Below are positions 1 to 64,000 of a stretch of 64,000 nt of DNA, piece after piece. Origin of the DNA: Branchiostoma floridae (lineage: Eukaryota > Chordata > Leptocardii > Amphioxiformes > Branchiostomatidae); NCBI RefSeq assembly GCF_000003815.2, contig NC_049993.1:13031602-13095601 (forward strand). The letters are read 5' to 3'. Every line of letters begins with the position of its first letter. The stretch's first letter is position 1. The position numbers and the translations under genes were made by a program. The notes below the pieces were generated by a model. The model ran no database searches and was not told where the DNA came from. It saw only the letters and a list, made by a program, of their open reading frames with translations.

Positions 1-1077
1 ATGTGTTCTTTATAGATGAAAAAAGCCTTAACAATAATTCAGTACTACCCCTCGAGGCTAATGAATAGGTCCCAAGCAACCCTGGGGACGATTCCATTAT
101 GAAATATATTGAGGGGTGCAACTGTATTGCTTTTGTGTGAACTTATATTTAACTAGAATGATGGAGTAAGTACTTTCATAAAGTTGGAATAATGGAAATC
201 TTAATACATATCTTGAGGATAACTTCATCAACAACCCCCGAGCCGACACAAACCTGTCAGATGTGAAGGAAATCTAGTCCTTGATGAAAGATAGGGTGGA
301 GTGGAGGCAACTTTCAAGCTTGGCTTGAAAATGCATTAAAGTAAGTTACTGGAAAATACTGACATCCAATTACCTTTGATACTTTCTTCACGTTTCTTCA
401 AGATTTAATCGGAATGTCTTGGAATGTCCATGCATTTGAGCAAGGACATTATATAGAATCCTTGAATTTGAGCAAAATCTAACCAAGCAAATGTAATACT
501 TTTGAGGGGAAGAGTTTGCATTTGCTTACCAATATTCATCATCATCTTGTCAAATTTTCATAAACCTTTTTCAACTTCAGTTATGTTTCAACTTGCTTTG
601 TGCAGTCATTAAAATACACACCAAACTCAGTGACAACATCACACCCATTTCTATAGTGTTTTATTGTGTTTACTCCACACACCATACTTTGTACATGAAC
701 AGGTAGGTAAATGAGCAATCAAAGCCAATGTCAATCACCTGTATATCGACAACTGAGGCACACAACTACTTTAGAACAATAGTTCAATGTGTCATACTCG
801 GTAAACATAAAATACTTGTTGTTGTTGTTTTTTGAAGAGAGGTTTTCTCTCAGAGCGGGAATGAGTATATGTAAGAAATCGGTCTACACCTATCATCTGC
901 TGTCAAATGATTTTTACTAGAAATTGGATAAGAGTATCTAGATGCATGTTGTGTATGGAAAATGGTGTTTCACACATTAGTAAATGCATAAACTTTTAGA
1001 TCTTCTGTATTGAATGATATATCATTATGGAAAGGGTGGGAGAGAGAGAGAAAATCTGAATCTAGCAGTTGTCTTCA
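1..1077. other. 3' flank of NDUFB7, no gene seen
   Basis: I see no open frame with exon structure on either strand here. On the minus strand a canonical AATAAA is present as TTTATT at 660-665, which would give NDUFB7 a 3' UTR of about 410 bases. That is a plausible but unproven polyadenylation signal. The rest is AT-rich unique-looking sequence. Confidence 0.4.
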
Positions 1078-2444
1078 TTATTCCTCCTCTCCTTCCAGGC
1101 TTTTCTTCAGTTGCTTCCGCTTCAGTAGCCGACGTTCCCTCTCCCATTCCTTCATGCGATGGACCCAACTGAAAAACAGAAAAGAAACAAACAAATGTTA
1201 CTGTTTGGTCATTAGACATCAATACACACTAGCTAGTAGTTAACACTATCTAAAAAGTGTGTCTTTGGCCTAATGGTTATTATATTAGCGGTGCACCAGT
1301 GCTGGGTTTGTGAGCAAGGAAACTGTTTCTACTCCTTTCTTGACTTGTTGAAGTTGTTCCCATATTCCCAGGATTTTAACTCGCCCCAAACCTGGGCCGC
1401 CAGATCACAAAACCCAGCACCACTAACACCTATGCCAAAGGCTCAGAGTCATTGGCATGGTCAGTTTGGCGGCGCTTGAAACCCCTCTGTTATACACTTA
1501 TCACTTACTCGTCATATTCACACTGGTCCCACTCGTGCCTCTCATGTTTGCAGGCCCAAAGGTTGGGCATGTGGTCACGCCGACACATCATCCACGCCAT
1601 GTACTTGTGGGCGCAGTAGTCCCGTAGTTGCATTGGCACCCTCGCATCCGCCATTTCCTTCTGTGTAGCTACCATCACTGTAAAGTAAAATGTATACAAA
1701 GCCAGTTATTGTTTTAGTCTATAGCTTAAAGGACTAGGGATCTATCTGTTTCTACATGATATCCAACAGAAAAGTCAATAGCTTATGTAACTTTCAAGTT
1801 GACTAGGCGTCAGAAGGATGGTGGCTGAGACACAACAATAAACAATAAAGTTATTTAGAGTTTTTATCTGACGAATTGTGATTGCCATGCCATACCTGTT
1901 TCAATCATTAAGAACACATATTACTTGTTCCACATATATATAACTTGCAAAAGAACATCTGACAACACACAGGAATTAAGAACAACGTGCATTCAAAAAC
2001 ATAACGTACAAACGGAACTACAGCAAGTATTTCCTACTGCTGTTAATCACAATTTTAGTAAAAAATTCCAGGCACTTTTGTGGAATTTTTCAACATCTTG
2101 AGCTTTCACTATTTTTCTTGCAGTCAAAACAGAGATTTCATGAACTTGAAATCTCATAACATCATAAGGGAAAATGTTAACGTTATGTTGCTGGTTAAGG
2201 GATTTCTTTTTGTAGCAAAGAAAGATAGGTATTGTTGTATAAAGCGGACGAATATATATGTTTGTTCTACTAGTAGTACTACAAAGTATATATGACCCTA
2301 ACAACATGTAGAAATTTTACCTCGTTCTTCTCTCGGCTCTTGGAAGCCATAATTGGGGTCGAAAGACGGCATGCTCTCAGGATCCGGAGTGTAGTCCACC
2401 TCTCCAAAGTAGGCCTTATAATTGTGGGATATAAGGGCCCCCAT
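1078..2444 (-). CDS. NDUFB7: NADH dehydrogenase 1 beta subcomplex subunit 7 (B18)
   Basis: Accessory subunit of respiratory complex I, on the intermembrane-space side of the inner membrane. Three minus-strand exons join in phase: 2321-2444, 1509-1677 and 1078-1168, giving 127 residues (human about 137). The start at 2444 gives an N-terminus beginning MGAL, matching the N-myristoylation glycine known in the mammalian protein; an upstream in-frame ATG at 2486 is less likely. Exon 2 carries the twin CX9C helical hairpin (CAHKYMAWMMC and CKHERHEWDQC), typical of proteins oxidised by the MIA40 pathway. Exon 3 supplies the basic C-terminal helix (WVHRMKEWERERRLLKRK) and stop. Splice sites are GT-AG and phases match (1, then 2). 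A SINE-like repeat sits in the second intron. The family call is firm; only the transcript ends are unknown. Confidence 0.94.
1262..1500 (+). repeat. tRNA-derived SINE-like repeat in NDUFB7 intron 2
   Basis: The stretch starting TTTGGCCTAATGGTTATTAT resembles a degenerate tRNA head with an A-box-like segment and, about 45 bases later, a B-box-like GGGTTTGTGAGC. No cloverleaf closes, so it is not a tRNA gene. The family is inferred from the head only. Confidence 0.3.
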
Positions 2445-2504
2445 GTTGGTGGAAAGGTGTCTTTTATTTCGGTGGAAAAACAACAACTCCTCCTACAAGG
2501 TCTC

Positions 2505-2516
2505 CAACATGGCGCC
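2505..2516 (-). promoter_or_regulatory. Possible YY1-type core promoter element of NDUFB7
   Basis: CAACATGGCGCC lies about 60 bases upstream of the NDUFB7 start codon. It matches the CATGGCGCC core of YY1 sites, which are often found at transcription starts of nuclear genes for mitochondrial proteins. No TATA box is evident nearby. This is a motif match only. Confidence 0.3.
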
Positions 2517-3385
2517 CACAAAAAGTGACCTTTTTTCCTTCCCGTCATGCAACGGGATTTGCTGTAGTATGTCTGCAGTACTTCTATACTCCACTAGAGG
2601 CGATACTGCACAGTAAGAAAGACAGATTTCATATCATAAGTTTTGCATACAACCAGACTTTTTGACGGTCTTGGAAGACTTTTGGTTTAGTCTTGGGAAA
2701 ATTTCAAAGCACTGGTAAAAATCCTATCCATTAATGAATGCAGCGTATTGTGCTATATTATGTTGCAGTGTTAATGAAAAATGGTGATTCTTGTACTTGT
2801 ATCAATGCCTATTACGTTATCACAAGTGAGACGATTTCTATTTGATTAATTGAGTAACAGATTATCATATACAGTGAAGGCTATTTATGATGTACGAAAG
2901 AAGTAGTGACGACAAAATGACGTACTGGGGCTTTATTTGAACGACGGCAGAAAGAGCAGTAGAAGAAAAGTGCATGACATTTTCGGCTTTTAATCAGTTC
3001 CAAATGAGTTATAGTGTGTTAAATGATCTTAAATCTTGCTGTGCATGTATTGAGACACGAGTTCATAGTTACATGTATATGTCTATTAAGTTGTATATCT
3101 GCGTGAAAATTCACCCTTTTTGGTAAGATTCATTCTGTAGAATGATTTACTACAGCAATTTCCAGCGCAAATCCGAAAGGGAAAATATTTCCGCAGCAGT
3201 CGCGTGTTTGATATCTTATACAAGTTATATACAACGTTGTCGGTAAAAGTATATTCAAGATATATTATTGGCGGTTGTCAGAAAGTATATGTTGAAGACT
3301 ACTGTCAGGAAATATTCACTTCTCTTTTCTATCAACATTCAGGGTCAGATTCAGTTTTCAATTTTCTATTTTGAAAAATGACTAT

Positions 3386-4228
3386 CTATTTTCTCTTACT
3401 GCGAACAAATCTGACTCTTTTTATAGGTCGATCAGGTTTAGTGTCATTATTTTGACACCTATTCTGGCAATGTTCCATGTTCGCCTGCGATGTCACCTCT
3501 GCTGGGGGACGAGCTGCGTCACCCTGCGGAGCCTTGTTGAAGTGCAGCTGTTGAAGCGTACTGATGACCTCTTCAAGTTCTGCAGTGTGAGTCAGCACTC
3601 GGTGGTCGCCCTGTTGTAAGTTAGTCTGGAATGGATAGTATTTACGTGTACAACTGTCATAACATCTTTACATAGTAATATGCGTACATTTGTCCCAGTG
3701 GATTGTCGGACATGACGTAATGCTCATTGTGAGTAATATTGAGTCAGACTATATGATTACCTCTATCTCAATCATACATTGCATGCTGTATTTTCTGAGG
3801 CCGTGTTATAATAATGCTGGCTCCGTAAGTGCAGATAATGTCTGGAAATGATGGTTTAAATTTCTTTCTCTCTTTGTGCTTTATTCAAAGAGTACTAGTG
3901 CGTGTGGTTTGCGTCAACAACTTACAACTTCAGTCCTTTAGTCTTACTGAAGGCGCTTGTGTATCCACGTTCTGACATAAAACAAATAAAGGCATATGCG
4001 GCGTTATTGCACTTGTCAAAAACCTTGACCCTTTAAACACACAAGTACTTATTTTGCGCTGCCCTTTATATCGACCGCCCCCACAGTTTCATAATCTGAT
4101 TTATTCCGTGACGAATAAATCATTTCATAACCAACCAAACAAACGCACAGTAATGCTTGTAGTCCACCCACCAGTTCATCCTTGAGAAGAAGTAGGTCTC
4201 CTAGATTGGTCTGTCTGTGTTTGTCCAT
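3386..4228 (-). CDS. Candidate small two-exon gene, function unknown
   Basis: Two minus-strand segments join in phase 0. Exon 1 is 4172-4228, with ATG at 4228 and a GTGGGT donor. Exon 2 is 3386-3610, with a TTACAACAG acceptor and a stop. The product would be about 93 residues. It begins MDKHRQTNLGDLLLLKDEL, continues through a helical stretch (ELEEVISTLQQLHF) that could form a short coiled coil, and ends in a strongly basic tail (KRVRFVRSKRK) like a nuclear localisation signal. I do not recognise the family. The exon 2 start is locally richer in G+C than its surroundings. It could be a chance pairing of open frames or a decayed gene. Confidence 0.3.
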
Positions 4229-6156
4229 GGCGTGTTGTTGTTGTTAACGTTGTTGTAGTACCTTGTTAGTTCTTCAACCACCTGTCAGAAATCCTGTTTG
4301 AGGTTGGACAGCCTTTTAAAGTACTAGTACCTCTTACCGGTCAGTCACGTCTGCAACAAGTACCACGGCAACACAACTGTTTTGTGGTCAACTCGACACA
4401 AACGAACACGTAATCTCTTGTTCAAATCTCCACGTCACATTCTGGAACATTATTGGACAAGCTGGAGATAAAAAGTGATATGTTCTTCACTCCCCGTGAA
4501 GTTTTAAGGCTGAGTTCTCGAGTGTTTCGTTGCCTGTATCCAAACGCACACGGTCTGGTCCGGGTGTCAAAGTCTGGGGGTTGTACAATGTACCGATTGA
4601 AGGGGTTTTGGGGCCATTTAAAGGTAACGCGTACGTCATCTGGCTTTGAAAATATTCACGGTCATTCAGTATAAATAGAATAGACATTCCATGTCCGATA
4701 GTGACCACTGCAAAGTTTTGTATATGAGGCTAAAATTAAACGGTGAACTTTTATCATTGCAAAAGATGAGGTACAGTTTTGTATATTAATTTTTTTCATG
4801 CACCGAAGCGTTCTTTTTGTCTGATTTTTTAAAGAGTGCGCGCGAGTCTAACTCTCTTAAAGTTCGCCAATGCTGCAATAATGAGCTAGGCTTGCCTTTC
4901 TATTACTTCTTCTAACGCGATAATGCAGTTTACCGTTTGTTGACAAATAGCGTTGAATGCAATTACGCCTATAATGGTAGCTTTGTGAACTTGACAGTCC
5001 CTTGATTAGAGCGACTGCAAGTATGGCGGCCCCTATCCACCCTGTTTTGCCTTGAGCCATTCTAGCTTTGTGACAAACACTTACATGCCCTTTCTACTCA
5101 ATGTTCCACTTTTTGTTCGTTTGTGGGAGGCATTCGCATGCTCTACTTAATTGTTATGTATCAAAATAGCTACTCGTCATGTCATTGTAACGTCAAATTC
5201 TTGCCTGTACTTTCCTTTCTTTCGCCCCGTTTGTAGAAAACAACGAACCGTCCCTACTTTAGTGTTCCACGCAGCCGACTTGCCCTGATCCAATTGATTG
5301 TAGACCCTGAAGTTGCTCTGGGCGTGAATATGCGTTGCCCAACACACTACTAGTATATTGATATATCTTGCGCTATCTGAGTGCAAAGTCGATAACCACT
5401 CGTTTAAGGCTCAAAGAATACAATGGCAACGTACTTGTACTGCCCAGTCACCAAGTGAACGCTCAATACGCCACACAAAACAGGGCGTTGACATTATAAG
5501 CGGACACACAGTCTGAACGATATTTATAGCAATGCAAACACAGACCGTATGTTTTATACACAATACTTTATTGCGCTGCTGTGTTTGATAAACTAAGCGT
5601 CAGAGCTACATTGTATCGACCCAGGGTCTGATTGTATCCTGTTGTAAACTTCTGTAGATTTAAGACAAAAGATCAAACACGTTTCTGAATGTTACATTCA
5701 TGCATATGTAATTTTATCATATGTAAACGTTTATTAGAAGAATACATCAAAGATATAAAAGACATTCCTGTCCTGACAGTAATTCCATCACTTACGTTGC
5801 AAATTTGCTCAATCAAAACCATCTATAATATCAAAAATCAACACCAAAGGCTTTCAATTAGATCTGTCGTACATATGTTTTTCTTTCGTTGTTGATTTAT
5901 CCTATTTCATAGAATGTATCAGACACTATCTTACCGTAGCGATATGAAGGGTCATGGCAATACGGCACTGTCAAGTGTGCGGCAGTTTTGAGAAAATCCG
6001 TAAGGTGTCGCTGCTGAGCTGTCATCATGTCAGCGTATGCAAATCAGTACGGGAAACGGACAACGTCAGAGTGTAAACAAGTTCACTGAGGTCAGCTGAT
6101 CCAGATCTGAGCTGATCCATCGGTGGTGTGAGCTCGGGCGGTCAGCAAGCGTCGAG
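4229..6156. other. Intergenic region upstream of DPYD, nothing firm
   Basis: No convincing gene. A minus-strand open frame at 4857-5060 starts in a good ATG context with a hydrophobic stretch, but no continuing exon was found. The last 150 bases before the DPYD start are G+C-richer and may hold its promoter; no TATA box stands out. Confidence 0.4.
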
Positions 6157-9100
6157 ATGGCATCTCAGAAGTTACTTAGCAGGGATCCTCCGGACATTGA
6201 GGTACTTCTGATCTTCCTAATGATTTGAGAAACGTTTTAGAAGCTATTGAACCTTTGAACTTGAAAGGAACAAAAGTTGATTTGCGTTTTTGCGTTGTCT
6301 TTGTCTACTTGCGAGTCATCCGAGCGCCGAGGTACCGATTTGCCCTAGGCAAGTTGATCCTATAAAAGTTTTTTAGCGCCAATAACGGAAAATTTGTTGA
6401 CTCCAAGCAAGCTCCAAGCTTGTATCTTTGAACACATTCCGTCATATACTTCTTCAAGGGTGTAATTTTGCTCTTGAATGCCGTTTTTAAACAGTGAATT
6501 CGGAGTTTGAAAAAAAAGGGGGTGGGAAGATTCCATAACAGATGACGTCAGCAGCACAAGCTGGAAATGATTATCTAAGCAGAAAAACACTGAGGTTTAC
6601 TAAAACATCCAAAAACTGTAGCATCATGAATCTTGTGTTGTAGCTTGACTAAGTTGTAAACAAATACATTACGTTTTGAATGAAAACCGAGGTTTAAACT
6701 TTAATACTGGACAAGGTTTGTTTCTTATTTGGAGCAGAAGTGACAAATAAGTTACTCATTATTTCTTCTGTCAGTTCAGGCTAGGAGGTTTGGTTCAGGA
6801 GACTTTTCCAAAGGGGTATTTTACCTAATTCAATAGCCTCTTATTGCAAAGAGGTATTATGAGTAACTTGTCCAGCTTAAGCTTCAAAGGGTTATTATAA
6901 TAATGCCCCGCCCCGAGGTGTATATGGTGTGATAATCCCTGGGCAGGTGCGATAACCACCGAATAAACCACCGAGTGAGCGTAGCGAACGAGGTGGTTTA
7001 TGAGGTGGTTATCGCACCTGACCAGGGATTATCTCACCATATACACCGAGGATAAGGCGGGGCATTAACGTTATTATCATATAGCCTATCCAACTGACAG
7101 TTATTTCACACAAATTCCTTTATAACAAATAAACACTTTAATACATTACATAAAATACATTTGCAATATATATATTGTACAATAGTGTCTATATATAATA
7201 CAAACATTAAACTATTTCATCATCATCATTTAACTAATAATTTTAACTAATCATCTGTTTGTGAGATAGCATATCAGCATCAACATGTGGCTTATTTGCA
7301 ATACAAACTACATGTATTAAGTGGAGTCCTGGTACCCCCCATGCAGAGCCTTTTCACTTGGGCACGACAAAGTACGTATATATGAAGTGATTTAGGAAGG
7401 TACCGGCTTAATCACGTTAGAAAGCCATAATGAAAATGTGTAAAATCAGCATAATTCCTTTTCAAGTATCCCTATATTCCCCATGTGGAGCCCTAATTAA
7501 CATAACCAATCAATCATAATATTTTTGACAGTTATGCATGGTTTACACACAAACAACAGTACAAAAAAAATTCATGACTGTCCCCTGTATAATGGTGCGG
7601 TCCAATAAGTGGTCGGTTATTAGAATAACCGACCACTTTTGAGGTTACTGCCTGATAACCCATGGGAAATGGGGGCCTCTGATTGGCCAACTCCATCTGG
7701 CTATATGATAATAAACTATAATGCCCCTTCGGGTCAGTACAGTATCTCAGAAGGGGTATAACTTACTATAAGTTTTTAAATGTCCTCACCTCACCTCACC
7801 TCATCTCACCTACTAGTAGTCCCATCCTCAGCTTGAGGGTTGGGGGCATTGGTGGCCTCCAGCTCTGTAAATACCCTTTGAGTTCACCGAAATTTAATTT
7901 CATGCTATTTGCTACAGAGAAAATTAAGGGTATGCAACTTTTGATTTTGCATTTAATAGTGCTATTCGCAATAGTCACACCATACAACACTGGGTTATAA
8001 CTTATAGTATGCAGTGAAGCAATCACCGTGAAAGCGGCCAACATAAATCCGCCGTGAAGATTGACAGATATACAGTATTTGTTTACCGGAACTGTCAAAA
8101 GATGTCCTTCAGTATTTAACATAACAATTCACGAGAGAATGGAAGAAGACAATGCCAGTCAAAAGACGCAGGGAAGAGATCTATTACAGTCTCCATTCAG
8201 GTGTGACATCACATGGGTGTCAGCTGCTAGATCTATTTAGCCCCAGGGGTGTTTGGAGCACCTTAATTTGTTCTGGTCAATGTTGTTGCTGAATTGAACA
8301 TGCTTAGGTGAGTCAGGACTGGTAGTTTACTGTAAATGCATTTAAGTTCGCGGGGATTTAACTTCGCGGAAGCGGGTAAAGGGACTTTTCGCGGTGGAAT
8401 TAAGTTCGTGGTAACACCATAGACTGCAGTCGAATACCATAATAGAAAAATGTTCGCGGTGGTTTTAAGTTCGCGGTGAAGTGGTCACCGCAAAAACCGC
8501 GAACATTAATCCACCGCGAACTGACTGCATTTACAGTACTTCCCCCACCCTCAGCATGTGTTCTTTTTTGTTTGTTTTGCTCTATGTTTTGTGAATTGAT
8601 TTTGATATATTTTATTTATTTATTTATTGATCTTATAGGGTGGTCCCTTCAGTCTAGCAGACTGATTATCATTTCCAAGGGAGCTTATGTCAAGGATAAT
8701 AAGCAATTTTAGAGTTTAAATACTTTAACTATCCATGTATGCTGTCATTTTATTCATTATTTGTCCTTTTACCTTTACTTGTACAGAATATCCTGGCACT
8801 GAACCCCAGAATTTCTCAGCATGCCACCCTGAAGTCATCCAAGGTGACCAAAGCTCACAAGAAACACTGGAAGAGGAATGGAGACAAGGGGTGCAACGTG
8901 AGTCCATACTAGTAGTTAGCCTGGTAACCATTCTCCTCTGTGGCTGGCTTTAGGGGTGATTTACCTGGTCCATAGCTTTCCAAGCATAGGCCTGTATGTG
9001 TCAGCCTGTCTTTTTATCCAGCCTTTAGAGTTTTTGCCACCAGGGTGCACAAGGGAAGTCTGGAGTCAAGCCTTGTTAGCTTTGTTCCATTCCCGAAGTT

Positions 9101-12100
9101 TGCTAGTTGTTGGCCAGTAGCGACCAACCCCTTAAAAAGTTCCCAGGTGTGTGCTCATGAACTAGGTGGGGCCAGGCTCTGCGTGCGAAAATATGCAAAA
9201 TAGCAGAGTGTTTGTAAAAGTTGTTGGTATTAATCCTTTAAAGAAGTGATTTTGTGACTTTGGCGTATTTGTGTCAATGACAACTCTAATGAAAAATGCC
9301 ATTTTAGCTGTTAAACTGCATGACAAGTGTACAATTTTATTGTCATTTACTTCTGGGAAGGAATTCGTCTCTGCTGAGATATTGTTTGTTTGCACCTATA
9401 ATTCAAGATCCTACAAGATAGATTTGGATGAAGTGTGGTTAAAGTAGGGGTAGTTGCAATCTTGGGTCCCCTAGCAGCTATTTCAGGTACTGTAGTATTA
9501 GTGATGAAAGTTTTTTGTTTTGTATCAATTACCACAGTCTTGCGGCTCAGCCAACCTGACCAAGAACTTCGACGACATCAAACACACGACTCTGAGCGAG
9601 CGCGGCGCTCTCCGGGAAGCGGCCAGGTGTCTGAAGTGTGCCGACGCCCCCTGTCAGAAGAGCTGTCCAACGCAGCTGGACATCAAAACCTTCATCAGCA
9701 GCATCTCAACTAAGGTGACAAAACTGTAGCATAAATTCCTTTATGGTCTCAGTTCGGAGTTTCTTTTATGATTTGAGGCTGATTTTAGCCTTAGTATCAG
9801 CCTCAGGTAAGTTTACCAGAGCTCCTATACATGTACTTACCCCTCAATGACTGCCTCTCAGAAAAGCGCTAGCGCTTTTCTAAACATTGTTTTCTGGACA
9901 ATTCAATGTTTCAGATAAAAAGGGGTGCCTTGTCCCTTACTGACAGACTCAGGTAAAAACCATCAATTTACACCCCAAAACTGCTAATTTTGGGGCATTC
10001 TTCACAGAAAAAGAGCTTTCCTGAGAAAATGACTTATAAGGCAAGAAAGGTCAACATTTTGTATGTTTGAATTTTGATAGGTAAAAAAGGAGAAATCGTT
10101 GCAATACGTTTTCCACAATCTAAGATGGCGCTAAAACACCCACACTAAACGCACATAGAATGCACCATTCCAGGTAATCAGGTGATGGAACCATGTTACC
10201 GCTACTATGCACTAATATCCAGAAGTGTTTGCCGCACGACCAAATCTGTGTCACCAAAAAACGCTACTAACAACTGGCTTTTGGGGAGATATTTAAATTT
10301 ATAGTATACATAGCTATAGCGGTAGCTGAAAAATAGGAAGCCCAAACTAAAGGGGAAACCTATGATTTGCATCTTATTTTCACCGGTTACTTTGCCGTAG
10401 GGTCAAAACAAATTCCCGACTGGAACCTGATAAATAAATAAAACAAACGTATAAATCATCTCCTACTGTAGAAAACCAAGGACAACACACTCCAAACTCC
10501 ACACACATTGTCTGGCTTTGAACAGACTTACAAATTTACCCTGCAGATCTTTGGGGTGAATGGTAAACACAGATAAAGAAGACAAGTCAACCAAGAAGAA
10601 GACCCCTCCCCCATTTACAAACAACTTTGCAAGGCTTACCACACTAGAGAACCACACACACTCAGCCACAAACACTACCAAAAACATAACCATTCATTTT
10701 TTTGGTGAAGGCACTTATAATTGAATAGAATGTGGTCAAAGTCCAGTTTGCATTGCATTTAGTTTGCGGTTGCAACTTCTCAAGAAGGGACACAATTGGC
10801 TAAATCAACATTAAAAACTATTTTATCTTGAAAGGTCTTAGGGGGCACATAACCTCGCATCCCCAAATCCAAGCTTTCCAAATAAAATAGAAAGAGTCCA
10901 TTGTCAGAATCCATTGAAGTATAAATAGAACACATTATCAATAGTTTAAAGTAGTGTAATTGGCCTCGCCAGGCAACTTGTGTATTTTCAGTCGAGTATA
11001 ATGTATGCTGTACTCAACTGAAAATGCACAAGTTACCTGTAGGTACAATATATGCTGTGTTCCTCCAGACTTTTCTTGATAAGCTTGTGACTTTGGATTG
11101 ATATGACTATGTTTATGTGTTACAGTCTGAACAAAAGTCCCATGCTGGGGTGCCAATATCTTAGACTAACACTAGTAACAGTTACTATTTAACTCCATAG
11201 TAATTGACCACCTGTTGACAGGAGCCCAACAACAGTTATAAAACTGTCTCTTCTGGACTGTTTCAGTACAACAGGCCTAGTAATTTATACACCCCAAAGT
11301 TGACAGAAAACAAAGTGTTTAAGAATTGCTGTTTTTCCAGAGTATAGTAAACTATAAGACTTTTTTTTCTCACTTCTTCAGTGTCTGGCATTTTCTGATG
11401 TCAACTCAGTCAATTTTGAGGTGCTATTCAGTAGGTTTTGCAGAGCTCATGCCAAAAAAAGCAGAAAAAGTTAATCAATGCTAGGCCAAACAAAGTAACT
11501 CATTGACAAAGGCAGTCAAAGGTGGAACTGTAAAGATTATCTATTACATAACTTAAAAGAAAATGCAGCGCCCTCTAGTGGAGTACATGTGTATGACAAG
11601 TCCTAGTAACAGTCATGTTTGTGAAAAAAAGTTGGGTACAACTTGAGAGACATGGTGATATTGAGACCGCCAAATTTCCCAATAACATACTAGTACATAA
11701 CAGTAAGTATGTTCATAGCGAAACATTTTCCTGTTTTCAACAGAACTACTATGGATCCGCCAAGGCTATTTTCTCGGACAACCCCCTGGGCCTGACGTGT
11801 GGTATGGTCTGCCCCACCAGTGATCTGTGTGTGGGAGGCTGTAACCTGTTCGCTTCTGAGGAGGGACCAATTAACATCGGGGGACTCCAGCAGTTTGCCA
11901 CGGAGGTAAGTGAATGAATGTTGTTTGTTCATTTTGTTTATTTATTGCTGCAGAAATGGAGATGGGCAACACTCAGTGATCATTTGATGCAGGACGGATT
12001 AAAGCTCTTGTCATTTTTTTTAGATAGATCTATTGTGTCTGCTTTTCTGGCTGTATAACATAATAATGTGTATTTTTGTAAGGGGGTGTCTGATGATCCA

Positions 12101-15100
12101 CCAATTTATAGTTCAACTTAGTTATTCTGTGTTTTTTTAGCAAAGCAAACAATGTACTATAATACATATAGCTAAGGAAGAAAGATGGCTACATTGTATT
12201 AATTATACAAAGCAATATGAACCATTGATTTTTGTTTCTTTTTCTGTTAAATCCAGACGTTCATGGCGATGAAGATCCCACAGATCCGTGATCCCAGCCT
12301 CCCGCTGCTGGACGATCTACCGGAGAGCTACCAGGCTAAGGTGGCTCTGATTGGCTGCGGACCTGCCAGTATCAGCTGTGCTACGTTCCTCGCTCGTCTC
12401 GGCTACACGGATCTAACTATCTTCGAGAGGGACAATCATATCGGAGGGCTGAGGTGAATGTTAATGCATGAATGAAAGGTTCATTGTGAAAGTGTTTTGT
12501 AGCCTATTGGCTGAATTACATACGTAACATTATGACAGATTCCTATTTGATCATTATGACAGATTCCTATTTGATTTCACATGATGCAATAATTGTATGT
12601 GAATTGTGATGAAAACATTTTTCTGTCCCATATTCAGCTCCTCAGAGATCCCCCAGTTCCGTCTGCCGTACAGTGTGGTGGCATTTGAAGTGGACCAGAT
12701 GAAGGATTTGGGAGTCAAGGTGAGAAACATGAAGTTTTGTTCAATAGTTCAACACAATGTAATATAACACTAGTTCACCTTTATCTGCTTGATAAAACTT
12801 ATATCTCTTGTATTTAACAAGTTATTAAGGGATATCAAGTTGACAGGTTTCAAATTGCACTTTTTTTTTTAAATTTTGCAGTTTAAAACCGCCATCTGTA
12901 GACTTGATATCTCTAAACGCGCTGCTCTTTTTAATACAACGGATATAAGTTACTAGTACCCCATGGATAAAGGTGAACTAGCATTAGCTGACAATGTATT
13001 TGCCATAAGAGTCTGAAAGCAAACAAGCAAAATGTTAGAAAGTATTGTCAGGTAGTTAAATCATTGTTTATGATGTGATCCTTGATTGGGTGATTTGTTT
13101 TTGACTGCTTTACCCCTTGTATTTCAGATTGTATGTGGCAAGGCTTTAGGTGGGGAGGGGGGCTGGACACTGCAGTCTCTGAAGGAAGCAGGGTATGAAG
13201 CTGTCTTCCTTGGAATAGGTAAGGCTTTTGTTTCTTTAATCCTGAACATAAGGTTCCTTTACAGTGCTAGTTCTAGTATTTGTCTTTATTTTGCGAGTAC
13301 ATTTATGGCCATTGCTCCATTGAGGGCCTTTCAGTGTAACACCCTGACACTGAGTTTTCCTCTAGCTCACATTGTTATACTGTTCAATTACCAGTCTCAA
13401 AGTCCTTCTACAGCAACAGCTTCTTTTCTTGGACTGCCAAACTTTAGAACTCTCTCTAACCTCTTTTGATGATAGCTATTTCCCTCCTTGCTATGTACAA
13501 TACTTAAACCTTGAAAACCAGTGTTCACTTCTATCTCCTGGTATGATAATTTCTATTATCAATCAAGTCATTGCCTATTAGTGGTCGACTTGCCTTGCTT
13601 TGAACAAACCCATTAAAAAAAGTGTAAGAACAGCCCTCATGTTGTTGTTGTTGAATTACAATTCAACTGGAAAAAAACAACTGTTACAGAGATTTACTCC
13701 CAGACGTTTCGAGTGACATTCATCACTCTTCTTCAGCATCACTAAAATGAACTGGCAGAACAATTCAATGCAAGTAACATCTATTATCATAATACCGGTA
13801 CGTTTACGACGATTTCTCTAGCCATACTGATTTGACAAATTGTCAACGCATCATTTTCTCCAGTTACATGTTGCTGTTATAGGTTACCCTTGTCACTTCT
13901 TCTGTGTAACTTTTCTGCCACTCTTGTCCTGCTAAAAGCGCAATATTGTAATTGTAACACGCCGCGGAATTACACGGCAAACGGGCGCGTGGTTGGGAGG
14001 GGGTAAAAATACCGGCCGGAAGAAACACGGCACAATTAACTGTCGCTAGGTACCTTTATACATCCTCTGATGTTCCTTCCTTTTCTGTTAGTAAATGCAT
14101 AAAACATAAACCTGCATGAGCATACAAAATGTCATGAGAGAACGGACGTATACTGTCAAGAATTTTCATTTAACTTCTGTCCGTCACAACCGCTATGACG
14201 TAACACTTCACTGCTAGCGTAGATTAAAAATGGCGGGAAAATGGCTGCGTACATTCAATTTTGCCCATTCAGTCGTAGATCCGGGCTATTATGCAACGGT
14301 TCTTCACACTTTTACATGAGTTGAGTTTACAGAAATTCAAGATTGTTGTTGAATCATGTTCGTCTCATGCCGTGAGCATGTGTAATTATGATCTACAAAT
14401 CTGGCAATGAATGTGACAGTGTGTTTGTCCCACGACGAGCTGCCTACCCCGAAAAAGATATTGAAAACTTTTGGCCTTGTTGTCTTCAAATGCATTGTTA
14501 TCGATGCTTTGTAAATGATGTATTGGACACCTAGATGTCTGAAGTGTGCACACCTCAGAAATAACTATTGTTGCATGTGTAGATCTCTTTAAATTCCATT
14601 ATTTTTGATCGGCCAGTATAAGTCTTACTGCCGGTATTATGCCAATGCATGTTACAGTTAACTAGAAAAAACATGGTGGAACATGTCAATTCACTAACTC
14701 CTATGGGTCGTATGTCACTTATTGAGTTATTCTTGTGATGCTGAAGAAGAGCAATGGATGTCACTCAAAACGTTTGGAAGTAAATCTCCATTTCTTATCC
14801 TGTGATAGAGATTGAATGGTGTTTGAACATTGTTTACCTGGACATCTAACCTTCATAAATGTTATGTTGTTGTTATTTCCAGGTCTTCCCCAGGCAAAGC
14901 GAGCGTCCATGTTCCAGGGTCTGACAGTAGAGCAGGGTTTCTACACTTCTAAGGACTACCTTCCTCTGGTGTCTGCTGCCAGCAAGCCTGGTATGGACTT
15001 TTGTGTATCATTGTACTCATACTTGCAGAGAGAACTGTATAGTACTCTCCATCTAATGCTACATCACTTTTATTCACAGGGTAACCTATGTCTGTTGTTC

Positions 15101-18100
15101 TGAACAATATATATCATCTTGATGGGCAATGGTTTCAGACTGTAATATTTTGAAACCACTGTTCATCGACTTGATAGTCCTGAAGTGCCCTGTTTGCAAA
15201 TACAATAGATATAGGTTACCCCATGCCATTGATAAAGGTGAACTACAGTTCTGTCTGTATTATTTGTCTTGTGAATTGTGATGATAATGTTGGAACTGTA
15301 TTTTATTTTTAGTGCACATATCCTATAGTATGTATCCTTGTCAACTTAAATTTCATGTGAATAAACATTTGTGATGTACCGATCCTTAGGTATGTGTAGC
15401 TGCAAGTCTCAGCTGCCGCAGCTGTCGGGTAACGTGATCGTGTTGGGAGCGGGTGATACCGCGTTCGACTGCGCCACGTCTGCCCTGCGCTGCGGGGCGC
15501 GGAGAGTTTTCATTGTGTTCCGTAAAGGCTTCACCACCATCAGGGCTGTTCCAGAGGAGGTCAGTAACTCCCTAGTGACAACTTCGTTATAACACATGCT
15601 TCAACTTGTTCATGAACCAGCACAATTTTGTGAAGCTTGCTGTTTCAGCCGATGAAGCGATATTAAAGATTATTTTGGAACTGATAGAATTGACTACTGT
15701 ACATTGTAGGTATACCAAGACTTGTTGTGAAGCAAAGCAATGAAGATGTATGGCATTCTGCATGATGTATGNNNNNNNNNNNNNNNNNNNNNNNNNNNNN
15801 NNNNNNNNNNNNNNNNNNNNNNNNNNNNNNNNNNNNNNNNNNNNNNNNNNNNNNNNNNNNNNNNNNNNNNNNNNNNNNNNNNNNNNNNNNNNNNNNNNNN
15901 NNNNNNNNNNNNNNNNNNNNNNNNNNNNNNNNNNNNNNNNNNNNNNNNNNNNNNNNNNNNNNNNNNNNNNNNNNNNNNNNNNNNNNNNNNNNNNNNNNNN
16001 NNNNNNNNNNNNNNNNNNNNNNNNNNNNNNNNNNNNNNNNNNNNNNNNNNNNNNNNNNNNNNNNNNNNNNNNNNNNNNNNNNNNNNNNNNNNNNNNNNNN
16101 NNNNNNNNNNNNNNNNNNNNNNNNNNNNNNNNNNNNNNNNNNNNNNNNNNNNNNNNNNNNNNNNNNNNNNNNNNNNNNNNNNNNNNNNNNNNNNNNNNNN
16201 NNNNNNNNNNNNNNNNNNNNNNNNNNNNNNNNNNNNNNNNNNNNNNNNNNNNNNNNNNNNNNNNNNNNNNNNNNNNNNNNNNNNNNNNNNNNNNNNNNNN
16301 NNNNNNNNNNNNNNNNNNNNNNNNNNNNNNNNNNNNNNNNNNNNNNNNNNNNNNNNNNNNNNNNNNNNNNNNNNNNNNNNNNNNNNNNNNNNNNNNNNNN
16401 NNNNNNNNNNNNNNNNNNNNNNNNNNNNNNNNNNNNNNNNNNNNNNNNNNNNNNNNNNNNNNNNNNNNNNNNNNNNNNNNNNNNNNNNNNNNNNNNNNNN
16501 NNNNNNNNNNNNNNNNNNNNNNNNNNNNNNNNNNNNNNNNNNNNNNNNNNNNNNNNNNNNNNNNNNNNNNNNNNNNNNNNNNNNNNNNNNNNNNNNNNNN
16601 NNNNNNNNNNNNNNNNNNNNNNNNNNNNNNNNNNNNNNNNNNNNNNNNNATAGTGTTGCTTTTATACACCACACACACACAAGGACACTTACACACACAC
16701 ACATACACACGCACTCAGACACATACAAATGTACACACTGGCACACACAGACACAGAGAGAGACACACACAGACACACAGACACACACACAGACATACAC
16801 AAACAGACACAGACACATACACAGACACAGAGACACACACATGCCGAAAACAATACTCCCTTGTTGGATGTTAAGAGTAACCTTTCTGATGTTGAACAAC
16901 TCCCCAGATGGAGCTTGCCCGTGAGGAGAAGTGTGAGTTTGAGTATTGTTAGATGTTAAGACTAACCTTTCTGATGTTGAACAACTCCCCATGAGGAGAA
17001 GTGTGAGTTTGAGTATTGTTAGATGTTAGATGTTAAGACTAACCTTTCTGATGTTGAACAACTCCCCAGATGGAGCTTGCCCGTGAGGAGAAGTGTGAGT
17101 TCATGCCGTTCCACTCGCCCAGGAAGGTTGTGCTGAAGAACGGGCGCATCGCGGGGATGGAGTTCTGCCGTACGGAGCAGGCCGATGACGGGACCTGGCA
17201 CGTGGACGAGGACCAGGTGGTGAAACTGAAGGCTGATTACATCATCTCCGCTTTTGGGTCCACCCTGTCTGAACCGCAGGGTGAGTGGGGCAATTTCTAT
17301 TTAGTAGTCATTTATAAAGATTTTTGCATATCATTTTAATCCTGTGGATTTATTTTATATGCATCATACCTTCATGTTTCTTTACACGCAAAGAGCGAAT
17401 TACTAGAATAAGAATTGTTGCTTCATATTATCAATTATGTATGAGCTGCTCTTAATTTTGTCATTAAGGTGCACAACACAGATTTTGGGGTATAACTCTT
17501 TTATACGAATCTTTTATCTTTAATACGTTTCTTTTGTCAGTTACGTGTATATGGAAATTTCCTTGATATAGTCTTGATTTTTTAAACCTGATAAGTTGAG
17601 CTGCTTTTTTGGTTGCTTTCGGACAGACGAGGACAATGTTGCACTGTGCTAAAGTTCTTTTGTTTTAGTATTTTATTTTAACAGTGTCACATACAGAGTA
17701 CAGACAGAAGGTAAAAGCAGCATTTTACCTCCCCGACCAAAGTCAGATACCCATTTTTACACATGGGTGAAGTGAGCAAGGTACTAGTTTCTGGTACTGT
17801 TTCCTAAGGGCACAATGGCGTGGGCAAAGTGGGTAACTCAGGACAGCTAGGTTCCGAGTCCAACACTATAAGTTAAGCCACACATGATGCCACAAAACTG
17901 AGCTGCTTGAAATGCTTTCATGTCAGGGCTTGAAATACCACCTGCATATGCAGGTTAGTGCAGGTAAAATTGGAGCTGTGGAGGTATTTCTGGTGTCTAC
18001 CTGCACCTAACCTGCACTGGTCCATGTACTGGGTTTTATACATAAATGTCATATGGTTTAGGTGTATGTGGATTGTTATTAGCTGCATTGACTGTTACCA

Positions 18101-21100
18101 CCTATAAAGTATATAAGAAAAAAATAGCAATGGTTCCTGAACAATTTTAGTATGATCCATACATCCTAAATTCAGAGTGGTGCAGGTAAAATTTGTCAGG
18201 TGCAGGTAATTTTCAATGTTACCTGCACCAGTGCAGGTATGCAGAAAAAAGTATTTCAAGCCCTGCATGTATTATCGTATATTGTTATCCCCAGTTGTGT
18301 CAGCCCTGTCCCCTGTGAAGTTGAACCAGTGGGGGTTACCTGAGGTCGACACTGAGACCATGCAGACCAGCGAGCCCTGGGTGTTCTGTGGTGGAGACCT
18401 GGCCGGGGTGGCACAGACCACTGTGGAGTGTGTCAATGATGGCAAACAGGCCTCCTGGCATCTACACAAGTATCTACAGGTACAGCTGGCATGTAGACTA
18501 AACTTTCTTTCAAGTGTGAAACTCAAAATTTATGGAAATGCACTGGTGAACCTAGCTCACAAAGTTAGTTACACTATGGGGAAAAACTTGGACGCGCAAC
18601 ATAAGAAAAATTAGAATGTCAGCAAAATGTACATACAGTTTGAGCTTTGGAAGACTGAATATAAATCCAAATTCTGTACCTTAGTTTGAAATAAGAATTA
18701 ACAACAAAAGTTTCATTATCTTTTCTGGCACTCATAGAACATGTTGTATATCTTAACATACACAATCATAGTCCTACACAAATGAATCCAGTACTTTCTA
18801 GCACAGATTTTAAATCTTCAATATGATGGTCTTTCAGTAACTTGCAAGTTTTTTGCGATGCTATTACCTAAAGATGTGTACATTCTTACATTTGTCTGTT
18901 ATTGTTTGTAGACACTTTTCTCTCCAACCTTTATGATGAATTCTTAACTTCTTCCTATTCCTGCTGTGTTTCTTTCTTATCAAAGCTATCCTCAGGACAT
19001 TTCCATACAGATGGGAAAGAAGGGACACATATTTCAGCCTAAGGTTTGCAACAATAACAACTTAAATCTGTTAGTGATTTTCACCTTTTATCCTCATTGT
19101 CTTTGTTCATTGCCAGTGTTCTCACCAGGATCTTTTCACAGCGTCAGGGCAGGGGTCCGGGGGCCGCCGAAGGCCCCCGGCGGGGTCCAGGGGCAGAGCC
19201 CCGTTGGGGGGACCCAGGGGGGCGAAGCCCCCCTTGAAGCTCTTGCATTTTAGGCTATTCAGAAGGCTTATTGTATCAGTTTTTAGGGGCATATATACGA
19301 TAATTGTAGCAGTTTGACGTAACGATACTTTGAGTCAAAGCATCAAAGACAACTAAAAACTCATAAACAACATACTTTACTCAGCTCAACAGTACTTTAA
19401 TAAATATTGTCCGGTTTGCCACCAACTTTATCTAGATAAACAACTTTGACAGTCTCTGTTTTCATCGTATTTTTTTTCATCGAAACAGAACAAAACACGC
19501 AGAAACATGTGCTCGGCACGGCCCGGGGAATCCCCGGCCGACTTTCAAGTTCGCGATCGGCGGACGAATAATGCGTTCACATAAGAGGTGTTGGACGTAA
19601 AAACAACAAGAATACCTTTGCCTCCTTTTGATATGAGTTTTGGGCCCGCAAAATCTCCAAAACGGCAGAAATTTTCGGGGTAAAATATGGTAAAATTTGC
19701 TCCAAAAATGGCGGTCGCTGCTGTTGTTTATCCTAAAGTCTTTGCCCAAACCAATGAGATCGCTAGTTTCCCCTGACGTCACAGAGACGCATCAGATCTC
19801 GCGAGAATTTTTTGCGAGATTTTACGATGTTTTCGCCGCCATTAACGCTAGCTGCCTGCATGCATGCAGGCACGATGTTTTTCGTCATTTCTCAACGCAA
19901 ATTTCTCGATCTTTGGAAGGTTTTAGATGATTTACAAGTATACTGCAACATAAAAGGGAATATATACAAGTGCTATTTTTGTGCAAGTCCAAGAAGCGTT
20001 TCTTGCCGTTCCGATTTTGACCGGACTTGAACCGAAACTTTTTACAAGTTTTGTGCCGGTTCTCTGTTTACAGTACAGAACGCACGCCGCGCAAGGGGCG
20101 GTCCTGGGTGGGGGCTGCGAGATAGCGGTACGCGGGGTGCTGTAAAACACCTCCCTTCGAGCTGAAACTTCCTGAAACAGCGGAGGCGCGTGCTTGGCAC
20201 GTGCTTTCGTATTTTTACTACGGTATTTTTCCAGTTTTCCCCCATTTTTTGGCCGCTACGCTGGGTGAAAATACAGCGTAGCGGGCTTTTTACAGCGTCG
20301 TTTTTCCAGCCCACAGCGTATCGGCCCGCTATGCTGAAAAGGCCTGGCGAGAACACTGATTGCTGTGATAGATTCATGTATCACTTCTGTACACTGTCTC
20401 TCTTTTCTGTTATAATAAAAAGGCCACAGCAGTTTAATTTCCTGGTTCTTAGACTTCTGTAGGAAAAGATTGCAGCATGAAAATTGAAATAAGAAGAAAG
20501 ATTAAAAAAGGTATTGTGTAATATATGCAAATGCTACCACAGAATTTAGTTCAAATCTGACCAAGGAGGTTAAAAAATCATGTCTTTTTAACCTCCTTGA
20601 TCTGACAAAAAAATGAATTGACAAATCCTATACCCAAGAAATTGAACTGGTGTCGCCTAAACTATACTTGAAGAGCAACTTGTTTTATCAAACGTTATAT
20701 TATAAGTCTTAGAGAAGTCTCAGAGACGTCTACTGTAATTTGCTTTCTGAAAAAAAACTAACATGTTCATGTACATTGTTTTTCTGCCCCCCTCCCCCAG
20801 TCCTTACATGGCCTGTTCGTCCCCAGTGAGCCGGCCCTGCCCAAGTTCTACACACCCATAGACCAGGTGGACCTGAGTGTGGAGGTCTGCGGGATCAGGT
20901 TTCCTAACCCCTTCGGCCTGGCCAGCGCCCCGCCCACCACCAGCGCACCGATGATCAGGAGGGCCTTCGAGGTTGGCTGGGGGTTCGCGCTCACCAAAAC
21001 CTTTGCACTGGACAAGGTGTGTCTCTATCTCCAAGCAGACGTACAGTCTCAGATGTATGTGTTTATGAAGCATTTTAGAATGTCTTTTTCATCAGTACAC

Positions 21101-24100
21101 CATTTAAAATGTCAAGGGATGAAGAGTAAGAAAGATGTTTATTAAAAAGACGTACTTTGTGAAAAAAAAATCAAGATTGAGCCAGATTCTACATCTGCTT
21201 GGAAATTATATGTTGTGTTTTTGACAATTAGCGGTATTGTGTGTTGTTGAAGTGCTACTGTTGTATGCATACAGTTGCAAGGACTACAATTAGTAAAAAT
21301 GTGCTATCAGTTATACTATAGCCTGGTATTGATCGTGTTGTAGCTCTGTTCACTTCATTTGATTGTTTCTGTGCAGAATAGTTTTTCACCCATAAAAAGA
21401 GAAAGATTGACATTTGAATATTAGCCTAAAATGTGGGCAAGAGTTCTAATTGGATCCAAGTCACGTGGCTCTCATAACAGCGATAGTAAGACGTTTCGAA
21501 AAGGCATTTGAAAGTTTGACCCTTGTTACACCTCTCCCGAGAATATTTCATTCCAAAACAATGCAGGACATAGTCAAAGTTATAAAATGTTAAAAAGTCA
21601 AAAAAACCAGGGGCCAAATTATTCTGTGCGGAAGCGATCATCATTGGAGCAAATCAGAGCAAGAATGGGATGGATTCGAGGCTTATAGGGTATGAAATAT
21701 GACTATTAATATAGTGTTGTTCTTAAGAAGTTTGATGATCACAGGAGTAACTGATTTCATTTTGTTGTCTCTGTCTAGGATATTGTGACCAACGTTTCCC
21801 CCAGAATTGTGAAGGGGACGACTTCAGGGTACCACTACGGTCCCGGCCAGGGTTCCTTCCTCAATATCGAACTCATCAGTGAGAAAACAGCAGCCTACTG
21901 GTGCCAGACTGTCACAGAGCTCAAGAGGGACTTCCCTGACAAGGTAGGGAATCGACAAAACATTAAATCGATGTCTCAGAATACTTCATATCATCAAAAT
22001 ATCATATCACCAGCATACACAGGTTAGTGCAGGTGAAAATGGAAGTGTGCAGGTTTTTCTTGTATCTACTTTCAACAGTCCATATACTGGGTATAGAAGT
22101 TCATTATGGAATTTCATGCTTTATTGATTGTTACCATGAAGTATAAAATGCCAAACAAATAATTAGTTTGAATGGCTTCTAAACGATATCTATTGTGAGT
22201 GATGCTTTTAGAAATCTTTACTGGAAGATTCATATTCTCTCAAAGAAAAATGGTATACTAACTTTTAAGTCTTAGGTGTATTTGTGTCTTAAGTCTGATG
22301 ATGATGATGAATGGCTTTATTGAGACAAACTCTCAGAGTCTAACACTAGCAGCCCTGGGGCTCAATTGTTGTCAGACTTACCATACATGATATTATACTA
22401 GGCATACATGTAACATCCATTGGCATAATACCGGTCGGTTTACTGCAATTTCTCAAGCAATGCTAATTTGGCAAATGATCAACGCATCATTTTCTCCAGT
22501 TACATGTTGCTGTTACAGCTTACCTTTGCCACTTCTTCTGTGTAAATTATTTTGTCTCTCTGGTCCTGCTAAAAACATAATATTGTAATTGGAACACACC
22601 GCGGAATTGCACGGAGAACGGGCGCGTGGTTGGAAGGGGGTGCACTATACCGGCCGAACGAAACACGGCACAATTAACTGCCGCTATGTACCTTTATACA
22701 TCCTCTGTTGTTCCTTTCTTTCCTGTTAGTAGTTGCACAAAAAAAAAATCTGCATGAGCATACAAAAAGTCATGAGAAAAGGGGCGTATGCTGACAAGAA
22801 TTTTCATTTAATTTTGGTCCGTCACAACCGCTATGACGTAAAACTTTACTGCTGGCCGTAGCATTAAAAATGGCGGGAAAATGGCGGCGTACGTTCAATT
22901 TGACCCATTCAGCCGTTGATCCGGGCGATAATGCAACGGTTCCTCACACTTTTACACGAGTTGTAGGTCACCAAAAGAAATTCAAGATTGCTGTTGAATC
23001 ATGCTCGTCTTGTGCCATGAGCACATGTGATTATTATCTACAAATCTGGCGATGAACGTGACAGTGTGTTTGTCCCACGACGAGCTCGCCTGCCCCGAAA
23101 ATGACCTGAAAACTTTTGGCCTTGTTGTCTTCGAATGCATTGTTATCGATGCTTTGTAAATTATGTATTGGACACCTAGATGTCTAAAGTGTGCATACCT
23201 AAGAAATAACTATTGTTGCATGTGTAGATAGATCTCTTTAAGTTCCACTATTTCTAATTGACCGGTATAAGGCTTATGACCGGTATTATGCCAATGCATG
23301 TTACAAATCAGCATACAATAGAATAACATATTATCATTAATTAAGTCTGTTCTGAACTGTGATGTTTTCCCTTGGTTCCAGATTGTTATCGCCAGCATCA
23401 TGTGTAGTTATAACAAGGATGACTGGATTGAGCTGGCCCAGATGGCGGAGAAGGCTGGTTCGGATGCCCTGGAGCTGAACCTGTCCTGTCCCCACGGGAT
23501 GGGGGAGAGGGGCATGGGGCTGGCCTGCGGGCAGGTGGGTTCTTACAACTGTACAGATAAACATGGACACTTTCAATGAATAGGAGTTCCATGTGTAGTC
23601 CAGGGGTTAGCGACCCTGTCTCTGGAACTAGAAGCCATGAGTTTGATTCTGGCTGTGTTGTCTACCGAACATGAATGCAACCAGAAATGGTCTCATTCCT
23701 TAGGATGGGACATTAAGCTGTGGTAAATGTCCTGTGAAAACTGTACTATAGCATCTGATCTCTCTTTAGAGACCAGTTGAAGAGTAGCTCTTCAGTGAGC
23801 TAAACTGGATTGATATCACAGGGCTCGAAATACTGGGTACATGTGCACCCAGGTGCACCCAAAATTGGAACTGTGCACCCAATTTTTTTCAGTGGGTGCA
23901 CAGGGTGCACCTAAATATTTTCATAGGTTTATGTATGGAAAGATATCAAGTGTACTAGTTTACATCATATTCTTGACATCTAAGTGTTAGAAAGATAATG
24001 AAAATGTCTGTCATGTTACTTGTGTAAGAATTTGATAGCTTGTAACTGAGTTTTGTTATTAGGTTTTTTTGACATTCTACTTAAATCTAAGTGGTGCACC

Positions 24101-27100
24101 CAAAAATTTTTTGGTGCACCCAATTTTTTAAGCTGGGTGCACCAGTGCACCTAATCCCAAAAATGAATTTCGAGCCCTGTATCACCAACACTTTTCCCAG
24201 AAACATTTTATAAACTTGGTAGTAAAGATTTACAAAAGACCTGCATTTAAGCGTTAGCTAAAAAGTAAAACCCCACATTTTTTATGTGTAGGGTAGTGCC
24301 TATCTCTACTACTAGTATATACAATATACATCCGCCACACAGTTCTGCAAGGACTACAGAACACTAGCTCACTGGTAGTGGTGCATGTCCAACTGCTTTG
24401 CTCTTTCCATAAGTGCTAAACAGAGAAAGCTGTATGTGTTATTTTTAAAGTCTAAATCTCTTTATCCTGTATGTTTGTGAACCCTACAGGATCCTGAGCT
24501 GGTGCGTAACATCTGTCGCTGGGTGAGGTCTGCCATCAAAATCCCCTTCTTTGCCAAGATGACTCCCAACATCACTGATGTCACTGTCATAGCTCAGGCA
24601 GCTAAGGAAGGTACACCTGCCCCATCAGTTTTAAATTTGATGAGTACAGAATGCAGGTTATCTCTTTTTTTAGTCCCACGTAATTAATATACCTTAAGAG
24701 CACTTACTGCATTGAATAGCACATACACCATATATAATTTTTGAATGTCAATGATGTTGTATCCCAGATATTACAATTTACATTACAAGATTAGACATTT
24801 TGTAGTCTATATTTCAACCTGAACCCCAAAGTATTCCCAAATCTTTAACCTTTTGCACACTGAAGTAGCCATTTGGCTACTAATGTTTATTAGGCAGTAG
24901 GAAGGAAGTTGATATTGGGTATAGCTATCATGAATTTTTTGTAGAGTTGTAGTACTGTTTTAGGGTCTGTATTCGGTTAATGTTTGACCTTGTTCATGAC
25001 CTTGGTGTTCCCTGCCCACCAGGCATGGCTGACGGAGTGACGGCCACCAACACCGTGTCAGGCCTGATGGGACTGAAGTCCAACGCACGCGCCTGGCCCG
25101 CTGTCGGACAGGAAATGCGAACAACGTACGGTGGTGTCTCCGGGAACGCTATCCGTCCCATCGCCCTCCGCGCCGTGTCCGCCATTGCCCGCGCTCTGCC
25201 GGGATTCCCCATCCTGGCTACTGGTGGTATCGACTCTGCTGAAGCTGGTCTGCAGTTTCTACACTGTGGGGCTTCTGTACTACAGGTGATGAGTTGTCTT
25301 TTGTGTCTGTTTTGTCACAAGCCATCCTAAGTTTCGCTTTCAGGGACCACTTGGTCTTGTTTAATTCCTAAGTAGACTGCACAAAATGATTGCTGTAACA
25401 TGAGAATGACATGAGAAAAATCGTGTTTAATGAATGTGTATAAACGATAGCCGGTTAGGATACAGTTCTTTCTATCAAATTTAGAATAATTGCTTTTATT
25501 TTTAGTCCAAATGTAGATAATATGTACTAATTTAGTTTGTGTGCAAGAATACTTGACATGACTTCCTCATCATGGTGACATAATACATGTAGGATTAATT
25601 GCAGGATAATGATTAGATTAGGGTCATGAAAAAGTGACATTAATGTAAAAGTTTGTAAATTTTGTACTACATGTATGAAAGCAAAAGTTAGAAAAAGATG
25701 AGAAAAGGAAAACATACAAATCAGTCACTGCTTTTGCTCTCTTGATCTATCATCATAACATGTGCAAAAGCTAGGTGTGACGGGTCCTTCGGTGTAATAT
25801 AACCAGCTGCTGCCGCGCCGCGTGCCTGCGAAGCTGGTGTGTTATGCCGAAGGGCGGTTATTCCGGCTATATTGATACAGATACGTGCATATCATTTTTG
25901 AGTAACATATCAAAGCTTATAACCGCCCCCCTCCCCCCACAGGTGTGCAGTGCCATACAGAACCAGGACTTCACAGTGGTGGAGGATTACATCACCGGGC
26001 TGAAGGCCATGTTGTACCTACAGAGCCTGGACGATCTGGCGGACTGGGATGGACAGAGCCCCCCCACCTTCCGCCACCAGAAGGGCAAACCTGTCAAGGT
26101 CGCTGACGTCATCGGAAAGGTACGGTTCTGGGCTGCTTTAGTTTGGTCAGAAGATCATAGTTAGATTGGAGAAACTTGAATGCCGAAAGTCAGTCAAGAT
26201 CTCAACAATATAGTATCTTCAGTGATATATAAAAGAAAAGGAGCCTTTTAAGCAAACATGAGGTAAAGGGGAAAGGAGGATTTTGCCGTGTTTCAATTTT
26301 GCAGTTAAACTTGAAGCATTTCTGTATTACAGTAGTAATGGTAATTGGAAACACATATTCATGAATTTGTGGTGGAGCTAGAGTTATATAGACTACCGTT
26401 GAGATCCTCAATATCTTCTTCTTCTTCAAGTATCCCATTCTGTAGGTCTTCCAATTTGTGTATTTAGTAGTACAGAACACTTTGTTTAACACAACAAGTC
26501 CTTTTGTCTTCTTGCATTTAAAAAAAGTCATGCAATGTTGTGTTTGTTTTGTGTAGCATCTACCTTCCTTTGGACCCTACATGGCCCAGCGCGAGGAAAT
26601 CATCGCCAAGCATCACGAGACGTCAGAGATTCTGGCGGAACAGAACATGCCGCAGCCGCAGCGCCCCGCACGTGTGCCGGACAAACCTGTACCATCTCTC
26701 CAGGTGGGTTTGCCTGCTGAGCTTGCATCAATATTGTTATATCTTATGCCACAGCAAGTACATTTTATGGATGACATTCTCTGCAGACTGAACAAATGAG
26801 AGTTTAAGGGTAAAAAAAATTAGTTGGCAAATTTTCAATATAGACACCATAATTGTTGTAACAAAAATTGAAGTTACAAAATGTGGCATCACAACCAACA
26901 AGGCATTCATTCCTGTATTCAAGAAGCACACTTTATACTTCAAATTTTTGACACTTCAACTGACATTCTATATGCTTTTTGTGTAAGAGAATGAGATGCT
27001 TCTTCCAGACTTTTCCCAGTGACATGGCTAAAGTCTTTGACCATATCAATCAGTACTTAATCTGCCTTTTCCACTAGACAGTGGTTGCTGAGAACCCCTG

Positions 27101-29057
27101 TATGAGTGACCAACATTTGATTTGTGTGACCCTTAAGTTGGAATATTGTCCATAATTGGAATATGAAGAAAGAGGTACTGTAAAAGTGTCACTAGTGTGG
27201 TATCACTTAAACCATGCTGGCAACTACACTCATGGCTTCCATATTGGTGCCACTTTTACAACTATCCAGCAAGTTTCACTTTTGTTACTACTGTCAAGGC
27301 TACCTCAGGTGTCAATTCTACAGTCCTATAATTATTAGGTACCGTGACAACACAGCCTATTTACCCATTTTGGTCTATCTGACCATCCTTTTTTTTTTTT
27401 TCTGAAAGCTGGCAAAAATTAATGAGCGTGCAAATGTTATCCATAAAATTTACTTGCTGTTTCCTAAAAACAAGATGAATGGTTACCCTTATGTTCTGAC
27501 ACCAGCTAGCCTTACCATAGGGGCATCAAAACATAGGGATGTTGAAGCATATAGATGTATGAACTCACTGCCTACTTGCCAAAATGTGCTTAAAGCATTC
27601 TATATTCAGTATAGAATTGCTACAAAATGTCATTTTTTTTCAACCTTCAATCTGTCATTTTAGACTAATGTCTGACTCAGAACAATAAGGATTGCATATC
27701 GATGTATGAAAAACATTTCAAACCTTGCCCATGTAAGAATGATACCCTCCATTGCAGTCTTTTTGGGCCTTTTTTTTCTCATAATACACCATTCTCATAA
27801 TACTGCTGGCCATTTCGTTTCCTGATGCCGTTAGAAGAAAGGACTGAATGTGCATGCTTAGCTGTAAAGGTATTATTGACTGAAATGACTAACCCCCACA
27901 GGATGGGGAACACCAGACGTTAAACCGGAGAGTGAGTGAGTGTGTGTGTGAGTGACAAGTTGACTATGTCAGACTATAGTATATTCACATTTCTCCCATG
28001 GTGCCACGACAGGATGTGATAGGCCGCGCCCTGTCCACCATCACCAGCTACAGTCAGCTGGACAACAAGCAGCAGGCCGTGGCTCTGATTGACGAGGAGA
28101 TGTGCATCAACTGTGGCAAATGTTACATGACTTGTAACGACTCTGGTGGGTATTTTAGCTTTCACTTAGACTATACTTTTGTAAGATAATCATGACAAGT
28201 GATAGGCAAAATGTTTGACACTTCAACTGACATTCTACAGCTTTTTGTGTAAGAGATGCTTATTCCACTCTTGTTTCATAGCTAAAGTCTCCTTGAACAT
28301 ATCAACCAGTACTTAATCTGCCTTTCCCACTAGACAGTGGTTGCTGAGAACCCCTGTATGAGTGACCAACATTTGATTTGTGTGACCCTTAAGTTGGAAT
28401 ATGACCCATAATTGGAATATGAAGAAAGAGGTAAAAGTATGATTTAAAAGAAAACAAACAAACACACACTCCTTACATTTGTATCAACAAGATTCTTTGA
28501 GCGATTTGTCATGTGTTTAGTCACTCAGCAATAACTTTGTTTGCAGCCTCCCTAAGGCTTAGGTCCCATTTCCAAACTGGGCCCCGGCCGGAATGTTTGC
28601 AGAAATGAAAAATAAAAGTGTTTTTCAAGCAATATACACATATTATGCTCATGAATATTTTTTTTTACAATCTCTGTGTTTTGTATCATATTTTTCATTT
28701 CCAAAAGCTACCCAACTGGGCCCTGGGTAAGGAATTGGCACCTATGCCTTCAAGGGGGTTAGTGAATAGTACATCATTCCTGTATCACATACAATGTACT
28801 AAGTTGTTTATGTTATGTATGATGATTCCCCCACAGGTTACCAGGCCATCACCTTCGACGCCGAGACCCATCTGCCTCACGTCACCGACGACTGTACCGG
28901 CTGTACGCTCTGCGTCAGCGTCTGCCCCATCATCGACTGCATCCAGATGGTTCCGCGCTCCATCCCGTACATCCCCAAGCGTGGAATCCCGCTGGCCATG
29001 GAGCCCCAGGCCCCTTCTCGCCCCATTCCGACTCACGATGGCGTGAGGGTGAACTAA
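6157..29057 (+). CDS. DPYD: Dihydropyrimidine dehydrogenase (NADP+)
   Basis: First, rate-limiting enzyme of uracil and thymine breakdown: NADPH-dependent reduction of the pyrimidine ring, cytosolic homodimer. Twenty GT-AG exons join in phase to 1,044 residues (human 1,025): 6157-6201, 8787-8897, 9538-9714, 11744-11905, 12257-12453, 12638-12719, 13128-13218, 14883-14990, 15390-15559, 17070-17280, 18295-18479, 20801-21016, 21779-21943, 23382-23534, 24490-24610, 25023-25285, 25943-26119, 26557-26703, 28013-28145, 28837-29057. N-terminal Fe-S ligands are C83, C86, C91, C95, C130, C134, C140, C144 and Q160 (the unusual glutamine ligand). The FAD site is GCGPAS (198-203) and the NADPH site GAGDT (344-348). 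The active-site loop [11 protein letters not shown] carries catalytic C676 (C671 in pig), and the FMN domain includes ATGGIDSAE. Two C-terminal 4Fe-4S clusters use C958/961/964/968 and C991/994/997/1001. The tail is about 14 residues longer than human. The gap in intron 9 removes no exon, since exons 9 and 10 are contiguous in the protein. Confidence 0.97.
6901..7067. repeat. Long foldback (hairpin) in DPYD intron 1
   Basis: The left arm beginning TAATGCCCCGCC and the right arm ending GGCGGGGCATTA pair over about 80 bases each with few mismatches, around a short centre near 6980. The arms include the complementary pair GGTGCGATAACCACC and GGTGGTTATCGCACC. It is a foldback MITE or part of the composite element that follows. 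Confidence 0.7.
7061..7726. mobile_element. MITE-like element with perfect 16 bp inverted ends
   Basis: TTATTATCATATAGCC at 7071-7086 is repeated exactly in inverted orientation at 7699-7714. The similarity continues imperfectly outward to GGGGCATTA (7061) and TAATGCCCC (7726). Inside is another palindrome with 15 bp arms (AAGTGGTCGGTTATT, 7607-7621, and its complement, 7624-7638). No coding capacity is seen. It shares its outer GGGGCATTA motif with the adjoining foldback, so the two may be one compound insertion. Confidence 0.6.
8328..8538. mobile_element. Tc1/mariner-type MITE in DPYD intron 1
   Basis: Inverted ends CTGTAAATGCA...TGCATTTACAG lie between TA dinucleotides at 8328-8329 and 8537-8538, as expected for a TA target-site duplication. 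The interior is an imperfect foldback rich in TTCGCGG and CCGCGAA motifs. It is about 210 bp and non-coding. Confidence 0.75.
10971..11041. repeat. Short inverted repeat in DPYD intron 3
   Basis: CAACTTGTGTATTTTCAGT is mirrored by ACTGAAAATGCACAAGTT, giving a stem of about 28 bp with a few mismatches and a short loop. It is probably a decayed MITE. Confidence 0.5.
12765..12986. mobile_element. MITE of the TAACACTAGTTCACC family, DPYD intron 6
   Basis: The ends are TAACACTAGTTCACCTTTAT and its near complement, ending GGATAAAGGTGAACTAGCAT and TA. The length is 222 bp, with an internal inverted pair around a poly-T/A centre. Related copies are at 47144-47354, 15079-15247 (degraded) and 59777-59925 (cut by a gap). 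Confidence 0.7.
13689..14788. mobile_element. Element with 54 bp inverted arms, interrupted by a second element
   Basis: The left arm (13689-13742, starting GAGATTTACTCCCAGACG) and right arm (14735-14788, ending AAGTAAATCTC) are inverted copies with only a few mismatches. Almost all of the interior is the separate 882 bp element at 13774-14655, so this is either a nested insertion or a composite transposon. It lies in DPYD intron 7. Confidence 0.55.
13774..14655. mobile_element. Non-autonomous element with GTAACAT...ATGTTAC ends, copy A
   Basis: The 882 bp element starts GTAACATCTATTATCATAAT and ends in ATTATGCCAATGCATGTTAC. It is alignable along its whole length with the copy at 22410-23304, for example at the shared CAACGCATCATTTTCTCCAG and GGCGGGAAAATGGC stretches. 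No transposase frame survives in either copy. Confidence 0.7.
15079..15247. repeat. Degraded copy of the TAACACTAG MITE, DPYD intron 8
   Basis: It shares GATAAAGGTGAACTA, the inverted pair GGTAACCTAT / ATATAGGTTACC and the TTTCAGACTGTAATATTTTG core with the 47144-47354 copy. The left end is missing. Confidence 0.5.
15772..16649. other. Assembly gap (878 n)
   Basis: Unresolved bases inside DPYD intron 9. The flanking exons encode adjacent residues of the conserved AVPEE-MELAREE segment, so no coding sequence is lost. Confidence 0.99.
16668..16841. repeat. CA-rich simple repeat
   Basis: An imperfect (CA)n tract with interspersed GACACA units directly follows the gap in DPYD intron 9. Low-complexity repeat is the likely cause of the assembly break. 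Open frames reading through it are artefacts. Confidence 0.9.
16867..17100 (+). repeat. Tandem duplication of the DPYD exon 10 acceptor and exon start
   Basis: A unit of 85 and then 77 bases is present three times. Each contains CCTTTCTGATGTTGAACAAC (at 16881, 16966 and 17043). Copy 3 holds the true acceptor and exon 10 (17070). Copy 1 repeats an intact CCCCAG acceptor followed by exon sequence from 16908, but reads into an in-frame TAG at 16950-16952 after 14 codons. Copy 2 lacks the acceptor and the first 16 exon bases. It borders a CA repeat and a gap, so local misassembly is possible. Confidence 0.8.
17924..18265. mobile_element. MITE with CAGGGCTTGAAATAC ends and 5 bp target duplication
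   Basis: CAGGGCTTGAAATAC at the left and GTATTTCAAGCCCTG at the right are perfect inverted ends, flanked by CATGT on both sides. The interior repeats GTGCAGGTAA-type motifs in both orientations. The element ends only 29 bases before DPYD exon 11. A degraded relative (AGGTTAGTGCAGGTGAAAAT) is at about 22020-22100. Confidence 0.75.
19114..20358. mobile_element. 1.2 kb element with CAGTGTTCTC ends and 5 bp target duplication
   Basis: The inverted ends CAGTGTTCTCACCAGG and CCTGGCGAGAACACTG are flanked by ATTGC on both sides. The interior has a GC-rich block (19140-19240) with GGGGCCGCCGAAGGCCCCC-type small palindromes and an ACAGCGTAGCGGG-type repeat near the right end. No transposase frame is evident. 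It lies in DPYD intron 11. Confidence 0.75.
20562..20599. repeat. Perfect 15 bp hairpin upstream of DPYD exon 12
   Basis: CAAGGAGGTTAAAAA and its exact complement TTTTTAACCTCCTTG are separated by 8 bases. It lies about 200 bases before the exon 12 acceptor. No function is evident. Confidence 0.6.
22410..23304. mobile_element. Non-autonomous element with GTAACAT...ATGTTAC ends, copy B
   Basis: An 895 bp relative of the element at 13774-14655, here intact at both ends. The inverted ends run about 27 bases and include TTGGCATAATACCGGTC. An internal 61-codon frame (22870-23055) is broken in the other copy and is probably not coding. It lies in DPYD intron 13. Confidence 0.7.
23595..23818 (+). 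repeat. tRNA-derived SINE-like repeat, DPYD intron 14
   Basis: An A-box-like AGTCCAGGGGTTAGCGACC is followed 30 bases later by a B-box-like GAGTTTGATTC, which is the spacing of a tRNA head. An unrelated body follows. The next element (23819) begins directly at its end. Confidence 0.45.
23819..24179. mobile_element. MITE with CAGGGCTCGAAAT ends and 5 bp target duplication
   Basis: The ends CAGGGCTCGAAAT and ATTTCGAGCCCTG are flanked by TATCA on both sides (23814-23818 and 24180-24184). The interior repeats GGGTGCACC / GGTGCACCC in both orientations. The ends and target length match the 17924-18265 element, so both probably used the same transposase type. Confidence 0.75.
25780..25860. repeat. 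Small foldback in DPYD intron 16
   Basis: CCTTCGGTGTAATATAACCAGC pairs imperfectly with GCTGGTGTGTTATGCCGAAGG around a GC-rich centre. It lies about 85 bases before the exon 17 acceptor and is probably a short MITE. Confidence 0.5.
26946..27186 (+). repeat. Direct repeat, copy 1, DPYD intron 18
   Basis: From GACACTTCAACTGACATTCT to GGAATATGAAGAAAGAGGTA this stretch recurs at 28213-28436 with high similarity and small indels. The two copies flank exon 19. Confidence 0.7.
28213..28436 (+). repeat. Direct repeat, copy 2, DPYD intron 19
   Basis: Second copy of the 26946-27186 segment, including the identical CAGTGGTTGCTGAGAACCCC. The pair lies in the same orientation on either side of exon 19, so recombination between copies would remove that exon. 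Confidence 0.7.
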
Positions 29058-30209
29058 ACTTGACAACGACGAAAGAACAGTGACGTCATGATGCCAAAAC
29101 GTTTTCCAAAATTTCTTAACCGAATCTATATTGATGCAAAAATTATTTTCAAATATGTACTATGGTAAGGCCAAAGATGATATGAATTATTACAAAATTT
29201 GCCTAAAATCCTAGACATACAGACCTAACTTTCCAATATAGAATCAATGAATCAGTATTTTGAATGTTTAGAAGGATGATGTGATATTTTTTCCACCTAC
29301 AAAGAGACTCAGTATGGACACCTTTACAGATGTAACATGTCTTCCAATATAGAGTCAATGGACTATTTTGATTAAAGAATGAATTTGAAATTTTTTCACC
29401 AACTAATGATATTGGCACCTTTACATGTAGATTTTTTTTATTAAACGTAGATTGATACTTTAAAATTGGTCACAGATAACATGGTTATTATTATAAAGTA
29501 TTAACTGTATTGATTCAAGCACATTCCACTTTGCACTGACCAAAGATGTTGCATAGCTTCTTGCATTCAATAATCACGTAAATTACAAAAGATACTATGG
29601 TATGTGTCATTAATTCTACGTTGGCTTAATTTTGTTGCATGATTATGACCTAAACATTTGCAAAATGTAAATTGCAATTTTAGTACAATCTATTGTGATT
29701 CCAATTTCTGCTACTTGTCATGTCAGGATTGACAAATTTTCCAATGTCCAAGTGGGAAAATGAAAATTTGCAGATTGACAATGCAGTGTAATCTATTCCG
29801 CATGTAAAATTTATCTGTGAAAATTGCAATCAAATTCCTTATAATTGTTTTGTCTTGATACATTGACAAGATAATTACATCTGAGTTTGAAACAATGTAG
29901 ACTTGGTACCAGTAGTCTGCTTTAACCTATAGTTGTGTGTTACTTTCTACTTTAAATTTGTAGATGGGCCTTTATGAGGGTCAACTATGTGATGTCAACA
30001 TTGTCATGTCATACAATTTGTAAACTGATCCTTCTCGCCACCGATAGCTTAATTACAGCGTTGTGTTTTCTTTGACAATCAACACTTTACAATGTATGTC
30101 ACTTATTATACTAAGTATAATGAATGAGTGGCAGATATAACATTTGTTGTCAGTCACCCAAGCTGACATGATGTCTAGAGTATAAAATTTTTATGGACAC
30201 CATTTGCTG

Positions 30210-30335
30210 TGTATCTGGTGATCTCCAAGCAGATGTTGGGATGGAACATCAAGACATTTTTTGACAGCCTGTTTTCTCTGACAGTTCCATATGTCGATCC
30301 TTCCCCATCTGCTCGGAGATGCTTTCCCATCTATC
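30210..30335. repeat. Small MITE sharing ends with the large 31.7-36.2 kb element
   Basis: GATCTCCAAGCAGATGTTGG at the left and CCATCTGCTCGGAGATGC at the right are inverted. The interior CTCTGACAGT motif also occurs inside both ends of the large foldback downstream. It looks like an internally deleted relative. Confidence 0.55.
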
Positions 30336-30481
30336 TATTGTCAGCTATACAAATGCTTCAAGCCATTCCTCTGTACTAACAACATCAAATTTATAGCAGT
30401 AACACAATTAGTGTTTTTTTTCCAATTTGATAGTTGTTAGATTCTTCAAATGATCTTTAGTTCTGTTTGACTGTTGTACTC

Positions 30482-30487
30482 AATAAA
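30482..30487 (+). terminator. Candidate DPYD polyadenylation signal
   Basis: This canonical AATAAA lies 1.4 kb after the DPYD stop and is followed by a GT/T-rich stretch (GATGTGTCATCTGTATCTC). Earlier ATTAAA variants at about 29371 and 29441 are alternatives. Confidence 0.45.
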
Positions 30488-31659
30488 CACCTTAGACTTG
30501 ATGTGTCATCTGTATCTCTGTCATCAGTATTTCCAATCGCTAAACTTAAATTTAAGCCAACTTGTGGTAAACTAGAGTTGCCATTCCCTTACAAGTCATT
30601 TTCTATAGCCTTATCATTAAAAATGTATAATTGATTTCCAGGAAGTCTATAAAGGCTAGCCATCCAATGCATTCATACACAAAAATTACACAGTTCAAAA
30701 GAAACTGAAATAGAAGTCAGTTGTTCCGTGGATAGCATCCGCTATATTTTGTCAGTGACTGAAATTCCTGTTATTTATTAATAACACATAGAAGTACGAA
30801 TTTTCCAGACACTATCAAAAATATCGAATATCAAAGGGTGAAATAGACATAGGCGTCACTTTATACAATTGCTAAATTGACTATTTGATACGACACATCA
30901 AAATAATTTCACCAAACCAGAGTCAACACAATGAATAGGTCGGACAACGCCTGCCAGTGCCAAGAACGGCAATAAACCCGACCGTATCATGCTCATGGAT
31001 CAAAAGCGGCCCCTATTAACCTATTGCAGTACTGCAGCGCTATCGATACCAAATGCTGCAGTAATATCATTTCACCGCTAGATGTCCCCATCCCGTACTC
31101 CACTTGACCACTGATATCAAAGCACATCAAACGTCATACAGGAGAGATTTACGGAATATTGTCATTGTGTTGACGTTCATTAATGTTTGAAACAAACATT
31201 CATGGAGGAAATGTTGACGCGGCTTGTTTTGTAACACGATTAGGAGGGTGTGACTGTAGGAGAATTGTTTGTAACGTTAGATATCAGATTGTTTCTTCTT
31301 CGCCAGTAATCTTCGCCAATAGTATAAGTACATGTGCAGCTAGTGTTTTCCAAGACGGGTTCGAAGCTCCAAGTTTGCTTGACAATGAAGATGTGCCGCC
31401 ACCTAGCGATTGAACGAGGACGTATCACTGTCACACACCTGTTGCCCACCTGTTACACCCGTCTGTGAGAAAATCACCCATAACAGCTGTTATGCAAGGA
31501 TTAACGTTTGCACAATCTTTATTAAAGCCAGAAATATAATAGAGAGATGGCAAATTCTTCAACCTTTCGCACAATAACGTACGGAACATGTTAAATTTTC
31601 TCCTCGCACAAATTTGATAACCTTTAAACTTTAAGGGAACAGAATCGCCAGTCTGTTTA

Positions 31660-34600
31660 TCATCCCATCTTCTCCAAGCAGATGTTGTGGAGAAATCTGC
31701 GGTGAAATATTACATGTAACGTTTTCTGCCATGAGTGACGTCCATGCTTCTCTGACAGTCCATCTCCCTCCATAAGCAGATGAACAGTTTCTACAGACAA
31801 CGGATGATGTCTATGTATGTTTTCGTCCAACTAATTACGTACAAAACATGATGTATACATTTGTACACTATGTAGGTGGCGCTTTGAGGAGCGATCATGG
31901 TACAACAAAGGCTGTTCAGGCGACGCCTACAACAGTCATTATTATCCCAAATCCTGTCTTTAAAAAGTATAAATGGGCCTTCTAAATGTACCTATGCCTA
32001 TTTTAGAAAGTGTTGACTGACTTTAAGCCTAATTTCATACATTTTCAAGTACCCTATTAGAGCCCAATCTGCAGTACCGCTCCCGGCCGTCTATGTAAAA
32101 GTGGCTTAAACGACCGCCAAATTGTCAAATTTCCGTCTTTTCGTGAATGGGGAAATGGCGAAAGGCTCGTAAAGGGGTTTAGATTTTTGTGGGTTTATTG
32201 ACTTTGTCTCCCATAATTGGACCATTTGAAATTAAAAAAAATACAACTAGAGTTCGGGGACCTCATACCTCCATGAAATATTTATTGCTTTTTTGTGGAT
32301 GGTATGTATGTTTATAGTCCGTTGTATTTGAGAGTAATGGTTATATAATATAAATGTTATGGCAAAGTAGTGGTGTATTTATTTAATGACACAGAGGATG
32401 TCCATCTGATTAGTAATTATCAAAATGCGACACTTAATTGTGTGATGTGCGTTTAAGAGGTCGACGGCATATGGTAGCGTGGTGTTCCTTAAGCTTGATG
32501 TTTGGCATTTAAAATGTCTAAGGTTGTCAGCATTATTTGGGTTCGATTATGTGCCTCAGAGCTGTGTGGTGGGAGGAAGTTGGGAAACTCAGAAAGAAGA
32601 AGGGATGTGGCCAACTTTAGTCAGATGGTGATTTGATTTTCCACCAATATGTCATAACATCAGCTGTTCACACGGTACAAAAACGAGATGCACACTTTCC
32701 TCTGACAGCCCTACACCAACTGTAAGATGAATACTTGGTGCCAACCCCGTCTGCTAAAAAACAAGTACCATTGGCTACGAAAGAGACAACTAACAACTGT
32801 CCCTTATCGTAACAAAATCAGAACATCTGTATCGCCCATAAAACTTCTGACACCCAACCCAGATGAGAGGACCTAATGGCATTTTAATCACCATGTCACT
32901 CAAATCAGCAGTACAGTATGTGAGACATCCATACCTGTTAAGCATTATCGTTAAATGTACCTCAACTTCTTACAATTATACTTACGCTTCACATCTCCAT
33001 GATATCCTAAGCAGACATAAATAAAACTAATTATCATATTTAAAAAACTCGGGGTTCCCCAAACAGCTGTCACCTCACCATCTGCTTGGAGCTAAGCCCA
33101 TTAACAAACACATAAAGCACGATGCCTGTACCAATATATCTCAAATATAGGGGTGATTTCTGATATTATTACATCAATTATAACGACAGATACGGCTCCT
33201 AAAATCTCATCGATTCGAGCTTTCACCACAACCCACCAACACAACAAGTATGAAACCAATCCATCCAGCCGTTCTTGAGTAATCATCTACACAGACAGAG
33301 ACACATAACAGAAAATATAACCTCCATTCCATGACATTTCATGGAGGTAACAATCTAAAGAAATACGACAGAAAAACTATTGGAAATTAGGTACATCATA
33401 CTTTTGCCTCTGATATCAGGAATGCAACCAAAGTAGCGGGGTGTACATCTTATGTAAATCATTACGTTTTGAAGGTCTACCACGTCAGAATTTTTATCAC
33501 AGTCTATTTTACACTTTAGTGAAACAATAAGAGTTTGGACAAACGCATTAATGTTCGTGTATGTTTCTTTAGTTCTTTTAGTCGCAGTTGATGGATGGTG
33601 GTGGTTGGGTGTGTGGGTGGGTGTGGGTGGGGGGGGGGCGTTATCTGGCAAGACAGATTTATATGAATCATCTTTCCCAGTCTTCTTCAGTCTTCTAGAT
33701 TCAATGTTTCCTTCGAAACGTGAGGTGACTTGAGAGCAGCCGCTTGGTGTAAAACGTACCTCAGCATTTTCATTATCATGCGTTTGTTTCATACCACAAA
33801 GGCACGGTTGACTAATTTTAGCCCAGAGGCATGTCAAGTGGGGGTGCAAGTAAAGTTGTATTTCTGTTAAGAAAGTATATCTAGTGTATATCTAGTGAAA
33901 CGTGGAGTCTATAAATAATACATTGTGTTGATAGAAGTGATTAAGTGTACATTTCCTGTAAATTTGCACTTTCCTAAGGGCTACCACATCCAATTTTAAT
34001 CCAACATTGTGAAAGAAGAATGTAACGCACTAACTCAACGTTATTTTGAGTGTCCGTTTGTCTGTTAACAAATACAGGGTTTGCAGGTTACTTACCGTCA
34101 GTATTATCATAATTTATTCGTAATGAGCCGTCCGTTATCTAATTCTGAATTTAAACATGTTGTTTTTATATTTGTGTACTGGGTTTGTGTACTGGTACAA
34201 TAAGAATCATTCATCATAGTAGTTAAGTACCTGCTTGGTGACACAATACTAGTGCCGATGTTATAGACTACTATTTACTTAATTAAGGCTACGCTAAGAG
34301 ACGTACCACAAACGAAATTTCCTGAGTGTTGAATAAAGATGAATAGACCACTTCGATTGTGGTTATGTTATTCTTCCTATTGTGCCGAGAAGTTTATTGC
34401 TTAGTGTTGCAGCTACAAGTAGGGACATCTAGTATCATGACATTGACTCATATGAACAGTTAAGGGAAAGATGGTGTCAAAAAGTTACGAAAGAAATGAC
34501 TAAAGCATTTCTGAATTGTAGAGTTTTTCTGACGATGTTTTTGTTGTTGTCATTTTTGAAATATACTGATCCTCACGGCCGGGTGTTGATATGGGATTCA

Positions 34601-36185
34601 AGACGCCCCAGCTTTCTGACGTTATGTTTCATAACTATAAACGTCGTACCAGATTAATGACATATAAAAGGCACTAGAAACGTTGGTTAATTAAAGATGT
34701 TGTAATTCATAGCTGAAACAACAGAAATACAGGGTCATCTTGTAACGTACTTGGACTGAGGAAGTTTTACTCGTGGGTTATTGCAAATACTGAACAGCAC
34801 AAACACAAACACTCCATTACTATTTCAATATCATAATAAAAAAGCCAATTAATTCCAACATTACACTAATACATCATAACCTACATTTATGTGTACTACA
34901 TGGCAACATATAACTTTGCTTGACCAAAGTTGGCATCTATGAGCAGAGCGATAAATTCGCCTGGATTGATTATGATAATGATAACGCGGTGTTCACTTTC
35001 CATCAGACTCAGCTACTAATTTCTGTCCCTTCATAAAACGTTTTTGTAATCAGTCATTTTTCTGCTAAAATATCGATAATAGTTAGCTACGTATACACTC
35101 AATACTCTTGCTTGAAATGTGGAAAGAATATATAAGTGATCTAATATCATGTCACCTTCTTGCCTTTAATACCTTTATCCTGTGCTCCTGTTTTGGCATA
35201 TAAAAATACTAATTATAATGCACAGATCTTAGAGTAATAAACACCAAATCTGTTATCGGCTATTCCTACACCAGGAAGTAAGTTGCATTATTTAAGGATA
35301 CAAATGACAAACTTCTAAATGTTCCTTCAGCCCATAGCCAATCAAACAGCACAGGTAATCTACGCATCTTACAGTATTTTGGTACAAAAATTAGATCTTT
35401 TGATTAAATGACAAACAGAAACTCCATTGAATTTGTTCAACGTCTTCTTATTTCGCAAAATATGAAATTTGGCTCTGGTAGCCCACAGGAACATGACATG
35501 TCGGCTTGACCATTTCTATTAGTAGATTGCAAAGGAAATATGTCATTTATGACCTAACATCCAATGGATTTGTTTATGAACTATTTAAAATATTGTCATC
35601 CTTGATTTCAAAACTGACTGATATGAATCAACGTCAATTTCTCAAGCTATACTATTAAAAATCGAAACCCCTTTACGAGCCTTGTGCCAGTTCCCCCATT
35701 CGTGAAAAGACCGAAATTTGGCAATTTGGCGGTCGTTTTAACACTTTTCACGGCGCGGCCGGGAGCGGTACTGCAGATTAGGCTCTCATGGGGTATATCG
35801 TCCCAACTTCTAAAAGTGTGAAAATATACACGACAGCAGGCTTAAAGCCAGTGAACATGTTCTCAAACAGGTCTAGAGATTGTTTACACACATTTAGAAT
35901 GACAATTGAGACTTTCGAAATCACAGTTAACATAGAATGGCTCGATTTTATGAGCCGCGCGAGGAGCCCATGTAACGCCGTGGACGCCTGTCGAAGCGCC
36001 ACCTACATTCATGTATGCATTACGTTTTTGGATATTGAGTGCGTTAATGATATATGTGTATAAAATACGCTTTTCCTTGACAATTTTTACCTTTTACTAA
36101 ACTGTGGGGTTAGGAACCGTCAGAGAAGCCCGCCAGTCACTCAGAAAACACTGCGACCCCAACATCTGCTCGGAGACCATCGATC
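31660..36185. mobile_element. 4.5 kb foldback transposon-like element with about 500 bp inverted ends
   Basis: The left segment 31660-32190 and right segment 35655-36185 are inverted relatives. Shared stretches in the same order are TCCAAGCAGATGTTG / CAACATCTGCTCGGA, CTTCTCTGACAGT and ATGTAGGTGGCGCTT, a perfect 24 bp match at 32066-32089 and 35756-35779 containing GCAGTACCGCTCCCGG, then ACGACCGCCAAATTG and GGCTCGTAAAGGGGTTT. The 3.4 kb interior has no transposase; its longest frame (33355-33849, minus) is proline/threonine-rich and unconvincing. Another repeat (about 32245-33350) sits inside. The superfamily is unknown. Confidence 0.65.
32245..33350. repeat. Nested repeat bounded by inverted ACCTCCATGAAAT motifs
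   Basis: The left boundary is CATACCTCCATGAAATATTT (about 32266). The right boundary has CATCCAGCCGTTCTTGAGTA followed by CAGACAGAGACAC and ATTTCATGGAGGTAA (about 33338-33352). The same end (CCATCCAGAGG, CAGACAGACACAC, TTTTTCATGGAGGTAA) recurs at 50015-50160. Borders are approximate. Confidence 0.4.
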
Positions 36186-37357
36186 GCCGATTTGCTACTA
36201 GTATATACATATCGGCCATTTACTTGGCTGTACGTCCGCTTATATAAATGGAGTTGCACGGCCTCATACCTTCTCCAAATGATGCTTAATCATAGCAACT
36301 GACGTCAGATTCTAAAGATTTCCTATTAGTTATGCAAATAAGACCCTACTTTACGTAAATCAAATCATAGAATGAGGTTCTCTTTCCAGTTAGTAACAAA
36401 AGTAAAAAAGTCGTATCTCAAAAAAGAAGACGATTTTAGCATTCAAGGAGAACGAAAATTTATTCATGTAATGAAACAAATGCATTCAAGTTGACAATTG
36501 TGCAAGATAGTAGTGGTCATGATGACAATTCAAAGACCGTATGTGATAAGTTCTGTGCACGTGACTTAACCCAATTATCACAATAGAATTCCTATGTATA
36601 TACCAACAGAATTCTCTGTCTTTCATTCAAGTTTTGCTATACATATTTCATAATATTTTTACCTCCGGACTGACTTGACACATACAGTGACATACTCAAT
36701 CATATACCTTTAGATTTGATAGCTCTCATAATGTTATGCTAAATTACATAAAACATTACTTTGCTATTAGAAAAGATATTGAAACACATGATTAGACGTG
36801 CTTGTATCAAGATACATGTCTCAAATATTCACGTATGTTACCATTTATAGTTTAGTTGCAAAATTGTAGAATGTTGCAATTTGTAGTAGACCAAACAAAA
36901 ATCTCTTTATTTTTTGTTGCTAAATTAAAAAAAAAACTGCTTTAGTCTACACCTTACTTAAGTTTGTATATACATTTTGTAATTCCTTTGCTAAATCCTT
37001 TGCTTACATAATTATCAACCCTCTGTTCGACATTAAGAGATTGTTCAAGACGAAATCATTATCAAACTTATATTAGGTCTAAGCGTGAATATACCTACTA
37101 CAAAGGTACCGTTAATCAATTCGCTCTTGAGATCTAGCTGGAATTGAAGTACGTTCTTGTTTAAACACACTGGATTTGTTTAAAAGCTGTTGTATCACAT
37201 GTGACAAATAGGTCTACAACATAGTCTATATTCGCATGTCAAGAAAAATACGTTTAGAAGCTGATTTGCTAAAGAGACGTTTTGGCTTTAGATGGCACCC
37301 TGTAGCTTTCTACTTTCTGGTGCTACCTACAATATGATTTTCCCTAAGCTGAGTTAG
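36186..37357. other. Intergenic, no gene seen
   Basis: AT-rich sequence downstream of the ankyrin-Death-TIR gene. TTTATT motifs at about 36458 and 36905 could be minus-strand polyadenylation signals for it. Nothing else is recognised. Confidence 0.35.
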
Positions 37358-40300
37358 CTACCTCTTTTTCATGATTGTTTTGATGTCACTTGCCAGCTTT
37401 GTTACATCAACAATACCATCCGTACAGTCCATGTATGTCAGGTGAGTTAGTTCGGTAGGAATCACACACTCAGACTTCAATATGGGGAGCACACAGTGTT
37501 CGTCATTTCGCATCGCTTTCTCTACGGCTGCCCTAAGCTCAACTTTACACCAGTTGCTGACAAGAAAGTTCTTGGAGAGGACAACTAGAATCTTCCTACT
37601 GTTGGCTACAGCCCAGGTGATATTGTCTGTGATGGGAACACCGGTCTTGAAGTCCCTGTGGTGGAAACAGATCTTCAGGTTGTGGGGTGGGGACTCTAGC
37701 TGATGAACTAGCCTATTCACCCAGGCGAAGTCCCGCTGGTTCGCCGACACGAAGGCGTCAAACGAGAATGTCGAGCTTAGCAACCGATGGGACCCTATAG
37801 GTTTCGGAGATGGAACACAAGGGTCAATTTTACCAATTTACCATACTTAAGGAAATCATAAATACCTAAGTGCAAAACTGCCTATTGATTAAATACATCA
37901 TAAGCCCGTTTTACACAGGCAACACAAGTTATCATGTGGGGCGCTTTGGGCTACTCAACTGGGGTTTTCCTACAACAAAACGCTGCATGTAACTCATGGG
38001 CGTGGGGTTCCCTTTGTACAGTCCTGAGTCGACTCCGAAAACGCGTGTGTAAATCGGGCCATAGATGTGTATTATACAAACAGGTGTTAGTTTAGAGAGT
38101 TTTCATGAAGGTCTCAAGAAAATTGATCTACCGAAATAATTAGATTTAGCAGTTAACTTGACTATTCATGTTGAATCAGACAAAGTATCTTCCGGGACTC
38201 TCTATAAGTGTACCAATAAATAATTTGATAGAAAAAAACATTTATTGTATGCTGTTTTCCGAAACAACTCAGGTCTTCTGTTTTTTTTCACATGCCAATC
38301 TATACATATAGATAAATACAATGAGCTTTTAAAGACCACCTGCTATTTGAATGTCTTAAGAATCCCCAATATAGAAAAAATACGTTTAGGGAAAAGTATA
38401 TGGTTGAAGTTAATGCAGACCTGAACCTGGTGAGATAGAAACTTCCTCGAAGCCTTTGATGAAGGACTGAGAGACTGGTGCAGCTGCAGCTGTAGCTCCG
38501 ACCTAAAGAAGGACGAAGACGGATCATACCATGATAAATCACTTCAACAGAGAACACCGTCAACACTATCAATTGTATTTGCCTTTACAGAAAACATCCA
38601 AATTGTTTCTGAAACATGTCATTATGGAGACAGAATAAACGTTGCCTAGACATAGTGGAAGTTGTATGTGCAGGTGATAGGATTGTGGTTATGAGAAACT
38701 TAAAAAAAAACCTTAAACGTTGTTGTAAAAGGGACGTATATGTTGTCACACTTGTACACCTGTTGAAATACGTTTCTGCTTTGAGTTTACATTGTTCGTG
38801 AATGCACTTACACTTTCCTCCTCTCTGTTCTCTTTGATATCATCTGTCACTCCGGCCCGGTTTCGCTCGTCAATAAGCTTCTTTTCAACAAGATCTGCAA
38901 CGTTAAAATGATATGTCAATAACAGGGACGATGATGCAAAACAATACCCCCACCAGAGGTGACTTTCACGAGGGTAAAAAAATCTAGTTCATACAATTCA
39001 ATCACGGTAGCTTCACTGCTACAGTCTGTGTAACTGACCTGCCTCATCCGGCATCTGCATGTTCTGCAGCGCCCACCACACGTCAAAGATGTTTGGCCAG
39101 TCCAGCTGCCTGTCCAGCCACATCAGCAGACTCCTCACACTCATCTCCTTCAGCCCTGCCCGGTCCCGGTCACATCTGTACTGGACATCGTCCAGGTCAA
39201 CCTCCGTCAGGCCCAGCCGGCGGCCGAGCTCCCGCCATCTCCGTCCAATGTGCTCACTCAGGACTGTTGTGATGATGGTCCGAATGATGGTCTTGGGATA
39301 AGAAGCAAATATGTCAGTATGAATCAAAGTCCTTGGTCAAATACGGCGACAAGACCAAATTTTGTGTCAGTACTATTAATGCATCCTGCCAGAAATTCAC
39401 CATTTGTAAATGAATGAGTTTTTTTTTAAATCAGGTTAATTTTTAAATACCCCATCTTGTACGTGGGCTAAGCAGTACTATACTGGAGATGAGGTGACGA
39501 AATACGTACCTTCTCAATTTGAAGCCTTGTTTCAAGTGAGCCGCTTTCTTCTGAAAGCTCCGCCGGAAACTTGGGTCCAGTTTGCTAGCAAGTGGAAACC
39601 ATTTATTGTTAGTTGTTGGCATCAGTGCATTATATTTTCTTGTACTCATTTAAATGTGTCTCATGTATTGGCAATGAAACGTAGACAAGGACACGGTATA
39701 TGTTGTCATTAAATCAATGTAAAGGTGACAAAATATAACACATCAAACGTTTCAGGCACCTTTCATTGCTATTGATATCATTGTTCACGTTATAATAAAT
39801 AGATATGTACTTATTAGTTTAAGTAAGCATGCAAATAACATCTTTGTGAATGCACAGTGGGTGGTAACATTGCCTACTTATTCATTATGACGAGTATCTC
39901 AACTTAGAGCACGTCCCAAGTTACGGTATCCGCCTTTTCCCCATATAGGCCCCAATGGGAACAATTGATATCTACATACTTTACTAGCTGTCATCTTCCT
40001 GCTGGCGCTCCACAGTGTGTAGGCGACAAGGTGGCGGCAGCATTCCAATGCATAGTCATAGGAACTCTTTTCCTTTAATTGCTCGGTTTGTTTATTCTGA
40101 AAAGCAAAACAAATTTCCTACGTGAATCTCCTTAGATACCAGATACTACACATCTAATATGAGTTACAATAGAAAAAAAGCTACTCAGAAACAAACTGAC
40201 ATGGCACTGAACCCTGCTAAATAGAACGCATTTGACTGTAATGATATATCAAATCAAATGAAAATTCCTTGATAACTAGAAAACTTGTCTGTATGTTTAT

Positions 40301-43300
40301 ATTTGCTTATCAATCACATTGTTCGCACAAGATATTTACTGTGTGTAGTATATGATCTAACTTAATAAGTCATGTAAAGGAATCACAAATACCTTTATCT
40401 TTACTGTACATGTTGTATCTGCTCCTGCACAGACAAGGACATTCACGATGTTCAGGTTTCCTGAAGTCGCTGCGCAATGGAGCGGAGTTATGTCAGTGAG
40501 CTGTTCCGTTGATGTTTCAGACTACATGTATGTGGAGAACAACACGGATTTAGTTCAACGCTGCCATTATGACATACAATTTAGAGTTTTCTACAATTTA
40601 GAGTTTTCTACAATTTAGAGTTTTCTCCAAACTTATTCCATTCTGGACATTTATGACTAAATTCTGTACCATGTGAAGATTTTATCATCACGATTATATT
40701 GTTCTATGTGATCTCTTTTTTATCCATCTTGCCTGCTTAGCCTTGTCAACATCAGCCCCAGCCTTCAGAACTTGATGAGAATGAATATCGGGAAGGAGCA
40801 AGATCTGTACCATGTGCGAGTCTACAATCTAAATGTGATCTCGCTTCTATCCATGTTACCTGCATAGGTTTGTCCACTTCTGCTCCAGCCTTCAGCAGCT
40901 GCTGCACAACTTCCACATGTCCCTCCTGGGATGCTATGTGCAGTGGAGTGGCTCCGGTCTGTGTGAGTAGAACTTCATTAGAATGAATATCGGGTAAGAG
41001 CAAGTTCTGTACAATGTGCGAGTCTACAATGCTAAATGTGATCTCGTTTTTATCCATCATACCTGCTTAGCCTTGTCCACTTCTGCTCCAGCCTTCAGCA
41101 GCTGCTGCACAACTTCCACATGTCCCTCCTGGGCTGCTATAAACAGTGGAGTGGCTCCGTTCTGTGTGTGAGTAGAACTTAATGAGAATGAATATCGGGT
41201 AGGAGTATGTTCTGTAAAATGTGTAAGTCTGTGATGCTAAATGTGATCACGTTTTTATCCACCTTACCTGCCATGCCTTGTCCACTCCTGCTCCAGCCTT
41301 CAGCAGCTGCTGTACAACTTCCACATGTCCCTCCCCGGCTGCTATGTACAGTGGAGTGGCTCCGGTCTGTGTGAGTAGAACTTCATTAGAATGAATATCG
41401 GGTAGGAGCAAGTTCTGTACAATGTTAGAGTCTACAATGCTAAATGTGATCTCGTTTTTATCCATCTTACCTGCATAGCCTTGTCCACTTCTGCTCCAGC
41501 CTTCAGCAGCTGCTGCACAACTTCCACGTGTCCCTCCTGGGCTGCTATGTACAGTGGAGTGGCTCCGGTCTGTGTGAGAGTAGAACTTCATTAGAATGAA
41601 TATTGGAGAGGAGCAAGTTCTGTACAATGTGCGAGTCTACAATGCTAAATGTGATCTCGTTTTTATCCATCTTACCTGCATAGCCTTGTCCACTCCTGCT
41701 CCAGCCTTCAGCAGCTGCTGCACAACTTCCACATGTCCATTCTGGGCTGCTATCAACAGTGGCGTGACTTCTTCCTGTGTGTGAGTAGAATTTGATGAGA
41801 ATGAATATCCTGAGAGGAGCACTTTCAGTACAATGTGCGAGTCTACAATACTAAATGTGATCTCGTTTTTATCCATCTTACCTGCATAGCCTTGTCCACT
41901 TCTGCTCCAGCCTTCAGCAGCTGCTGCACAACTTCCACATGTCCCTCCCCGGCTGCTTTGAACAGTGGTGTGACTAAGTCCTGTGTGTTAGTAGAATTTG
42001 ACGAAAATGAGTATCGGTAAGGGGCATGTTCTGTACAATGTGCAATTGCAAGTCTACGATGCTAAATGTGATCTCGTTTTTATCCATCTTACCTGCTCAG
42101 CCTTGTCCACTTCTGCTCCAGCCTTCAGCAGCTGCTGCACAACTTCCACATGTCCATTCTGGGCTGCTATGCACAGTGGTGTGGCTCCTTCCTTTGAGTA
42201 AGTAGAACTTGATGAGAATGAATATCGGTAAGGAGCAAGTTCTGTACAATGTGTGAGTCTACGATGCTAAATGTGATCTCGTTTTTATCCATCTTACCTG
42301 CTCAGCCTTGTTCACTTCTGCTCCAGCCTTCAGCAGCTGCTGTACAACTTCCACATGTCCCTCCTGGGCTGCTATGTACAGTGGTGTGGTTCCGTCCTGT
42401 GTGTGAGTAGAACTTGATGAAAATGCATATCGGAGAGGAGCAAGTTCTGTACAATGTGAGAGTCTACAATCTAAATGTGATCTCGTCTTATCCATCTTAC
42501 CTGCACAGCCATGTCCACTTCTGCTCCAGCCTTCATCAGCTGCTGCACAACTTCCACATGTCCATTCTGGGCTGCTTTGTACAGTGGCGTGGCTCCGTCC
42601 TGTGTGTGAGTAGAATTGATGAGAATGAATATCGGGAAGGAGCAAGTTCTGTACAATGTGAGAGCTTACAATCTAAACGTGACCTCGTTTTTGTATCCAT
42701 ACCTGCCATGCCTTGTCCACTTCTGCCCCAGCCTTCAGCAGCTGCTGCACAACTTCCACATGTCCATTCTGGGCTGCTATTAACAATGGTGTGACTCCGT
42801 CCTGCGAGTGAGTAGAACTTGATGAGAATGTATATCGGGTAGGAGCATGTTCTGTACAATGTTCGAGTCTACAATGCTAAATGTGATCTCGTTTATATCC
42901 ATCTTACCTGCTTAGCCTTGTCCACATCTGCTCTGTTTGACTTCTCTAGAGTGGGCGTTTGTGGGCATTCGCTAAAAAGACCCTGGGTTAGTGGTCTGCC
43001 TAGTGTTGTATGGATACGAGAGTTGTGCTGAAATGTGGCGGATAGGTATTGTTGGAGCCAAGCCTGTCAGACATTTGAAAACCATAATGCACGTGTGCTC
43101 AAATCTCCTATCCGCCAGGTATTTCCAGTTGAGAGTTTGGTGGAGGTTCACAGTGCTGATGTCCCGTTGCCTACGTTGTAGCACCACCCTTGCCGCTCTG
43201 TTTTGTAGTATTTGTAGTTGCCGTTGTTTGGTGGCCCCACAGGTTCCCCAGACAGTGTCACAATAGTCGAAAATAGGCAATATCATACAATGCTGATGCG

Positions 43301-44472
43301 GCCTATTTTCTTATTTATATAACGTTATATCATACCTGCTGCGCCATGTCCACGTCTACTCCAGCCTTCAGCAGCTGCTGCACACCTTCCACATGCCCAC
43401 CCCAGACTGCATCGATCAGTGATCCTGAGGTGGCCGCATCCTGTGGAACAGTGGAAAGGATGGCGATAAATACAAGCATCGCAATATGATAAAAGCACAT
43501 AGTACCTGTAACTGTCACGTGGAATCATGATGTACAATGTATGTTTCACTGCAGTATCAAACTATTCTTAAATTGGTGATTTGCTTTGTTTTTGTGCGCG
43601 AGTATTCAGATCGTTGTACATTTACGCGCACCACGCGAAAGGCGTAGGATTTGTTACGAATTAAATGACAATATTACTGAAAATATCCGAAGTCACACGT
43701 CTTTGGTGACAAGACCTTGGTTAAAAATGCACCAACCACTGAAAGACTGTACTTCAAAAGTTTTCTTACAGCCCAGCAACTATATATATCAGTGGAGACA
43801 CAGTATATTGAGCAATGACATAATAATTCATACAATGTATGTGTTACCTTCTGTAAGTAAATACGTCACACCGGTACCTTGTTTGTTCACTAACGTTTAT
43901 ATGACTTACATAGAAAAGCACACTGATGAAACGGTTTGCATAAGCAAGAAATTACCTGTCCTAACGTTGCATCCAACAATAAAGTGCGCAAAATCTATCA
44001 ATTGTAACGATCTTATAAACGTTTCACATTTAATTGCGCGATGACCATAACAATGCTTCTGACAACACTTCCCTTCAAGTATATATGTAAGATATCTATC
44101 GCTGTTAATGATCAAATCACTATAATCCAATAACAATTAGTGAGTTAAATTACATAGAAACATAGAAACCCATAAAGTTAAAGTTATGAAAAATATTCGA
44201 AAAAGCAATGGCTGGATAAACAGGACCCTTCGCCATAACCACATTAAAACCCGTTTGAGACCGAAATAATTATCTGATTATATACTGAGTAAAATATTCC
44301 ACGCACTACACTTCTTTATCGGCAGCTAGTCTCTTGTATCTGTAACTTTAAAAACGTTTATTCAGTTGTAATTGTCTCCTTGTTTTAACTGTACCTTATT
44401 CAGATCCGGGACCCACATAGTGCAAAGTACAAAATGTTGACTTACCTTGCTGTTCGTTGGTTCCCCTGACAT
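37358..44472 (-). CDS. Ankyrin repeat, Death domain and TIR domain protein
   Basis: Probable cytosolic innate-immune or cell-death adaptor. All joins are GT-AG and in phase: 44446-44472 (MSGEPTNSK), 43336-43440, ten 99 bp ankyrin exons (starting at 42703, 42501, 42298, 42093, 41882, 41676, 41471, 41268, 41063 and 40860), 40393-40521, 39980-40096, 39510-39584, 39039-39291, 38812-38894, 38421-38502 and 37358-37794, about 765 residues. Residues 10-417 are ankyrin repeats (pattern GATPLYIAAQEGHVEVVQQL). About 482-565 is a Death domain (SEHIGRRWRELGRRLGL). 630-765 is a TLR/MyD88-type TIR domain: box 1 FDAFVSANQRDFAWV, BB loop RDFKTGVPI, then SRKILVVLSKNFLVSNWCKVEL. Death-TIR is the MyD88 order, but MyD88 has no ankyrin repeats. 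The acceptor of exon 40393-40521 is uncertain (40500 is also in phase), and the number of repeat exons used in mRNA is unknown. Confidence 0.85.
40576..40626. repeat. Three tandem copies of a 17 bp unit
   Basis: ACAATTTAGAGTTTTCT is repeated three times head to tail in the intron between the last ankyrin exon and the repeat array. A minor minisatellite. Confidence 0.85.
40733..42933 (-). repeat. Tandem array of ankyrin exon-plus-intron units (about 204 bp each)
   Basis: Unit starts on the plus strand are 40860, 41063, 41268, 41471, 41676, 41882, 42093, 42298, 42501, 42703 and 42908, a spacing of 202-211. Each intact unit has one 99 bp phase-0 exon coding a single 33-residue ankyrin repeat, plus an intron of 103-112 bp that is also conserved (GTAAGATGGATAAAAACGAG at the donor side). 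Ten exons are intact. The first unit in gene order (42908-42933) is cut to 26 bp by a LINE fragment. The last (40733-40768) keeps only 36 bp of exon and has a GC instead of a GT donor. Confidence 0.93.
42934..43330 (-). mobile_element. 5'-truncated LINE fragment, reverse transcriptase C-terminal region
   Basis: A minus-strand frame (42972-43286, about 104 codons) contains PIFDYCDTVWGTC, LQILQNRAARVV and LADRRFEHTCIMVFKCLTGL, the pattern that follows the reverse transcriptase domain in Jockey/CR1-type non-LTR retrotransposons. It ends in a stop and 38 further bases before abutting the broken ankyrin exon at 42933. The rest of the element is absent. It lies in the same direction as the host gene. 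Confidence 0.8.
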
Positions 44473-46070
44473 GCTGGCACAACTTAACTTAACCCAGTTG
44501 GCAGAAAATCAGCTGAAATCTTTCATCCACTCTTCTCCAGATTTTCAGCACAAGTTACGCTATTCTAATTATATTTGGTTGCTCAGGGAAACAGATTAAA
44601 GCTGTAGCACAAGTTCTTGGCCTTCCCGACTGAGTCACAGGCGACGACTGTTATCTTCAACCAATGAGAACTTGACAACAGTTATATGCCGACCAACCGT
44701 TGCCCAGCGGTTTTGGACTTTGCTTTTCTATCACATGCACAAGGCTAACATAAGCAGAAAATATTGCAAATACGTGACGATTATGATATTTCGTTTTATT
44801 CTTCACTATATAGTTATATCATTAACTTCCATTCTTCATAATGGATTTCAATAAAGGTGTGTAGTGTTTATGTCTAAACGTTGTTGTGAAATACAATCTT
44901 TCACTGAGATTTAGAATATATCAACCCGGAGCCCAATATGTAACCTAATGTTTACACACTTAAAATAGACTGTAACACCATACTATTTTCAAGTGCCTAA
45001 ATGGGACTGATAAGAAAAATAGATCAATAAGTAAGCCCTTTCACGGATCAAGCTGTGCATGTGCAGGTCAAAGGTGAAGGCCCCTGACAAGTAAAGAGTC
45101 AACAGTAGAGGAAGATGTTCTGGCTGGTTCTATATATGATGCAATACAAAAATATATGTATAAATGGTAACTTGACATCGAACTTGGACTAGGAAAGTTT
45201 TATACAATGTGTATATTACCCAATATAGAATCAACTGTGTAACTTGTTAACAACTTTTCCACTGTAGGTAAGTAGACACTTTGAATGCAGCTAATGTACA
45301 TGTACATGGTGTGGGAATGTTCATTTTATTCATTATAGTTCACACACACTCACAAATTGGGCCACAATTAAAATATCAAAGTCACTTATTTTCCCCAATA
45401 AAAGTCTTCACATGTCTGGCCATGTTTGACATGAAGTTGAAAATAGAATTACATTGACTTGGCATCGTAATCGTTCACCATTGTACTTACTGGGCATTTT
45501 GATGAACATGTCTTAGAGAATAAATACTGATTTGGAGTATTGACAGTGGCAGAGAAGAATCTCATTTCCTAATTAGAACGTGTTTTCCTTAGCACAGAAA
45601 TAGTCAATGAGAGAATATTCATGCTCAAAATTGCATTAAGTATGCAAATTAAACATTACAGTGCAATGTCACATTTTGACATTATCATAAAACAATGAAT
45701 ATTTGTTCAGTACCAAAACATCAATTAGGCTCATTACAGTAAATCAAATACAGAGTTTCAGTCGCATCTATATGTTGTGTACAGTTGTAGTAAGTTTACA
45801 TCAGAACTTTGGCTACAAAATAAAGGTAATGTTGTTCATTTCTATCAGTTTCTGTGAAAAGTTCTGCAGAGCAGTGCCACAACTTCTCATAGTTGTTCCC
45901 ACTTTCTTATTAAAGATTCTTACAAAAGACATTAAAAACTTCAAATTAACAGGTGTGTTACTATTACTAAGGCACATCTAATCCTATACATATGTTACAG
46001 GGTTACTGTTAACCCTTGTTATACTGTCTTCATAAAGTCAGTTAATCCAAGGAGGTTGAAATAAGATTGG

Positions 46071-46623
46071 TTAAAGGGGCATTCCACTGCAGAGGGGAGT
46101 GTTATTGAAATTCCAATAGATAGTGTATCAATGAATACATGATCAGCCGACCTTTTGTGGAATTTCACTTGTGGCGAATTAAGCAACGTGTGTTTATAAA
46201 ACAATATGACACTCACTAAACCCATGCAGACCCTACCCATGTATTCCCTATACGTGTAGACACTTCCTTTATCGTGAATATTTGTGGCATAAATGAGGGG
46301 CACTTAGCACAACAAGAAGATCAATTGTTCACAGGATATCAAAGAACACATAACAAGTCGTGTTTTTCTTAGCGCCCCAGAAATCTCTTTGTAAGCTAAC
46401 TTAAGTCAGCCTTTGTCAGGCACATTGTATTCAGCCATAGGCTGAGGTTGGTTAATCTAATTAGAGGGTCCTTGGGGAGTTTGTAGAAGACTGAATGCTT
46501 TTTGATGTGCGTGGGGCTGATGGGTACTCTATCGTATAATGTTCCGTAGCCTATATTTGTCACTTCTACAATTGATATCTATCGGAAAATAACAGTCCCG
46601 TCTGGAGTGGAATGCCCCTTTAA
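46071..46623. mobile_element. MITE with TTAA target-site duplication
   Basis: TTAA at 46071-46074 and 46620-46623 flank inverted ends AGGGGCATTCCACTGCAGA and TCTGGAGTGGAATGCCCCT (one or two mismatches). A TTAA target is typical of piggyBac and Kolobok transposons; which of the two is not decidable here. It is about 545 bp and non-coding. Confidence 0.75.
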
Positions 46624-47143
46624 TCTTAGTATAAATCAAGAAACAACAAAAGTTATTTTACATTTCCTGAACACCCTTCATGATATGGTAAGAGAAGTTT
46701 GTACATTTATCAAATTTGGATGCACATAACAGTGCATAATATTATGCATTGCTGTCATTGTTGTCATGTGCCATTTATGGATGTAAGTACAAAATGTACA
46801 TGTATTCAACCTGGAAAAGTGTCATAGTCAAAATACATCCTATAATAAAAATATTTGGCCCCAGAAAATGTAACCACAAAGTATGAATGTGGGAGGGTCT
46901 ATTTTCACTTGTTTGTATTCCCTTTTATACTAGTAGAATTTCTGAATATTATCTTGACCAATTTTCATATGTATACATGTATTAAGTACCCCATGACATA
47001 ATCAGTTCTTATTTCAAATCATATTTGTCCCATTTTGTTATCATAGCAATTCAATTTCACTGAAGTATAGCCATACATGGGAAGTACCATTGTATCACAC
47101 CTGTATTACCTTTCATTAAATTTTCAATGAGTTTGTAAAGTCT

Positions 47144-47354
47144 TTAACATTAGTTCACCTTTATCTGAGGGGTAACCTATATCTAATTAACAAACAAACA
47201 AACAAACAGGGTATTTAGGGACATGAAGTTGACAGATGTTGGTTTCAGATTGCAATATTTTCAAAATATTGCAGTTTGAAACCATCCCTAAATAAAAATT
47301 GTGTTTAAAAGAATGGATAAAGGATTCCCCGTGGATAAAGGTGAACTAGTGTTA
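47144..47354. mobile_element. MITE of the TAACACTAGTTCACC family
   Basis: The ends are TAACATTAGTTCACCTTTAT and ATAAAGGTGAACTAGTGTTA. The interior has GGTTTCAGATTGCAATATTT next to its inverted partner, plus an (AAAC)n tract. Same family as 12765-12986. Confidence 0.75.
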
Positions 47355-47742
47355 CCTCAGATACAATTTTCTGATCAGAATTACTTCAGTTGTATTAACG
47401 AGTTAAACATGATTGGTATACAAATAAATCATATGACAAGAATCACAGTCAAAAATAAGCATTTTCACATCATTTCCTGAATTGGTTATAGTAGCTATCA
47501 GGTACTAGCTACCTTTACATGTATATACATTAAATTTTGTGCTTTTGGAGATCAAACTAAAATTTCACCATGTAGCTACTATACAAGGTGCATTGCTGAG
47601 AAATATGCTTTCATATACCCCACAAACAATAATTTCAACAATCAGAAAATCACTGCATGGTAACCAAGCAAATCAGATTAAGTACACTTTGACCAATCAG
47701 AAGGATCCTATCACAGCATCACCCAGTCACATTCTTGATACA

Positions 47743-52900
<5,158 letters not shown>

Positions 52901-52991
52901 ACTTCCGGGTTGTACCATTTCCGGGTTAGAGGTGAACGCGAGAGTAGGCAACGTGCTACAGTGTGTCCTGGACAGCTGAACGGTTTTGTCG
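52901..52991 (+). promoter_or_regulatory. Probable PUM3 promoter and non-coding first exon
   Basis: Two ETS-type motifs, ACTTCCGGG (52901-52909) and ATTTCCGGG (52917-52925), sit in a short G+C-richer patch. A consensus donor GTAAGT follows at 52992. The PUM3 start codon lies 2 bases inside the next exon, whose acceptor is TTTACAAAG at 53801-53809. The layout fits a housekeeping promoter with a 5' UTR exon; transcription is inferred. Confidence 0.5.
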
Positions 52992-53348
52992 GTAAGTTTT
53001 TCACATTTCTGGAAGATCCAGCCTCTAGATACGTAAGATATATCTTGAATATTCACGAACCTTTCTTTTTCCACTGAAATTACACCGTTTTCTTGGGAAA
53101 TAGGCGCGATTGTTGAAGAATTCTAAGTTGGGACATGTCCCGTTTCGTATAAGTTTGCCCCCCTCCCCTCAGAACGCCAAGTACTCTCTCTGAAAACTGT
53201 GAGCTCGGGAAAGCTGAGATCATAGTCCCCAAATTCACGCAAAAGCTTATCTGGAGCAATTTTGTAGATGAAACTTATATGACTGTTCATATAGATGAAA
53301 AATATTTGAAATAGATGTAAAATGTTGTAACATACTTTTCACTGCTGA

Positions 53349-53705
53349 TTTCTTCTTCTTCTTCATTTCTTCTTTCGTTTGAGGCTACCTACTTCAACTT
53401 GCTGAAGATTTTGTAGCCTATTTACAGACTGTAAGGTTTGATCCACTCACACCGGGAAGGACCCCTACTCTTTTTCATAAGTGTGGCAGGTGCTTGGGGT
53501 GTGGCTCTCCCCAAACACGGGACCTCCATAATCCTATCCAAGGGACGGCCCTAGCCGAAGCTAGTTACTCATTTTTCACAAAAAGAAGTGACGAAAGTCG
53601 TGTTAAGTGTCTTTCCCAAGGTAACAAGATCGGTGACATGGCCGGGTTTGAACTCAGGACCTCTTGGACCTGCGCCCAATGCGCTGCCAATTGCACCACG
53701 CGATC
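53349..53705 (-). repeat. tRNA-derived SINE, longer copy
   Basis: Minus-strand head with A box GTGGTGCAATTGGCAGCGC and B box GAGTTCAAACCC. The body shares ATAGGCTACAAAATCTTCAG with the copy at 52164-52339, and the tail is GAAGAAGAAGAAG. It lies in PUM3 intron 1. Confidence 0.7.
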
Positions 53706-53811
53706 TTACATTGTAGTAAGGCTTTAATTCTAAAGTTTACTTCATTTTAGTTCAGAAGCATATTTCTAACACTGGCATCTCTTTATTGTTTTTCTCAAGC
53801 TTTACAAAGAA

Positions 53812-56800
53812 ATGACTGTAACAATGGAGGACACCGAACCAGAGAAGAAGCTCAAACTCAAACGCACCAAGGGAACAGCGACTGGTCCACCCACCAAGAA
53901 AGTCAAGTCCTTCAATGACCAGTCTCAAGAACTCGCAGGAGGGAAACTTTTCAAGAAAACAGACCAGAAGGCAAAGGGCAAGAAGATTAAGAAGGACGGC
54001 AAGGTGAAGAAATCTTCAGATGGAGAAGAAAAGACAGGACAAAAGAAAAAGGTACCCATGAAGAAAGGGAAGAAGAGAAAGAGTGAAGGAGATGGTGAAA
54101 GTGGTGAGTTGCTTCTTGCACCTGTTTGTTTGTTTGTTTGTTTGTTTATTTGTATTATGCAACTACACAAGTGTATTCAAACTCTTTTGTTCATCCCTTC
54201 CATTCCAGGATTGAATTTTGCTGCTGGGGATGGAATAAAATTTCATCCTCCTTAATGAACGATAATCAAAACTTTGTGACATTTTCATCAGATCATTCAC
54301 AGTGCACTCGTGTGTCGACTCAGAGTTCTGCTTCATCAAATTGGGGGGATGGACAATGATTAGATAAGTTAGAGCTGGAAAGTTTCCTAATTCAGTGACA
54401 CTATATACCGTATCCCTACTAGTATACTAGGATGATGCTATCACTAAGTAACCATATGCTTTGCAGGGGAAAACATAATCAGTTTTTTTAGTGTAATTTT
54501 CAAATCAATAATATTTTTAAAATCTGCATAGAGATTATTCTGTCACATGTTATTTGCATTTTGTTATAACTTTTGGTATGAAGAGGAAGAAATAAGAATC
54601 TTTTGACATTTTCACATCTTAATGGCACAAATGTATTTTTCAGGGGAAAGCCCAGAAAAAAAGCAGAAGCTCGTGGAGATGAAGAAGAAAGAGCGGAAGG
54701 AAGTCCGCAGACAGCTTAAGAACAACTACCCACTTCTCAAGAGGACCAAGGAGATCTGGGAAGTTGTCAGAAGGTACCTAAAAACATTGAAAACTTAAAA
54801 CATTGGTAACTTAGAACATTATAACATTTTCATTAACTTTTGTTTTCCTGATGCTTCTTTGAGTTTTTGACATGAAAGCTAGGTTTGCAAAACCAGTGTA
54901 AAAATTTGAATATTTATCTAAATTGAACACAGTTTACTGAGTTTTAACCATGTAGTGAAAGCAACATTACAGAAGAAAAATAACTATTTAGAACATTTCA
55001 CTGTTACATCATTGCTGCCTCTGCCACAGTGTTGGTGTGTCTATTTACATTTCAGTAAATCTTATCTCAAATGACTTTTATGTTTTCGGACATTCAAAAA
55101 GAGTCTCTCTTCCAAGCCTCATTTGTATTAGAATGTTTATTGTCTATCATTAGTATATCAAAGAACAGAATACCAGTCCTTTTGATAAGACTTGTTTATG
55201 AAATACAAATAGCTACAAATAGCTACATGTACACTTGAGCTAGGATCCAATGAATAGCAATATGGCAGCCAGTGGTCAGCACCTGCCTGCTTTGTTGATA
55301 TATGAAGTGTAATGAATAGAATTACATTCCACCTCCCTATTTCCCTACAGACATGACTGTAAGAAGGAGACCAGAGCCAAACTGATGACGGAACTCTACG
55401 GTCTCATCCAGGGCAGGGTCAAGGAGGTAAATAATCAAAGACATACATTCTTATATTCGTGAAACCCCCGCTTCAAATCCCTTAAGTCGAGATGTTGTTT
55501 TTGCTTAATCTCACCAGGTATGAAGAAGATAAGTAAGTAGTTAGTCTATTGAGGTCAGCAATCAGACCTGAACAACATCCCCCAACGTCCAACCCTTGTA
55601 AGATGGAGAACAACGGACGCTAAAGGGGATAGAGAGAGAATTATGATGATCCTTTATTTTCTGATATGTCTACAATGTGTGTCACAAAATGACATGTATG
55701 TCTCCCACAGCTTGCCAATGCCCATGACTCAGTGCGAGTGATGCAGTGTTGTATCCAGTTTGGTACTCTGGAGCAGAGGGCAACATTGTTTGAAGAACTC
55801 AAAGGTACGAGATGTCTTCTACGCAAACTTCTGATAGTCATGAATGTAGAGCTTCAACACTTTTTAATCCATGTGTTATACATTGTACACATTTGTGTTA
55901 AACTATATTTTAATATTTTGCCTTTCCTTTGTTCCAGATGAGTTGGTGAATATGTCCAAGTCCAAGTACGCAAAGTTTAGTGTCAGGAAGTTACTGAAGT
56001 ATGGGTGAGTATTGGCATTTAATGTGAAGGTTTTGCTTCATGTACCTTGGATTTCTTATTATGGATCCCTGTTAGATAGCCATAAAAGACATATCCTATG
56101 TTCTATGTGCATGCTTTTTAACTTAAGGTTGTACTCATTGCACAACTTGGTTCAATTATTATTTTATTGATCAATGTAAAACGTATGTTTTTTCTGCACT
56201 AGGACCAAAGAACAGAAAGCTGAGATCATGAAGAGTTTTCATGGTCACATAAAGAAGCTTGTCAGACATACGGTAGGTTCTGAATATATCACTGTCACCT
56301 TAGCCAACATTTTCAAGTCTATTGCGTGTAAACTTTTCATACAATTTTACAACAAAAATGCTTTTCAGACATTTGACACATATTACTTTGGTTACTAACA
56401 ATGACAAGTGCATTTTTGGCAGGCAGCCTAATAATATCATATTCTAAAGACTGATGATTTTGTTACCTTACTCTCCAGGAAGCCTCCAGTGTGCTGGAGT
56501 ATGCTTACAACGAGTGGGCCAATCAGAAGCAGAGGAAAGCCATGCTGCAGGAGCTGTACGGGAACACCTATGTGGTCTTCAAGGTACCGCAGCTAAATTG
56601 TTAAACTGCACCTAAAATGTTTGCCAATTCTGACAAATTTATTGACATTTGTTCTTTCTTTAACTAAAATTAAGAAATCTGCAAATTACACTCAAATTCA
56701 AAAATAGTTTTCAGTGTTGTAAACTTTAAACTCATCTTGGAAATTTTGTAGACATCATCTCAATGTAAATGTTACTATGTAGAAAGCACTATATTTGGTG

Positions 56801-59800
56801 TTAGACACATTAGATAATTGTTCTTTAAACAATCTTAGTTCCCTTTTACAGAGAATGCCTCCTTTGTATATTGTAGTGTCTTCATTCTACAATAACATTA
56901 AAAAAATTATGATTATGGAGTTGACATGTCATTCGATATTTCATTTGTAATACAAGACTTGATATGTTTAAAATGTTTTCCTCTGTCATTTTTTAGGCTC
57001 CTGGCACCACAACTTTGCAGGAACTCTTCACCCTTCACCCAGACAAGAAAGAACTGGTCATGAAAGAGTTTAAGGAATCTCTCACCCCACTGTTGGAGAA
57101 GTGAGTAACACAGGAATTTATTGCCTGGTATCTTATAGTTTGTAATCTTAAGGGAAAACTGTCTTCTTCTTCTTTCTTTTACACCCGAATAGTTATGTAG
57201 GACAGCATATTTACACAGCAGGAAAATAGCTCACCTGGCAAGTTTGTATTTTGTTGCGCTGCTATTTTGAATGAATGAAGTACAGAAAATACTGCGTATT
57301 GTACATATAATTCGAAGGTTGTATTGATGTGCCTAATCCATACCTTTGTTTAGGACTGTGGTGAAACATACTCTGGTACACAAGGCTTTACTGGAGTTCT
57401 TCACTCATGCTGAGGGCAGGCTTAGAGCAGTAAGTTATGTCTTTTTTTTCTTTGCTATGTACAAGAGATGCAGGCTTTTAGCCAGGCATGCGTCAACGCG
57501 TCCAGAAGACGCGCTCTTCTTAGAATAACAAGATATTTGACGCTCTGGACGCTCTTGCACTGGGGAGAAAATCCTCTGACAAGCATGAAATTCTGATTGA
57601 CCAGAGATGCTACCAGGTCATCTGTGGCTAGTCCTCTACTGTGGCCTCTGTAACTGTATTTTTGCCTTTTAGGATACCTTAGAATGCACTATTTTTAATT
57701 CAAAATCATCAAAAACTCAGCACCATGGAAGGTGGATGCCCCTGGACCCCCCTTACCGTGACTCACCAATAAATTTGGACTCCCTAGAATAAAATCCTAG
57801 CTAAAAGCCTGAAGAGATGGTTGCATCTATGCATACTCTATTGTATATTTTCAATAGCATTTAACATTACTGAGAACCACTATTTGTATCAGGTAAATGT
57901 GGTTGATATAGAAAGATGTAAGGCAATCTTTCTCACTTAAGGTGAAAAAGAATCCTTTTGAAGTATATTATAGCTATGCAACGTTGCCACAGCTTGTGTT
58001 CACAGCCAATCACACAGGGTCATCCCTTCTATTCTTGATAAGTGTGTTTGGTTCTTTTATGTGCACAGGTTTGATGCGATTAATTCCTAAAGTTGTCTCA
58101 TATGTGGGGCTGCAGGCTTAATGCCACCACTGTAATGCGAAAAACACTCCCCTTATAACATGCCCAAGCTAGGCCAGATCCTGGGATCAAATCCCAACCC
58201 AGATCCACAGATGAAATGTTGTGATTGCACTTCTGTCTTCTCCGTGTCTTGGCAACATGTATCTGCATCTGTATCATTCCATAAACATGTAGCTGGTACT
58301 ATTGTCCTTCTGCTTAACGCACCAGCTTCAATGATACTTGGTGACTTACTTAAAAGTAGCATGGCTCTTTGGGTATTTTAAGCACTGTCCTTGGTGCTGA
58401 ATGGCATATCTTTGTCTTGAAAAGGTTTTTGTCATTCTTTAGGAAATGATTGAAGCCATCAGAGAGTCCCTCATCCACATCCTGCACACCCATGATGGGT
58501 CAAGGGTCACCATGCACTGCCTATGGCATGGGACAGCCAAGGTAACCTTTGACAGTTGACCTTCCTGGTGACATTTGGCACTCTATAGCATCCACAGAAG
58601 AAATGTTAAATTAACAGTGTACAATGGAAACTCAATGTATATCAACCATAACTTTTTGTCACATTTATCAATTCTATTGTTCTTTCTTTCTTTACAGGAC
58701 AGAAAAGTCATCATCAAGACAATGAAGACCTTTATGCAGAAGATTTGCCAGGTATACCTAAAATTATGTTTATGTCATGAGTTCTCCATATTATAGTTAT
58801 ATAGTAACTGTCATAACACTAGAATCATAGCTAAGGTATGTTGCATTTTACATCAGAATAACAAAGACAGTTGGTCAATTTATTGCTATTTTATCAATAC
58901 ATATTGAGAAATGTTCATTTCTTGCTCCACAGGAAGAGTTTGCCCACCATACCCTGCTGGCACTGTTTGATGTAGTTGATGACACCAAGTTGGTCTCTAA
59001 GGCCATCTTACAGGTATGGAGTCTTTACACTATGTTGAATTTGTTGATCCCTTGTTTCAAAATAGCCAGGAGGTCAAGCTTCGCCAGTATGGACAAGGAT
59101 CGCTATTAGGGAACACGATGCAACTATATCGAGGAGCTTTATTCCAACATGGCGATACCATGGGAGTCGGTGGTCGGACTGACTATAGGACCGAACCAAC
59201 ATAACATAGGGGTGTTATTCTAACTAAATACAACATAAACCAACATGGGCGGCGCTTACTTACTTGGTCAAGCTTGTTTCACCCAATAAAATCAACTGTT
59301 ATACTGACAGCGCCTCAGAGAGTTACAAATATATGCCAATATCTAAACATCACATGATGATCACAGGCTGTATTAAAACTGAAAATAGCTCATGGAAGTT
59401 GAAAGTTGCTTTTCTAGGAATCAATCAGGATCTAATTATGCCAGATTGTAATCTTTATCCTGACATATTTATTTATTCATTTATGTGTTGTTTTACCAGG
59501 GTAAGCTCCCATCAGTGTCTAGCACTGTTTTACAGGAAGGCCCTAGGTACACTCATAACGCATACACATTACAATATTTGCATAGCACAACATATTGTCA
59601 AACACACATTTTCCTGTACCTGTTGTGTGGGAGACACCACGGTCACATCCACCCTGACATCTATATATAAACTATANNNNNNNNNNNNNNNNNNNNNNNN
59701 NNNNNNNNNNNNNNNNNNNNNNNNNNNNNNNNNNNNNNNNNNNNNNNNNNNNNNNNNNNNNNNNNNNNNNNNNNNNGGATATCAGTCGCCAAACGTTGGC

Positions 59801-62416
59801 CTCAAATTGCTACATTTTCAATTCACAAAGCCACTGTTCGTCGATTTGATATTCATAAATAACTTGTTTTTTTAAAAGAACGAATATAGGTTACTCTGCG
59901 GATCAATTTGAACTAGCGTTACATGACATACATCTTTACTGAATGTTCCTTGAAAACCATATTGCAGCATGGAGTTCTTATAGTATTCTTTAAATCTTGA
60001 ACTGTTTGCAGACGTTTTATTTCATGGCACTGAAAACACATTGCGTTTCTACTCAACTACAGAATAGTTTACGCTTATCAACAAAATTAACACTTTTTCA
60101 CTCCTACCACGAAATTGAGACCTTGTGAAAATAGACGACTTCACAATATTTTTTTTATTATTAAGAGAGTTGTACCTTGTTTTCTTTCTGACAAAACTAA
60201 ATAAAATCAGGATCAAAGTGTCATGTTGCATCAAGAACCTCTTGAGAACTTCAATAACCTCTGTTTGTTCAAGTCATATTTGTGTATTTTATTTTCTTGA
60301 TATTTTTACTGTTACTCCATAGCCCTTTGCCTCTTCATATTTGTTGCAATGATAAGTTTCTTGTTTGTTTACAATCATGCTAACAGCAAGAAGGACCCCA
60401 CCATGAGAAGACAAGAGTTGCTAGAGTTTGTGTCTGTACCGTTGCTGAAGTTCTTCTCTGAACACACCAAGGACTTGGTGTTCGACAAGGCACAGAGCCA
60501 AGTCGCACTAGCTACCCTAGAATATGCACAGGGTAAGAAGGGTCAATACTCTTTTGGTTAAGATTTCCTTCTTTTTGTAGATTGCTATAATTGTACAATT
60601 GTTTGGTTGGTAGGAACTTTTCAGATAGTCAAAAATCTAATATGTACTATGTTACATCCACTGATTAGGTGATAAGACTGCAGCCTATGAGGCCTTGTCA
60701 GTGTTGGCAGCTGAAGACTTCATGCCACAAGGAAGAGATGGGGATGAAAGTCAGGTATAACAACATTGCTCTGAAATATATTCAACAATGAATGCTTTGT
60801 ATATTGTATATTCATCGATGTCGGTAACATGACTTTATTGGGCAGAATTGTACCCATGGATATGGATAATGATGGGGTTGTGTGGTATCACAGTAGGGTG
60901 TTTGGCCTATACATGTAGACCACAGTTCCTGGGTTCAAATCCGTTGATATGCCACCGACCTTGTGCTTTACACGACTTGCCTCACTTCATTCAGGTTCAA
61001 ATGAGTACCTGGCTTTGGTTAGGGTCATCCCTCAGATAGCACTTAGATAAATGGAGGTCATATGTTTGAGGAGAGCACATAAAAGAACCTACCATCAATG
61101 TGAGTGGATCAGATAAATCTGCCTGGATATGCAGCTTGTACTGTTTAGTGCAAACCTGGTGTGTTGCAATAAGATAGTTTTTGCTATACAAACAAACAAT
61201 GATATCCATTGCCTTTTGATAAAGTATTATTTGTTGGTTTATCCAGATGCACCTTGTAGAACACCCAGCGGGTCACCTTTTCCTGAAGAGGCTGCTGACA
61301 TGGGATAAGAACCAGAGGGAGGCTGGACAGACTCAAGGTGTGGGAATCATTTAACTTTTAAGTCATTTAAATCATGGGAGATTTCCACATAGTGAAGGAC
61401 AGCATTTCTGGTAAAACTGTGTCAAATATGACAAGTAAGTGTTTTTGGTTTGTTTTTCGTACAGTGTTGACAGTGTTGTGTTATTTTGATATATTTGCCA
61501 TGATAGATACTTTCGAGGAATGTTCATAGACTTATGACTCTTGTCATCTTATGGATTTCTGCTTCTTGCAGATAATGTACCAAATTAGCAAAACCATCAT
61601 TTGTGGAATAGTCCAAGAATAATATTCATTCTGCCATTTATTTTCTGAAATGTTAGGAGTTTTGTTACATATATATTTATCATTTATGGCTTGTGTATAT
61701 TTCCTCCCAGGGTTCTTTGCCTTAGCGCTGCTGTCTGACCTTGAACCAGGTGCCATGGCTTCATGGGCCAAGGTCAACCGGGGAGCCTTCGTCATTGTCA
61801 GGTGGGTGGGGCAAGGTCATGTCATACCCAAGGTCATAGTGCAATAGACAAGGTCATGGATTCAACTGTGCATGCAGCATGAAAGCCCATACTTGTGAAC
61901 AGCTATTGATTAATAGTTTTGCAGGCATTTAATTTTGTTGTTAAAGGATAAAGCATTAATTTCACGATCGTGTTAAGTTCTTGTAGTATAGTACATTGGA
62001 AACTCATTTCTGTGGGTCAGGAATTTGGGATGGAGGAGTTCCTAGCAAAAACTGTACCAAGGAAACCACTGTAAACATTTCAAGATAGGTAGTATTTATT
62101 CATATCAGCCGTTGAACTCCTTTCTTCATCTTTATTTGATGTGCCTGTGTTTCAATACATGAAATGTATGATGGTAAGTACATGCAAAATCTCATGAGTT
62201 GTCCTCCTATGTAATAAAATGAGATTTCCAAAGCTTTTTTTTCTAAAAATCCTGAACTGTTTCTTATTGTGTGTTCACAGTCTCCTAGATACTGGCATCC
62301 CAGAAGTAGTGAAGAGAGTACAGAAGGAGTTGGAGCCACAGAAGACAATGCTTAAGAACATTAAGGTTGCTGGTACGGACATCTTGGTCAAGAAACTAGA
62401 AGCTGCATCTGCATAG
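53812..62416 (+). CDS. PUM3: Pumilio homolog 3 (Puf-A / Puf6-like), one exon missing in gap
   Basis: Nucleolar Puf-A/Puf6-family nucleic-acid-binding protein, linked to ribosome biogenesis. Seventeen exons were found, in phase: 53812-54103, 54644-54773, 55351-55426, 55711-55804, 55938-56004, 56203-56272, 56479-56583, 56997-57100, 57354-57429, 58443-58541, 58698-58751, 58933-59013, then 60387-60532, 60669-60754, 61247-61337, 61711-61801 and 62281-62416 (stop). They encode about 599 residues. The N-terminus is lysine-rich (nucleolar targeting). The rest is the Puf-A helical repeat domain, with typical stretches LLKRTKEIWEVVRR, LVRHTEASSVLEYAYNEWA, HTHDGSRVTMHCLWHGTAKD and HLVEHPAGHLFLKRLL. Exon 59013 ends in phase 0, but the next recognised exon (60387) starts in phase 2. 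The family's segment of about 45 residues between these points is absent, so an exon lies in the n-gap at 59677-59776. Human PUM3 is 648 residues. Confidence 0.94.
57471..57811. mobile_element. hAT-type MITE in PUM3 intron
   Basis: The inverted ends CAGGCTTTTAGCCAGG and CCTAGCTAAAAGCCTG are flanked by a perfect 8 bp duplication, AAGAGATG (57463-57470 and 57812-57819). An 8 bp target and CAG/CTG termini are characteristic of hAT elements. It is 341 bp with no coding capacity. Confidence 0.85.
58010..58205 (-). repeat. SINE-like repeat, PUM3 intron
   Basis: The minus strand contains a B-box-like GGGATTTGATCCC and a body segment GTGCACATAAAAGAACC that resembles GCACATAAAAGAACC in the SINE at 60872-61205. 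Ends are not defined. Confidence 0.35.
59677..59776. other. Assembly gap (100 n, nominal size)
   Basis: Exactly 100 n, which is usually a placeholder for an unknown length. It lies in the PUM3 interval where one coding exon is missing, and it also truncates a MITE copy (59777-59925). Confidence 0.99.
59777..59925. repeat. Partial copy of the TAACACTAG MITE
   Basis: It ends in GAACTAGCGTTACATGACA and contains ATATAGGTTACTC, as in the 15079-15247 and 12765-12986 copies. The left part is lost in the gap. Confidence 0.5.
60872..61205 (+). repeat. tRNA-derived SINE in PUM3 intron
   Basis: The head has A-box-like GTGTGGTATCACAGTAGGGT and B-box GGGTTCAAATCC (60931-60942). The body includes GCACATAAAAGAACC and the 3' end is short A-rich sequence. 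No tRNA cloverleaf closes. Confidence 0.6.
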
Positions 62417-64000
62417 ATAAGAAAGGAAAGTGATGGGTCTTCACTATACCATATGGTAAAACTAATAACCATTCAGAATGATTTTGAAATCCTTGAACAG
62501 TATGTAAACATATGTTGTGTACAATATAGTCTGTTTTGGTAAAAAGAATCTAGTGTCTTATTTTATTATTACAAGGTCTTCTGAAATTGTTTTGCTAAAT
62601 GAATATTAGTACTAGTACCAACATTATATTATGCAGTTATACTTCTTACTTAAGTCGTTATCATAGGAAGTTTCTAACTTTGTATACTGTTCAGGTTGAT
62701 GTTGAAAGTGCAGGCTGCAAAATGATTGTTGCTTATTAACTATACTCATATGATGTAAATCAGGATGGTGATTTTGTCATTTGATCCAAGTGGTAAGTGA
62801 TAAGTGGTAAGTGGTTATGTGCATTTATTGGCACAGCATGGCCTGTTAATGAAGAAAATATCCAAAACCAAAAGTAAACAAAGAACATGTAGAATTGACT
62901 CACCAGAAAGAACCTTACTGAAGAAATCTATGACCAAGAAACCATCATCATTACAACCCCCAACAATTCTTGTTGAACAAAATGTTGCATTCATGTTTGT
63001 ATGATTTATTTCAGACATCATTGGCTAATCAGATAAAGCTATTTCATCTGGTAGGGCCCAGCATTATTTGTTTTATCTAGCCTGCCTTTGCCCTATGTAA
63101 TAGAATACACTGTAGATATCCCCAGAATGATACATGGGAATGTTTTTCCATATGCAATAATGCCAAACATTCAGAACCAAGTGCTGAGTGACCGAAATTG
63201 GATTTGTTTGATGTATGATGGACAATGATGCATAATGTAAAAGCATAATTTGAAAGACAACAAAGCACATAAAACTTTGAAAAAAAAATGTTTGTATAAC
63301 ATTACATATTAAAGAAGCCTTGTGAAATTGTTGCTCACTCAATGGTAATGCTGCCTCAAAATAATTTATTCCTGACTCCCACCCCAAAGCAACAACAACA
63401 AAATCTACCAATCTATAACCCCACAACAAAACTGTGGGACTTAAGATTAGCTCCATGACCACTTCTCAGTCACATTGCCATCTTTGTTTTCAACATACTG
63501 TTTCAGATAAGTACTGTGTACTGCCTAATTGAGAGTAATAAGGTGGGCCGTTTAAAGCATTGTATCACATAGTGGCAAATATTTAACGTTACCTCTGTAT
63601 TTAAAAAAACAAACACAGCAATGCCACATACACACGGCAGCCATTAACGTTGTTGTTTAGTGTTCACTGGTTGAATAAAACGTCACTTTGCATTTTATAC
63701 AACAAAAATGATTCATGGTTGGGCAAATACAAAGTTACCAAGGTCAAGTATCAGCCAGGCTTTTTCCAAAATCGTTGTGGTCTCGTCCAAGTTTGATTTT
63801 AAGGTGGTTACCAAATGAGTTTGAACAGAGAGTATATAGTGTTCGTTCCATTTGCTTGGGTTGCTATGTCAGTGTTGCAAGTGAGAAGACCTTTTAAACC
63901 CTCACAAAGAAGTATTTGTTTGTGGCGTATAAAGACGTGTCAACACAAGTGAAATCTGAACTCCCGCTGTGAGAGGTAAGATCAGGTAATGCACTTCGGG
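62417..64000. other. PUM3 3' flank, no gene seen
   Basis: AT-rich sequence without exon structure on either strand. An AATAAA is found only at about 63674; an ATTAAA lies at about 63308. The PUM3 3' end is therefore undetermined. Open frames here (for example 63073-63462, minus) lack similarity and splice context. Confidence 0.45.

What the first reader, a model, noticed from the sequence alone, without database searches (positions are those of the whole stretch)
37358..44472. Ankyrin-Death-TIR fusion protein, a MyD88-like adaptor carrying its own repeat array
The spliced model joins an ankyrin array, a Death domain and a C-terminal TIR domain in one frame with consistent phases. Death-TIR is the MyD88 order; ankyrin repeats replace the receptor-recruitment context and could act as a ligand or partner sensor. 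Lancelets are known for expanded and shuffled Death/TIR repertoires. I do not know of a described family with exactly this order and this exon structure, so it is the best candidate here for an uncharacterised immune component.
Basis: partly seen in the sequence, partly recalled or inferred. Interest (0 to 1): 0.85.

Follow-up and report, generated by a model that had tools for sequence, protein, structure and literature searches.

The report
Ankyrin–Death–TIR gene with expandable sensor array
A lancelet-type genome carries a real 19-exon gene joining a recently multiplied ankyrin array to a Death and a TIR signalling domain; it looks like a TIR-bearing branch of an ankyrin–Death family rather than a MyD88 relative, and the likely binding face of its repeats has diversified faster than its own introns.

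Summary
On the minus strand, 44472..37358, 19 GT–AG exons with matching phases encode 756 aa: start exon, ankyrin cap, ten 99-nt phase-0 ankyrin exons, a last ankyrin, linkers, Death, linkers, TIR, stop. A paralog on another contig (C6:19.46 Mb) repeats the order, with a 76% identical TIR. Four tandem genes (C6:25.3–25.4 Mb) share the ankyrin–linker–Death half but carry COR–Death–Death (Roc seen in three) instead of TIR. So it is one gene. 'MyD88-like' fits only the Death–TIR order: the Death is closest to RIPK1, FADD and ankyrin-1, with no MyD88 hit; the TIR is closest to TLR2, its BB-loop proline replaced by Thr. New: the array is a recent 205-bp exon+intron expansion, and replacements concentrate on the ankyrin concave face at 2.5 times intron divergence. 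Best reading: a cytosolic sensor with a diversifying ankyrin surface and an exchangeable C-terminal signalling cassette. Function, ligand and expression are untested. Literature searches, limited to open-licence papers, did not find this order. New variant of a known kind; interest 0.62.

The parts
44609..44760 (-). conserved 5' flank (promoter/5'UTR side) of the start exon
   Evidence: about 76% identical over about 150 bp to flanks upstream of the g3 and g4 start exons, BLASTN E 1e-23 to 3e-25
44446..44472 (-). exon 1, start codon, MSGEPTNSK
   Evidence: ATG, donor GTAAGT; similar start exons MSEGATITK (g3) and MSEGGTNTK (g4) with GTAAGCCA donors
43336..43440 (-). exon 2, N-terminal ankyrin cap (35 aa)
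   Evidence: same 105-nt exon in g2, g3, g4 and the C6:19.46 paralog; Pfam Ank only 14.5 bits, under cut-off
42703..42801 (-). ankyrin exon 1 of 10 (99 nt, phase 0)
   Evidence: Pfam Ank 2.6e-9
42501..42599 (-). ankyrin exon 2 of 10
   Evidence: Pfam Ank 2.8e-8
42298..42396 (-). ankyrin exon 3 of 10
   Evidence: Pfam Ank 4.4e-10
42093..42191 (-). ankyrin exon 4 of 10
   Evidence: Pfam Ank 2.5e-9
41882..41980 (-). ankyrin exon 5 of 10
   Evidence: Pfam Ank 2.1e-6
41676..41774 (-). ankyrin exon 6 of 10
   Evidence: Pfam Ank 1e-7
41471..41569 (-). ankyrin exon 7 of 10
   Evidence: Pfam Ank 2.1e-9
41268..41366 (-). ankyrin exon 8 of 10
   Evidence: Pfam Ank 4.4e-8
41063..41161 (-). ankyrin exon 9 of 10
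   Evidence: Pfam Ank 1.5e-9
40860..40958 (-). ankyrin exon 10 of 10
   Evidence: Pfam Ank 2.7e-10
40767..42933 (-). tandem array of a 205-bp exon+intron unit, 10.6 copies, 87% matches
   Evidence: Tandem Repeats Finder
40393..40500 (-). last ankyrin exon (divergent, 36 aa)
   Evidence: Pfam Ank 1e-6; homologous in 5 of 5 paralogs
39980..40096 (-). linker exon 1 (39 aa)
   Evidence: homologous in 5 of 5 paralogs
39510..39584 (-). linker exon 2 (25 aa)
   Evidence: best tblastn match in each of 5 of 5 paralogs, E 7e-6 to 8e-5 in the short stretches searched
39039..39291 (-). Death domain exon
   Evidence: Pfam Death 1.2e-5; five close paralogs 70-79% identical, same splice phases
38812..38894 (-). 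linker exon 3
   Evidence: homologous in the C6:19.46 paralog, g2, g3 and g4
38427..38502 (-). linker exon 4, restores the frame into the TIR exon
   Evidence: GT-AG and phase fit; only a weak candidate counterpart in the C6:19.46 paralog
37358..37794 (-). TIR exon with stop codon
   Evidence: Pfam TIR_2 1.5e-18; one paralog 76% identical

Best explanation
It is a gene for a cytosolic sensor-transducer. The ankyrin array is the recognition part: each repeat is one 99-nt phase-0 exon, so exon+intron units can be added or lost without breaking the frame, and most of the residues that vary between repeats lie on the concave binding face. Ligand binding to the array is proposed to bring molecules together, so that the Death domain (RIPK1/FADD type) and the TIR domain (TLR type) cluster and recruit partners by like-with-like contacts, leading to NF-kB-type activation or cell death. 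The TIR stands where sister genes carry a (Roc–)COR–Death–Death cassette: one sensor–Death chassis with exchangeable outputs. Shown: gene anatomy, paralog family, two kinds of C-terminal cassette, recent array expansion, replacements on the concave face above intron divergence, purifying selection on Death and TIR. Inferred: cytosolic location (no strongly hydrophobic stretch), sensing, clustering, downstream pathway.
For: Gene model and phases. Same architecture in the C6:19.46 paralog, with 21 ankyrin exons by my filter. Four sister genes share last ankyrin, linkers and Death and continue with COR–Death–Death in 4 of 4 and Roc in 3 of 4. The tree split (window gene + C6:19.46) against (g1–g4) has 80% bootstrap. 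The array is a 205-bp unit x 10.6. pN by surface: concave 0.308, core 0.076, convex 0.009, basal 0.061 (surfaces from PMC8415598 Table 1, section read). Concave pN exceeds the units' own intron distance in 36 of 36 pairs (units 1-9), mean 0.321 against 0.127, bootstrap difference 0.12-0.26. Concave pN is the highest of the four surfaces in each of the four other arrays tested; the fifth, g1, had one exon in the fetched DNA and was left out. Highest 19-residue Kyte-Doolittle mean 1.27. TIR dN/dS 0.20, Death 0.35. Published precedent for ankyrin repeats behaving this way in immune sensors: fungal NLRs (PMC4986451, passages).
Against: No expression, ligand, structure or functional data. [quoted passage not shown] only the excess over introns speaks for selection, from ten repeats whose pairs are not independent. 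Position 7, classed as core in that table, is among the three most variable codons here, and concave position 33 does not vary. Concave pN stays below the concave synonymous value in g3 (0.299 against 0.321) and in the C6:19.46 array (0.410 against 0.489). Mean amino-acid identity of the repeats, 0.818, is under the 85% used for fungal 'high internal conservation' repeats. The BB-loop proline, essential in several TLRs and adaptors, is missing, so canonical TIR signalling is uncertain. Large ankyrin arrays can also be scaffolds (recalled).
Confidence: 0.5

Rival explanations
1. It is an adaptor in TLR signalling, working like MyD88, and the ankyrin array only tethers it to a cytoskeletal or membrane partner or keeps it inactive, without sensing non-self.
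For: Death then TIR is the MyD88 order; TIR closest to TLR TIR domains, MyD88 also found at 9.5e-10; Death related to RIPK1/FADD.
Against: Death has no MyD88 match; BB-loop proline absent, although MyD88 P200H keeps NF-kB activity (PMC3594740, passages); a tether does not explain concave replacements above intron divergence.
Confidence: 0.2
2. The TIR acts as an enzyme (NAD+ hydrolase or cyclase) released by ankyrin-driven clustering, as in SARM1 or plant and bacterial TIR systems.
For: Weak matches to NAD+ hydrolase AbTIR (E 0.0092) and plant TIR proteins, and to retron-TIR and Thoeris models far under their cut-offs; a WCKVE glutamate conserved in both paralogs (its catalytic role is recalled, not tested).
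Against: TLR2 has the same glutamate in WCKYE and the best matches are TLRs by many orders. No active-site modelling was possible (structure queue full).
Confidence: 0.15
3. The gene is a decaying paralog: the retroelement-like insertion and truncated ankyrin remnants mark loss of function, and the replacement excess is relaxed constraint.
For: A retroelement-like fragment stands before the tail of a broken ankyrin unit (42908-43310), and a truncated unit lies at 40733-40774.
Against: 10 of 10 internal exons and all splice sites are intact; TIR dN/dS 0.20 and Death 0.35; relaxed constraint alone does not lift pN to 2.5 times intron divergence.
Confidence: 0.07
4. Two neighbouring genes, an ankyrin gene and a Death–TIR gene, are falsely joined.
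For: No transcript was available.
Against: Last ankyrin, linker 1, linker 2 and Death follow in this order in 5 of 5 paralogs, and TIR follows in one; phases match throughout.
Confidence: 0.02

Closest known systems
MyD88 (Death–intermediate–TIR adaptor)
   Same: Order Death then C-terminal TIR; no strongly hydrophobic stretch
   Different: Death not MyD88-type; TIR closer to TLR2; BB-loop proline replaced by Thr (Ser in the paralog); N-terminal ankyrin array
Roco proteins of the DAPK1 group, and Roco–Death–TIR proteins of sea anemones and Aplysia
   Same: The sister gene g3 reads ankyrin–Death–Roc–COR–Death–Death; DAPK1 is a Roco with a C-terminal Death domain (PMC6337361, passages; its ankyrin repeats are recalled); kinase–Death–TIR with Roc/COR (NG3) is reported in three sea anemones (PMC5094078, passages) and a Roco MyD88-like protein in Aplysia (PMC9334734, passages)
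   Different: No Roc or COR match in the window; ankyrin–Death is joined to TIR without them
Fungal NLRs with ankyrin repeats of high internal conservation
   Same: Multiplied, similar ankyrin repeats with replacements on the concave face and beta-hairpin (PMC4986451, passages)
   Different: No NACHT/NB-ARC exon in the model; one exon per repeat; mean repeat identity 81.8%, under their 85% threshold
Shuffled TIR and Death proteins of amphioxus (Zhang et al. 2008)
   Same: 28 TIR combinations in amphioxus, 20 specific to it (PMC2575513, passages)
   Different: The words 'ank' and 'ankyrin' do not occur in its main text; its figures and additional files were not readable here

Membership tests
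MyD88 | Death domain followed by C-terminal TIR | tested here: met
MyD88 | Death domain most similar to MyD88's | tested here: not met
   0 MyD88 among 30 PDB sequences at E<=10 and 0 among 44 at E<=1 with a six-sequence profile; RIPK1, FADD, ankyrin-1 lead
MyD88 | TIR most similar to MyD88's | tested here: not met
   TLR2 4.8e-18, TLR6 and TLR1 e-13 to e-12, MyD88 9.5e-10
MyD88 | BB-loop proline | tested here: not met
   RDFKTG (window) and RDFKSG (paralog) against RDFIPG in TLR2; not decisive, since MyD88 P200H keeps NF-kB activity (PMC3594740)
MyD88 | binds TLR/IL-1R TIR and IRAK4 (Myddosome) | not testable with these tools
   needs protein work
MyD88 | groups with lancelet MyD88 in a tree | not tested
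   no lancelet MyD88 was fetched
Roco (DAPK1 group) | Roc–COR tandem | tested here: not met
   no Roc or COR match in the 64-kb window or in L021 to L023 around the C6:19.46 paralog; positive control: COR in 4 of 4 and Roc in 3 of 4 sister genes
High-internal-conservation repeat sensors (fungal NLR type) | repeats over 85% identical over at least 100 aa | tested here: not met
   mean pairwise aa identity 0.818 (0.727-0.909), nt 0.888, over 330 aa
High-internal-conservation repeat sensors (fungal NLR type) | replacements concentrated on the concave face above a neutral yardstick | tested here: met
   window array; inconclusive in g3 and the C6:19.46 array
High-internal-conservation repeat sensors (fungal NLR type) | repeat-number polymorphism between individuals | not testable with these tools
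   one assembly only
Ankyrin–Death family found here | cap – ankyrin exons – last ankyrin – linker 1 – linker 2 – Death in order | tested here: met
   last ankyrin to Death in window gene and 5 of 5 paralogs; cap in 4 of 5; the g1 array lies mostly outside the fetched DNA (1 ankyrin exon seen)

The most novel reading that the evidence does not exclude
Lancelets possess a family of NTPase-free or Roco-linked intracellular immune receptors whose recognition part is an exon-per-repeat ankyrin array that grows, shrinks and diversifies at its binding face by unequal exchange, within and perhaps between loci, and whose output is set by swapping the C-terminal cassette (TIR or Roc–COR–Death–Death): an animal counterpart of the fungal repeat-shuffling sensors, and a further route to germline receptor diversity in a chordate without antibodies.
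Probability: 0.35. Interest if true: 0.85.

Novelty: new variant of a known kind. Interest (0 to 1): 0.62.

Why it matters
If true, a chordate innate receptor family uses ankyrin repeats the way jawless fish use LRRs (recalled) or fungi use WD, ANK and TPR repeats (PMC4986451, passages), with one exon per repeat as the unit of change, and pairs this sensor with interchangeable outputs. It makes testable how a sensor is coupled to TIR without a TLR ectodomain or an NLR ATPase. Death and TIR domains are over-represented in the dispensable genes of two lancelet species (PMC12373286, passages), which fits a fast-turnover family.

Tried and rejected
Rejected: two separate genes (conserved order in five paralogs). 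Rejected: simple MyD88 expansion (Death and TIR matches). Rejected: pseudogene (intact exons, dN/dS). Considered, not settled: exchange of ankyrin exons between contigs. Window exons reach 96% identity with exons of the C6 cluster, whose Death exons are only 82-84% identical to the window's in nucleotides. But silent sites of codons 13-26 are less diverged than the rest of the exon in every array comparison made (for window, g2 and g4: pS 0.07-0.11 against 0.13-0.27), so codon-level or splicing constraint could imitate exchange. The ankyrin-exon tree does not make the window's exons monophyletic; support printed at the node is 34, after re-rooting.

Led nowhere: the genome-wide Death census scored only 150 of 588 candidates, so a full count of Death–TIR neighbours was not possible. 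The COR census did not complete. Of the ten other TIR loci listed (about 3.3 kb each, plus strand only) four showed their TIR frame (L011, L012, L016, L019); by eye none looked like ankyrin. Locus L046 was fetched but not analysed. A codon-model fit printed no omega. Structure prediction was never accepted because the queue was full, so no fold comparison was made. No lancelet MyD88 was fetched for comparison.

Not in print: the searches behind this are (open-licence PubMed Central full text only). One search, with six hyphenated spellings of the order, found 0 papers; of the papers listed by the others I looked at passages of eight. Subscription papers, supplements and figures were not searchable.

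The ten internal ankyrin exons were scanned with Pfam only.
Full report
What is there. Nineteen exons with GT–AG borders and matching phases run from ATG at 44472 to the stop at 37358 and encode 756 aa: a nine-residue start exon, an ankyrin cap, ten ankyrin exons of exactly 99 nt in phase 0, a divergent last ankyrin, two linkers, a Death domain, two linkers and a TIR domain. Pfam recognises TIR, Death and the last ankyrin over its cut-offs and 10 of 10 internal ankyrin exons; the cap is under the cut-off. The ten exons sit in a 205-bp tandem array of exon plus intron, 10.6 copies with 87% matches; exons are 88.8% and introns 88.0% identical on average, so whole exon+intron units were multiplied. 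Silent divergence within the array (pS 0.10) is well under that of the Death exon against its paralogs (pS 0.27-0.37), so the expansion is the younger event. The most hydrophobic 19 residues average 1.27.

Is it one gene? The window lies in a held genome of 513,431,437 bases (Branchiostoma floridae from recall, no tool named it). The TIR exon has one close relative, C6:19459088-19459498, 76% identical; the other 77 of 79 matches are 27-46%. Its neighbourhood repeats the layout with last ankyrin, linker 1, Death, linker 3 and TIR, a cap exon, linker 2 and 21 ankyrin exons by my filter. The Death exon has five close relatives among 8 matches: that paralog and four tandem genes at C6:25.31-25.41 Mb (g1 to g4). 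These four carry last ankyrin, linker 1, linker 2 and Death in order; three of them show the cap exon, and the array of g1 lies mostly outside the fetched DNA. Start exons with similar peptides and donors, and a conserved 5' flank, occur in g3 and g4. A false join of two genes is therefore very unlikely. The fourth linker, needed for the frame into the TIR, has no firm counterpart.

Where it comes from. Behind the Death exon g3 carries Roc, COR, Death and Death (Pfam: Roc 4.1e-8, COR-A 3.7e-16, Death 1.1e-8 and 7e-12). By tblastn with the g3 exons, COR and both further Death exons are in 4 of 4 sister genes and Roc in 3 of 4; in g1 no Roc was found although no gap lies between its Death and COR exons. 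The window and the three fetched stretches around the C6:19.46 paralog gave no Roc or COR match, and only their own Death exon as a weak match to the further Death exons. The tree of the shared exons splits the two TIR genes from the four Roco genes with 80% bootstrap. So one ankyrin–Death chassis carries two kinds of C-terminal cassette. Which is older could not be told: no rooted tree was possible.

Is it MyD88-like? Only in order. The Death domain finds RIPK1, FADD and ankyrin-1, and no MyD88 among 30 sequences at E<=10, nor among 44 at E<=1 with a profile of six. The TIR finds TLR2 first and MyD88 about eight orders later. The BB-loop proline seen in TLR2 is Thr here and Ser in the paralog. 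A review calls it invariant and essential in TLR2, TLR4, MAL and TRAM, yet MyD88 P200H still activates NF-kB (PMC3594740, passages).

The array. By the surface classes of PMC8415598 Table 1 (section read; exon codons match its numbering by T4, P5, L6), pN is 0.308 on the concave face, 0.076 in the core, 0.009 convex and 0.061 basal; shuffling positions reached the concave value in 4 of 100,000 trials. The concave value exceeds the distance of the units' own introns, splice ends trimmed, in 36 of 36 pairs (units 1-9; 0.321 against 0.127), bootstrap difference 0.12-0.26. The ten most variable codons are 1, 32, 7, 12, 3, 11, 2, 8, 27, 22: seven are concave, but codon 7 is classed core (the paper notes that residue 7 is partly open to the concave face), and concave codon 33 does not vary. 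In the C6:19.46, g2, g3 and g4 arrays concave pN is also the highest of the four surfaces and above the overall synonymous value (only just in C6:19.46, 0.410 against 0.389), but below the concave synonymous value in C6:19.46 and g3. Several concave positions are amongst the most diverse in ankyrins at large (PMC8415598, passages), so the weight lies on the excess over introns in the window's array. Death and TIR evolve under constraint (dN/dS 0.35 and 0.20 against the C6:19.46 paralog). Sensor variable, signalling parts conserved: that is the pattern of a recognition protein.

Mechanism (inferred). A cytosolic protein whose ankyrin face binds a microbial or modified-self molecule; binding clusters the chains; Death and TIR domains recruit partners by like-with-like contacts towards NF-kB or death. 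Rivals are a TLR adaptor with a tether, or an enzymatic TIR.

What is known. Amphioxus has many TIR combinations (28, of which 20 specific; PMC2575513, passages). Death and TIR domains are enriched among the dispensable genes of two lancelets (PMC12373286, passages). Proteins joining Roc/COR, Death and TIR are reported in sea anemones and Aplysia (PMC5094078, PMC9334734, passages). Fungal NLR ankyrin repeats show the same concave selection (PMC4986451, passages). The exact order ankyrin–Death–TIR was not found, within an open-licence library only; annotations of lancelet proteomes could not be searched, so automatic gene models of this order may exist.

Limits. No transcripts, no second individual, no second species, no structure model. 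Few repeats, and pairs of repeats are not independent. The genome-wide Death census was capped (150 of 588 scored).

Noticed in passing
window 42908-43310 (-): Retroelement-like fragment (reverse-transcriptase-like by eye; no Pfam hit over cut-off) lies where a further ankyrin unit has lost its front; only the tail ADVDKAKQ (42908-42931) and a GTAAGATGG donor remain.
   Followed up: partly
window 40733-40774 (-): Truncated ankyrin unit (LKAGADVDKAKQ, donor now GC) at the other end of the array.
   Followed up: partly
G000 C6:25390749-25402331 (L041, L042): The fourth cluster gene has at least 35 ankyrin exons by my filter in higher-order blocks (EGFTPLH.../NGATPLF... pairs repeated), only 21 of them distinct: recent multi-exon duplication; two assembly gaps lie inside the array.
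   Followed up: partly
ankyrin exon codons 13-26, window and C6 arrays: Silent sites in the second helix are less diverged than the rest of the exon across two contigs; splicing signal, codon preference or exchange between loci.
   Followed up: partly
G000 C6:25295000-25435000: Tandem cluster of four ankyrin–Death–(Roc)–COR–Death–Death genes; I know of no description of this Roco architecture, but made no separate search for it beyond.
   Followed up: partly
window 24953-25327 (+): Exon of a neighbouring gene with a dihydroorotate-dehydrogenase-type domain (Pfam DHO_dh 9.4e-15); by eye a dihydropyrimidine dehydrogenase.
   Followed up: no
window 15772-16649 and 59677-59776: Runs of unknown bases (N) in the assembly.
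   Followed up: no
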